From contig NC_091195.1 of NCBI RefSeq assembly GCF_040958095.1, positions 20,129,679-20,193,678 on the forward strand: a DNA stretch of 64,000 nt, given 5' to 3'. Shown here piece by piece: positions 1 through 64,000 of this stretch (within the stretch, counting starts at the first letter, position 1; each line of letters starts with the position of its first letter). The DNA comes from Procambarus clarkii. Taxonomy: Eukaryota; Arthropoda; Malacostraca; Decapoda; Cambaridae. The notes under the pieces are model-generated. The model made no database searches and was not told the origin of the DNA. It saw only the letters and a list, made by a program, of their open reading frames with translations. A program made the position numbers and the translations under genes.

Positions 1-795
1 GAAGGATTCAATTTACATGAGATTAAGATTAGGATACAAATATATCCTAATCAGAATGTAAAGTTCTGAGGCTAGATAATGATGATAGAGTTACAAGATA
101 CGAGCTAGATGGTGTTGAGATTGCGAAGTCGGATTGCGAAAGGGATCTGGAAGTTATGATTAGTAAGAATTTAAAACCAAAGGATTAATGCATAAATGTT
201 CGTAATAAGGCAAATAGGACACTGGGATTTATTAATCGCAGCGTTAGTAACAAGACACCTGGTGTGGTTCTTCAGCTATATCTTGCTCTGGTTAGGCCCC
301 ATTTAGATTATGCAGTTCAGTTTTGGTCGCCATATTATAGAATGGATATAAATTCACTTGAACGTGTCCAGCGTAGGATGACTAAGTTAATTCCCCAAAT
401 TAGAAGTCTTTCATATGAAGAAAGATTAACAAAGCTTAAGTTGCATTCACTGGAAAGGCGAAGAGTTAGGGGCGACATGATAGAGGTTTACAAGTGGGTG
501 AATGGACATAACAAGGGGGATATTAATAGGGTATTAAAAGTATCAACACAGGACAGAACACGAAATAATGGATATAAATTAGATAAGTTTAGATTTAGGA
601 AAGACTTGGGTAAATACTGGTTCGGTAACAGGGTTGTTGATTTGTGGAACCAATTACCGCGTAACGTGGTGGAGGTGGGGTCCCTCGATTGTTTCAAGCG
701 CGGGTTGGACATGTATATGAGTGGGATTGGGTGGTTATAAATAGGAGCTGCCTCATATGGGCCAATAGGCCTTCTGCAGTTACCTTTGTTCTTAT
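1..795 (+). mobile_element. CR1-superfamily-like LINE, 3' fragment (RT C-terminal region)
   Basis: Conceptual translation gives the region downstream of the reverse transcriptase catalytic core of CR1/L2-type non-LTR elements. It includes the LVRPHLDYAVQFWSPY stretch, a VQRRMTKLIP helix and a SYEERLTKL motif, followed by a basic C-terminus ending at 740. The upstream part (1-263) continues the same product but contains an in-frame stop near 186, so the copy is dead. The fragment ends in a short tail near 790 shared with the copy at 1085. The RT catalytic motifs lie off the left edge or are lost. The exact clade is an inference from motif style. Confidence 0.8.
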
Positions 796-1084
796 GTTCT
801 TAAGGTAGTTAGTGTGGATTGAGTCCCATGTATAGATACCATAAGTTAGATATGATGGGTTGGAGGCAGTTACTGGTGATTAAGCCCAATGTATAGATAC
901 CGTAGATGAGATATGGAGAGATACGTGAGTATAATAAGATAAAGGCCAAGTGTAGGTCATATTATGTTATTTTCAAGAGTATCCAAAGATACCTTTAACA
1001 GCATTAAACTGCATCTGCCAATCCTTTGACCATTTCAAAACCCTATCTAGGTCAACTTGAAGTGATAGTGAGTCTTCTTGATAG

Positions 1085-1360
1085 AGGTTTGACATGATAG
1101 AGGTTTACAAGTGGATGAATGGACACAACAAAGGGGATATTAATAGGGTATTAAAAGTATCAACACAAGACAGAACACGAACCAATGGGTATAAATTGGA
1201 TAAATTTAGATTTAGGAAAGTCTTGGGTAAATACTGGTTCGGTAACAGGGTTGCGCAGGTTAGACATGTATATGAGTGGGATTGGGTGGTTATAGATAGT
1301 AGCTGCCTCGTATGGGCCAATAGGCCTTCTGCAGTTACATTTGTTCTTATGTTCTCATAT
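1085..1360 (+). mobile_element. Second, shorter copy of the same CR1-like LINE 3' end
   Basis: The translation MIEVYKWMNGHNKGDINRV repeats the product of the copy at 477-600 almost exactly, and both copies end in the same 3' tail. This copy lacks an internal stretch, the VVDLWNQLP region present at about 630-690 of the first copy. The two lie in the same orientation about 300 bp apart, so they could be two insertions or one duplication. Confidence 0.75.
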
Positions 1361-2180
1361 GGGGCACGTTAATATTATATTTTCAAAAACTGTAAATCAT
1401 TTTCTAAATTTCATTAACACTTCTCATGTGTGTTAACTTACTCTATACATAGCATTAATCATTATCACCTATTTAAAACTACCAATAATTCACCTATTAT
1501 TTTAAGTTATGCCTGAACACTGGCTTTATATAATTCATTAATATACAGTTAGTGTACCTGCTATAAGGAAGCACTGTAACACATGCCTTTGTATATATTA
1601 TAAATCATTATTTTAATGTATATAGGGCTAAATGCGTTTTTTCACAGGTGACCAACGGTCTATACATGCACCCCTATAGGCCTATACATGTTGATGGAGA
1701 ATGCTTTCAAGACAGAGTGGAAATCTGGTAGCGGTTGGGGGGGTTGAGGATGATATATGGACAAAATGAGGTAGTGTCCGGACATATGGCGATGGATGAT
1801 GTGGAAATATGTATTCCACGTTGGTCGCCGCCCGTCCAAAGTTGGCGGTAGGCGCCGTGTTGGAGCCAGGTGGCGCTGGCTCTCACCAAAGCTGCCACAT
1901 CACCATTCATGTCCCACTTTTAAACACCCTCGCTCACTTGTTTCCCAAACCAGGCCTATAATTCCGTCAAGTTTGTAGAGCTAAATTGACCAAGCTACAC
2001 AAATTTAAGTCGAATGATATAGATCATGCGCAAGGAATTATCACAGTGAAAACTCATCTGTTTTGAGCTCAACTATCCAACTCATCTAAAAAAAAAAAAC
2101 CACACTTGGAATATATGAAATCTCCACGAGATGTTAATTAGTAGATGGGTATATGGTGGGTGTGAGGAGAGGTGAAGGAT
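1361..2180. other. Intergenic, upstream of SND1; no gene recognised
   Basis: AT-rich to about 1620, then moderately GC-rich. Short open frames at 1707-1978 have no recognisable product. An A-rich run lies at 2089-2098. I see no exon with convincing splice sites here. Confidence 0.5.
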
Positions 2181-2183
2181 AGG

Positions 2184-2191
2184 TATAAAAG
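2184..2191 (+). promoter_or_regulatory. TATA box of SND1 (TATAAAAG)
   Basis: A consensus TATAAAAG lies 136 bp upstream of the SND1 start codon. A transcription start is expected about 30 bp downstream, near 2214, in a purine-rich GAGAGTGAGAGAG stretch. That would leave a 5' UTR of about 105 nt. Position and match to consensus are seen; activity is inferred. Confidence 0.6.
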
Positions 2192-2280
2192 GGCCGTGAG
2201 GGGTGAAGGGATGAGAGTGAGAGAGACAGGACGGAGGGTGTTGGACGGGTAGTTGAGCACCACAGCTGTCAGCCGGCGTG

Positions 2281-2290
2281 GTCACGTGAC
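2281..2290. promoter_or_regulatory. Palindromic E-box GTCACGTGAC in the SND1 5' UTR
   Basis: A perfect 10-bp palindrome with a CACGTG core, 30 bp before the ATG. GTCACGTGAC is the consensus CLEAR/USF-type site bound by bHLH-zip factors (TFEB/MITF, USF). Use as a regulatory site is inferred. Confidence 0.4.
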
Positions 2291-2319
2291 TGGTCGTCCC
2301 GTCAGGCACAAGTGACAAC

Positions 2320-5300
2320 ATGGCCGCTCCTCAGACACCGCAAGTTTGCCGCGGCATTGTTAAACAGGTTAGCTCGCATATCCTTGCCCCCGCTGCCGTT
2401 GGCATCAATGAAAACCTGCCTCGTTGGCAGCCTGGCGTGTGAAATAGGTGGAATGAGAGGCGGGTAGAGGGAGAGTGAGGGTGTGTGAGAGGGCCGAGTA
2501 CCAGCCAGATGGCCTCCTATCACCACCTTCCCAAACACGTGTGATGGCGTTTTAGTGCTCTCTGGCCTCTGGCTGGTCCTCCATGCCCTAAACTCTCTCC
2601 CCCTCGAGGCCTCGTAGTGGTTTGTGAGAGGTGAGGACCCTAGGGGGTTATAGGCAGCAGTTATATACTGTAGCTTCGTCAGCCTAGGGGGGCCTCCGTC
2701 GGCCCCCTGCTACCTATAATATGGGGGTAATATTGACCCTTGTGTGTAGTGATGAGTTGGGTAGTGATGACTGGTTGATGAGGGGGCCGTTGTGTCGCGT
2801 CCAGTGGAATGTGATTGAAATTGAAATCTATTAAGGTGTCAATATACACAAAGGGATGAGGTAGCTAAAGCTAATCTCACACCGTTGAATACAACGTGTT
2901 CATATGTATATATGTGTAGTTTTCAGTTGCATGTAGTCCTGGGGACCATTCAGGCTTGTTCGCATGTGTGTATATACAGTGAGCGTGATTGGTGTTCAAA
3001 AGGTCAATAATCACTGTTTACGAACGAGGTTATTTGCATTAGTGAACTAAAGTGTGATCTTGTGAATACATCAAATAATACATTATAAATTCAGCAACAT
3101 TGAGGTTGGCACCTCAAGGTAACAGGATTCTATTGTATACACTAACATAATGTATGTAGTATTGTATCAGCAACACTACCATACCTTGGGGTTACCTCGG
3201 GAGTTGTTCCAGGGCTTAGCGTCCCTGAGGCCCGGTCGTCGACCAGGCCTCCTCGTTGCCTGCGTCTGTGACTTTTTTTTTCTTCATACATTGCTTTGGC
3301 GATGACTAATGAACCTTATGACTGGGAGAGTATAGAATTTTTGTTCATAAATAGGATTTTCAAATTATATACTGGAGGTCAAAAGATTTTGATATACTGT
3401 ATAAAAGTTCAACATTTATTAGCATTGGTTAAGTAAAACATTTTAAGTAAACTTAAAATGAAGTTCATGTGCATTCTGAACACTGAGAAATGTTTGTTTG
3501 TTTTCACAACTATTGGAAACCAGAAATAAGGACTAGTATATATTATATTTGTGTGTGTATTATACTTCTTATATTTTGATATCTTGTATCTATCTAAAAA
3601 TAATGACTTATTTTGCAGGTTCTATCTGGCGATGCTGTCATTGTCCGTGGACAGCCTAAGGGGGGACCGCCCCCTGAGAGACAAATCAACTTCTCAAATG
3701 TCGTTGCGCCTCGTACAGCTCGAAGAGCAACAACAAAGTGAGTACATATATTTAGTAATTAGTATACTATCGATCACATTGGCTGTCTTGGCGTCAAGTA
3801 GATTACTGACCTCGAGGGGCTGTAGTGATATGATAGGTTTAGGTGACACTACCTAAAGTGTCTCCAGGCTCCAGGCTTTTCGATAGGGGGGGCGCTTGTT
3901 TGATTTCCTGTGGTTGGGGTGGTTAGGCTTCCATAAGGGTGGTGGATGTGTGTGTTCTGGTCCCAAAAAAATCATTTAGTGAGTGAAAGTATTTGGATAT
4001 GGTAAAATTGATACACTAAGTTCACTTGAATGAACCTTGCTGTCAAATTCCTTAACAGTTTGTGTTAAGGGATAATTTTTTAGTGGCTCAAACAAGTTTT
4101 TCTGAGAGGATTGCTTGCCTAGTCCATTGCCGAGTCGGTTCATTACGAAGAATCCAGGTCAACTGCCAACTTGTCTCGTTCAAACTATCTGTATGGGGAG
4201 GGGGGGGAGTAACAAAATCGGCAGACTTATGGATGTCATTGCTCGAATACAACTTTGGTACAGGTGACTCTGGGTGTCCGGCTTGTATAGGAAACTAAAT
4301 GAAGCAGTGTAAAAATGTGTGGACAAGGACGGGGGGGGGGGGGGGGGGGGCACGCTAGAACATTACATTTTAGACTGAAATTTTTTTTCCCATTTAGAGA
4401 TAAATCTAAGCTCGCACGACATGAAATGGCAAACCATTTTATTATAAATGACCAAATACTCAAAATCCTTGCACTGTATGATCCTATGAGCCCCATGCCT
4501 ACAATTTATGTACAGAATATATTAGCAAAAGACCTACCTTCAGTGTACAAGAATTTATTTTAAATACAGTACAAGACATGCAATGAAGACATTTCTGTAA
4601 CTAGCTGACATAACTGTAAGGTGTGAAGGTTAGATATAATTGCTAACGTAAAATTTTCCGAGGTCTGATTAACATTTTGTGCCCTCTGTGACACTATATT
4701 GCACTACCACTCGCAGGACGAGTATGGAATGCACAGTAAACTAGCTGCCTCTGGCATCGACAAATAAATCTAATATAATGAAAACAACTGCCAAAAATTA
4801 TTGTGCCATGTGCAGCTGCCCATGTCATCATTGTTCTTGGGCAGCACATCTTGTCCAGGGAATTGCAGTGCTAAAGTTTAATACATACTGGAAAAATCCA
4901 TAAAAAAACGCGAAGACGACAAATTATTAGACGACTGGATTATCACACTTGAACTACACTTAAAGTAATGAAAACGGTGTGGAAACATGCCCAAGCCGAG
5001 GTCATTCTACATCTTGGAGAGCGTGGGTGCTTGCTTGAGGTGTACACTGTTATTGTTAAATATTTACATTATCTGCAATATTGTCTTACTGCAGCAATAA
5101 TGTTGTTGAAGGTGGCAAGATAATTTGACTACATTTCCATTGAGCAGAAACTGATATGATACAAAATGTTACACAACACTATAGTGTTATCATGGAAGAG
5201 GTGGCTCCCGCAGCCACCTTACTCCCACCACGCCTTGTCTCACTCCCTCGCACCTTGCGTCACGGGGCGAGAACTATTCTTTATTTTTACATTATAGGGC

Positions 5301-8300
5301 TCGCTAATGATCATGTGTGTGAATTTTGTCGTCACTTTTATTGCATGTTTCAAGACAATGAAATGAGTTTGTAGTGAATTTTTGTATAGACTGGCTCTTT
5401 TGAGTGCATATCTTGCTAGTTGAGCACGGAAAATACGCACTCATTTATAATTGATACCGATTTGTTTGGCAGTTTAATTGCTCTTTTGTATGCTATGGGC
5501 AAAATTGCATAATTTTTTATTAATTTGGTGGACAAACGTTGGTTATGATGGATTTGTCCTTGCCTAATTGTGCTGAGTTATGAATGTTTCACTACTTTCC
5601 TGATGAAGTAATCACATGTAGCCTGTATATTAATTTTTTATTTAATTGTTTATATACAAGAAGTTATATTCTTGCAAAGCCACTAACACGTATAGCATTT
5701 CTGGCAGGACCTTACTCTAAAAAGATAATTTTAATAGGTAATTTGTAGCAAAATTTGAAGAATATTAATAGGTACAATGTAGTAAAATTATATGTAGTAC
5801 AGTACAATGTAGCGCGAAAGTGTTAACGAGTACAATTGTAGCATAATATGTTGGCTGTTAATGTGCATTGTACAGTGGTTACAGGCCCTATTAATTAGCC
5901 TTACTCTAAATAATTTACTTCATTAGAGCAAGTTATTCTTTTATAAATGCAGGCAAATTTAATCTTAAAGGATGCATTGCATTATTAGAAAATAATAATG
6001 TAATTGGAATAAATAACTTTAACTGCTGATTTTTAGATGATTTTTTTTTAGTTTTCATGAGGGGACTATGGGGGGGGGTTCTATTATAAATGTTAGATTA
6101 GTTTTCTAGTTTTACTTCCCACTATTTGTATTTAATAAAGATTCTTTTGTGCTCTTAATGTTGCAAAATTAGTCATGCCAATGATTGTTTATTTTCCACC
6201 CAGTGCCCCAGAGACGGTTGACGAGCCGTATGGCTGGGAGAGCAGAGAATTTTTGCGCAAGAAGGTGATTGGCAAGGAGGTTCTTTTTACCGTTGAAACC
6301 AAGACTCCTACTGGAAGAGAGTATGGTGCTATTTATCTTGGAAAAGGTAAGTGTTTAATGTTGTGGATAATGGCTAGACTTTAAGACATTTGTGATTTGT
6401 TGGAATTTATATTGATTGTAAGTTATGTCGGCTTTTAAAGGTTGGTGTCGGTTAAGTTTAATATGAAATGAACAAATCCACAATATTCTACAAATCAAAT
6501 CTTGTTTAATATTCTTCAGAAATATCTGAATTTTTTCTAACAGTGGTTGTAAACAAATTGCTACTTGTGCCCCCCTCTTGTCTAACAGTATTGATAAATG
6601 TACCATCCTGTCTTGCTGTTATGCTTTATCTCTTGGAGCACCTAATACTGTATATTATTTTGGTAGGGAAGTTTTTGTACGTGTAACTTACCAAGCGTCA
6701 TTTATTTCTTTACAGATATAGCAACGGGAGAGAACTTGACGGAACTTATGGTTCAAGAAGGCCTGGTGTCAGTTAGAAGGGAAAGCATCAGAGGAGAGTC
6801 ACCTCTCCTAGAATATGAAGATTCTGCTAGAAACCAGGGCAAAGTGAGTACCTCGGCGAAGAGAGGGGAAAGGGAGGGAGCGAGAGTTGGGTGGGGGAAT
6901 TGTCGGCTTGCCTGTGTGTTTGTGGGGGGGGGAGTTGGTGATAGTTATCTCTGGCCTGGCTGCTTTCCGCCTCGTAAATGTGATAAACTGGGAATCGTCA
7001 TCTTGGCTTTAGAAGAGGTGCTGTGTCTTCACCATAATATAAGGATACTGTACTAATGTTTATTCAGATAAAAGTAGAGGGGTACATACATAAAATGTTA
7101 CAAGCAACATTGTATTTCTAGATAGCTTGTGTATACTATGGTTAAAGCCATTAATTTAATATGCAGTATTTCAGGCAAGATGTGGGAAAAACTTTAAAAA
7201 CTAAGACTTTAAACTAATTGAGACAGGATTTTAAGTTTTAATGTTTATATAAATCTTCCTAGAAATTTTTAGCTATTACCAAAGATATTTTTTCCCTGTG
7301 AAATGCCAGTATGGGGAGAGCAGTAGAAAGTTGGTCAATCTCTCACAGATGAGGTAGTGTGTATAAGGCATTAGGTCATATCACACATGATTTTCTCTGG
7401 AATGTTGCCTCTTTCATTTCTGTATATAAATGATGTATGTAATTTAGTAAGGTAGTTTTCTACATGTCGTATTATGTTGAATATTTGTATTAACTGCAGG
7501 CCTTGCATTCTAGTGATTGCTGAAATATATAGTTAACTAGTTTGATAATGCTTTGGCATTTAAACAAATGATTAAAGATAGTCGTCATTTTAGGCTTGAA
7601 CCAGACGATTTGCACCGTTATGATGCTCCCTCGTCTTTTAACATTAACCATCTAGATGAGGAGTAACAATAACGAGGCTGAAGAATTGACCAGACCACAC
7701 ACTAGGTGTGTGGACCATAATCAACTTGAGAATGGTCCAGGACGGACCAAAACGTCGTCGTCCCTTCACCTTCTAGTGTGTGGTCTGGTGAACACCTAGG
7801 AATTTTGTTGGTGAATTTACCAGTTTTTCTAATGAGTCTTTATTCACCCAGGGCAAATGGGCCGGTAATGATGCGAAACATGTTCGCAATGTGAAATGGG
7901 TGTGTGAAAACATGCGTTCGTTTGTGGACAAAGCAAAAGGTAAACCCATGGACGCGATCATTGAGCACGTCCGTGATGGTTCCACTGTCCGCTGTTTCCT
8001 CCTCCCAGAATACCACTACATTACCTTAATGATTTCTGGTATTAGGGTAAGTTCGTGGTAGTTTAAGTTAAACGTTAATGTCATTTATTATCCTAATTTG
8101 CCACAAACCCTTTGTCAAAGGAATAAATCTTGTGCTGTAAACTTGTCGAGTAAATGTAAAATATTAAGTTTGAGTTCATATATTAAGTGAAATATTAACT
8201 GAAGAACAGTCCTTGTATTATACATAAATTGAGCCTCACCCCTCCCCTTCCCTTGATTACCAAAGGGGGGTGAATATGGATCGAGTTGGAGATCAAAGTA

Positions 8301-11300
8301 CGTGGAGATATTTTTCATGGTGGGATGGGATGGAGTGAGAGGGTGCATACAAATATTTGATTACTGTATTTTATCCTTTCAGTGCCCAATGAACAAACTG
8401 GATGCTGAAGGCAAACCTGACAAATCCAGCAGTGAGCCATTTGCCGATGAGGCTCGCTTCTTCACAGAATCTAGGCTTCTCCAGCGAGACGTTCAGATTA
8501 TTTTGGAAACCTTCAACAATAACAACTTTGTTGGCTCCATCATTCATCCGGTTAGCATTTTTAATATCTAATTGTGTAACTTTAAAAACAGAATCGGTCA
8601 TGTAAAAAATAATTATTTCCTGTGATTGTGGTGGTGTTGACAATCTATTGCACTTGCTATAGATTAGGATTGCAGGTGGGTGGTGAAGGAGTAGAGGTAC
8701 ATTATTTGTATGACAACGGGTTCTGTCACACATTAACCCTTTGGCTGCAACTAACGTAAATTGACGTTTAATGATACTTAATAACCATAAGAATAACATG
8801 ATGGGACAATGATGATCAAGAAACTTATTTCATCTCTATCACTTTGAAGGGCATTTCCTATCTTTCCCGGTATCTTGGCATCATCCACAAATATTATCAT
8901 ATAGTAGTGAATTCCTTCTTGTATATTGTTTACGTAGACGAACATTGATGGCACAAGAACTGAACCCTGTGGTACTACGCCAATAATGCTCCTCCAGTCA
9001 GATAGTGTCTGAATACCACACTCATCTGTCTGTTGGTTAGAAAAAAACAGGAAAACTATATGGGTATTACTTTCTCTCCTGTGCATATAACTAATGTACA
9101 CAATTTTCACATTGCACAGGATCCTTGCTGCACATGACATGTCATGATGACTTCAAGGAACTGAGCCTTGGGTACAATCACTAAATATGGAAAATATGCT
9201 TAAATCCTATGACCTATCATTGCAAATTGTGTATAATTCTACTTTTCACTTCTTGCAGAACGGGAACATTGCAGAAGCATTGTTGCGGGATGGCTTTGCA
9301 AGATGTGTTGATTGGTCCATAGCAACAGTAACTGGAGGACCAGAAAAATTGAGAGCGGCCGAGAAACAAGCAAAAGAAAAACAGGTTCGTCTATGGACGG
9401 ATTACAAGCCCTCGAGCCTATCGGTAAGGTGATCGGTACAGTATTGGTACACCTCTTGTATTTATGCATGCACCTTGCATATCACCATATTATGAGTGCT
9501 TACATATCAATGGCAAGATGGTAAGTACTCTTTGCCCTATCTACTAGTCATTCATACCGGGTGCAAATCTTGCATTTCTTATGCCTCATAAACTATTTTT
9601 CTCATTTTTCAGTTTTTCTTAAGATTACTGAAATTATGTATTTATAAGTATTATATTTATTTTATTTATAGATAGCCGACAAAGACAAGGAATTCACTGG
9701 CAAAGTCGTAGAAGTTGTAAATGGTGATGCTCTGGTTGTTAAACGTCAGGATGGAACAACTAAAAAGATTTTCTTGTCCAGTGTAAGGCCTCCGAGGTGA
9801 GTTTCCTGGAGTTTTTCCTTGTGTATACTTGAAATACGTTAACAAAACCAAACTATCTGGATAATTTGTGCTGTGTATATAAATGTTGCTTTTGTTATAC
9901 AGTATTAAATCGTGCAAGTTGTTTAGGAAGGGATGACCTCGGTAGCTTGCTTGAGCTTCATAGTTGTCCATTGTATGTTAATTTTTATCACACTTGTTTG
10001 TAAGGTAGATGATTTTTCTTCTGTTCAACTGTAAACGAATGTTTGTTTATATTTGTGTTTTGTTATTTAGACTTCCAGATGCAGATACCCCTAGGCCCCC
10101 AGGCAAGAACTTCCGCCCTCTCTACGATATTCCTTGGTTATTTGAGGCAAGAGAGTTCTTGCGCAAGAAGCTTATTGGACAAAAAGTTCAGTGTACTGTT
10201 GATTACATCCAACCAGCTCAGAATAACTTCCCAGAAAAGACCTGCTGTACTGTCAGAATTGGAGATGTGTAAGTATGACAAATGTGAATTATTCTTTAAT
10301 TTGTAGTTTTTCAAATATCTGCACGTTTTCCTTTTTTATCTGCACGGGAGTATTTTTCCACATGTTGATTGTCCTCATTTTATCTTTGTACTCTTTCACA
10401 GTCCTTATAACTGTATTTTTTTCCTCAGTAATGTTGGAGAAGCAATGGTGAGCAAAGGCTATGCAACAGTTATTAGATACAGACAAGATGATGACCAGCG
10501 TGCCAGTTGTTACGACGATTTGCTGTCTGCGGAAGCCAAGGCAATAAAATCTGCGAAGGGTCTCCACAACAAAAAGGAAACTCCAATTCACAGAGTTGCT
10601 GACATTTCTAGTGTAAGTTTGTTTATTATGGGTATTTCATGAACATAGTAATGCTTTAGTGGTCAACCTCACTACTTCGGGTTTGCAACACTTGTAACCC
10701 ATTACTTGTGCAGAGTCTTGCAATGTGGTGCAAATGTCAAGTGAAGTACAAGTGTTTAGTGTGATGCTATTTAGTATTTAGCTTCTTTCCCTATTTTCTT
10801 CTGTATTAAAAAAATGATGTAGTAATAGTTAAAATTTATAAAGGGCTACAACTTTAGATAGCTCTTTCATAATTATATAGTTAGATAAATGTTGACTGAC
10901 ATGATGCCAAGACTGTGGGAGTCGTACGCAACCCACCATTGTTGTTATTAATGTGACTTAATACATTGCTCAGTTCAGATCCTGATATGCTCACATGGGG
11001 GACTTTTTATCACAATATTTCTAATTTTCTATATAAAAATTAAAATGCCTTTTATTTTTATTTCAGGATGTCGGAAAAGCCAAAGGTTTTTTGCCATTCT
11101 TGCAACGTGCTGGTCGCACCGAAGCAGTTGTGGAGTTTGTGGCTTCAGGTTCCCGTGTTCGTCTGTTTATACCGAGAGAAACGTGCCTCATTACATTCCT
11201 GCTGGCAGGCATCAGCTGTCCCAGAGCCACGCGACCTGCTCCTGGAGGTGTTGGAGGCACAGTGCCGGGTGAACCTCATGGAGAGGAAGCACTTGCGCTC

Positions 11301-14078
11301 ACCAAAAATCTTGTATTGCAGCGCGAGGTTGAGATCGAGGCAAGTATCTTGAAGGCTCATTTGTCAAAAGTGGCCGTTATCACACTTGCAATTACTACAG
11401 GAAATTGAAATAATTGCCTTCATATTTTTAAAGTTTTGGTGTTTGTGCTGTATTGAAAATAATACTTTACTACTGAAGTAAAATTTAAAAAATACCAGTA
11501 TTGGTAATATTCAAGGAAATATAATGAAATAATTAAATATACTGTAATAAGGCAACAACACTGCATTCATAAAAATGCTTGATGCTAACTGTCACTCATT
11601 AGATGCAACCCAGCCATGAGCTCTGGTAAGATAGGCAAATCACTAGGAAAAAACTGATTAGTGTAATATCAGAAGAAATGTTCAGGCAATTCGGTTGAAG
11701 TGGGTGGTCATGCATAACAAAAATGCATTCAGTTTTTATCATATGGATGCAGATCTTGCAGGGAAAATATGGATGTATAGGTGATCAAAAATTTGATCGA
11801 GTACCAGAGAGTAAGATCCCAAAAGTTGGCGGAGACTACATACACTAACTAACATATGTATGAAATGTATACGTGTGCATGTATGAAAAAGTGATAGTGT
11901 TCTAATAATTGGTTTTTAAACATAAATTCTTTTGTTATATTTAGGTTGATTCCATGGACAAAGGCGGAAATTTCATCGGGTGGCTTCATGTGGAAAACAA
12001 AAATCTTTCCGTTCTTTTGGTTGAAGAGGGTCTGAGCTCGGTTCACTTCACTGCAGAGTCGTCCAAGTTTTATCATCTACTCACTGCTGCTCAAGACTCT
12101 GCCAAACAAAAGAAAATTGGTATTTGGTCCAATTTTGTTGAAGAAGAAAAAGAGGAAAAGGTATGATTTTTATAAATTATTTAAATGTATTTGATATGAT
12201 ACTGTGATTGGGATGGAGAATAATAATTTTATTTTCTGCTTCTTTCTACTTTCTACTTTAAAATCCAAAATTGTTGTTTACATTTATAAAAGTCCTATCT
12301 TTTGGTAGGACCATAGGTATAAGGCCATTTTGCATTAGGCATAGGAATAAAAGTGTATTGTGTTAGAGGAACTACAGATTATAAATTACAAGAGGCTAAT
12401 ATTAGAATACCAATTATGCCTTCCTTTATCACTTTTATGATATCATTCAGTTTCAAAGGATATTTTTTCTTATAGGTTGAGGACGCAGTAAGCGAGCGCA
12501 AAGTAGACCACAAACCCATGATGATTAGTGAAGTGACTAGAGAAGGTGTATTGTATGGTCAGTACTGTTCTGAGGGACCTGCCCTTGAACAGATGATGGA
12601 CAACCTTCGAACAGAATTTGCCACGAAGCCACCTCTCGGGGGAGCATATATTCCCAAGCGAGGTAAGTGTGTTGTTATTGTGAGGGTTGTGTGTGGGGGG
12701 GGGGGAGTTGGTGTTTACAGAAGTGTTTTAAAAGCAGGGGGCTATCTTCTTGAGATGAGATGATTTCGGGGTTTTTAGTGTCCCTGCGGCCCGGTCCTCG
12801 ACCAGGCCGCTAAGAAATAAAATGATAAGAGTAGGTACGCGAGACATTTACCTATTTCTGTTTTTACATCAACAGGTGACTTGTGTGCTGCTCAGTACAC
12901 TGATGGGCTCTGGTATCGTGCTAAGGTTGAAAAGGTAGCCGGAAGCAACGTGTCTGTACGGTATATTGACTATGGTAATAGAGCAGTGACTCAAGCCATT
13001 AAATGCGCATCACTTCCTGGTAGCTTCTCGTCTGCACCACCTTATGCGCATGAACTACATTTTGCCCTTGTCAAGTTCAGTAAAGATGTAAGTTTCATTG
13101 GTTGGGTGACTGATGGTTAAAATTATCTTCGTATGTTGATTTTCATGAGAAAAGTGTTGTACTGTTATTATAGATACAAAGGTGAAGCGGAAGTAGGCAA
13201 GCACAATGTATCACAATGCACAATGATTGAATATTCATTTGGTTTATGGAATGAAAAGATGCCAAAGTTTCCACTCTTGCAGGAAGACTATGTTGAGGAT
13301 GCATTGACATCACTAATGAATGAAGTAATGGAGCGAGAGGTGTTGGTCAACAGAGAATACCGTATTGGAGGTTTGGAGTATGTGACTATTCAGCGAGCAG
13401 ACACCAAAGCTGATGTAGCCCGCACTCTTCTTGCACAAGGTTTGCTGCTTCTCGATGAACGCAAAGACAAAAGATTGCAATCTTTGGTGAGTTGTAAATG
13501 TATTCAGTTTTTTTTTATCATTGCTTATATTGGTAGTTCCCACCTTGTGACTTCAAACAGGAGTTGCTGGTAGCAATATGCATAGTATTAGGTAGGTAGC
13601 AATAACACAGTATAAAAATTGTCGAGAATTTTGAAAATAATACTTATATGAAAGAAAAATGTGAGGATTAATATTTTATAATCAATATACATGTGACAAA
13701 TAAAAGTATTAGCAGTGGTGATTCTCAAGGTGGGATTTTTTTTGTATTAAATGTAGACAATTTTCTCAGTTTATATCTAGGAATGTACATGACCTATGAG
13801 TTTGGTTATTTTTTAAATTTTGATTGCATCATCTATGACAATTTAGGTAAAGATGCAGTGCGTGGATACAGCTGCAGGGTAACAAATGTGCACACATCAT
13901 TCATAACTCAAAATTTCACTTCATTTCCCAAAGCGTGTTAATAACTGGAGTTAAATTGTTCTTTAAGGTGACCGATTACCGCAGTGCCCAGGAAGAAGCG
14001 AAGAGGAAACACCTAAGCATCTGGCAGTACGGCGACGTTACCGACGATGATGCCCACGAGTTTGGCATGGAGCGGTAA
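2320..14078 (+). CDS. SND1: SND1 / Tudor-SN (staphylococcal nuclease and Tudor domain protein), complete, 16 exons
   Basis: Orthologue of the multifunctional RNA-binding nuclease Tudor-SN (RISC component, splicing and transcription co-factor, stress granules). Exons: 2320-2367, 3619-3737, 6204-6346, 6716-6843, 7852-8046, 8383-8550, 9259-9423, 9672-9796, 10071-10268, 10429-10612, 11067-11339, 11945-12160, 12476-12662, 12876-13087, 13283-13486, 13968-14078. Phases agree at every junction and give 2676 nt, 891 aa (human 910). Domains in order: SN1 about 12-150 ([32 protein letters not shown]), SN2 about 175-320 ([14 protein letters not shown]), SN3 about 330-490 ([19 protein letters not shown]), SN4 about 495-640 ([16 protein letters not shown]), Tudor about 700-770 with the aromatic cage Tyr724, Tyr730, Tyr746, Tyr749 and Asn751, and a split SN5 to the end ([15 protein letters not shown]). 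The start [16 protein letters not shown] fits the human N-terminus and follows a TATA promoter. Intron 11 uses a GC donor; the rest are GT-AG. Confidence 0.97.
2815..2890 (-). repeat. Retroposon tail ending in a TTTCAA-type repeat (copy 1)
   Basis: Reading the minus strand, the segment contains GCTACCTCATCCCTTTGTGT and then a short (TTTCAA) tail. The same arrangement occurs on the plus strand at 38240-38325. It lies in SND1 intron 1. It is the 3' end of an unidentified retroposon. Confidence 0.5.
3186..3270 (-). mobile_element. SINE-A, partial (3' part), in SND1 intron 1
   Basis: Contains the reverse complement of the SINE-A tail: a GTCCCTGAGGCCCGGTCGTC-like block followed by CCAGGCCTCC. Truncated and diverged relative to the complete copies at 30592, 42834 and 55379. 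Confidence 0.65.
4328..4350 (+). repeat. Poly-G tract
   Basis: An almost uninterrupted run of more than 20 G in SND1 intron 2. Such runs are prone to length change and to sequencing error. Confidence 0.85.
5635..5716 (-). repeat. Core-motif retroposon 3' end, diverged copy
   Basis: On the minus strand it reads as a diverged form of the GCCCGAAACGCT…GTGGCT core, followed by a CAAGAATATAAC-type tail like that of SINE-C. It lies in SND1 intron 2. Old copy. Confidence 0.45.
7660..7797 (-). repeat. Hairpin retroposon copy A (left arm partly deleted), in SND1 intron 4
   Basis: A right arm with GAATGGTCCAGGACGGACC and CTTCACCTTCTAGTGTGTGG is preceded by the remains of the complementary arm (GACCAGACCACACACTAG) and by the 3'-end signature in antisense (AACAATAACGAGGCT). 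Most of one arm is missing. Same family as 31751, 32212, 37651 and 62033. Confidence 0.75.
8785..9135 (-). mobile_element. LINE reverse transcriptase fragment in SND1 intron 6
   Basis: Minus-strand translation gives [19 protein letters not shown], then a VYVNNI segment and IIFVDDAKI. These are RT motifs B and C of CR1/jockey-type non-LTR elements. It is about 350 bp, truncated at both ends, with no intact frame. It lies between exons 6 and 7, antisense to SND1. Confidence 0.75.
11340..11345 (+). promoter_or_regulatory. GC splice donor (GAG|GCAAGT) of SND1 intron 11
   Basis: The reading frame and homology (QREVEIE joined to VDSMDKGG) place the exon end at 11339, immediately before GCAAGT. The nearest GT (11344) would shift the frame. 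Apart from the C at +2, the site matches the U1 consensus, as is typical of GC-AG introns. Confidence 0.85.
12748..12812 (-). mobile_element. SINE-A, partial (3' part), in SND1 intron 13
   Basis: Reverse complement of the SINE-A tail: CTTGAGATGAGATGATTTCG, then GTGTCCCTGCGGCCCGGTCC and CCAGGCCGC. Truncated, 65 bp. It lies 64 bp before the acceptor of exon 14. Confidence 0.75.
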
Positions 14079-15684
14079 AGAGGGCTGCAGTCTGCACAAC
14101 TGCAATGCAGACATGCTTCATCAAGAGTGGTGACTGAGAGTTGAGGATAACATTCTGTATGGGGAGATACGTCTGATGCGAAATATTGGTGATACTCAAT
14201 TGAATTATATACTGTGGTATATACACAAATTATTTGGGTGATATAAACAATGCACTTCAAGTAATTTTCACCATTTAATTCTCCAAAGTAGTTTGAAACT
14301 TTACCTCACAAAAAAAGTACCAATATTACCTATTGGTGAAGGTTGTCATCAATGCTCTCTTGCCACAGTCACTTGTGTATTTATAGTATACCTAGAAAGT
14401 TTTTAAAATGGAAACATTGTATACACTGTCTTCAGTTGAATGCGACTACCAGAGCCGTTAATTTTTTATATGTTGAATGTTATCAACAGGTTGGTCGGTG
14501 TATGTTCATAAAGCCCTTATGTTCATATGTTAATTTTTTTTTTTTTACTTTGTGGTCTTTTTGTTTCCTGAAGGTGTGTGTAATAGTCCACTAGCTTTCT
14601 AAGTTTACTTGGTGTCTCCTCAACCTCAGCCCCTAAACTCTGGTAGCGAAATATTTGGCTGAAGGTGACGTAACTAATGTAACGGAACTTTTGGCATCTG
14701 TTGCATCTTGCAAACAAAGGTTGTTTCTGAATCCTACATATTTATGAATGACTGGGCTCTCAATCTAGGGGGGTTCAATGTTATTAAATTTTTTAATTTT
14801 TTTTTAATATTTTGTATTTTTTTTGTTGCATGTATGAAGGCTGCAATTTATATAAATTTATACATGCCAAAATAAACAAACATAGATGCTGTTTCAGCAT
14901 CTTATAAGACAATTTTAGTCTTTAACTGTGACGTAGGAAGTTGTAATTAGTATATTGCGCAGAGATTATATGCAGATTAATGGGTACCAATATTCTTCTA
15001 CGTTTGAAGATGTACATATGAAAGTTATGACTAGAGTATTACATCCATTGACATTATCATTGTCTACAGTTTTTGTCCATGTCCAGTGACTTCTACACCA
15101 CTTTTATATGATTCAGAAGTTTATTTTTTGAAATTGTTGTTATTTAAATCCAGTTGTTTTAAGGTTAGAAGGAAGGGACACCATGGGTGATTTTGAAATT
15201 AATATAAATGTCTTCTACTGTATGTTGTCTTTTATTTAACCACATATGATTATCAGCGGAATGACTTGCTTACTTGAACTAAGACATGTTAATTTTTTAA
15301 TTTAAGACATGCAGTTGGCTAGATGAGGCATAACAAAGCATGCCGGTAAATCAAGAAATATGAGCTATAATGCTATAAATTTGTAGTATTTTTAGAGTAA
15401 AGATTGTAAGTATCTTTGAAGACTTGACTGCGGGGCCAATAAATTGTAAAATTGACTAGTGTATTGAGACTAGTGTATTGTATCACATCAAATGATACTG
15501 TCGAGGAAGTACTAGTGAATTTAATGGTAGGTGGAGGAGAGGTAAGCCTGGATGATGGGCAGACACTGATGAGGCAAGGATTGTGAGCAGCACACAGGAT
15601 ATGGTAAGGGACAAGGCTGGATTGTACAGTACTGCATTTCGAGCATGACGAGTCACAAGGAGCACTGTACTGTACATGTGTGTT
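14079..15684 (+). other. SND1 3' UTR and downstream flank
   Basis: No coding sequence with support. AATAAA signals occur at 14871-14876 and 15438-15443, so the 3' UTR probably ends near 14895 or near 15460. A short hairpin (GATGCTGTTTCAGCATC) follows the first signal. The region is AT-rich with poly-T runs. It ends at the LINE insertion site. Confidence 0.55.
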
Positions 15685-15698
15685 TTAACTAGCAATGT
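15685..15698. repeat. Outer target-site duplication, left copy
   Basis: TTAACTAGCAATGT (14 bp) recurs exactly at 23174-23187. It brackets the whole composite LINE insertion. Confidence 0.9.
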
Positions 15699-15701
15699 AT
15701 T

Positions 15702-15901
15702 GCTACTGTCTTCGCTATCTTGCGCGGTCCTTGCAACATCCTTCCTCTCGCCTCTGTCGTGCTTTAACTTTTACCCCTCCTGCGGTTCCTGTTCCTCTTC
15801 ACCACCTCCCTCTTTCTGTCCGGTTATCTCGCTTACAGGATTCTCTCTCCGTTCGTATTTCTGATGTTTCTCCTCGTGTTGTTCCTTCTTTGCCCCCGTG
15901 G
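15702..15901 (+). mobile_element. 5'-truncated LINE (outer copy), left part
   Basis: Nearly identical to 20934-21132 of the full-length element (end of the RT region). It continues without loss at 22167 when the inner insertion is removed. The outer copy is therefore an ordinary 5'-truncated LINE that was later split. Confidence 0.92.
15889..15901. repeat. Inner target-site duplication, left copy
   Basis: TTTGCCCCCGTGG (13 bp) recurs at 22154-22166. It flanks the full-length LINE that inserted into the outer copy. Confidence 0.92.
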
Positions 15902-16435
15902 CCCCCTCCCCGCTCAGCTCGTTGTCGCCGTGTGGGGGCTTCGTGGGCGGCTGCCGGAGTGTGATGCTCCTTCGGACAGTCCTCTGTCCTTTTCTAGCCT
16001 TGTGCTCCTGCTGCCGTCCTCTCCAATTCTGCTGGGCACCTTTTCCTTTTCCTTCTGTTTCGTTTTTCTCCCCCCTCTTCTCCTATCTGCTTGCCGTTTC
16101 CTGCCGACCTTTTGCTCGTTCTGGTTCTTCCATGGTTTCTTCTATTTTGACGCCCGGGTGCTTGAGGAGGCATACTCATGCACCCGTAGAACTGCAGTAC
16201 CCGACGTCGAGAGCGAGGGGAACCTTTTATTGTCAATCCCCACTTCGTCACTGAACCCGATCTCGACGGACTGTCGGTTTCTTAAGGTGGCGTTTGTGGG
16301 GCGTATACTCACGACGCACCCCTAGGGGGCCCCGACAAGATCGGCGATAGCTTCTTGTTGGGTGTCCTGCCTCTAATTGTGGCTCCATGGTGGATGTGGG
16401 GGCACATTCGTGAGTGAATTTTTCTTTTCGTCACG

Positions 16436-18333
16436 ATGAAAACCCCTGTTTCGGCTGCTTCTGGCTTCCTTTCTCAGGCTCGTGGGGTGGGCGACCAAGC
16501 CCCCGAGTCGGTCCGTATTGGAAGACCGGGCTCTGTAGCCTCCGCTGCATTGGGCCCCGACCTTGCTCCTCCTTTGGCCTCTCTGACTCCTTCCCCTGGC
16601 TCCCTTCCCTCCTCTGTGGTTGGGTCGAGCCCCAAGCCCCCAGTGGTGACTACCTCGTCCCCTGGCGCGGCTCCTTCTCTAGTTGTAACTACTGCGCCTT
16701 TTAACCCCTCTCTCTCTGGGGGTTCTCACCGCCGTCCTCGTCACGGCCGCCCTCGCTCGATTCCTTCCAGTTCTGCTACCTATCAAGCCTTGTTTGGTCC
16801 CGCTTCGTGGGCCAAATATTTTGATCTCCTCCCTCTTGATTCTGCGCCTCCTGACGATTTCTCCCTTCATCGACATCTCATTGATTCCGTGGATGCCTCC
16901 ATTACTTTCAACCCCACTCGTCTCGGTACACGTGTCGTTGCTGCTCCTTCTCAGGATGCTGCTTCCCGCTTGGCTGCCTTGGCGAGACCCCTGTTCGGGT
17001 CTCGAAAAACGCTCAGTTGAATGCCAGTGTTGGCACTATTTTGCTCCCGCCCCATGTTGCGACCGGTGTTCGGGACCTGCGCGACTGCCACGACGATATT
17101 CGACATATCCTCGCTGTCCAGGGCCATTCTATTCTCCAGGTGGACACGTTTACTCGTCCCCCTCGTGGTAGTCGCCGTCAACCCCTCCGGGTTGTGCAGA
17201 TTACCTTTGATGGTAGGACCCTTCCACCCTCTGTCATTCTTGCTGGTGCCAGGTGCTCTGTCCAGGAGTACATTCCTTCTCCTCGGCTCTGCAACAAGTG
17301 CTGGAGGTTTGGGCATGGTGCCCTCCGCTGCTCCGGGACTGTCTCTCTCTGTCCTTTGTGTGGTGGCGAAGGTCACTCTAAGTCGGAGTGCGCTTCTCCC
17401 CAGGCTCGTTGCCTCAACTGCGGTGAGGCCCATCCTACCTTCTCCCGTGCATGTGTCCATTACAAGCTTGAGGCAGCCGTCCTCAACCTGAAGCACCGGG
17501 AGCGTTTATCTTTTCCTGAGGCGAGGCGCCAGGTTCGCCGGCTCCCGCCTTATGCTAATATCTCTTATGCTCGCGTGTTGCGCTCTTCCTCTCCTCGTCC
17601 TTCCCGCCTTCCTCAGACTCACAACCGTTTCCGGGCCTTGGACCCTGATGCGCCCACTGCCCCCTCCTCTGTTCCTTTGGGTTCTCTCCCGAAGAATCCT
17701 CCTCCTGGTCCTCTGTCTGGGGTTCCCCTTCCTTCTACCCGGTCTGTCGTGTCTTCTGTGTCTTCTTCCTCGTCCCCCTCCGATCCTCCTTCCCATCCTC
17801 TTCCTCCATCTATCGGCTCTCCCCGCCGCCTGTCGGTGCGGGCGGATGTCCATCGCTCTCCTAACGGCCGTCGTGTGTGCTCTCGTTCGGCTTCTCCTGT
17901 TGAGACACTGGAATCCGTTGCCCGGTACGTAGTTGCTGGGACACCGGTCTCTTTAAGTCAGAAGCGTAAGCCTGGCTCCTCTCCTTCCTCTTCCCCGGCG
18001 GGTAAGAAGGCTTCGCTTTCTTCCTCAGCTCCTCCTTCTGGCTCTGTTGCTCCTTCCCCTCCCGTTTCAGTGCTTGCGCCCCCTGTTCCTGCTATGGAGG
18101 TTTCTTTGGACCCTGCTTCCCTTACGGTTGCTGCTCTTGCTGGGGTGCGCTCCCCTCTTTCTACTGACGGATCCTCTCCGTTGTCTCCTCCTCTTCCTCC
18201 TCCTCCTCCTCCGGACCCTGCCCGCCCACCTCTGCTCTGTTCTCCCGTTTCCTTCCCTCCGTCTTTGCTCAGTTTACCCATGCCCCCTAACCCTGACTTT
18301 GCTGACCCTGATCCCGACCCTGATATTCTTTAA
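16436..18333 (+). CDS. LINE ORF1, nucleic-acid-binding gag-like protein (one frameshift)
   Basis: Starts MKTPVSAASGFLSQ and is Pro/Ser-rich in the first 100 residues. The central region ends in three CCHC zinc knuckles at about 17289-17452: CNKCWRFGHGALRC, CPLCGGEGHSKSEC and CLNCGEAHPTFSRAC. A long Pro/Ser-rich C-terminus follows. The frame changes near 16985-17010: before it the product reads LAALARPLFGSRK, after it NASVGTILLPPHVATGV. The protein should coat element RNA in RNPs, as known for I- and jockey-type ORF1p. Stop TAA at 18331. Confidence 0.85.
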
Positions 18334-21300
18334 CGTGCTCTGTTGCTCTTTCGCCTTTGTTTCTTCCTTGTTCTCTGTTTTTGTCCTTTCTCTTCTCGTC
18401 GTTGTCCATTCTTCAATGGAACGTTCGAGGTTATTACGCCAATTTCCTCGAACTCCAACTTCTGGTTTCGCGGTTTTCGCCCCTTTGTGTCTGTCTCCAG
18501 GAGCCAATGCTTGGTGCTCGTCCTGGTCGTTTTCGTGGCTATTCCTTTCTCTCCCCCCCCCCCCAGCCATTGCTGGGGCTTCTAATTCTTCTGCTCTCTT
18601 GATTCGGGCTGATGTTCCCTTTGTTCCTTTACTTTTTCCTTCGCCTCTCCATTGTTCTGCTGCTCGTATCTTTGTGGGGAAATGGTACACAGTTTGTTCC
18701 ATTTATCTCCCCCCGAGTGTTCCGCTCTCTCTTCCTGATTTGAAACACCTCCTCGACTCCTTGCCGGAGCCTGTGCTCCTGCTGGGTGACTTCAATTGTC
18801 GTCATTCTCTTTGGGGTGACGTTCTGACGAATACCCGGGGTCGCCTCCTTGAGCCGTTTCTCCTCTCTTCTTCCCTGTCTCTTCTGAATTCTGGTGAGCC
18901 CACTCATTTGGACTCTCGAACTCGCACCCTTTCTTGTCTTGATCTTTCTCTCTGCTCTTCTTCTCTTTACTTAGATTTCACGTGGCAGGTTCTTGATGAC
19001 CTCCATGGAAGTGATCATTTCCCCATCCTTGTTTCCTTTTTCTCTTTTCGCCCTTCCCTCTCTTTCCCTAGGTGGCAGTTTGCTAAGGCGGACTGGACCC
19101 TATTTACCCTCAGTGCTGCTCTCCCTGACCTCTCCCTTCTGCCCCTCTCTCGCGCTCTCCTCCTTTTTCATGACACTGTCTTCGACGCTGCCCTCCGCTC
19201 TATTCCTCGCTCTTCCTCTCGGGGTCCACGGAAGTGCGTTCCCTGGTGGAATGCGGACTGTGCTCGGGCTGTCCGCTGTAAGCGTGCAGCCTGGAAGAAG
19301 CACCGCCGTAGGCAGACGACCGATTCTTTTCTTTTCTTTCGGAAAGCGAGTGCGGTGGCCCGTAGGGCCATCCGTACGGCTAAACGTGAATGTTGGGCAT
19401 CTTATGTCTCGACAATTACGTCCGAAACCCCTCTGGCCCAGATCTGGAAGCGTATCCGCAAGATAGCGGGTAAGTTCGTTCCCGATGTTTCACCGGTCCT
19501 TCACCTCCATGATACTCTTGTGGCGGACCCGTTGCAGGTCGCTTCCGAACTGGGTTCCCACTTTTCTTCTGTTAGCTCTGGTCTTCATCTTCCCCAATCT
19601 TTCCTTCTTCGTAAACCTGTCCTTGAGTCTTGTCCTTTAGATTTCTGCACTCATCTTCAGCTTCCCTATAATGATCCCTTCTCTCTCTCTGAACTTCGTT
19701 CTGCCCTGGCCCTCTGCGGTTCTACGGCGGCGGGCTCCGATGGTATTCATTATGAGATGCTTCGCCATCTCCCTCCGAGCACGTCTCAGTATTTACTGAG
19801 TCTGTATAATCGGATCTGGGAGTCGTCGTCAGTCCCTGAGGACTGGCTCGATGCCGTTGTCCTCCCTGTTCGCAAACCGGGGTCTCTGGGTACTTCCCCT
19901 AAGGACTTTCGCCCTATTGCTCTCACAAGTTGTGTCTGCAAACTCTTTGAACGTATGGTTAACGTTCGTCTGATGTGGTTCCTGGAACACCATCACCTCT
20001 CCCCTTCTCAATTTGGTTTCCGCAAGTGCCGCAGCACGACAGATGTCCTGGTGAACTTGGAGGTCTATATTCGTACTGCTTTTGCTGCGAAGACCTCCGT
20101 TGTTGCCGTCCTTTTTGACCTAGAAAAGGCTTACGACACCACTTGGCGTTATCATATCCTATCTCAACTTCATTCTTTTGGCCTTCGTGGTCATCTTCTC
20201 TTTCTCCGCAGCTTCCTCTCTTGTCGTTCCTTTCGGGTGCGCCTTGGTACCGCTCTGTCTCCCTCTTTTCAGCAATACGAAGGTGTGCCCCAGGGTAGTG
20301 TTCTGAGCACTACTCTTTTTCTGGTTGCCCTCAATGGTCTTCTTTCCTCTCTTCCTTCTGGTGTCTTCTCCGCTCTCTATGTCGATGATCTTACCCTTTG
20401 TTGTCAGGGTGATGATTCGCCTCTCCTTCAACGCCGGCTTCAACTTGCAATTGATGCCGTGTCGTCTTGGGCCACAGGTCATGGCTTCAAGTTCTCTACT
20501 TCTAAGACTTGTGCCATGACTTTTACGCGGAAACGGGTTGTTCTTCGTCCCTCTTTGTCACTTTATGGTCATCCCCTTGAATACAAAGATTCCGCGAAGC
20601 TTTTGGGGTTATTCCTTGACACTCGTTTGTCTTGGTCTCCCCATATCTCTTACCTCCGTGTTGAGTGCTCTAAGGCCCTTACCCTCCTTCGGGTCTTGTC
20701 CCATACTTCTTGGGGGGCAGCTAGGCGCACTCTCCTTGCTTTACATTCCTCTCTCGTCCTGTCTAAGCTCGATTATGGTTGCCCTGCTTACTCGTCTGCT
20801 TCTCCTACTCTTCGCCGTCTTGATGCTTTGCACCATACTGGGTTGCGCCTCAGTTCTGGTGCCTTTCGTTCGACTCCCGTCCTTAGCTTGTATGTTGACA
20901 CTGGCTTCCTGTCTCTCCAGGACCGCCGTGATCGCTACTGTCTTCGCTATCTTGCGCGGTCCTTGCAACATCCTTCCTCTCGCCTCTGTCGTGCTTTAAC
21001 TTTTACCCCTCCTGCGGTTCCTGTTCCTCTTCACCACCTCCCTCTTTCTGTCCGGTTATCTCGCCTACAGGATTCTCTTTCCGTTCGTATTTCTGGTGTT
21101 TCTCCTCGTGTTGTTCCTTCTTTGCCCCCGTGGAGGGTCCCTCTTCCGCGGTTTTGTACATCCTTGACTCGTATCACTAAAGCTTTTACCCCTCCTACGG
21201 TTCTAAAACGCCTTTTCCTTGAGCACTTTTCTTCTCACTCCCGCTCCGTTTCTGTCTTCACCGATGGGTCTAAGTCAGCGGACGGTGTTGGCTACTCTGT

Positions 21301-22075
21301 TGTTTTTCCTGATCGCACTTATATGTGTCGCTTGCCTCCGGAGACTAGCATCTTTACAGCGGAACTTTATGCTATTCTCTATGCTCTTCGTCTCCTGCTT
21401 TCTCGTCGTCAGTCTTCCTTTGTGGTTGTTGTTGACTCTCGTAGTGCCCTCATGGCTCTCGGGTGCTTTAATCCAGTTCATCCAGTAGTTGTCGAGATCC
21501 AGCATTGGCTGTTTCTCGTTCACAGTAAATTTAAGTCGGTTGAGTTTTGTTGGGTTCCCAGCCATATTGGCGTGTCTTTAAATGAGCGTGCGGATGCTGC
21601 CGCTAAGGAAGCTGTCCGCTCTTGTCCCATCTCTCGTAAAGGCATTCCGTATTCCGACTTTTACCCGGTTATCCATTCCTCAGTCCTTACCCGTTGGCAG
21701 GCTTCTTGGTTGTCTGTTACTGGTAACAAGCTACGTACTCTTAAATGTTGTGTTTCCTCGTGGCCGTCCTCCTTCCACCGTAACCGGCGGTGGGAAACAG
21801 CTCTGGCGAGGTTGCGTATTGGCCATACTCGCTTAACCCATGGTCACTTGATGGAGCGCCGCCCTGCTCCTTATTGTCCTAGTTGCATTGTCCCTCTTAC
21901 GGTCGTGCATGTCCTTCTTGAATGTCCTGACTTCCAGGACGAGCGTGTGTCTTGCTTTCCGACCGCCCCTCGCGGTCACCTGTCCCTCGATAGAATTCTT
22001 GGTGACTCGGATACTTTTGATATCGTTCGCCTTATGCGTTTTTGTTCTCGTATTGGCATCCTTGGTGATATTTAG
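18324..22075 (+). CDS. LINE ORF2: APE endonuclease, reverse transcriptase, RNase H (frame change at a C12 run)
   Basis: Domains in order. Endonuclease about 18405-19030: ILQWNVRG, LQEPMLG, LLGDFNCRHS, SDHFPI. Reverse transcriptase about 19700-20650: FRPIALTSCVCKLFERM, QFGFRKCRST, FDLEKAYD, GVPQGSVLS, and the catalytic YVDD at 20378-20389. RNase H about 21240-21620: FTDGSKSADG, TAELYAILYA, VVVDSRSALM, NERADAAA, keeping the D-E-D-D set. C-terminal Cys/His region PYCPSCIVPLTVVHVLLECP about 21865-21930. The endonuclease N-terminus (18324-18552) is in a different frame from the rest; the switch falls at 12 C at 18553-18564. No ATG precedes the endonuclease in its frame, which opens at 18324 and overlaps the ORF1 stop by about 10 nt. 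Translation may therefore depend on re-initiation or frameshifting. Confidence 0.9.
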
Positions 22076-22153
22076 CGCCCTCTGATTATTTTGCGTATTT
22101 GATGGTGCTACATAGCCTTCCCGGTTTGGTGCCTTCTTTTGATAATTACTTAC

Positions 22154-22166
22154 TTTGCCCCCGTGG
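22154..22166. repeat. Inner target-site duplication, right copy
   Basis: TTTGCCCCCGTGG, identical to 15889-15901, directly after the LINE 3' end. Confidence 0.92.
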
Positions 22167-23173
22167 AGGGTCCCTCTTCCGCGGTTTTGTACTTCCTTGA
22201 CTCGTATCACTAAAGCTTTTACCCCTCCTACGGTTCTCAAACGCCTTTTCCTCGAGCACTTTTCTTCTCACTCCCACTCCGTTTCTGTCTTCACCGATGG
22301 GTCTAAGTCAGCGGACGGTGTTGGCTACTCTGTTGTTTTTCCTGATCGCACTTATATGTGTCGCTTGCCTCCGGAGACTAGCATCTTTACAGCGGAACTT
22401 TATGCTATTCTCTATGCTCTTCGTCTCCTGCTTTCTCGTTGTCAGTCTTCCTTTGTGGTTGTTGTTGACTCTCGTAGTGCCCTCATGGCTCTCGGGTCCT
22501 TTAATCCGGTTCATCCAGTAGTTGTCGAGATCCAGCATTGGCTGTTTCTCGTTCACAGTAAATTTAAGTCGGTTGAGTTTTGTTGGGTTCCCAGCCATAT
22601 TGGTGTGTCTTTAAATGAGCGTGCGGATGCTGCCGCTAAGGAAGCTGTCCGCTCTTGTCCCATCTCTCGTAAAGGCATTCCGTATTCCGACTTTTACCCG
22701 GTTATCCATTCCTCAGTCCTTACCCGTTGGCAGGCTTCTTGGTTGTCTGTTACTGGTAACAAGCTACGTACTCTTAAATGTTGTGTTTCCTCGTGGCCGT
22801 CCTCCTTCCACCGTAACCGGTGGTGGGAAACAGCTCTGGCGAGGTTGCGTATTGGCCATACTCGCTTAACCCATGGTCACTTGATGGAGCGCCGCCCTGC
22901 TCCTTATTGTCCTAGTTGCATTGTCCCTCTTACGGTCGTGCATGTCCTGACTTCCAGGACGAGCGTGTGTCTTGCTTTCCGACCGCCCCTCGCGGTCACC
23001 TGTCCCTCGATAGAATTCTTGGTGACTCGGATACTTTTGATATCGTTCGCCTTATGCGTTTTTGTTCTCGTATTGGCATCCTTGGTGATATTTAGCGCCC
23101 TCTGATTATTTTGCGTATTTGATGGTGCTACATAGCCTTCCCGGTTTGGTGCCTTCTTTTGATAATTACTTAC
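22167..23173 (+). mobile_element. 5'-truncated LINE (outer copy), right part
   Basis: Continues the outer copy: RNase H region, C-terminal region and the same 3' UTR ending GATAATTACTTAC. Nearly identical to 21133-22153. A 13-bp deletion near 22947, between short TGTCCT repeats, alters the C-terminal frame just before the Cys/His region. Otherwise only scattered substitutions are seen. Confidence 0.92.
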
Positions 23174-23187
23174 TTAACTAGCAATGT
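23174..23187. repeat. Outer target-site duplication, right copy
   Basis: TTAACTAGCAATGT, identical to 15685-15698. It closes the composite LINE insertion. Confidence 0.9.
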
Positions 23188-23690
23188 GGTAGGCAGGAAT
23201 AGGCATTGGGTGTATTAAGAAATCCATACCGTTTGCACTCTCCTGCTACCAGTCGAACACCTTTTAGAATGACCTGATTTATACCTTTGACACCACTTGT
23301 AGTTTTGCTTGTGTTGACATTCTGAATGATAGCAGTTATAATATTACAAAATTCCTAACTAAATATCTTCCAGGCTTGGCACCTTTTGGTTATTACATTT
23401 TCCTTGAATAATGCACTGAGTTCTGGACACATTTCATGGAAAATATTTGAACCCACAAAATACTTTTTGTTCAAAATTCCTTTAGTCGAGTGTTATTTTT
23501 AGAAGTAGAGCAACAAAAATGGATCTCATGACCTTGGAGCCGGTGACATTATTGAACATATATTGAATATATATTAGTGACAAATTGTCAAATAACGGTT
23601 ACAATATTGCACTAGATGATCAATACGTGAAGATTATCACAATTTTAGTGTTTGACACTACAGAACTTCCTCAAATGTGTTTCCAATATG
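23188..23690. other. Intergenic, no gene recognised
   Basis: AT-rich and without a supported reading frame. Some phrases resemble LINE coding sequence weakly, but not enough to call. Confidence 0.4.
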
Positions 23691-23692
23691 GG

Positions 23693-23742
23693 GTACAGAG
23701 GTAAGTACTTATCAAAAGAAGGCACCAAGCTGGGAAGACTAT
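23693..23742 (-). mobile_element. Isolated LINE 3' end in antisense
   Basis: The reverse complement closely matches the last 50 bp of the full-length LINE 3' UTR (GGTGCCTTCTTTTGATAA). Extremely 5'-truncated copy, or the tail of a SINE that shares this 3' end. A second example is at 33082-33133. Confidence 0.7.
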
Positions 23743-23745
23743 GTA

Positions 23746-23955
23746 GCTATGGGCACCCGGGCGCCGGTGAGAAACAATGGGCACCCGGGCGCCGGTGAGA
23801 AACAATGGGCAATAGGTATGCCCCTGTTACCTAGCAGTAAAATAGGTACCTGGGTGTTAGTCAGTCAGCTGTCACAGGCTGCTTCCTGGGGGTGGAGGAC
23901 CGGGTCGCAGGGAGACTAAAGCCCCGAAATCATCTCGAGATAACCTCAAGATTGG
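23746..23955 (+). mobile_element. SINE-A copy with internal duplication and no tRNA head
   Basis: Carries the SINE-A body (GCCCCTGTTACCTAGCAGTA, AGCTGTCACAGGCTGCTTCC, AAGCCCCGAAATCATCTCG). A block containing GGGCGCCGGTGAGAAACAAT is present twice in tandem at 23751-23810. The tRNA-like head is missing. Confidence 0.8.
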
Positions 23956-24079
23956 GGGTATGAAGTTGTACCTCGGGGCAGTATAATATTTGTTCCCACC
24001 TCTGGTTGTCCTGAATGGCCCTCTCACATCTGGAGTTTATTCATCACTGTGTTAATAATATCACTACTGTTTTTACTGG

Positions 24080-24880
24080 TACAGTACTGTAATGGTTGCT
24101 CTTTTCTTCCGTACCAATTCTAGCTTGTGATCAAATGTGTCGTCCTAGGTTACCTGGAGCAGCTTCAAGTTCAATGCGGTGAAAACCTGTGCTATGATTT
24201 CTACCAATTGCCCCTGACCCTAGTGTTGAAGTAGACTTGTACAAATATCATGCAAAACTATTGGGGGTGATCTTTCACTTGCCCCCATCTTGATAATGAA
24301 ATGGGGTGTGGATAGGCTTCATAGTGTGGGAGGGGAAGGTTTTCATTCTTTCCCAAGCCAGAACTAATATAGTACGTAGAAACTGATGATGTGTCATTAC
24401 AAGGAAGGGATATTTGACATTACTATATATTATTATAATATATTACCTTGATATGTTGTGTGGATTACAAAGCCCTAATTCATGTGTGTACTGCACCTTA
24501 ACCAATACCTGCATTGAAAAACTGCTACCTTCTCTCTGCAGTTTTATTATATGGATTGCCTGCTTGAAGGCTTCTCTCGGTGTGTCCACCGAATGTTCCC
24601 CTTCGTACTGTGCTCACCTTATTCCTGGGGAAAGAGTCGTGCCTGCTATATTTTTGTACCTAATCTGTACAGTCGAAGGCTTACAACCCTTGTATGTTGA
24701 AATGCCTTTTCCTTGAATATCTTTTACTGCTGTTTACAAATGAGTCAAAGTTTGCTGCTGGTGTTGACTTCTAATCTTATTTTTCATCACTAAACCTTAT
24801 TCAATGCCTAGTAGTAGTGTAGTGTTGAACTCTAATGTATTCAGGGCAATTTCCAAAGTAACATCTTTGCTCTTGAGTAA
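24080..24880 (+). mobile_element. Old, degraded relative of the RNase H LINE
   Basis: Broken frames still match the young LINE: FKFNAVKTCAM against FKFSTSKTCAM, and YKYHAKLLGVIF against YKDSAKLLGLFL. The MPFP…TNESKFAAGVDF region near 24700-24770 matches the start of its RNase H. Many indels and stops; no intact domain. Much older than the copies at 15.7-23.2 kb. Confidence 0.6.
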
Positions 24881-25560
24881 GAACTTGAGCAAGCCACACC
24901 ATGCCAAAGAGGCCAGAAAGCAAGCCTAATGAAATTTGTGGATAGGCGAGTCCAGTCCCCAAACAGGGACTCAGAAGTGTACCTTTGTACCTTTGGGAGA
25001 GAAGTGCAGCATCCAGCTCAAATTAAAATTGAGGGTTTTGAGCATGTGCTGAAATTTTGACTAACGAGCACAAAAGTAGGGCAATACCATGATACATTGG
25101 TACATTGGTACACTTCTAAAAACACTTGGCAAGAGTTCATGTATTACATGATGTTACAATATTCATATTTATGAAATTAATTGAATAACTGCATGTAATT
25201 GCTGTAGAAGGGCAGAAAATCCAAGTGAAACATTTGCATCTGTGCTTCAGCATATTTAATGTACAGTACACTTTCAAAAGACATTGAATACTGAATTAGA
25301 AATTCAAGGTGTTCTCAGTTTGAATAATATTGCAACCTGTTCTCACAATAAATGCATACAGAATACAATATTTTTGTAGACAAGGGGGAGACATGTACAA
25401 AACTTAAGACAATGATCAATATGCATAATCAAAGCATATATGCAAACGGCTCTGATCACTATCTGCAAATTACCTCCTGCGCTTGAATCAGCAAAGGAGT
25501 TTTTATTTAGTTTTTGTCATCTGAACCACAATGTAGAACTTTTAATTAGAGATGTTTAAG
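24881..25560. other. Intergenic, no gene recognised
   Basis: AT-rich without supported coding sequence or clear repeats. Confidence 0.4.
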
Positions 25561-25790
25561 GGTTATACCAAAGGGAGTGGACTATGATTAAGGGTTAAAC
25601 ATGATACCAAAGGGAGTGGACTATGATTAAGGGTTAAACATGATACCAAAGGGAGTGGACTATGATTAAGGGTTAAACATGATACCAAAGGGAGTGGACT
25701 ATGATTAAGGGTTAAACATGATACCAAAGGGAGTGGACTATGATTAAGGGTTAAACATGATACCAAAGGGAGTGGACTATGATTAAGGGA
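25561..25790 (+). repeat. 39-bp minisatellite, about 6 copies
   Basis: A near-perfect tandem of a 39-bp unit containing CATGATACCAAAGGGAGTGG. Because 39 is a multiple of 3, one minus-strand frame stays open and would encode a 13-residue repeat (LNHSPLPLVSCLT). No evidence of expression. Confidence 0.95.
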
Positions 25791-25799
25791 TTTGCTAGG

Positions 25800-26520
25800 T
25801 CCATACAGTATATTAATTTTACATAAAGCTGGATGCTGATGATCATGAGAACAGACTGCATCTTGAATTAAATACACACTAGCTATGCTGCTTGCTTTCA
25901 GATGGGTAATTATGCTACATAGAAGTATTAGGCAAACTTTTGCAATCAATTTACAAAACAAATAATTGCACACATTAACAAAAATATTAAAAAGTAAAGT
26001 AGTATTTCTTGCTGTATGGTTTCCTTGACTTAAAACTAAAAAAAAAACATTGCCACATATATACACAATGCAGTTGTTTACCATATTATTTGATCACCCA
26101 ATTTGGGTGCTGTGTTTTGCCTTAAATAAAAAATTGCATAAAGGTTAACAAATAAAAATATGGGTACTCTACCTTACACAGTGCAAAAAGTGACGCTTTA
26201 CAAAAGATGTCCAGTGCCGTACAAGCTGAGAAGTTGGTTTAAAGCTCTTATCTTAAGAGAGTATATTCTCCAAAACCTTTTATTACACTCAAACAGTACA
26301 CCGCTTGGTCACAAAAATAAAAATGGTGCAATAAGTGCACAAAAGATACAGGTTTGGGGAACTTGTTGCCCATGACATGTCTAGAATCTTGACTGCATAG
26401 TTATAGTTTGTTCAGTACTTAATACAACAATTATGTATTCTCAAAACTTATTCCCCAAATATTTTAACTTTCTTAACCTTTTAAATTTAAATTAATGAGG
26501 TAAGGTAATTACGAGGACAA
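25800..26520. other. Intergenic, no gene recognised
   Basis: AT-rich. An open frame at 26160-26375 has no recognisable family. Confidence 0.4.
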
Positions 26521-26690
26521 AATGCTAAGCCACTGTGACTATATAGCACTTGGAACGGATACGAGGACAAGGAGCTGGGATGGGACAGAGAGAAGGAATG
26601 GAACCCAGCCACTTGGACCGTCTGGGATCGAATGACGACCTGCAAGAAGCAAGACTTTGCTGTACCAATGAGTCAAATTCCTTAATAATT
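26521..26690 (-). mobile_element. tRNA-derived SINE (SINE-E), antisense
   Basis: The minus strand reads as a decayed tRNA-like head (GACTCATTGGTACAGCAAAG, then ATTCGATCCCAGACGG as a B box) followed by CAAGTGGCTGGGTTCCATTC and a body. It cannot fold as a functional tRNA as written. Confidence 0.55.
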
Positions 26691-29288
26691 ACTTTGATTT
26701 TTCTTAGTCCCAATTTTCACTGAGAATGTTTATTTTACAATTCATAAAATCATCTACATGTGGCAATCATGTCCACTATTTTCAAATCCTCTTACTTATG
26801 TAACTATGTAATTGAAGTACAGTACTGTAATTTCTTTGATCACAGCAGTGAAGCGCTCATGAAAAAGGTTTACCGATAGTATATGATACAGTAATGTGAA
26901 AACTGTTATTCAACTTAATACCACACATATTTTGTAATTACTAACTAGTAAAAATGACTAGGAATATAATAATGTGTTGAAATGTGGAATAATTAAAGAA
27001 TCATTTTTATGTTTAAGGTGGGGAAGGGAAGCCAACATTGGAATGCTTTCTCTTTACCGCTACTGCGTACACCCAGAAAAAGAAGACATTTTATATTACA
27101 AATTAATCTCCGTAATCTTCCGTATATGCATAATACAGTTGAACATTGAATTTACGAGATCATAACTCGTTAAAGTAACTAGACAGTAAATGCTTGAGCC
27201 TACACAGTTTAATAAACTTATAAACATTGTTGTTAAACACAAAAATGTATTAATTCTTGTAAAAATAATGTAGAAGAATTTGGAGCATGTGGCACCTCTG
27301 TATCCAACAATTTTTATTCAAAATATTAAAATTGAGACCATTCTTCATATTTTTCTTTATTCGCCCATATTTATTTCATATTTTCTATGAAACCCTTAGA
27401 CAGTGGTTATCGTCAATTGTTGGTTCACAGGGTACTGCGGTTACAATCATATGAACATTAAATAATTATTGTCTGGGTTTTACATGTATGATGCAAATAA
27501 TAGGTCTATGTGGATGTAATGGAGTTTACCTTGACCCTTGAAAAAAGTCCTGCTACCATTTCATGGTACAAATGTGGTTATCTTCACGAATGATGGTTTA
27601 AATAATGAATTATTGTCTGGGTTTTTCACGTATGATACAAATATGGACATAAAAGCTCACCATGGATGTAAATAAAGAAAAACACTTGAAAGAACAATCA
27701 GTGAAATATCAGAAGATAATCAAAGAAGCGTCCACGTAGTTGAGCACTACACGTTGACACGTGCCAGGCTCAGCCTCGCACAGCGCCTCCACCCAGTGAA
27801 ACAATAAATATTCCCTTAATTGTGTTTTCTTACATTCTGCATACAAATTAATAATTCTATAATAAAAACTATTTGTTGGAATTGTTTTTTTTTTAAATTT
27901 TGTGCATAGGCAGGCATGACCATTTCTCTATGGCTGTGTCTAAGGGTTAATGAAAATAACAGACTCTGTTATCAACTGATGGACTTTGTCAACAACACTG
28001 AAAAACCTAATCAAATTTAGTCAATCATCACCACCACCACTATCCTATATCTCTCATTGATAGGGCACGGATGCTTCAGCCCAGAAAATATAGAAAATAA
28101 AAAAATAAACAATGGAGACACGTCTACCATTCACCACGTACACACTGCAGCATCACGTACCACTAGCATCGTCACACCCCGACAATACAGCCACAGCAGC
28201 GCCCCACTACTTCATACAACTAGAAAATTTGGACACGTCAATTTTACCAGTTACTAGTGATTACCAGTTCCCCCAATTTAAAATGAAAGCATAGTAAAGT
28301 ACCAGACCAAACATTATTCTGCTACAGTACCATAAATAATACTAGACAGCACTAGTATTATATGTTCTCTGTTAATAAAACTGAGGTCTTCTAAAGACTT
28401 ACTGGTACACAGAATAACATTTTACTACTAAAATAAAAAAAACAAATTGGAAAAATATAATACGTGGGTATGCCTACAGCAAGACTGACTGGTGAACTGA
28501 GGCAAGGGGTTCGCAGAAATGCCCCGTTCTGCATGACCAAGGTGTATCACCACTGCCAAATGTTTTTCAGACCATCAAGAGGGTTTTGATCTATTACAAG
28601 CCATCCTTTCAAGGTTCCAGTGTTCTGTATATAATATTTTTTGTTTAAGTTTTCAAGAAACTCAACATTAAATAGATCAACCATCATATGTTGTGTACTG
28701 TATTTACAAGAGAAGAATCTGAAATCAACCCATGGGCTAAAGGCTCCCCATGCCTAATAATAATAATAATAATAAAAATAATAAAAAAAATGTGTCACTA
28801 CTGACAGAAGCCTAATTTATTTAATTTATTTTTATTTGTTATTTGTAGACATCAGAACACAAGCACAAAGTACTTTTTTGTTAAGAGTACAGTTGTTACA
28901 CAAAACTGAGGGTTTTGTGTCCATTTGACATCTAATTGACTAAGAGTAAGGCGCATTAACTCTGCTAACCACATAAACGTACGGGGCACTGTTTTAGTCC
29001 GGCACAAAATATCCTAATACACAAAGACTCACACACATACCCTGCCATAACACTAAACATTTTACCTCCTCATTCAATTACATCTTCAGTTCAGTAGATC
29101 ATTACACATTAAAACTTTGCAAGACATGTTTATGCAGAAAAAGTAATGAAATAACCATTGCCTGCAACAATTCTTCTTTTCCATATAACCAATGATTCCT
29201 TATAACCATATAGCCACACAAATTAAGTATCTTGCTTTTAAACATTCAGACCATTATATTCTTAAGAAAATACTAGATAAATAAATGA
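26691..29288. other. Intergenic and probable TTC1 3' UTR
   Basis: No coding sequence recognised. An imperfect duplication of about 70 bp (ATTATTGTCTGGGTTTT) occurs at about 27465 and 27610. An (ATA)n run lies near 28757-28785. For the minus-strand TTC1 gene, AATAAA-type signals (TTTATT on the plus strand) lie around 28815-28835, so the 3' UTR may extend to about 28.8 kb. Confidence 0.4.
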
Positions 29289-32200
29289 CTAGCTTTTAGG
29301 ATTTTGGTTGAAACTGATGTTGTAGCCTCCAGTACTCGAATCCTGTTTGAGTTCAAAATTTGATGTTGACAGTCCAAACGGTCGAAGAAACACATTTCCT
29401 AGATCCTTCAGTTTACCTGTGGACAAAACAAATGCTGTACATGAGAATTTAACTACAGTATATAGTTTTGTCACCGAGAAAAAATCCACAGGCCAGCATA
29501 TCTCTCAATACAAACAGTGTAGTTAAATGAGTGCTAAGAGTACAGTGGTGTAATTAATACAAGGAGGTGAAACGAGCACATCTTGAGGCAATGTCCATTG
29601 AAAATGTAATAAGGGGAAGAATGGGAGGTGGTTAATTTTGTAGTGGTCATGGTGGTAGCTGCTGTGGTTATGGTGACGAGAAGTGGCGGGTGGTGGCTGC
29701 AGTGCTCATAGTGATGAGAAGTGGCGGAGGTACAGTAGCTGCAGTGGTTATGGTGACGAGAAGTGGCGGGTGGTGGCTCTCTCTTTAATCAAGATAGTTT
29801 GCTTTGCTTTCCCTGTACTTTCTGGGTGGTTTTGCTTAGTTTTGAAGTTGATAATGCAAATTATTGGGTATTAAATTTGGCTTCCACAATGATGATTAAA
29901 TTTTCAGATTTTCTTCCGTGTTTGGAGAAAAGTGACCATTAATAATTTTGGAAATGATAACCAGCTATTCAGACAAAGGACTTTTGGTAGATGCAGTTTA
30001 CATGAACTTTGCTAAAGCTTTTGATAAGATACCACACAAAAGACTAGCAAGGAAATTATAAGCACATGCAATAAATGGTAGAACACTAGAATGGATAAAA
30101 CAGTGGTTAAAACAAAGTAAGCAAAGGGGTCTTCCTAAATGGAAATGAATCTGACTGGAGAAATGGGGTACCACAAGGGTACATTTTGGATCCAACCCTT
30201 TTTATCATACACACACACATCAATGACATAGATGAGAACATTACAAACCGCAGTACTGAATTTGCAGATAACACTGAAGATTTATGGTAATGTGGGAAGT
30301 GAAACTAATATTGAAGCCTAACAGAGAGGCGCCCAATAGGTAAGGCACATCTTGAAGAAAACTATCAAATTTTATCTTAAAGATGTCCACTTTTATTCCA
30401 AAAATATTTCTTATACTCGCTGGGAGGACGTTGAACATCCACAGACCTCTGATGTTCATACAGTGCAGGCTACCAAAACATCAACTCGAGAAGTGTATTG
30501 TGTTTATCGAACTTTAGGAGATGAAAACAACACACACACACTATAATTAATTGTTACTTGCACCCAGTTTAGTTATTAAGGTGTAAGAGACGGGAGCCAG
30601 TCGGCCGAGCGGACAGCACGCTGGACTTGTGATCCTGAGGTCCTGGGTTTGATCCCAGGCGCCGGCGAGAAACAATGGGCAGAGTTTCTTTCACCCTATG
30701 CCCCTGTTACCTAGCAGTAAAATAGGTACCTGGGTGTTAGTCAGCTGTCACGGGCTGCTTCCTGGGGGTGGAGGCCTGGTCGAGGACCGGGCCGCGGGGA
30801 CACTAAAGCCCCGAAATCATCTCAAGATAACCTCAAGATGACTATACACATTAAATAAAAGAGTGTAAGATTGTGTAATAGAATTGAATTGGACCACACA
30901 ACTACCTGCATTGACTGACACCTTTACTACAACAAACTACTCACTACTTTGCCACTGGTCTGCACCACAGTCATCTCCATGCATTATTGAATGCTCCAAC
31001 CTATTAACAGAGATAAAGAAGTTTGGCATTCAATTATACCAGATTGAGCACTCCGGATGTGCATATCAACAAAATAATAGGAAAGGTAGCTTGGTGAGGG
31101 TATCGGAGAACTAGACCCATTTTCTTGTTGTTTGCCATTGCTTTTAATCCCCTTTTTCTTGTAGATTCGTTAAACCACTGACCACCGAGCCCGCCCACAG
31201 TAACCATGAGATTATTATTTTACTAATCAACAATAGTTAAACTAAAATAAAGAAACTTCAACAGTATTTTACCGTAATTGGATAAATTCAGTGATATGAT
31301 GCAATAAAGTAAATTAACTCAGTGATAGAAAATTTAATAAATAATCCTTATTAATAAACAATTATTATTTAAAATATAGGCTAGGCAAGCCTTCAATAAT
31401 TTATTTATCAGTGTTTACTGCATCAATATTATTTAATCTTTATTGTAAAATTTCAATGTAGTATTGCCGGCAGGTTTGCGAGAGCAGCACTCGTCCTGTC
31501 AAGACCACGCTTATTCCATACCCTTAAGCAGGCCAAGGAGAGCATCTGCACTGCCATACATATACACCAGTTGATTGACAGTTGAGAGGCGGGACCAAAG
31601 AGCCAGAGCTCAACCCCCGCAAACACAACTAGGTGAGTACATGCTCACAACTAAGCCATTTTCTTTTTTATGCTGTAATTTTATTTAATGTAAATATTTA
31701 AATTATGCAAGTGATGAATCACAATAGAAACACAATAGAAGGCTTGAGAAATAATGACCAAACCACAACTCCTAAGAGGGAAGAATGATGATGTGTCAGA
31801 TCTGTCCTGGACCATTATCAAGTCGTGTCAAGTCATGACACGGCTTTATTTTTATGGTCCAGGATGGACTGAAACATTGTCGTTTCTCCATCTTCTGAGT
31901 TGTGGTTTGGTCATCATTTAAAATATATATAACCTCCTCCTCCTCCGCCTAGTAAAGCCATTAATCTGAAGAAGTGTTACTATCTAAATTACAACAAGTG
32001 TGTTCGGCACATGAATGTACTGAAAGAAGAGATGTGGATATCCACATCTCAGAAGAGATGTGGATATATATATATGGTATCCAGATGTGGATACCATCTG
32101 TATCCACAACTTCAAGAACAATTATGATGTGCAATTTGAATAGTAGGAGATTTATGAATAGGTTCAGTATTTAAATTAATTATACTGTACTCTCTAACAC

Positions 32201-35200
32201 TTGTATACAGTGCAGACGACGAGTCACAATAACGTGGCTAAAGTATGTTGTCCAGACCACACACTAGAAGGTGAAGGGACGACAACGTTTCGGTCCGTCC
32301 TGGACCATCCTCAAGACAATCGACTTGAGAATGGTCCAGGACGGACCAAAACGTCGTCGTCCCTTCACCTTCTAGTGTGTGGTCTTGTATACAGTACCTC
32401 ATACACTCTGCATCACACTGCACTCTACCACCACCACCACCAACTTCTCTTCCACCACAGGTTCCACATACAACATTGTGTACAGAAGTAACAAATTTTA
32501 ATCGTCAGTTCACTACTATTTCTTACAAGCATGCAATGCAAGTGTATAAATATAGTAAAGTATCCAGTACTATGCATTTTTCAGTAACTGACAAAACATT
32601 ATAAATTATTTCTTGAAAGTTTAATGTACAGTATAGATAATATGACAGTTTTATTTTGTGAGATATGCGTGGCACAGAGATTGGGACTACTTCCCTTGAT
32701 TGGCACCTATAAAAAAAAATACCTACCAGTAATTAAATATTGTACCTGAACCTTCTTATATTCCTGGGCATTTTCCCGCCTCTCTGTGTTTGCTAATACA
32801 GTTCACGTGTTCTTCAGGCTCTGCTGAAATCTTTACATGCACAGTGGTGACTGATTTCTTTTTGAATATCTGGGAGCCTAAACAGCAGGTGAAATTCTTT
32901 AACAAATAATTGAAGAACTTTTAAAGTGAACTTCCAAGTGTAAATTAATTAACACTTGGAAGTACCGTACTACATGGAAAGTTGGGTTATTTTTTATACA
33001 ATATCCCACAAATTTTCAACATCATCAAATGAAGTGTGTGTGTTGTTCACAGAGAATACAAATAATTAATATCCAGTATATAAGAAAGTAATTATCAAAA
33101 TAAGGCACCAAGTTGGGAAGACTACGTAGCTATACAGTACATAAAGACTAGAATACTACAATCAAAAAAAGAGTTTAGTATACATCACCTACTGACCACT
33201 GGGTAAAGACCTACCGAGTGAAAGTAAACTGACAGAGTAATCAAAGAGGAAAGACAGGTATGTAAGCTGGATCCAAAGCAAAAGGTAACATATAATTTAT
33301 CGATGCATATGCAGTATTATAAGAATGAAGAGTGAGGCTTCAATTCGTAATCTCACTGAAAAAGTTGAGCAATACCCTATTCGTAAAACGAGTTTTATAA
33401 TGAATATTCCACATGTTAAATCATCAATAAGTATAGAAATTACTGTATAGAAATTAGAGGTAATCTTGAGAGGCTTCCAAGAGCATAGCTGTATACAACT
33501 AGGAATACAACAACAGTGTAACTTACCTAACATCTCCTCCTTGAGCTTCTCGTTCCTCTCTGTGATCATATCGGGTAATCTCTGAAAATGATGGTTCCGT
33601 GCATTAGTTAAAAGTACACATTGCATCATCAGAATTTCTTGAATAGTTATTTAAATAAAAATAAGATTTTTTTTTCTTAAGAAAATATAAGCAAAGAATG
33701 TCACCAAAACAATTTCTCCCTGGGTTGTAAATGGTCAGATACTTCTCACATAAAAGTCCTGCATTGAACTAGATTATCCACTTGCTATGCAGTGAAGCGC
33801 ATCTTGAGGTTATCTTTTTGAGATGATTTCGGGGCTCAGTGTCCCTGCGGCCCGGTCCTCGACCAGGCCTCCTTTTTGTTACACACACCCCCAGGAAGCA
33901 ACCTGTATTAGCTGTCTAACTCCCAGGTACCTATTTACTGCTAAGTAACGGGGAAATCAGGGCGAAAGAATCACTCCCATTTGTTTCCGCCTCCACCGGG
34001 GATCGAACCCGGAACCTCAGTACAGTACTACGAATCCGAAGCATTGTCCAATCAGCTGTCAGGCCCCTCTGACAGCTGCATGCCAATACTTTAGACAGGT
34101 CTAGCCAGCAACTGAATGGGTGACCACACTAGCAGCCTAACCCTTGAACAAGGTAACTTCTATATGCCAAAAAAGGCTTCCTGTCTCAATAATGGTATAT
34201 CATACCATGAAAAGGAGGAAAATGTGCTAAGTGACATCAGGTTTGGAATGGACTTTACTGAAGAGAATATTTTACCTGTCCGGATTTTATTATATCTAAA
34301 ATGAGATACAAAGATCTAGGTGCTTACATTGATATGCAACATGCATTGGTTATACCGATTCTGAGATACTTGGCTTCTGTGTCTGGGGAACGGAAAGAGG
34401 TCGATTGCGGTGCTGGTAAACAATTTATCAACAATAACACACCTTTTTAGATGTCTACCCTTACACCTTCCTTCAGTATAAGGACCATACATCACATATA
34501 ACATAAACTATTGAAAATTGAAAAGAAAACTTATTTTAGCAAGAAGCCACCACCGAATCATGGCAAAATAAATGTTGTAATATGTATTGTAACAGGTTTC
34601 TGCAAGATGCTTTTCATATTTCATTATGCTTTTCAAGTATCTTTGATGAGTTCTTGGTGCCCGTGTTAAAAGACCAGTGACCATCCAAAGTCTGGCAACT
34701 TTACCCTAAATAGGGTTAATTGTACAGCATTAAACAGTTAAGAAATATGAGGAATTTGTATTTTTGTGACTACTGTACTAGATTCAAAGGTAATATTAAT
34801 TTACATACTTTAGTATGTAAATGGGATGGCTCTAAAATACACGCTCTCCAAATTTAAGAGAGATATTTTCAACATTTCTTGAAATGAATTAAATAAAATC
34901 ATGCATTAATTGAAGTCTCAATAGCTAATACTGTTGCTACCCCAGGATCCAGTCCTCTTATCCTTCTCTTGACCCCCCAAACCATGTCACTTCTATTCCC
35001 AAGAGGTACACGACTGCTGATGCATCCCACAGGTACACCATGAGCAAGCTAAGTTTCATGAATTTTTTAACAATAGTTTACATTTTGGGGAAGTTCATTT
35101 AGCAATTATGACATGTTAATATTTATTATAACCAGCAGTGGTCTGTTTTATTTCACCGGCTTTGTGGTTGTTTCCCCCGATGGTGGTGGAGGATTAAAAA

Positions 35201-38200
35201 TTCAAATTCATAGTGCACCTGCTCTCGGTACTGCATTAGAGGGGGCCAGGTTCTGGCTCATGGTCCCCGGTAGGCTTAAAAGAACTCTTGTGACTGATGA
35301 GTAGTTTGGTACTAGATCGGCATTGTTGCTTCAGGGAGTCACAAGGGTAAAGCACCAGTCACCCCAGTAAGAGATACCCCAGTAAAACTAATACTTTTTG
35401 CTGTACTGTATTACCACTCCATATACTGTACCGTACGTATGTAACAGTATATACAAGTTCTATATAACAAATACATACTGTCCTGACTCAATGCATTATA
35501 TTGCAGGTTAATTACTATACAGCATTCTTAATATTATACTCACTCTAACAGCCTCGTGTGATTCTTTATTAACGGGATCTAATTCTAAGACACGCTGGAA
35601 GTCCTTTAATGCCTCGTCTAAATTTCCAGTTTCTTCGTTGAGTGTTGCACGTCTCATCACAGCCTTTGTGTAAACACTGTCAAGTTCTATTGCTTTACTG
35701 CAATCACTAATGGCCTTCTTTTTCAGATTCTGTGAATATAACAATATTTGTTTAATGTCTTAAAACTTGAAATATTACAAATAAACAGACACTAATTCAC
35801 AATAATATGGCAGAAAGTTCAACACTAAACCAATATATGTATCTGGATAGAAACTCCCTATATCATTTACACCTAAAATGCACACACTAATTCCATTAAT
35901 ATTTTATTTACAACATTATGGAAAACAATTATTTTCTGTACAGTTTCTTAATAGCACATATTATACTCAGATCCACAGGCAGGCCGAGCCTATGAACCGT
36001 CCAATGATTTGAAACTGTTGAAACTATGTTTCATAGGCATGCTGCCCACCAGCAACAATGCCTGCACTTCACACACACATACACACGACATATGACATAT
36101 ATATAGCTCTCATCCTGTAATTACACTTAAGTAATTACATACACTTCCATTATCTGTCCAATTTGGCCTTCATCTCCTCCAACAAAAGTATCACAAGTAT
36201 ACTCTCTTCAACACTATCATCTTTTCATTCAGTATGACCAAACCTTTTCAAAACACTTTCCTCAGTTTTACCATTTGCTGACTTTTCCCCCCCCAACATA
36301 TTTTCACGACATTTCTATTCACTACTCTGTATTCCTGACACCACAAATGAATTTCATAGTCAAATTCTTTTATTAACTATTCTTTCATGCTAGTGACACA
36401 CACCAGCGTCTGGCATTTGTACTCAAGGGATGACAATCCTTCATATAGTGCTCTAATTGTCGATTTTTTCCATCTAATTCAATGTAACCAGAAAGTTCAT
36501 TAAACTAGATACTTTTCCGATTTACTTGACTCACACCTTCTCCAGTACAAATGCCTCCTTAGCCAGTTACAAAAACTCAAAGATTCAATCACAGGGTGTA
36601 ACGAGTACAGGGAGTGCAATTATTATAGATGTCATGAGTACAGGGACGCAAGCAAGATGATTACAGGGAATGCAGGAATAAAGTGATGGTGAGGAATATG
36701 AAGAGCAGGTAGAGGCTTCCTTGGGAGTGGAGGGAGTGTAGAAGAAGTAGAGGTGAAAGGAGGAGGACGAAGTGGAGGTGAATGGAGGAGGTTATCTTGA
36801 GATGATTTCGGGGCTTTAGTGTCCCCGCGGCCCGGTCCTCGACCAGGCCTCCACCCCCAGGAAGCAGCCCGTGACAGCTGACTAACACCTAAGTACCTAT
36901 TTTACTGCTAGGTAACAGGGGCATAGGGTGAAAGGAGGAGGAGAAGAAAGTGGAGGTGAATGGAGTAGGAGGAGGCTGCGGCTGTGGTGGGGCAGGTGGG
37001 GATTATAAACTATAATCCCCAAACTACCGAATAGGGTTTGGGCATTACAAGGGATACCTGGCAAAGCTATCTAACTACAGAAATGATGCTGTACAATATT
37101 TACTAACCAATCTGGCCTTTGCTGCTGCTCTGTTAGAATAAAGTATAGCACGATCTCTAGGGTATGCCAGAGGGCATATTCTGAGTCCTGCAGTGTAAGA
37201 GGTCAGTGCTTCTTGGAACTGCCCAGCCTTGAACTTGATATTACCACTTTCTTTATGAGTCTGGCTTTCCTCCCTCTTAGCCTAATAGGAGAAAATATAT
37301 TCAAATTAATATTTACAAATACTGTAAAGGAATATTGTACTATATCTACACATGTCTACATTAGCAAATGTCATGTGAAGTAATTTCAAAGACATGAGGC
37401 CAGCCAGACAGAAGGTAATGTAAATCACACAGTGAAACAACACTGTTTATTCTTGTAATAGGTTATAGAGATGGTAGAAGAATTGAAAACATGACTAGCC
37501 ACACGTGGGGCACTGGGCTCAGAGGTCAGTTGCTGCAGTGACTTGTAAACATTGGTATTCTGAGGAGGCTTCTTGAGAAGCAGACCTCCTAGAGGTAGAG
37601 TTAGGGACTGGAGAAAGAAAGAGATTTATTGCCTGTCTCTACTTCCTCATCACAATCAACTTGAGAATGGTCCAGGACGGACCGAAACGTCGTCGTCCCT
37701 TCACCTTCTAGTGTGTGGTCTGGTCAACATCAAAGAGATGAAAGATGTTCTAATAGTGCAGGCCCCAACACCAAGTTAATTGAGAATCAAGCCAACCTTA
37801 ATTTATTTCAGGTGAGTCAGTTGGGCAAGCTCCAGCAGGAAGAGCCATATAATAAGTTGGGTTGTGATGAATATGTGGGCCACTGCCAGCAACAGCTTTT
37901 GATTATGATTTTTCATTATTTTGACGGAAGACAAAACAATGGAAACCCGTGCCGCGGGAGGAAAATCAGTGCCACAAATAGGGATCTGGAATGAACTTGT
38001 AGAGGAATAGAGATGGTGTCCAGCTTGTACCAGGAGGAAATACCCATCAGGGCCAGTAACTAAACTTTAAAAAGTCAAAAGGAACCTATAGATCCTACTC
38101 CAACAATTAAAATACTACATGTGTAAAGGAAGAAATGTATACTTTTGTAGAACAGCCACATCTCTCAGAATGTTTGGTAATATGTTTATTGTTTGTGATG

Positions 38201-41123
38201 TGTCTATATACGTATGAACACGTTGTAATGATCGGGGTGAGAATAGCTCGAGCTACCTCATCCCTTTGTGTGTATTTTACCTCAATAAACTTATTTCAAT
38301 TTCAATTTCACTCCAGCAATCACAATGGTTAGTGAACATCTCCAACAAAGGCTTCAGTCTTAACAGAGGGAACATATAGGGTGACAACCTAGGAAGCCCC
38401 TGAACCCCAGGAAGCCGAAACCCAAGGCCCATCTGGAAAAAGAAGGGAATCAAAGAGAGTAGGCCCCCTAGCCTCTCTCATATTCCCATAGGGGGCAACC
38501 CTCATGATGGTACTTACATCAGCCTCAAAGCTGTCAGAACCAGGAATCTACCTCAGGATAGGTTTCACTCAGTGAGTGAAACTACTAACATCCCCAAAGA
38601 CATAGTCACCAAATACCTAATAATATAGTGTAATGCACAGCTGGCAATTGACTGAGAAATGGGCAAAGGAAACACAAACACTTGTTAAACACGTGAGAAG
38701 CATTTTTCTATCTTAAATGATGAAGCAGCTGACAGATGAATGAGCAAAATGTCAATGTTGATGAGGACATGGTGGCACCAGCTGGCCCGCAACTCAAAAC
38801 AGTTCAATAGCCAGAATTGACAAAGGAGTCTGAAATGCCCAGAAACAGCAGAGGAAGCTGGTTAATACACACCACTAATGTCAAAAGATGAGATGCCCAA
38901 TTAACTTCCTTATAAAATAGAGGGGAACTGGTGTCTAATACCCACTGTAAATAGCAGCAAAAGCTAACATCATAAAGTCTGGTCCCAGAAACACTCACAA
39001 CCCAGACAGAAACAGTGCAAGGTGGCGGCTTTGTCAAAATTAATATCCAATCAATAAACAGGCCACACCTGTGGGTGAAAGGACCCCTGAACCCAGCAGG
39101 TTACATTATAATAAATCCCACAAGATTTCAACCAAGTCAACATGCAGGCCTTTAGGCTTGTTGGGTGTAGTGGAAGCATCTTGGCAAAAGAAACAGAGTC
39201 CAACCTCGAACGCTCAACTAGTGAGAGGTGTATGCAGCCACAAGTCACAAAAACAAAACTTGCATGACCTAAAAGTGTACTCAACTAAAGTGCAATGCCC
39301 CTAACATACACACAAGCAGAGCAATGCAATTTGCAGGTCTTTAATGTGCACAAGTACATCGTCTGAAGATTCTCTCTTCTCATCAATAAGCGTTGCAGAG
39401 GAGAACAAGCTGTATGCACTACCTGGAAGCGAGTTGGCACAAGAGTCAGCCCATACAGGAGGATGCTCATAACCTCTCAGAGCAGTAATATACCACTAGA
39501 CTAGTCCCAGTAATGAGAGATATGAATTACAAGGAGGGCTAAAAGTACCACATAAAACATTCTCAGGGAAATATATAGAACAGCAAACGACAAATTATGT
39601 GCATTGGGTGGTGCATGAACAAAGTAATGATACAAAATTAAGCACTATACTCAAATGAACCAAATGTACAGACACAATAAAAAAATATCTACAATGTTAG
39701 AATAGTGAACAAGTGTAATGTACTGAGAAGTGGTAGAAGTAGGCTCCATACACAGTTTAAAATGTAAATATGACCGAGTCCAATAGACTAGGTTGAGAAG
39801 GTTGCTTTAAGGTTGAGAAGCTAGACAAAAGAGCTAAAGCTCAACCCCCCTATAGCAAAATCAGGCAAATTAGGCAAACTCAGTCTGGAAGAATGGTGGT
39901 GGAAGGTTAGGCATTTTAGACAAGCTTGGTGCTGCTACTGGGTGGGGAGTGACTGGTTTGGCCAACTGGGCATTCAAATAATTTTTAAGCCTCTCTTGGT
40001 TGTCACATGTGATATTTAGAAAGGATTTGTTAGGGTGAGGAATTTTTATGCACGTACATCTGATAAGTCATTCAGGACTGGGTTGAGCTTCTCTCCGGTG
40101 TCTCTTCTAGCACACCTTTTATGACCCTACTGGAACATTTGAAAAAAAAGAGCCCTGCAGTGCATGGGATCAGACAACTGACTGTTTATAAATCTTGTTT
40201 ATGGCACAAGTGATTCTCATACTACGAAGCAACTGAATGTGACAGCTCAGAAAAGCTCATAAAAACCATTTTCCTGTAAAATAAAAAGAATCTAAAAATA
40301 AAATGAAGCTCTTTATGTACAATAATATATTTTACATACTTTACAAAACAACTACTGTAAGTTAAATGCTAAGAGTAAAAATACTTCTTACATTCTTTTC
40401 TTCTTCACTCATATTCAGCTCAAGATCTTTCAGATATTCTTCATCTACAAAATCCTCTTCCTCCTCCTCCTCGTCCTCTATCTGCTGCTGTTCATCTTGC
40501 TCTTGCGTTACAAGCTTCTCCCAAGAATTTTCTGATGTCTTATCATCACCGTGAAGATGTTCGGGAGTTTCTGTTCCATCTTTCCCATCTGGTTCAATTA
40601 ATGGGATTTCAGATGGGTGACATCCCTCAGATGACTCGTCAGTTTCTTCTGAAGCTCTGCTGATAACACAAGATAAAAATACAAATAAATACAGTAACAA
40701 AATATACTGGCTACCACAGATACAAAATTTCAATACTGTATCTACATTAAATGAATACGGCACTTTAAGTATGCTGTTAAGTATGCTTTAAGTCAGCCCG
40801 TGACAGCTGTTAGTCAGCTGTCACGGGCTGCTTCCTGGGGGTGGAGGCCTGGTCGAGGACCGGGCCGCGGGGACACTAAAAAAGCCCCGAAATCATCTCA
40901 AGATAACCTCAAGAAGATGCTTGGGGTCAAATAGTTACCTGGGTTCTGATTCATGGACGGGCATTTCTCTGTCTTCATCTTCGAGCGAGTGAAATGAATC
41001 ATCACTAGCATCACTAAGAGGTGTGCTGGGTCGAGATCCATCTTCCACCTCACACTTCGATGATCCTTTGTCCACCTTATCACAGAGATCTGCAGATGCC
41101 ATTTCTTTTTCAAGACTCTCCAT
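29289..41123 (-). CDS. TTC1: TTC1, tetratricopeptide repeat protein 1 (TPR co-chaperone adaptor), six coding exons
   Basis: Minus-strand exons in coding order: 41123-40939, 40659-40392, 37281-37108, 35729-35544, 33581-33527, 29416-29289. Phases match at every junction; 996 nt, 331 aa (human 292). The N-terminal 150 residues are acidic and low-complexity, ending in the family block [17 protein letters not shown]. Three TPRs at about 160-262 follow. They keep the carboxylate clamp that binds Hsp70/Hsp90 EEVD tails: Lys161, Asn165, Asn201 (YSNRAA), Lys231 and Arg235 (KAVMRRA). The conserved tail is [19 protein letters not shown] then [20 protein letters not shown]. The start is the ATG at 41123 in an exon that begins at 41140 after an acceptor. 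An in-frame upstream stretch (AVCAE) means an earlier exon could add residues; a 5' non-coding exon further right is expected. Convergent with SND1, divergent from FKBP15. Confidence 0.95.
29655..29785 (+). repeat. Short imperfect tandem repeat in a TTC1 intron
   Basis: Two to three imperfect units of about 45-57 bp containing GGTGACGAGAAGTGGCGGGT. Intronic. Confidence 0.7.
29940..30290 (+). mobile_element. CR1-like LINE fragment (RT) in a TTC1 intron
   Basis: Broken translation shows [19 protein letters not shown], then a WIKQWL segment and a diverged GVPQG/ILDP block, as in RT motifs A and B of CR1-type elements. Several stops; dead. Confidence 0.75.
30592..30839 (+). mobile_element. SINE-A, complete copy
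   Basis: tRNA-like head with an A box (TCGGCCGAGCGG) and a B box (GGTTTGATCCC), then a body with AGAAACAATGGGCAGAG, GTTACCTAGCAGTAAAATAG, CAGCTGTCACGGGCTGCTTC and the 3' block GCCCCGAAATCATCTCAAGA. About 248 bp. Intronic in TTC1, opposite strand. Confidence 0.92.
31440..31645 (+). repeat. Dispersed repeat with GGCGGGACCAAAGAGCCAGAG
   Basis: The block TGATTGACAGTTGAGAGGCG…CAACCCCCGCAAACACAACT recurs in inverse orientation at 62470-62565. It is probably part of a LINE 3' region widespread in decapods; that link is recall, not shown here. Confidence 0.5.
31751..31918 (+). repeat. Hairpin element copy E (diverged), in a TTC1 intron
   Basis: A long imperfect palindrome. The left arm starts ATGACCAAACCACAACTC and the right arm ends GAGTTGTGGTTTGGTCATCA; the centre is near 31833 (AAGTCATGACACGGC). 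The inner segments TCCTGGACCATTA and ATGGTCCAGGA match the hairpin family of 32212 and 62033, so this is an older relative. Confidence 0.8.
32212..32383 (-). repeat. Hairpin retroposon copy B with 12-bp target-site duplication
   Basis: Nearly perfect palindrome of two arms of about 65 bp. The left arm contains CACACACTAGAAGGTGAAGG and the right CTTCACCTTCTAGTGTGTGG; the centre is CTCAAGACAATCGACTTGAG near 32315. The 3' signature GACGAGTCACAATAACGTGG lies at the left end, so the element is on the minus strand. CTTGTATACAGT flanks it at 32200-32211 and 32384-32395. Confidence 0.9.
33082..33133 (-). mobile_element. Isolated LINE 3' end in antisense, second example
   Basis: Reverse complement resembles the last 50 bp of the full-length LINE (a GGTGCCTT…TTGATAATTACTT pattern). 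In a TTC1 intron. Confidence 0.65.
33802..34076 (-). mobile_element. SINE-A, complete but diverged copy, antisense
   Basis: Reverse complement of the whole SINE-A. The tail block (TTGAGATGATTTCGGGGCTC) is at the left, the body in the middle, and the B box (GGGATCGAACCC) near 34005. More diverged than 30592 or 55379. Intronic. Confidence 0.85.
36788..36933 (-). mobile_element. SINE-A, partial, antisense
   Basis: Contains GATGATTTCGGGGCTTTAGT, CCACCCCCAGGAAGCAGCCC and CAGGGGCATAGGG. The tRNA head is missing. It lies in the TTC1 intron 35730-37107. Confidence 0.85.
37651..37731 (+). repeat. Hairpin element copy C (single arm), in a TTC1 intron
   Basis: One arm of the hairpin family: AATCAACTTGAGAATGGTCC, then GGACGGACCGAAACGTCGTC and CTTCTAGTGTGTGGTCTGG. 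The complementary arm is absent. Confidence 0.85.
38240..38325 (+). repeat. Retroposon tail ending in TTTCAA-type repeats (copy 2)
   Basis: Contains GCTACCTCATCCCTTTGTGT, AATAAACTTATTTC and a (ATTTCA)n tail. Same family as 2815-2890. Confidence 0.55.
40654..40662 (-). promoter_or_regulatory. NAGNAG acceptor of TTC1 coding exon 2
   Basis: The minus strand reads TTATCAGCAGAGC. Splicing after the first or the second CAG keeps the frame and differs by one residue (Ser-Arg-Ala against Arg-Ala). Confidence 0.7.
40789..40916 (+). mobile_element. SINE-A, partial, between TTC1 coding exons 1 and 2
   Basis: 3' part of SINE-A (CAGCTGTCACGGGCTGCTTC, GAGGACCGGGCCGCGGGGAC, CCCGAAATCATCTCAAGATA). It begins with a short inverted copy of the GTGACAGCTG block. 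It nearly fills the 279-bp intron and ends 23 bp from the donor. Confidence 0.85.
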
Positions 41124-41140
41124 TTCAGCACACACAGCTT

Positions 41141-41630
41141 CTGAAAAATACAATGCTGAATCTAACCGATCTAAGGGATTGGATAGATCCCAACAGGTAT
41201 ACGATACAATGAAATAATCCAAGCTAATAATAAATCATTCATAATTAAGTGGTATAATGGTATATTCTTACATTTTCTTCTCCATCCTAATCAGTAATTT
41301 CTGGTTTAGTGACAATTGACAAAACTTTGAACTGAAAAATAGGGACTAAATTACAATATATAATTTTTTAATGACATCTTTAATGTCATTTAAAAGGCGT
41401 CATCATGTCAAATGTCATTTTTTTAATGACATCATTTTCCCAAGCAAGGGTCATGGGTTCACCCAGGTCACTGCTAGCATACTAGGCTCAGCAACTTTGA
41501 GATCAACCACAAAAAATTACTTTTAAATGGGAAAAGGGGAGGGGAGAGCATATCTCAATTCACCAGAAAGAGGAACAACTATCCAAGACACCAAAGAACA
41601 CTCTAAACCACAACACCCCCTCTAGATTTA
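41141..41630. other. TTC1 5' flank or intron; nothing recognised
   Basis: AT-rich with a small duplication of an AATGTCATTT-type word at 41370-41440. No exon called. Confidence 0.35.
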
Positions 41631-41634
41631 CCTG

Positions 41635-42830
41635 TATTTACCTGTGGGCCACCAACACACTAGTGGCCTCATTGAGGACAGGAAGCCAGTGGCTTGTCAA
41701 AGGTCCCTCCCATTTGTCATCATGATTTTTTTCAAGCTGGATTTTAAAAGTTTACAGAGTTTTGGCATTTATGGCTTTGGCAGAGAGGCAGTTCCGAGGG
41801 TTTATAAACCTGTGGGTTAAAAAGCATCTCCTCTTTTCAGTCCCACATTGTGGCTTGAGCTTGAAATCATTGCTCCTTATGATTACATTTAATTAATGGT
41901 TACATTTGGTCTTTTGAAGAGACTGTGGATCAACATCCTCCAAATAGTTCAATACTGTATTTCAAAAGTTTCGACAAGATCAGTCCTGTCATGCTAAGTT
42001 TGCAGTGTTATTAGCCCCGTGGCTCTCAACCGATCCTGGAATAAAACTTGACTTAGTTCTGAAATTATTTTTGATGCCCACTGTTGTACTTTGTCCAGAG
42101 GAGCCATGTCCTTTTGAAGATGAGGTCAGTCTTTATGCTTGGACAGAATAATCCAAGTGGGGGGGGGGGGGCACATCAGAGGTTTACACAGTTTAATCAA
42201 TACCTTCTTTTCCTTGAAGTTAAAGGTATGTTTGATTATTCCTAGAGTTTGGTTAGCTTTCTTTTTTACTGCTGCTCCCACTTGTTGTGCAACTTTCAGT
42301 GAGTGATGGATTTTGACTCCAAGGTCCTTTCCTTCATTAGTCTGCTGCAAGGTAATGCTATTAATTTGGTAGTTGTGACATGGGTTGTTATGGCCTACAT
42401 TTGCCATACCAACCCATGCAAGACAATGCTAACGTCTTGCATTTTTCGATATTGAAAGGCATTTGCCAATTTTCTGACCATTTATGGAGTTCATGTAGAC
42501 CTTTCTATAAGGCTTAAATATCATTTTCACTTTCCATTTAACCATAAATTTAAATGTCATCTGGAAATTTGATGACGATTGTAAAATTTTCACATCATTG
42601 ATGTACATGACAATAGAGGGTTGCTCCAAAATGGAGCCCTGTGGTACCCTACTTACCATATTTCTCCAGCAAGATTCATTCCCATTTAGCACGACCCATT
42701 GTTTTCTTTATTTTAACCATTCTAGTATTTTTACCATGTATTCCATGTGTCTGTAATATCCTTGATAGTCTTTCATGTGATACCTTATCAAAGGCTTTAG
42801 CAAAACCCATGTACATCTATTACATCCGCC
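41635..42830 (-). mobile_element. CR1-like LINE fragment, antisense
   Basis: Minus-strand frames give, from right to left, FDKVSHERLSRIL, a RVPQGSILEQPSIVMYINDV motif B, a DLGVKIHHSLKVAQQVGAA block and the C-terminal region. Order and content fit the RT of a CR1-superfamily element from about motif A to the 3' end. Many stops and indels; the F-x-DD motif is not intact. A G run at 42160-42172 lies within it. Confidence 0.8.
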
Positions 42831-42833
42831 AGA

Positions 42834-43079
42834 AGGGAGCCAATCGGCCGAGAGGACAGCACGCTGGACTTGTGATCCTGTAGTCCCGGGTTCGATCCCG
42901 GGCGCTGGCGAATAACAATGGGCAGTTTCTTTCACCCTATGCCCTGTTACCTAGCAGTAAATAGGTACCTGGGTGTTAGTCAGCTGTCACGGGCTGCTTC
43001 CTGGGGGTGGAGGCCTGGTTGAGGACCGGGCTGCGGGGACACTAAAAAGCCCCGAAATCATCTTAAGATAACCTCAAGA
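42834..43079 (+). mobile_element. SINE-A, complete copy
   Basis: tRNA-like head (ATCGGCCGAGAGG A box, GGTTCGATCCC B box), body and CCCGAAATCATCTTAAGATA 3' block. It directly abuts the LINE fragment at 41635-42830. Confidence 0.92.
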
Positions 43080-43765
43080 AGTCCTTAGTCTGAGTAGCTG
43101 GTTACCATTTCCAAAAATATGAGCAGGTTTATAAGGCAGGATCTATTTTTAACAAACCATAAATGACCTCTAGGATAACAAAGACATCCAGTTATCATTA
43201 GAAGACATAACTAGCAACTAAGGATTAGCATGGTAGCTATCCAATTACCCAAGCAGGCTGGAATTTTTACTTTGAAAAATCCCGGTGGGTTTAAACAACT
43301 TTTATTTTGCTTTAGTATTGGCTAACTTAGTTATTTCTACTTAAATTTAAACTTCCAATTCATTAAGTGATTAAATATAAAAAACCTAACTAAAGTAGGT
43401 TGAGTTTTGATAAAATAATTATTTTTTACCAACCTTGCTAGCAACTACAGTACAACCTACAGCGACCACCACAAGGAGGCAGAACTAGCATGTACAGCCA
43501 AGTCAGACCAGGGACCTATCCCCCCGTCCCTCCCCTTCCCTTTACATCCAGTCCACCCAAGTACACTTGAGTCTCGGGTGCATTTTTGAATAATCGAGAT
43601 ACCGTTCAGAATGGAGCATTTCACTCCTCATAATGCCATGTCTGAGGAAGGCGGGGGTGGGGCAGGTCCTGAAGAAAACGGGTGACAAGGTCGGGGTACA
43701 AATTCGAGGAGCCTCATGGCCAGATATTGCAATATTACTATGAAGGGAGAATACTTTTGCGGAGA
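43080..43765. other. Intergenic; nothing recognised
   Basis: No coding or repeat structure called. The TTC1 first exon may lie here or near 44.4 kb; neither can be shown. Confidence 0.3.
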
Positions 43766-43908
43766 TCTGCCCGAAACGCTTTGCGTAATAGTGGCTTTAG
43801 GCATTGTATGTACTAGCTCTATCTATAAATCCATCAACTTTTGTATCTTACTTTGTATGTATGTACCTTACCTGAATAAAAATTTATTTATTTTATTTTA
43901 TTTTATTA
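43766..43908 (+). mobile_element. Core-motif retroposon 3' end with (ATTTT)n tail
   Basis: Starts GCCCGAAACGCTTTGCGTAA, continues TAGTGGCTTTAGGCATTGTA and a TCTATCTATAAATC block, then GTATGTACCTTACCTGAATA and an ATTTTA repeat tail. Confidence 0.75.
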
Positions 43909-43975
43909 TAATGGACGTGGGAGGAGGCGGCGTAATTATGTTACTGGCTCAACTTGACCACCAACCACAGTAAAT

Positions 43976-44100
43976 CAAATGTTTATTCAGGTAAAATATA
44001 TACATACAAGGTGAGATACAAACATTGATGGATTTATAGATAGAGCTAGTACATACAATGCCTAAAGCCAATAATACGCATGGCGTTTCGGGCAGTAGGT
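43976..44100 (-). mobile_element. Core-motif retroposon 3' end, inverted copy
   Basis: Reverse complement of the same element as 43766-43908 (GGCTTTAGGCATTGTATGTA on the minus strand). With that copy it forms an inverted pair with a spacer of about 70 bp. Confidence 0.75.
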
Positions 44101-44845
44101 AGAGTCTTGGATTAACTGGGTAGAAATGCGAGACATGAGATTCTGGAAGACACTGGAGCGAGACAGCAATCAAGCACAATGTATAATGAACATACAAGCG
44201 ACTGATCCAAGCCTGAATGATAAAGCAACAAGGAGTTATTCTGCAGCAGGGGAGGTGGACTGCAGCAGCAATTACACACCTCAACACCAATTGGTAAGAC
44301 ACAAATATCATTGCTGCTACTAATACATCTTTACTATAAACAAGATTTATATGATAACTCCCACGTACAGCAGTGTGGAGGCACAGAGCAGTTACAGGAG
44401 GACGAGGGCGAGAGCTCCTGCTGGTGTTGTGGTAGAGTCCCTGCCGTCGCTTGTCCTCCTTCGCAGACCTCCAAGTTTTCTTTGATGCACCACGATTTAA
44501 TACAATATATTATTTTTATGTATTCAACTTAAAATTAAGACCTGTGTACTATTATTATTATTTATTATGTTATTTTTATTTAGCGTATTACTTATCTTAT
44601 AGGCTGTGCCAAAATGCTTCCGCACAGTATTGCAAGAGAAGCTTCTAGATTACAAGCATATGTATATGTCTAGAACCTGTCACAATTCAGACAATCTGTC
44701 TCCTTATATCCGCAGACAGAAGCTTGTACTTAGGCATATCCTGGAGCCCCCAAGGCTACCTATTAACCTTCCCCAGGATGTAACACACACCAAATGACCT
44801 ATATGCCTCCATAACGTACCTATTTAATTATTGCTATGTGAACAT
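44101..44845. other. Intergenic; possible non-coding first exon region of TTC1
   Basis: A GC-richer patch at about 44380-44465 stands out from AT-rich surroundings. It could be a promoter or 5' UTR exon on either strand, but no splice or TATA evidence decides it. Short open frames here have no recognisable family. Confidence 0.25.
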
Positions 44846-44847
44846 AT

Positions 44848-44960
44848 TGAAGGGTCCTGGTTGTACAGTCGGGTTCGTTCTTACTCATAATCGAAAATTC
44901 CGGGTTCGAGTCCCGGCCGGGACAGAAATGGTTGGGCACGCTTCCAACCATCTCAATGCT
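44848..44960 (+). mobile_element. SINE-B, partial (tRNA-like head)
   Basis: Head GGGTCCTGGTTGTACAGTCG with a B box in GGGTTCGAGTCCCGGCC, then GGGACAGAAATGGTTGGGCA. The body breaks off soon after. Confidence 0.75.
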
Positions 44961-45500
44961 TCCTTATTTACCTAATCTGCTACCAGAAATTTTAGCCAAA
45001 TATCCCCAGTTTGCTAACTGTAGGTAGTAACTAAATGATTGTAACCTATCCACCGCTGCCCACTGGATGGGGGGCGGTGTGCAGGACAAACATATCAATT
45101 GTGACACTAGCTCTCCGCATATGTCAGTTGCTTAATTTAGAAACTACTTGTGGTCGATCTCGAACCTTGATATACTAATTTACAGCCCCGCACCTGTGCC
45201 AGGTACCTCCACAACGGGCTCACCATAGCCCGTGCTACTTGGAACTTTTTGTTCCAAGTAGCGAATCTTAAACAACAACATACACACACTCGCTGCCTGT
45301 TTCCCAACACAATGAACTATTATTATATATATCAGGTGAAGGGAAACGTGCATAACCATCTGTCTTTTAACATTTATATATTTCAACATCATTAGATATT
45401 CAGGAAGGAAATGTTGATCAACGGTAATCCTACCAGTTAATGAAAAACACGACCTGTTTAATCAAAATTATCTACTTCCAGAATCAAGCAACTATACTTC
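44961..45500. other. Intergenic; nothing recognised
   Basis: No supported coding sequence. A local inverted repeat, CTACTTGGAAC against GTTCCAAGTAG, lies at about 45234-45262. Confidence 0.35.
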
Positions 45501-45502
45501 AC

Positions 45503-46796
45503 TTAGTTGCTTGATTCTGGAAGTGACTTGATTCTGTAAGTGACTTGATTCTGTAAGTGACTTGATTCTGGAAGTGGCTTGATGCTGGAAGAGGCTTGAT
45601 TCTGGAAGAGGCTTGATTCTGGAAGAGGCTTGATTCTGGAAGAGGCTTGATTCTGGAAGTGACTTGATTCTGGAAGTGACTTGATTCTGGAAGTGGCTTG
45701 ATTCTGGAAGAGGCTTGATTCTGGAAGAGGCTTGATTCTGGAAGAGGCTTGATTCTGGAAGTGGCTTGATTCTGGAAGTGACTTGATTCTGGAAGTGGCT
45801 TGATTCTGGAAGTGACTTGATGCTGGAAGTGACTTGATTCTGGAAGTGACTTGATGCTGGAAGAGGCTTGATTCTGGAAGTGACTTGATTCTGGAAGTGG
45901 CTTGATGCTGGAAGTGACTTGATTCTGGAAGTGGCTTGATTCTGGAAGAGGCTTGATTCTGGAAGAGGCTTGATTCTGGAAGTGACTTGATTCTGGAAGT
46001 GGCTTGATTCTGGAAGAGGCTTGATTCTGGAAGTGGCTTGATGCTGGAAGAGGCTTGATTCTGGAAGAGGCTTGATTCTGGAAGTGACTTGATTCTGGAA
46101 GAGGCTTGATTCTGGAAGTGGCTTGATTCTGGAAGTGACTTGATTCTGGAAGAGGCTTGATGCTGGAAGAGGCTTGATTCTGGAAGAGGCTTGATTCTGG
46201 AATTGACTTGATTCTGGAAGTGGCTTGATTCTGGAAGAGGCTTGATTCTGGAAGTGGCTTGATGCTGGAAGAGGCTTGATTCTGGAAGAGGCTTGATTCT
46301 GGAAGTGACTTGATTCTGGAAGAGGCTTGATTCTGGAAGAGGCTTGATTCTGGAAGTGGCTTGATTCTGGAAGAGGCTTGATCCTGGAAGTGGCTTGATT
46401 CTGGAAGAGGCTTGATTCTGGAAGTGGCTTGATTCTGGAAGAGGCTTGATTCTGGAAGTGGCTTGATTCTGTAAGTGACTTGATTCTGGAAGTGGCTTGA
46501 TTCTGGAAGTGGCTTGATTCTGGAAGTGACTTGATTCTGGAAGTGGCTTGATTCTGGATGAGGCTTGATTCTGGAAGAGGCTTGATTCTGGAAGTGGCTT
46601 GATTCTGTAAGTGACTTGATTCTGGAAGTGGCTTGATTCTGGAAGTGGCTTGATTCTGGAAGTGGCTTGATTCTGGAAGTGGCTTGATTCTGGATGAGGC
46701 TTGATTCTGGAAGTGGCTTGATTCTGGAAGAGGCTTGATTCTGGAAGTGACTTGATCCTGGAAGAGGCTTGATTCTGGAAGAGGCTTGATTCTGGA
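45503..46796 (+). repeat. 17-bp minisatellite, about 76 copies
   Basis: Tandem array of TTGATTCTGGAAGTGGC with variants (GAGGC, GTGAC, GATGC at fixed positions). Because 17 is not a multiple of 3, a minus-strand reading frame cycles through all three phases of the unit without meeting a stop. This leaves a 446-codon open frame with a 17-residue period (…FQNQATSRIKPLPESS…). No promoter, splice or homology evidence for a protein. Confidence 0.97.
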
Positions 46797-46799
46797 AAT

Positions 46800-47035
46800 A
46801 TTTTAGTGTTCTTAGTAAACAGCAACCTTCCTACAGCCCCCACTGAGTGACAGGGATGGCTGTGTGCTTCATAAACAAAGACAATTATAGAACTAGCTCA
46901 CCGCATATGGAAGCTACTTAGAGACTTCACTTATGGTCGTTCTCTAACCCATTTGCTGATGCAATATTGTGATATATATATTAAACTGTCTAACTAGCTT
47001 CTGAAGACCGTAACCTGGGGCCAGATTCACGAAAG
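46800..47035. other. Intergenic; nothing recognised
   Basis: Short spacer between the minisatellite and the MITE. No gene seen. Confidence 0.35.
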
Positions 47036-47271
47036 CACTTACGAACGTGTACATCTTTCCTCAATCTTTGGCGGCTTTGGTTACATTTATTAAACAGTTT
47101 ACAAGCATGAAAACTTGCCAATCAACTGTTGTTATTGTTATAAACAGCCTCCTGGTGCTTCGGAGCTCATTAACTGTTTAATAATTGTAAACAAAGTCGC
47201 CAAAGATTGAGAAAAGATGTACAGGTTTGTAAGTGCTTGCGTAACTGCTTCGTGAATCTGGTCCCTACTTA
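47036..47271. mobile_element. MITE-like palindromic element, about 235 bp
   Basis: The ends GGGGCCAGATTCACGAA and TTCGTGAATCTGGTCCC form terminal inverted repeats, and complementarity continues inward (ACATCTTTCCTCAATCTTTG against CAAAGATTGAGAAAAGATGT). No coding capacity. A decayed relative is at 56185-56405. Confidence 0.8.
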
Positions 47272-47459
47272 GCTAAATGAGTATTGGGGTTCAGTTCTTG
47301 AGCCCATTATGTGTCTCTATGTACACTTTCCCACAACCGCCCACAGGGTGGGTATTGGGTGCATAATAAATGAACTCAACTGTTATTGACGTTAAATCGA
47401 CAATAATTCAACATTAAAGTCTGCTATCAGAAAAATAACAAACTCTGTTTTCAGTCAAC

Positions 47460-47900
47460 ACTCAGCCCCCCTGTTTTAATCCCTAAACATGCTAAACATA
47501 AACTCACTCCATACATTCTCTTGTGCCATTTATATTTACAAAACCCTATTCTTAAATGCAAACACTGTTCTGAAACTCTTCCTGGACAGATGTAACAGAA
47601 CCCATAATCACCACACCAGAAATAAATATATCTTTGATATCCCCAGAGTCAAACTTAATCTGTGTAAACACTCTATGCAAATAAAGGGACCTAGGCTATG
47701 GAACTCACTCTCTAATGAATTGAAAAGCTGTCCAACCTTTGCCTTATTCAAAAGCAAAAACAAAAAGTACCTAATTTCATCTTCATAATTTCCTACCTTG
47801 TGCTTTAAACTCACACTGTATCTAGTGCTGCCCAATCCCCCAATATATGTACCTAAGCCATATAACCTTACCATTGTAATCATTGCTGTTATCTTATTGA
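47460..47900 (+). mobile_element. L2/CR1-like LINE, 3' end fragment
   Basis: The translation contains DRCNRTHNHHTRNKYIFDIP and GPRLWNSLSNELKSCPTFAL, the extreme C-terminus typical of L2/Daphne-type RTs. It parallels 48960-49150 of the next copy. Confidence 0.8.
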
Positions 47901-47904
47901 CATA

Positions 47905-49300
47905 TCACTGATGTCAACAATTACAGACCTATATCAATTCTGCCAACCTTGTTAAAAATATTTTAAAAACTAATCTATAAGCAGCTTTACTCTTTTCTAG
48001 CCAAACTCAATATACTTAGCCCTTGCCAATATGGTTTCAGACCCAATAAAAGCACTAACGATGCACTTATTAGAATGATTAACTTGATACATGCAGCTCT
48101 TGATAAAAATGAGTTCCCTGTTGGGTTATTTGTGGACCTGCGTAAGGCTTTTGACACTGTCAACCACCAAAACCTTCTTCTTAAATTACATCATTATGGA
48201 GTCAGAGGACACTCCCTGCAATACCTTCAGTCCTACCTTACTGACAGGCTCCAGTATGTTGCTGTGAATAATTCTATTTCTCCCACCCTACCCATCAACA
48301 TCGGTGTTCCTCAGGGCAGCATACTTGGCCCTCTCCTCTTTCTCATATACATTAATGACCTTCCAAATGTCTCTGCATTTGGAAGGTCCCAGTCCTGACC
48401 CTCTTGCTCTAATTGTCACTGTGAATACTGAACTAAATAAAGTCCATCTCTGGCTAACTGCCAACAAACTCACCCTTAACATTGACTAAACTTTCTATAT
48501 TTTGTTTGGCAATAAATCCTCAAATGACATTAATCTAAGAATAAATAATATACAAATTAGCAACAAAGTTGATGGTAAATTCCTTAGTGTCCTCATCGAT
48601 AACAAGCTGAATTTCCAGGGACACATTCAAAATATAGCAAAAAAATGTTTCTAAAACTGTTGGCATTCTTTCTAAGATCAGATATTATGTACCCCGCCCT
48701 GCCCTGGTGACGCTCTATTACTCTCTCATCTATCCTTATCTCAACTATGGTATCTGTGCTTGGGGTTCTACTACCCAAAATCATTTACGTCCTCTAATTA
48801 CCCAACACAAAGCTTTTATTAGAACAATCTCTAACTCTGGCCCCAGACAGCACTCCGTACCCTTATTCAAATTTCTGAATATGTTAGATATTAAGTCACT
48901 GCAAATCCTCTCATGTGTTCTCTATATATTTAAAATTCTGAATTGTAGTGTCAATCCTGACCTCAAAAGCTTCATTGAAGGTTGTAACAGAACCCATGAG
49001 CACCACACCAGAAACAAATACAGTTTTGATATTCCAAGAGTACGACTTAATCAAACTAGAAATGCTCTACAAATCAAGTGACACAGAATGTGGAATGACC
49101 TTCCCAATCATGTCAAAGGCTGTATCTCTCTCAACCAGTTTAAGATGAAAACTAAGTACTACCTAATTAACTCCATGTAACCCACCTTACCCCTAAATGT
49201 TAACCCATGTCTTACTATTTTTTAAACAAAGCTGTTTGTTGACCAACTTGTATATTGGATATTTTCTACCATGTTCCACCCTATTTAATCTTTGATTTTT
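47905..49300 (+). mobile_element. L2/CR1-like LINE, RT to 3' end fragment
   Basis: In order: NYRPISILPTLLK, QYGFRPNKSTNDALI, LFVDLRKAFDTVNHQNLLL, GVPQGSILGPLLFLIYINDL. The F-x-DD motif is then lost in a deletion near 48380. Downstream are LIYPYLNYGICAWGST and GCNRTHEHHTRNKYSFDIPR. Several stops. Adjacent, same-orientation relative of 47460-47900. Confidence 0.85.
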
Positions 49301-49324
49301 TTCTTTCAACGCAATTTATAATTT

Positions 49325-50975
49325 AAGCTTAATTACAAATTTTCGGTACAAAAGGTCGTAATTTGAAAATGAAAATAGGTGCAGAGAGTCAGAATTCGAC
49401 TCAAAAATCACGCTCAGGAGTCAAATTTCCGACATTTCAGATATTTTGAAAACTGCAGGGGGGTTTGGGCAAAATATGACCAACCGTAGTTTTCTGTAAT
49501 TGGCATATTTTCGGTATATAAAGTCGGAATTTGAAACTGAAAATAGGTGCAGAGTCAGAATGTCAGAATTCGACTCAAAAATCACGCTCAGGAGTAAAAT
49601 TTCCGACATTTCAGATATTTTGAAAACTGCAGGGGGGTTTGGGCAAAATATGACCCATCGCCATTTTCAGTAATTGGCATATTTTTGGAATAAAAGGTCG
49701 TAATTTGAAACTGGAAATAGGTGCAGTGAGTCAGAATTCGGCTCAAAAATCACCCTCAGGAGTAAATTTTCCGACATTTCAGATATTTTGAAAACTGCAG
49801 GGGGGTTTGGGCAAAATATGACCCATCGATGTTTTCAGTAATTGGCATATTTTTAATATAAAAGGTCGTAATTTGAAAATGAAAATAGGTGCAGAGTCAG
49901 AATTCGGCTCAAAAATCACGCTCAGGAGTCAATTTTCCGACATTTCAGATATTTTGAAAACTGCAGAGGGGTGTAACGGTTTTATTGTTACGTAAAGTAT
50001 GGTGACAAATAAACACAGACACTAAGATACTATATATATATTTGGTCGAATATACAGAAGTACACAGGTGATACTTTGGTGTGAGTTGAGCGCACTGAGC
50101 GTCGGTACAGTATCTTGCAAGTGTCTGCTCTAGACCACACTTGAAAGTAGACTAGTTAATGTTTGTTATTCTGCTGCTTATATGCTCGGGCAACACCTCA
50201 CCGTGTTGCCCGGGCAACGCCTCACCTCATTCATCTCCAAAGGTTGACAGGAATATTAACAATGCATTTGGAGCGAGTATATTATTGGGATAATCTACTC
50301 GCTACAGGGGTTTTGCAAAATATGACCCATCGCCGTTTCAGTAATTGGCATATTTTCAGTATAAAAAGTCGTAATTTGAAAATTAAAATAGGTGCAGAGT
50401 CTGAATTCAGTTAAAAAATGACACTCAGGAGTCAAATTTCCGACATTTCAGATATTTTTAAAACTGCAGGAGGGTTTGGGCAAAATATGACCCATCGTCG
50501 TTTTCAGTAATTGGCATATTTTTGGTATAAAAGGTCGTAATTTGAAAATGAAAATACGTGCTAAGCATAAGAATTCGGCTCAAAAATCACGCTCAGGAGT
50601 CAAATTTCGAACATTTCAGATATTTTGAAAACTGCAGGGTGGTTTGGGCAAAATATGACCCATCGCCATTTTCAGTACTTGGCATATTTTCGGTATAAAA
50701 GGTCTTAATTTGAAAATGAAAATAGGTGCTGAGAGCCAGAATTCGGTTCAAAAACCACCCTCAGGAGTAAATTTTCCGACATTTCTGATATTTTGAAAAC
50801 TGCAGTGGGGGGCAAAATATGACCCATCGTTATTTTCAGTAATTGGCATATTTTCGGTATAAAAGGTCGTAATATGAAAATGAAAATAGGTGCAGAGAGT
50901 CAGAATTCGACTAAAAAATCACGCTCAGGAATCAAATTTCTGACATAATAGATATTTTGAAAACTGTAGGTATTT
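49325..50975 (+). repeat. Satellite of about 163-174 bp units, roughly 8-9 units
   Basis: The marker AATTGGCATATTTT recurs at about 49498, 49672, 49840, 50343, 50509, 50678 and 50841. Each unit also carries TTTCCGACATTTCAGATATT and GGTTTGGGCAAAATATGACC. The array is interrupted by a solo LTR at 49972-50306. Confidence 0.92.
49972..50306 (-). mobile_element. Solo LTR of an LTR retrotransposon, inserted in the satellite
   Basis: A 335-bp segment with TG…CA ends, flanked by a GGGG duplication (49968-49971 and 50307-50310). It matches the 337-bp segment at 57757-58093 in opposite orientation. No internal region is present, so it is a fossil left by LTR-LTR recombination. It is younger than the satellite unit it splits. 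The superfamily is probably Ty3/gypsy, from the 4-bp target duplication (inference). Confidence 0.85.
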
Positions 50976-50979
50976 TGAA

Positions 50980-51490
50980 AGCGGGTAGGCCGTTCCACGG
51001 GTGGAACTGCCTACCCGCCGAAGCCGTCAATACCAAAACTTGAATTTTAATGTCCAGGTGGAAAAAATAATCAACGCAAAGGGGATGAATGGGGGGCATT
51101 TAGCAAGCCGCCGGCTTCCCGTCCTCATCGAGGCCACTAGAGTGTAATGGCTATGGTAGGCGGTTCCACCCATGGAACTTCCTACCCGCCGAAGCCGTCA
51201 ATACCAAAACTTGAATTTTAATGTCCAGGTGGAAAAAATAATCAACGCAAAGGGGATGAATGGGGGGCATTTAGCAAGCCGCCGGCCTCCTGCCCTCATC
51301 GAGGCCACTAGAGTGTAAGGCTATGGTAGGCGGTTCCACCCATGGAACTTCCTACCCGCCGAAGCCGTCAATACCAAAACTTGAATTTTAATGTCCAGGT
51401 GGTAAAAATAATCAACGCAAAGGGGATGAATGGGGGACATTTAGCAAGCCGCCGGCCTCCTGCCCTCATCGAGGCCACTAGAGTGTAAGA
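50980..51490 (+). repeat. Three tandem copies of a 170-bp block upstream of FKBP15
   Basis: The marker GGGGATGAATGGGGG recurs at 51081, 51252 and 51422 (periods 171 and 170). Each unit carries a small inverted repeat (GGTTCCACCCATGGAAC in copies 2 and 3) and CGAAGCCGTCAATACCAAAA. Copies 2 and 3 are closest to each other. The last unit ends about 220 bp before the FKBP15 start codon. Confidence 0.93.
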
Positions 51491-51547
51491 CCACGGGTAA
51501 ATCCAGGTAAATAATAAGAGACGGTGTTGTAAAGAGGGCGGAGGAGG

Positions 51548-51557
51548 GTCATGTGAC
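51548..51557. promoter_or_regulatory. M-box/CLEAR-like site GTCATGTGAC near the FKBP15 start
   Basis: A 10-bp near-palindrome with a CATGTG core, 153 bp before the ATG. It differs from the SND1 site (GTCACGTGAC) at one base. TATA-less, GC-rich surroundings. Function inferred only from the consensus. Confidence 0.3.
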
Positions 51558-51709
51558 GGACAGCTGTAGTGGGTGTCGCGGGGGAGGACGTGTCCACCGC
51601 TGCCTCTCCTCCTGCTGCTGCTGCCTCGCCTCCTGCTGCTGCTGCTGCCTCGCCTCCACCTGCCTCGTCCCCACCTGCCTCGCCTCCACCCAGTCACCAG
51701 CACCTCGCC

Positions 51710-54700
51710 ATGTTGTTCACTGATGCCCCAGATGACGAGGAGGAGGACTTCTCGCCCGCCGCCAGGTACACTTGTATGGGTAACTTTTTCTGGGTTGGAT
51801 TGGCTGGTATACACCTATAACCCAGTTTATGTTGTGGTTTACCTTGCATGAGGGTATTCCTCGTGCAGATATCACCCGTAGATCTATTGTTCATCAGTCA
51901 TTGATGGGTCATTTGCATATTAAGACACTTAATTGGACAGGGACAGATTAAGGTCCTTTCCGAGCCTAATAACCACGGCCATTTAATACCGTTTAATTTT
52001 CTCACAGTTGATAATGGCATAAGAAAACTATACGGAAAAAAAGGTTGATTGACAAACACATTTTGGGTTTAGAAGTCACCTTAGGCCAGTGATTTGACCT
52101 TTTGCAGGACAGGTCAGTCACTGCCTAACTCCCGGGTACCTATTTACTGCTAGGTGAACAGGTGCTTCTAGTATAATGTTCCTCTAAGGCCAAAGACTGG
52201 CTTTTTACTGTATGCTACCCACAACAGTTGTCTACCTCCCAGGTATCTTTTTTATTTCACTGCAAAGTGAATAGAGGCATCAGGTGGGGGAAAACATGTT
52301 TATATAAACAGCGTAAACTGTGAAGTAAACTGTGAAGTGCAAAGTTTCCCTCGTGATTGATGGGCCGCAAGGGACGGATGTCCCCGGGTAAAGTGAGTGA
52401 TTCAAGAGGTATTTGGAGGTGAAACGACCTCAAGCTATTCTCAAAGTTTAAATGGGTCAGTGGATTTTTTTTTTTTTTTTTTTGAGATATATGCAAGAGT
52501 TGTTACATTCTTGTACAGCCACTAGTACGCGTAACGTTTCGGGCAAGTCCTTAATCCTATGGTCCCTGGAATACGATCCCCTGCTGCGAAGAATCGTTTA
52601 ATCGGATGACTTGGCTTGAAGGCTGATGCTTCAGCGACTGATCAGAGTACACTATCTTGTAGGCCACGTTTGGTAAACAAAACTGCGTTGATCAGTTACC
52701 TTACCTGATTACAGGTTACCTTACCTTGCGATGATTTTGGGGATTAGCATCCCCGCGGCCGGGGACGCTAATCTAACATAGCACTTATCAGACTAAGTAT
52801 ACCCTTGCCTAACCTAGCATAGTTTAACCTAATATGTCCATAAAGTTGTTAAAAAGTGTACATATCTCATAGGATTCAATTATATAAATGATAACTCATC
52901 CTCATGCTTGGAATGTTTTGTAATTCATTGTGTTGGGGGGACAGGCAGCCAGTATATACATACAGTACATGTTAGGCTTATATTGAGGTCCCTCCCTCAC
53001 CCCCCCCCCCCCTCAGGGTTGATTTACTGACCCTCCCTAGGATGTATTCCCACAATAAGCTGACTAATTCCTAGGTATCTATTTACTGCTTGGTGGACAG
53101 GGTTATTAGGTGAAAGGAAACTCGCCCAACCATTTCTGTCCTGCCTGGGATTCGAACCCGGAATTCTCAGTTGTGAGTCGAGAACGAATCTGACTGCAGT
53201 ACTAGCAGCCTTACATCCTTAGGGTCCCGGTAGTGCAGTAGGGTTCGTTCTCGACGCACATTTGAGAGTTCTGGGTTCGAATCCCGGGTGGGACAGAAAT
53301 GGTTAATAATAATAATAATAATAATAATCTTTATTTAGGTAAGGTACATACATAAAGAGATTTACAAAGTTTGTTGGCTTTATAGATAGAGCTAGTACAT
53401 ACAATGCCTAAAGCCACTATTACGCAAAGCGTTTCGGGCAGGAAAAACATTAATGACTACAGCTTAAAACTAATGGGTAAAAAGAAAAGATGTGATGAGT
53501 ACATATAAAAAATAGAGGTAAAAGAGGGGGGAACATTGTTGAAAAAGCAGCACAAATACAATTACAAATTATTACAGAAAATTACATTCAAACAGCGTTG
53601 ATTTGAAAAACAAAAAAACAAAAAATATACATGGGTTGACACAACCATATACATGGTTGGGCACATTTCCTTTCACCTAATGTGCCTATTCACCTAGTAG
53701 TGAGTAGGTACTCAGGGTTAGTAAGCTTGTTGTGGGGTTGCATCCTGGACGGGGTCAGTAATTCAACCCTGAAGGAAGGGCGGGCTCGGTACAAGCCAAA
53801 CGTGCATGAATACACTTTGGCTTCCTGTCCCCTGACACAGTGAATTATTACTATTATTATTATATTATTAATATGGGGAGGCCTGGTCGACGACCGGGGA
53901 AGGCTTGGTCGATGACCGGGCCGCGGGGATGCTAAGCCCCGGAAGCACCTCAAGGTTATATACTGTATTGTTCTATGCTTTAGTAGAACTCTTGTGTATT
54001 TAATTTATTCCCAGTTCAGAAAAAAAGACAAATTAAAACATACATATTAAAAACACAATTGGATCATCAGTCAACCTTTTATTATTGTGTTTGGGGGCAT
54101 GCATGGCATGACCAAACATGCACCGCAGACTCATCATTGGTCACATTATGTGGTCAAAAGCTTGAGTATGCCATTCTATTTTTGTGTACAGTATTATCAT
54201 TTGAAGTGCCTCCATCTTTGAAGGGGCACTGACCCCCTTATTACAGTTTCAGTATTTTCTTTCTATTTACTGTATTTTTATTTCTACTGTACATATTTTC
54301 TCTCTACTGTATTTTGTTTCTACTGTATTTTGTTTCTGCTATGTTTTGTTTCTGCTGCATTTTCTCCCCGGTGCATTTTCTCCCCGCTGCATTTTCTCCC
54401 CGCTGCATTTTCTCCCCGCTGCATTTTCTTCCCACTGCATTTTCTGTCCGTTGCATTTTCTCCCCACAGTATATTCTCTCCGCTGCATTTTATTTACTGC
54501 ACTCTGCATGCTTATATTTATCTGCAATACTTCTTAAGAAACTTATAGGGGGAAGAACGGGGTATTATTCTTTCATTAATGTTCAATTTGCATTGATTTC
54601 AGACATCCTCTTTGTGCCCCAAAAGTGTTGTTTGTAAATAATGCAGCCGATACTCCTCCCCCTTGTCTACAACCGACAATTACTACCTTTATTATTTATG

Positions 54701-57700
54701 TACTACCGATACATAAATATGTATCGGTAGTACAGGGGTCTGTGTTCTCAACACACAGTTCCAGATCCTGGTTCAATTCCTAACAGGGTGTAAATGGTTG
54801 GGCTTGTTTTCTTGCACATAATGCCTCTCTTCACCTAGTAGTAAATATGTACCTGGGAGTTAGGCAACTGTTGTTGCCTAATGTTCGGGTATTAGTACAA
54901 AAGAAATAGAGAAACCCAAGATGCATTTGTGGTGTTTGAAGGATAGAGGAATGAAGATATCAAAGAGAAATGTGGATTGCAAAAGTCATAACAAATGTAA
55001 ACAAAGACTGTGTATCGAGATACTTTTGTCATACTAGGAAAAGAAATGAAATAATAATAGTGGTTATGTGAGTGAATTTGATTGGAGGAGTAGAAGAGAA
55101 ATGCCACAATTAGATGGGCAGACATTAATGAGTGCGAGGGAGTGGAAATTAAGTGTGTGAACAGTTCACGGGAAGTGTTTGAAATGAGACAAAATGGTCT
55201 AAATTCTCGGCTCAAGACTGGGGAGGCACGTTTCTTACCACCTAATGCTTCTGTTCACCTAGCATTAAATAGGTACCTCGGAGTTAGAAAACTGTTGTGG
55301 GATGCATTCTAGGGAAGGTCAGTAGTTGCCCTAAGGAGAACCACAATAAGCCTGGGGAAGCCGGCTCCCCACAATAATGGGGAGCCGGTCGGCCGAGCGG
55401 ACAGCACACTGGACTTGTGATTCTGTGGTTCTGGGTTCGATCCCGGGCGCCGGCGAGAAACAATGGGCAGAGTTTCTTTCACCCTATGCCCCTGTTACCT
55501 AGCAATAAAATAGGTACCTGGGTGTTAGTCAGCTGTCACGGGCTGCTTCCTGGGGGTGGAGGCCTGGTCGAGGACCGGGCCGAGGGGACACTAAAGCCCC
55601 GAAATCATCTCAAGATAACCTCAAGATAGCCTAAATACAGGCTTCCTCTCTTAGACAGTGAGAATTTAATCCTGCTGTAGTTTTCATTGATAACTTGTGG
55701 GAAGCATAATTACACCTACAGTGGCATATGTGTGTGTGTGTGTTGATGAAATGTGATTTTGATGACTCCGTGTGCTGTTGTATAGTGTGGAAGATGTGTA
55801 GAATGTATAAAAGTGCCATTTGAGTAGCTCAGTCGATTAAGGCAGTGTCTGGGATGCTCCCGGACGCAGGTTCGAATCCTCGTCACGGCCCTTGTGGATT
55901 TGTTCTTTTGCCATTTGAGTATTTTTAACCTTCCTATGTTCTCTCCTATTTCTTCCTGTTCCAAGAAGTGGTAATCGGGTTACTAATGATAATTATAGTC
56001 TGATTGCTATACAATTACTTTATACTGTAAGCACTTCAGATAGTTTACCATAAATACAGTATAGAAAAACTACAGTATTAGGTGCTTTGCTATTAGTAAA
56101 CATACAATTTTTTCTTCTGAAATATAATCATCATCTTACAATTTAGTACTGTATTATTTTGCAATAGATACGTGATCAAATAGTAACCAAGGCCTGGACT
56201 CAAGTGTTTGTGCAACCACTTATGAAACCTGTACAATCAAGGTTGTTCATGATAAAAGTCTTGGGTTGTACAACATCACAACCGTGGGTGGTGATGTTTC
56301 CATGCGTGTAAACTGCTTAATAAATGTAAAGAAAGCCACTGCGATATTCAGGAAAGATGTACAGGTTCAGTAGGTGGTTTTATAAATGCTTAATGAATCC
56401 TGGTCCTGATTTTATGTATTATATTTTTCATAGGTACACATATTTTTTGCATTCTGCACATTTTATTTTTAGCTAGGACCAGTAGCAAGGGGTCTAGGTA
56501 GTACAGTTGGGTTTGTTCTCGACTCTCACTCGGGAATCCTGGGCAGAACAGAATGGTTAGGCACATTTCTTTTTACCTAATGCACCTGTTCACCTAGCAG
56601 TAAATAAATACCTGGGAGTTCGTCAACTGTTGTACAGTTGCGTCCTTTGGCGGGTCAGTAGTTTGCCTTAAAGGAACCTTGATACAGGCCTAAAACATAT
56701 ATATTCATAGGCTTCCTGTCCCTGACAATGACATGTCTCCATGGTGTAGTGGTAAGACACTTGCCTGGCGTTCTGCGAGCGCTATGTCATGGGTTCGTAT
56801 CCTGGCCGGGGAGGATTTACTGGGTGCAATTCCTTAACTGTAGCCTCTGTTTAACGCAACAGTAAAATGTGTACTTGGATGAAAAAACGATTCTTCGCGG
56901 CAGGGGATCGTATTCCAGGGACCATAGGATTAAGGACTTGCCCGAAACGCTACGCGTACTAGTGGCTGTACAAGAATGTAACAACTCTTGTATATATCTC
57001 AAAAAAAAAAAAAAAAAAAAATTAATTTCTCAGAAAAATTAAATACCTGGCTTGGATCTGGTAGCTATATACAGCATCTGGTATTTATATATGGTGGAAT
57101 TATATTTTACTTTTGTACACTTTAGCTGATATTGTAACTTAACATAAATAATATTTATATTAATAATAACCCAACCCACACATATTTTATTTTTTTATTT
57201 TTATTTATATATTCTGTACTGTACAAGAGTTCTTACATTCTTGTACAGCCACTAACACTCATAGCGTTTTGAGCAAGTGGCAAGTGGTACTAGTGGCTTT
57301 AGGTATTGTATGTACTAGCTCTATCTATAAATCAATCAGAATGTTTGTAACTCTGCATCTATGTATGTACTTTTCTTAAATAAAATATTATTATTACGTC
57401 CTTAATTCTATGTTCCCCAGAATACGACCCCACCAAATCTTTTAACAACCAGGTACGTGTTTTACTGTTGGGTAAACAGAGGCTACAGTTAAGGATTGAC
57501 GCCAAGTAAATCCTCCCCGGCCAGGATACGAACCCAAGCCAAAGTGCTCACGAAACGCCAGGTGAGTGTCTTACCACTATACTCGGTGACTTGCCACATA
57601 GTCTAAAATTATGTGAATCCACTACATAAAAATCCTGGACAATTTCTTTCCTATTATAGCCTACTTTTGCTGACACCTTGTCATAGACCTTAATCGGTAC

Positions 57701-60700
57701 ATTATCGTATGCACTTAAATTTTCCACGTGGTTTCCACAAAAGAAAGTGATGACTGTGTAGCGAGTAGATTATCCCAATAATATACTCGCTCCAAATGCA
57801 TTGTTAATATTCCTGTCAACCTTTGGAGATGAATGAGGTGAGGCGTTGCCCGGGCAACACGGTGAGGTGTTGCCCGAGCAATATAAGCAGCAAGAATAGC
57901 AAACATTAACTAGTCTACTTTCAAGTGTGGTCTAGAGCAGACACTTGCGAGATACTGTACCGACGCTCAGTGCGCTCAACTCACACCAAAGTATCACCGG
58001 TGTACTTCTGTATATTCGACCAAATATATATATAGTATCTTAGTGTCTGTGTTTATTTGTCACCATACTTTACGTAACAATAGAACCGTTACAACTGTGT
58101 TGTCTGTCCTGGACCCTTAAGTCGTGTTGTCGTGTGTGTGGAATGGGATATTCATTTTCATCCGTTTCAAAATTTTGTATCATAAATCATTTATGAAATG
58201 TTCTCATTTTACAGTACTGTATCTAACTTAGCAGTGCTAGTGGCTATGTAAGAATACACTACTGTATTCACCCTCCAGCATATGTACCCCCTTAACAACC
58301 CATTGTATCTTTTTGTATGATTAAATAAATAAATAACTAATTTAGAATATATTCAACAGCTCCAAGTTATCCTCCTTATTTGGTGGGAAAGCGGACAAGT
58401 CTTCCAGCCTTAAGTATGTTGCCCCAAAGCAGCCACGTTCTGATTCTGCCGACTCGACTGGTGGTTCGGGAGCCAAGAACAATAGTTTGACTCCTTCAGG
58501 ACAACAGACTTTAGTACAAACTATGGCTATCATGATGGCAGCTCCAGTACATGCTTATTTATAGTGAGTAAACTAGTGGCATCATACATCTTCTCAATTT
58601 TTTTCCCCACTAATAGTCAAATTATTCTCGGGTACCTGATAACAATAGCTCTATTGTTTGGCATCCCTTAGGTATGGCTTTCCCTAACTTAGCTGTGTCA
58701 TCCCCAACCTTAGTTGTTACAACATCCTGAAGATCAGTTATGACACCTCCCAAAATCAGTTGTTACAACATCTCCAGGATCAGTTGTTACGACATCTCCA
58801 AGATCAGTTGTTACGACATCCCCAAGATCAGTTGTTACGACATCCCCAAGATCAGTTGTTACGACATCCCCAAGATCAGTTGTTACGACATCCCCAAGAT
58901 CAGTTGTTACGACATCCCCAAGATCAGTTGTTACGACATCCCCAAGATCAGTTGTTACGACATCTCCAAGATCAGTTGTTACGACATCCCCAAGATCAGT
59001 TGTTACGACATCCCCAAGATCAGTTGTTACGACATCCCCAAGATCAGTTGTTACGACATCCCCAAGATCAGTTGTTACGACATCCCCAAGATCAGTTGTT
59101 ACGACATCCCCAAGATCAGTTGTTACGACATCCCCAAGATCAGTTGTTACGACATCCCCAAGATCAGTTGTTACGACATCCCCAAGATCAGTTGTTACGA
59201 CATCCCCAAGATCAGTTGTTACGACATCCCCAAGATCAGTTGTTACGACATCCCCAAGATCAGTTGTTACGACATCCCCAAGATCAGTTGTTACGACATC
59301 CCCAAGATCAGTTGTTACGACATCCCCAAGATCAGTTGTTACGACATCCCCAAGATCAGTTGTTACGACATCCCCAAGATTAGTTATGACACCTCCCAAG
59401 ATCAGTTGTTACGACATCCCCAAGATCAGTTATGACACCCAAGATCAGTTATTACGACACCTCCAAGATCAGTTATTACGACACCTCCAAGATCAGTTAT
59501 TACGACACCTCCAAGATCAGTTATTACGACACCTCCAAGATCAGTTATTACGACACCTCCAAGATCAGTTATTACGACACCTCCAAGATCAGTTATTACG
59601 ACACCTCCAAGATCAGTTATTACGACACCTCCAAGATCAGTTATTACGACACCTCCAAGATCAGTTATTACGACACCTCCAAGATCAGTTATTACGACAC
59701 CTCCAAGATCAGTTATTACGACACCTCCAAGATCAGTTATGACATCCCCAAGATCAGTTGTTGCGACATCCCCCTAGATTAAATATTGATATTGAGGCAT
59801 CCAATAGGGAAAGAGATTGATATAATAGTTCTCTGGCCCAATTGTTATGATGACATACTAGCACTAATTGTATTTAATGAATGAGTTGAATTTGCATACC
59901 TGTTATTCTTTCTCTGAAATATAATTTTTATTTTCAGCGTGAATGGTGTGGCACAGTCTCAGGGTCGTGCCATGAGCTGTATTCTAGGAAACTGCCCCGA
60001 AAAAAATTTCCAGTTACTCCTATATCGATCTAAGCAAGACCACCTGACTCGAGCCCGGATACACCAGCAGTTCTTATTTACTGTAAGGGCCTCATGAGGG
60101 GGTATAGTGTTGATACTGTTGTGATGGGAAAGCTATAATGGAATGAAGTTAGTGGAAACGTTTACATCTTTCTTCTCTGATTCTGTGGCTGATTCAGTTC
60201 TGATTCCTGGCTTTCTTGGCTCATATTTTGTCTTCTCCCTTTCCAAAGTATCTGTGGCACAACCTTTCTTTATAGCTCAAAGCTCTCCATTGATTTTTAC
60301 ATGTGGTGCTTCTAGGTCTTGTGTATCTGTATGGGAGGCAGGTGGTAAAACTGTTGGTGTAGTATGTGTGTCATTTCTTGAGGCGTCAACAGGAGGTAGC
60401 CGGGTGGGTCTTCTTTTTCTCGTTTGTTCGCCATCTTTCATTATCGGTTGCCATTCGGATGTTTTTTTCTCTTGGTTCTTTCTTGATCATTGAATGAGGC
60501 CTAATTCTGTCGGCTTGCATTGATTAGCCGTGGCAAAGCCTTCCTTATTGGCGGGTGGAATGGAAGTACCCTTGTTTCCCCTTTCTCCAGCTACCTCGTT
60601 CATTCTTTCCCTAGCAGTCGACTCTTGCTCCTTTGGAACCATCTGGTCACTGAATTGTATCTTGGAGTTTTATCCTTTCACTTTCATTTTTTGTCTCGGG

Positions 60701-61955
60701 TGAGGTTTCGTTTTTCTTTGTAAGCTTCCTATCCAGTCATATGATTAAGGTACACCTTAGGATTTATTTCTCCATCTTTTATTTCCAGTATGAAGGTGTC
60801 AAGGCTGCATTTCTCCCGACTCTTGATTCTGGCAGTGGGATTGGGGAAGCTTTGTGTTCTTCTCCATAAGTTTGGCTTTTTGTTTTATTGGGCGTGGTAA
60901 TAATTTTCTTGGACTTGGTTTGTCATTTTTGTGTTCATCATATGGTCTGACTTGTTTCAGCTGTAATTACCTAAGTGTAGTTACAGGATGAGAGCTACGC
61001 TCGTGGTGTCCCGTCTTCCCAGCACTCTTTGCCATATAACGCTTTGAAACTACTGACAGTCTTGGCCTCCACCACCTTCTCACCTAACTTGTTCCAACTT
61101 TCTACCACTCTGTTTACAAAAGTGAATTTTCTTGTATTTCTCCGGTAACTTTGTTTTGTTAGTTTAAATCTACGACCTCTTGTTCTTGAAGTTCCAGGTC
61201 TCGGGAATTCTTCCCCATTAATTTTATCGAGTCCCGTTACTATCTTTTACATAGTAATCATATCGCCTCTTATGTCTTCTAGCTTCTCGTTTTTGCATAT
61301 TTAATGCCTCTAACCTCTCCTCGTAGCTCTTGTCCTTCAGTTCTGGGAGCCACTTAGTGGCATGTCTTTGCACGTTTTCCATTTTGTTTATGTTATGATT
61401 AAGCTGTGCAGCATTATTTATGCTCCATTTGTACACATAGGGATAGAAATGAGAGCGGGAGAGACAGAAGTGAATACGAGGGAAGAGCATCAAGTGGGTG
61501 GGTAGGAAGTGAATACGAGGGAAGAGGATCAAGTGGGTGGGTAGGAAGTGAATACGAGGGAAGAGGATCAAGTGGGTGGGTAGGAAGTGAATACGAGGGA
61601 AGAGGATCAAGTGGGTGGGTAGGAAGTGAATACGAGGGAAGAGGATCAAGTGGGTGGGTAGGATTGGTAAATTGTTTGCATAACAATAATTTAGATTGTA
61701 TTGCGAGATGGTCATCACTGTATATATTTATTTTTAAGAATGTTTCATAATATTACTTTGTGTTGACATGTCCCTTACTAAAGGAGATACCGCCTTTTCT
61801 TTGTAGCTTTTGTAAAATATTTAGTTACTGAAATGTAACTTATAATTGCTTTTCTACAGATACAGGCAAACAATTACGGAAGTTTTATTGATGATCAACA
61901 CAGGGACTGGTCCATTATGCTCGAAGCTGGACAGTACGTAGACTTTATCACACAG
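51710..61955 (+). CDS. FKBP15: FKBP15 (WAFL), first four exons; continues past the window
   Basis: Exons 51710-51765, 58360-58563, 59938-60082 and 61860-61955; phases match and give the first 167 codons. Start MLFTDAPDDEEEDFSPAA, then SSKLSSLFGGKADKSSSLKY and VAPKQPRSDS, which align with the human start (acidic patch, SP, LxSLFG, APKQP). Residues about 75-167 form the WH1-like domain: AAPVHAYLYVNGVAQSQG, ILGNCPEKNFQLLLYRSKQD, RARIHQQF and DDQHRDWSIMLEAGQYVDF. FKBP15 is an early-endosome and actin-linked protein with a WH1-like domain, an FKBP domain and a long coiled coil; the last two lie beyond 64000. Intron 1 is 6.6 kb and contains several SINEs and a solo LTR. Intron 2 contains the 24-bp minisatellite. 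The 5' flank is Pro/Ala-codon-like and low in complexity. Confidence 0.93.
52110..52290 (-). mobile_element. SINE-B fragments, antisense
   Basis: Two decayed blocks (CTAACTCCCGGGTACCTATT and TCTACCTCCCAGGTATC) correspond to the SINE-B body. Heads missing. Confidence 0.5.
52465..52605 (-). mobile_element. SINE-C, 3' part, antisense, with poly-A
   Basis: A T19 run, then GAGATATATGCAAGAGTTGT and TTCTTGTACAGCCACTAGTA and the core in antisense (CGTTTCGGGCAAGTCC). Matches the end of the complete copy at 56731-57020. Confidence 0.85.
52716..52768 (-). mobile_element. SINE-A, small fragment
   Basis: GATGATTTTGGGGATTAGCA and CCCCGCGGCCGGGG match the SINE-A 3' block in antisense. Very short. Confidence 0.55.
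53030..53213 (-). mobile_element. SINE-B, near-complete copy, antisense
   Basis: The minus strand reads head (GTGAGTCGAGAACG in antisense, B box in GGGATTCGAACCCGG), then AACCATTTCTGTCC and the body to the GACCCTCCCTAGGATG block. Head-to-head with the copy starting at 53219. Confidence 0.8.
53219..53850 (+). mobile_element. SINE-B copy interrupted by a core-motif retroposon
   Basis: Head 53219-53300 (GGTCCCGGTAGTGCAGTAGG, B box in GGGTTCGAATCCCGG). The body resumes at about 53656 (GGTTGGGCACATTTCCTTTC) and runs to a (TAT)n tail near 53870. The break contains an inserted element at 53302-53653, flanked by ATGGTT on both sides. Confidence 0.82.
53302..53653 (-). mobile_element. Core-motif retroposon with (ATT)n tail, nested in SINE-B
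   Basis: On the minus strand: GCCCGAAACGCTTTGCGTAA, TAGTGGCTTTAGGCATTGTA, the tail ACCTAAATAAAG and (ATT)n. About 210 bp upstream of the core belong to the same insertion, so this copy shows more of the element's body than the others. A candidate 6-bp target duplication, ATGGTT, flanks it. Confidence 0.75.
53874..53957 (+). mobile_element. SINE-A fragment with duplicated block
   Basis: GGCCTGGTCGACGACCGGG is followed by a second version, GGCTTGGTCGATGACCGGG, then GCCGCGGGGATGCTAAGCCC. The 3' part of SINE-A only. Confidence 0.7.
54335..54500 (+). repeat. 16-bp minisatellite, about 9-10 imperfect copies
   Basis: Unit GCATTTTCTCCCCGCT. It is preceded by a diverged TGTTTCTACTGTATTT-type series from about 54290. 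Intronic in FKBP15. Confidence 0.9.
54728..54900 (+). mobile_element. SINE-B, diverged copy
   Basis: Head GGTAGTACAGGGGTCTGTGT with a decayed B box (GGTTCAATTCC), then AAATGGTTGGGC and the body block TACCTGGGAGTTAGGCAACT. Confidence 0.7.
55225..55375 (+). mobile_element. SINE-B, 3' part
   Basis: CACCTAATGCTTCTGTTCAC, TAAATAGGTACCTCGGAGTT and AGGGAAGGTCAGTAGTTGCC match the SINE-B body. It abuts the SINE-A copy at 55379. Confidence 0.65.
55379..55627 (+). mobile_element. SINE-A, complete copy, least decayed in the window
   Basis: GAGCCGGTCGGCCGAGCGG head (A box), GGTTCGATCCC B box, GGCGCCGGCGAGAAACAATG, and the full body to CGAAATCATCTCAAGATAAC. Good reference copy for the family. Confidence 0.95.
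55808..55930 (+). mobile_element. tRNA-derived SINE (SINE-D)
   Basis: GAGTAGCTCAGTCGATTAAG (A box) and GGTTCGAATCC (B box) form a 70-nt tRNA-like head, followed by CACGGCCCTTGTGGATTTG, a SINE body start rather than a 3' trailer. The acceptor ends do not pair well, so I do not call a tRNA gene. Confidence 0.7.
56185..56405. mobile_element. Diverged MITE-like palindrome, related to 47036
   Basis: The ends TGTGCAACCACTTATGAAAC against AGGTTCAGTAGGTGGTTTTA, plus AAGATGTACAGG and TAATAAATGTAAA, match the MITE at 47036-47271, with many differences. Confidence 0.6.
56490..56730 (+). mobile_element. SINE-B, near-complete copy
   Basis: GGTCTAGGTAGTACAGTTGG head, GGTTTGTTCTCGACTC, then AATGGTTAGGCACATTTC, TACCTGGGAGTTCGTCAACT and the 3' block GGCTTCCTGTCCCTGAC. 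The B box is eroded. Confidence 0.8.
56731..57020 (+). mobile_element. SINE-C, complete copy with poly-A tail
   Basis: tRNA-like head (TCCATGGTGTAGTGGTAAGA A box; GGGTTCGTATCCTGG B box region), body, then the core GCCCGAAACGCTACGCGTAC and TAGTGGCTGTACAAGAATGT, ending CAACTCTTGTATATATCTC and A21. Directly follows the SINE-B copy. Confidence 0.92.
57190..57598 (-). mobile_element. SINE-C, antisense, split by a core-motif retroposon
   Basis: Antisense SINE-C tail and core (ATTCTTGTACAGCCACTAAC), an insertion at about 57283-57398, then the rest of the antisense body and head (ATCCTCCCCGGCCAGGATAC, GAGTGTCTTACCACTATAC). Confidence 0.8.
57283..57398 (+). mobile_element. Core-motif retroposon 3' end nested in SINE-C, (TTA)n tail
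   Basis: TACTAGTGGCTTTAGGTATT, TGTACTAGCTCTATCTATAA, ATGTATGTACTTTTCTTAAA and (TTA)n. Same family as 43766. Confidence 0.75.
57757..58093 (+). mobile_element. Solo LTR, second copy, in FKBP15 intron 1
   Basis: A 337-bp segment with TG…CA ends and a 4-bp ACTG duplication (57753-57756 and 58094-58097). An ATATAAG promoter-like box lies near 57880. Reverse-complement match to 49972-50306. It ends about 265 bp before FKBP15 exon 2. No internal region; a fossil. Confidence 0.88.
58745..59395 (+). repeat. 24-bp minisatellite array A, about 27 copies, in FKBP15 intron 2
   Basis: Unit GTTGTTACGACATCCCCAAG plus ATCA. Copies are almost identical; a few carry TCTCC instead of TCCCC. Because 24 is a multiple of 3 and the unit lacks stops in several frames, long open frames arise on both strands (8-residue periods such as TDLGDVVT and CYDIPKIS). 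It lies between FKBP15 exons 2 and 3, so it is not coding in that gene. Confidence 0.97.
59430..59745 (+). repeat. 24-bp minisatellite array B, about 13 copies
   Basis: Unit GTTATTACGACACCTCCAAG plus ATCA, homologous to array A with fixed differences at three positions. Copies are essentially identical to each other. The two arrays meet in a short mixed zone at 59385-59435, and array-A-like units return at 59740-59775. Confidence 0.97.
60960..61425 (-). mobile_element. CR1-like LINE, C-terminal and 3' fragment, antisense
   Basis: Minus-strand frames give NVQRHATKWLPELKDKSYEE, RLEALNMQKREARRHKRR, then a broken GTSRTRGRRFKLTKQSYRRN region and VVESWNKLGEKVVEAKTVSS. This is the same domain as the fragment at 1-795 but a different subfamily. 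Dead; intron 3 of FKBP15. Confidence 0.8.
61460..61660 (+). repeat. 39-bp minisatellite, 5 copies
   Basis: Unit of 39 bp containing GAATACGAGGGAAGAGGATC and AAGTGGGTGGGTAGGAAGT. Open in one plus frame as a 13-residue repeat (SEYEGRGSSGWVG). Adjoins the LINE fragment. Confidence 0.95.
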
Positions 61956-62032
61956 GTACTGCATTGCTTTTTCTATTAAGCTTAACCCATTAATCATATT
62001 TGAATCAATTACAGTATGATGCCATATCAATT

Positions 62033-62211
62033 TGACCAGGCCACACACTAGAAGGTGAAGGGACGACGACATTTCGGTCCGTCCTGGACCATTCTCAAGT
62101 CCATCGACTTGAGAATGGTCCAGGACGGACCGAAACGTCGTCGTCCCTTCACCTTCTAGTGTGTGGTCTGGTCAACTTACTTTAGTCACGTTATTGTGAC
62201 TCATCGCCTGC
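62033..62211 (+). repeat. Hairpin retroposon copy D with 14-bp target-site duplication
   Basis: Two nearly perfect complementary arms of about 70 bp: left starts TGACCAGGCCACACACTAG, centre CTCAAGTCCATCGACTTGAG near 62104, right ends CTAGTGTGTGGTCTGGTCAA. A unique 3' end, CACGTTATTGTGACTCATCG, follows. ATGCCATATCAATT flanks the element at 62019-62032 and 62212-62225. In FKBP15 intron 4. Confidence 0.93.
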
Positions 62212-62469
62212 ATGCCATATCAATTATGTTATGATGATGCAAATTCATAAATGCTCAAGCAAAAATGTGAGTACTGTATTCATATATATATATCTATCCC
62301 ATGCATTTAGTATTTACTTCATGTGAAAATGATGAAATGTATTCAGAAATGTTATCGGTCTCACTCTAGTGTTCCCTAAAGCAGGGTCCATTCTGGTTCC
62401 ATGGTCAGGATCCAGCACTCAGGATAAATCAGCATTTTGTACTGCTGCAGCAGGGATCTTTTCACAAGT

Positions 62470-62570
62470 ACTCACCTAATTGTGCTTGCGGGGGTTGAGC
62501 TTTGTCTCTTTGGTCCCGCCTCTCGACTGTCAATCAACTGGTGGACAGATTCTTGAGCCTATCATGGGCT
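62470..62570 (-). repeat. Dispersed repeat, inverse copy of 31440-31645
   Basis: AAGTACTCACCTAATTGTGC, then TGCGGGGGTTGAGC and GGTCCCGCCTCTCGACTGTC match the other copy in reverse. Confidence 0.55.
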
Positions 62571-63116
62571 GTCCGTGCTGAGCCCTACTGGTGCTAGGGA
62601 GACACGGAAAATTCCACTTGCAGCCTGTCGTGATGTCTTGAAGGTTTATTCGTGAACACTCAAAGCCCTTCTGTGTTCTGTTTGGCATCATAGGGATTGC
62701 TATACTATAGGGTTCTCATTAATTACCAGTTTAAACATTTGTGTTTATCCATGGAATTTTGTTTATTTGAGTAAGTGAATATACAAGTTGTATTTGTGCC
62801 TGGAGTGTTTACCTGATTGGTTCTTTCAGCTTGGATTTAGTAGTATATTAGCAGGGGGGATATTCTCCTAATTATCCCAACACATTCACAGCTTCTTGGA
62901 ATTTTCTTTTGAAATGTGGAGATTTGATCACAGGCTATTCAAGCCCCCTCTTAGTTTTAGGGTTAACTTAGGACTAGTGCCTTTACACTTGGGCCTCTTC
63001 TACAAGGGCAATTCAGATTGAGGCCAAGGTTCTGGTGATGTACTAAGCAATGTTTAAAGCCAAAATTCTTGTCCTCCCTTGGGGTTGTTTGTCATTGTGC
63101 AACAATGTTGCACAAA

Positions 63117-63182
63117 TGATGTTGATGTTGATGCAAATGTTGATGCAAATGTTGATGCAAATGTTGATGCAAATGTTGATGC
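63117..63182 (+). repeat. 12-bp minisatellite (GTTGATGCAAAT)n, about 5 copies
   Basis: Short tandem array directly before a core-motif retroposon copy. Intronic in FKBP15. Confidence 0.9.
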
Positions 63183-63335
63183 CCGAAACGCTTTGCTTAT
63201 GCCCGAAACGCTTTGCGTAATAGTGGCTTTAGGCATTGTATGTACTAGCTATACCTATAAGTCAAACATTCCTTGTAAATATTTATTGTATGTATGTACC
63301 TTACCTAAATAAAATTGTATTGTATTGTATTGTAA
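63183..63335 (+). mobile_element. Core-motif retroposon 3' end with (TTGTA)n tail
   Basis: GCCCGAAACGCTTTGC appears twice in tandem, then GTAATAGTGGCTTTAGGCAT, GTATGTACTAGC, ATGTATGTACCTTACCTAAA and a TTGTA repeat tail. Same family as 43766. Confidence 0.78.
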
Positions 63336-63841
63336 TACAAAGATTGGTCAAACTATGCATTATGTAGCTTGAAGGAATGTAGGCATTTGTATTATACCCT
63401 GACAGCCATTCCTTCTGTCTGTTTTTTCTTTCTTTTAGGCTTGTTAGTTTTATCTCGAGTGTGCACAGTCTTCCATGTGTGATTGATGAAGATTAAGCCA
63501 CCCAAGAGGTAGCACTGGCATGAGTAGCCTGTAAATTCCACGTGTGGGGCTTTAACCTTCTTTGAGCCCCTTCTTCACATGGTGCTTGTTGGCTCATTCA
63601 CTGAAATGTCAACTGTGGAGGTTTCTGTGCCTTGCAGGAACCTTTTATTCTATAGAAGGATATGGCCCTTCTGGTCCCTTCAGCTCTGGCCTAGTTGATT
63701 TGTGATGTACAGTATCGGGAACTGAAAGGCCCTGCTTGAACCATGCTTTCGGGGATTTTTACTGCTACCACTACAGCTTTTAAGTGCTTAACTTTCCTTC
63801 CCCTTCCTCTGAGAGTGGGGCCCTGAGAGAAAGGGGTTAAA

Positions 63842-64000
63842 GGCTATCTTGAGGTTATCTTGAGATGATTTCGGGGCTTTAGTATCCCCGCGGCCCGGTC
63901 CTCGGCCAGGCCTCCACCCCCAGGAAGCAGCCTGTGACAGCTGACTAACACCCAGGTACCTATTTTACTGCTAGGTAACAGGGGCATAGGGTGATAGAAA
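63842..64000 (-). mobile_element. SINE-A, antisense, cut by the window edge
   Basis: GAGATGATTTCGGGGCTTTA, CACCCCCAGGAAGCAGCC and TAACAGGGGCATAGGGTGA match SINE-A in reverse. The head would lie beyond 64000. Confidence 0.9.

Follow-up and report, generated by a model that had tools for sequence, protein, structure and literature searches.

Abundant short hairpins of Procambarus clarkii and their very likely origin from a Penelope-like element

The window, that is, the whole stretch of 64,000 nucleotides analysed here, contains a near-perfect palindrome with a unique 3' end, located where the earlier note had placed it (Table 1). Its inverted arms (62029-62101 and 62106-62178) are 73 nt long, 96% complementary and separated by a 4-nt spacer, and its RNA folding energy is -150.1 kcal/mol compared to -52.6 (sd 4.0) in 200 shuffles. 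The arms of a second copy (32254-32315 and 32324-32385) are 62 nt long and 95% complementary. The direct repeats of 14 and 12 bp that the note had reported around these two copies are both exact. An exact flanking duplication was also sought at the third copy, which has unequal arms, and was not found. Within the window the word that marks the unique 3' end (tail word) occurs at hairpin copies only. The window also includes an I-like LINE that encodes a zinc-knuckle ORF, an endonuclease, a reverse transcriptase (RT) and an RNase H (16436-23105), with its 3' coding part recurring as an incomplete second copy at 22155-23105. A tRNA-like match at 44854-44924 scores 30.8 bits, the Rfam gathering score being 29 bits, and is perhaps part of a tRNA-derived repeat.

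Table 1 Hairpin copies and related features of the window. PLE, Penelope-like element; pLTR, pseudo-LTR; A arm, arm with tail; B arm, arm without tail.
Feature	Position	Strand	Remark
Target-site duplication, left, 14 bp	62019-62032		exact repeat
B arm: pLTR of PLE, reverse orientation	62033-62102	-	borders +/- a few nt
A arm: pLTR, forward orientation	62103-62176	+	
PLE tail, between two putative reverse-transcription start sites	62177-62211	+	match to PLE copy
Target-site duplication, right, 14 bp	62212-62225		exact repeat
Second copy: left duplication, 12 bp	32200-32211		exact repeat
Second copy: tail	32212-32246	-	
Second copy: A arm pLTR	32247-32315	-	
Second copy: B arm pLTR	32317-32383	+	
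Second copy: right duplication, 12 bp	32384-32395		exact repeat
Third copy, unequal arms	7658-7794		short A arm and tail 7658-7705 (-); long B arm 7719-7794 (+)
Old diverged hairpin copy, tail at left	31707-31917		
PLE 3' UTR end and pLTR	37624-37730	+	neither tail nor inverted partner seen

Each arm corresponds to the ~76-bp pLTR of a PLE from the same genome, and the unique 3' end of the palindrome corresponds to the PLE tail. Six loci that hold the tail word (L075, L076, L079, L081, L089 and L103) have the same pLTR with a 3' UTR ahead of it; the first four of them also include the end of a GIY-YIG coding region, whose sequence agrees at 98-100% among the four. At C1:7727068-7729846 (L074 and L075) the order is tail, a single nucleotide, the ATG of an uninterrupted 797-aa ORF, 3' UTR, pLTR and tail. 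The N-terminal piece of this ORF matches RVT_1 with 32.4 bits, above the Pfam cut-off. The C-terminal piece scores 24.8 bits for RVT_1, below the cut-off, and 20.3 bits for GIY-YIG, just below the cut-off of 22.6, and is 30-43% identical to GIY-YIG loci that score above it. Weak matches of the RT in the PDB include telomerase RTs (E 0.018), which rank behind other RTs (E 0.0025). A hammerhead motif in the pLTR is usual, not universal, among PLEs; neither L075 1350-1560 (searched with an E limit of 10) nor five hairpin loci gave a hammerhead match.

Three features by which PLEs are recognized are present: a single ORF in which the RT precedes a C-terminal GIY-YIG endonuclease, pseudo-LTRs that may carry a tail of 30-40 nt on one side, and duplications of variable length (8-19 bp). 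Since an ORF with RT and GIY-YIG that comes with the same pLTR and tail has the Penelope-type layout (RT then GIY-YIG in one ORF, pLTR, tail), as laid out in the available parts of PMC3846280 and PMC11167929, the parent family of the hairpins is almost certainly a PLE. Two loci first found as GIY-YIG loci that also hold a pLTR unit were set aside as support for the link between PLE and pLTR. The GIY-YIG ORF of L033 is on the opposite strand, and the unit of L047, a diverged relative, lies past another PLE's own end. That second PLE family ends in CTGAAGATG...CGAAAG (L047 2033-2060), which by eye we take to be like a reduced hammerhead core.

The hairpin family is very abundant. In 4,027,284,227 bases of genome (~4.03 Gb) there are 16,768 exact occurrences of the 3'-end 17-mer, versus 0 for the reversed control, and the centre pattern TCTCAAG-N{0,20}-CTTGAGA occurs at 9,063 places, versus 553 for the reversed pattern, i.e. 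~6% of the centre-pattern places are expected by chance. Word counts in the same genome were 44,806 for the pLTR end, 1,578 for the EN word and 903 for the RT word. A tail-anchored survey of 50 loci (L061-L110; 30 and 20 from two word listings) was reduced by reading to at most 35 independent insertions. Nineteen of these are short head-to-head pairs and one is a pair at the 5' end of a longer copy (L080). Three are inverted pairs with coding sequence (L076, L082 and L070, the last classed from word places alone), five are long direct copies whose far end is mostly outside the view, two are one-sided solo copies and five are short tail remnants. The short hairpins are most likely the shortest PLE insertion product, and in this sample also the commonest. 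In L070, short stuttered repeats (CAACATACTTC...) lie near the pLTR/tail border, as if reverse transcription had slipped.

Fifty-three copies with inverted arms were measured, of which 28 were collected by similarity to the palindrome, a biased selection, 22 were word-anchored (loci fetched by tail or pLTR words) and three came from the window. Duplicates were removed (L001, L020, L062-L069, L071, L096, L098-L100 and L105), and the old window copy was excluded as it lacks a full tail match. Of the 53 copies, 38 are flanked by an exact duplication of 8 bp or more (19/25 in the set without similarity selection), and 36 by one of 10 bp or more. When flanks were paired across different copies in 200 shuffles, the corresponding values were 0.12% and 0, so the duplications are not due to chance. 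They are 8-19 bp long, with 27 of the 38 at 12-14 bp; the 15 copies without an exact 8-bp duplication include several in which it is visibly imperfect.

The two arms differ in their outer ends: one extends to the end of the tail (site A), whereas the other stops where pLTR and tail meet, ~36 nt upstream (site B). The tail-less arm has its outer end at query position 185-192 in 46/53 copies, and in 19/25 of those free of similarity selection. Insert ends of this kind would be consistent with two internal reverse-transcription start sites that bound the tail. The fixed 3' end described in the earlier note was upheld across the measured copies. Its different 5' start points hold for the two window copies, which do differ by a few nucleotides, but not for the family, and the ragged 5' end read from them has to be given up: both outer ends are nearly fixed and it is the centre that varies.

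The number of tails per pair was determined in a set chosen without regard to tails, in which pLTR ends were located by the word TGTGTGGTCTGGTCAAC (the first 100 places listed on contig C1) and compared to two tail words. Among the 15 adjacent inverted pairs, the word lists gave one tail in 13 and two tails in none, and the remaining two (L111 and L112) proved, when read in sequence, to have one diverged tail each. All 15 pairs thus have a single tail. Ten were read in sequence, including eight of the 13 (L083, L084, L085, L088, L093, L094, L096 and L113, the tail of the last being truncated), and five were scored by exact words only, by which a diverged second tail could be missed. L084 and L096 share junction and duplication, which leaves 14 independent pairs. 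In none of the 53 measured copies does the second arm run into a tail. Genome-wide, 20,615 pLTR ends run on into the tail word versus 44,806 exact pLTR ends, about one in two, the two words being unequal in length and the larger count including a minisatellite run. At C1:18891222-18891732 (G000) the pLTR-end word recurs at a spacing of 26 or 52 bp, a minisatellite that looks as if it had grown from a pLTR end.

The arms also share an inner boundary. The A arm has its inner end at query position 111-123 in 47/53 copies (19/25 without similarity selection) and the B arm at 110-123 in 48/53 (20/25), and partnerless copies begin at the pLTR start too (the L061 array at 111, L091 at 116). Exact-word counts there are 43,695 at query position 117, 15,791 at 111 and 3,530 at 105. 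Because the count falls from 43,695 to 3,530 over 12 nt, this border, TCACAATCG, would be the 5' end of the RNA. It lies ~29-31 nt past a TATA-like box: in L075, L076 and L103 this is TATTTAT, whose leading T was counted by hand as 29 nt upstream of the A of TCA, and in L079, L081 and L089 it is TATTTAA, about 2 nt farther upstream.

In some copies the two arms are of very different length. The tail arm covers query positions 182-225 and the tail-less arm 112-194 in L078; the corresponding spans are 167-225 and 114-191 in L110, and in the third window copy the tail-less arm covers 115-190 while the tail arm begins at 169. In these three copies the tail-less arm is longer by 53-70 nt. The imbalance is reversed in L085, with inner ends at 117 (tail arm) and 141 (tail-less arm), and in L076 and L082 coding sequence is present in one arm and missing from the other. 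Within copies, variants common to both arms numbered 15 (n = 45 copies) compared to a shuffled mean of 2.8 and a largest shuffled value of 12 in 10,000 shuffles. This makes it less likely that the second arm was inserted separately at a later time, and is still compatible with one common source; arm concordance fits one RNA and one active source alike, and does not separate them. At 50 places 32 distinct junctions were found, and many of the repeats are nearby duplications. One junction was found seven times (L113; C1 6565672, 6705842, 6948302, 18297404, 25177206, 25455517, 25565480). L113, the sole copy of it that was read, sits in repeated sequence (77% in L072, 75% in L016/L020), and this junction probably travelled with another repeat as a passenger. 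The 32 distinct junctions and the very unequal arms of some copies indicate that most palindromes formed at insertion.

We consider it likely that the hairpins arise by two-sided internal priming in which synthesis runs off the 5' end of the RNA. The PLE protein would nick both target strands, and each target 3' end would prime reverse transcription on the leader of the PLE mRNA, one at site A and the other at site B. Both cDNAs would run off the RNA 5' end, transcription starting at the pLTR border, and repair would join them head to head with a few nucleotides lost or gained. In the longer coding pairs one cDNA may have read through an upstream unit of an RNA made of several units. Most hairpins would be end products, with no replicating hairpin family. 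It is from the anatomy of the inserts that we infer the nicks, the shared RNA, its 5' end and the repair. The Anolis PLE protein, in the available text of PMC11167929, cuts both strands of its target, extends both, and begins synthesis at two neighbouring internal sites, one at each boundary of the tail; in that in vitro work no difference in start site was seen between the strands. Taken alone, the latter would lead one to expect pairs with two tails and pairs with none as well. A further constraint is therefore needed for the one-tail rule, and we propose that it is a single shared RNA. Two-sided priming is not obligatory, since one-sided copies without a partner exist (the L061 array and L091).

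A different route to inverted pLTRs, self-priming on antisense RNA, was put forward in the 2013 rotifer PLE paper, where palindromes at inverted PLE junctions are read in this way (PMC3846280, in the parts available). One arm would be reverse-transcribed, fold back and be copied into the other, which fits the variants shared by the arms within copies. However, an arm much longer than its partner cannot be a copy of it, and neither the 53-70 nt of tail-less arm that the tail arm lacks in three copies nor the coding sequence confined to one arm of L076 and L082 agrees with simple fold-back. Copying of the tail arm should moreover often yield a second tail, seen in 0/53, and we regard this route as unlikely. 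The proposal of the earlier note, in which the hairpin RNA itself is mobile and is copied by a LINE, with the I-like LINE of the window as a possible mover, would account for the fixed 3' end, for duplications of 12-14 bp and for the one junction common to seven of 50 places. It is very improbable given the 32 distinct junctions, the strongly unequal arms, a recurrent junction that in the only copy read lies within repeated sequence, a window LINE without the tail word and a PLE that holds both arm and tail. The note's interpretation is upheld in part, namely in its broader reading of the insert as an RNA-templated, target-primed product, for which neither a hairpin RNA nor a LINE is required.

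Least probable of all, and hardly credible, is a transposase-mobilised palindromic DNA transposon (a MITE or fold-back element). The long inverted repeats would suit it, as would outer ends that hardly vary, but the ends are not inverted repeats of each other, the tail being on one only, the duplications span 8-19 bp and the arms are the terminal part of an element that encodes an RT. Terminal inverted repeats that are symmetrical and flanked by a short duplication of one fixed length, as in a MITE, were not found, in line with the note, which had argued against a MITE. The palindrome was also rejected as a SINE moved by a LINE, as a pair of Pol III A and B boxes and a 3' end shared with the window LINE are missing; the Pol III promoter that the note had suggested looking for is not borne out in the palindrome, which has no B box, no TTTT and one loose A-box match per strand. 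It was rejected as a metazoan retrozyme, with no hammerhead match and no tandem unit at aligned hairpins, and as a microRNA precursor, where the best Rfam match (65 bits, gathering score 99) was taken as a generic match to a long hairpin. No paper was found for the word GGACGGACCGAAACG, and a literature search, outside of which most subscription journals lie, found no paper title on short PLE hairpins.

In twin-primed LINE-1 5' inversions both target strands prime, and their products end up joined with opposite orientations. Two-sided priming of the PLE would share both of these traits, but here the two arms end at two fixed sites close to one start region of the RNA, and are for this reason largely complementary. 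MITEs and fold-back DNA elements are palindromic, short and abundant; the hairpins differ from them by asymmetric ends, longer and variable duplications and an RT-encoding parent. The closest likeness is to insertions of Penelope/Poseidon PLEs, which in the available parts of PMC3846280 and PMC11167929 also have inverted pLTRs of which one bears a tail of 30-40 nt, a single ORF with the RT ahead of GIY-YIG, variable duplications and a junction palindrome. Unlike in those insertions, the pairs found here have little or nothing between the arms and are far commoner than coding copies, and no hammerhead was found. Metazoan non-LTR retrozymes, which the available text of PMC7229834 suggests are moved by PLEs, are likewise short, non-autonomous and highly self-paired, but are tandem repeats with type I hammerheads, neither of which was seen at the hairpins that were searched. 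The hairpins are thus a variant form of known PLE insertion structures, and it is their number and shortness that make the insertion mechanism readable.

How PLEs insert, and why inverted pLTRs have a tail at one end, is unsettled in the available parts of PMC3846280 and PMC11167929, and the latter (2024) left later insertion steps for validation. The thousands of hairpins are short, readable end products that bear on PLE insertion, and the single tail of each pair, the inner boundary shared by the arms and the unequal arm lengths fit two-sided priming better than fold-back. More tentatively, and with rather less confidence than in two-sided priming itself, we suggest that PLE integration may commonly be concerted, with both insert strands reverse-transcribed from one RNA by the halves of an RT dimer and each start site used once. 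With a single shared template the one-tail rule would follow, and two-tailed or tail-less pairs would need two RNAs; with a concerted reaction, DNA-templated second-strand synthesis would be dispensable across most of the insert. For the genome of P. clarkii, the PLE origin of the hairpins accounts for a repeat of very high abundance that might otherwise pass for a MITE or a microRNA precursor.
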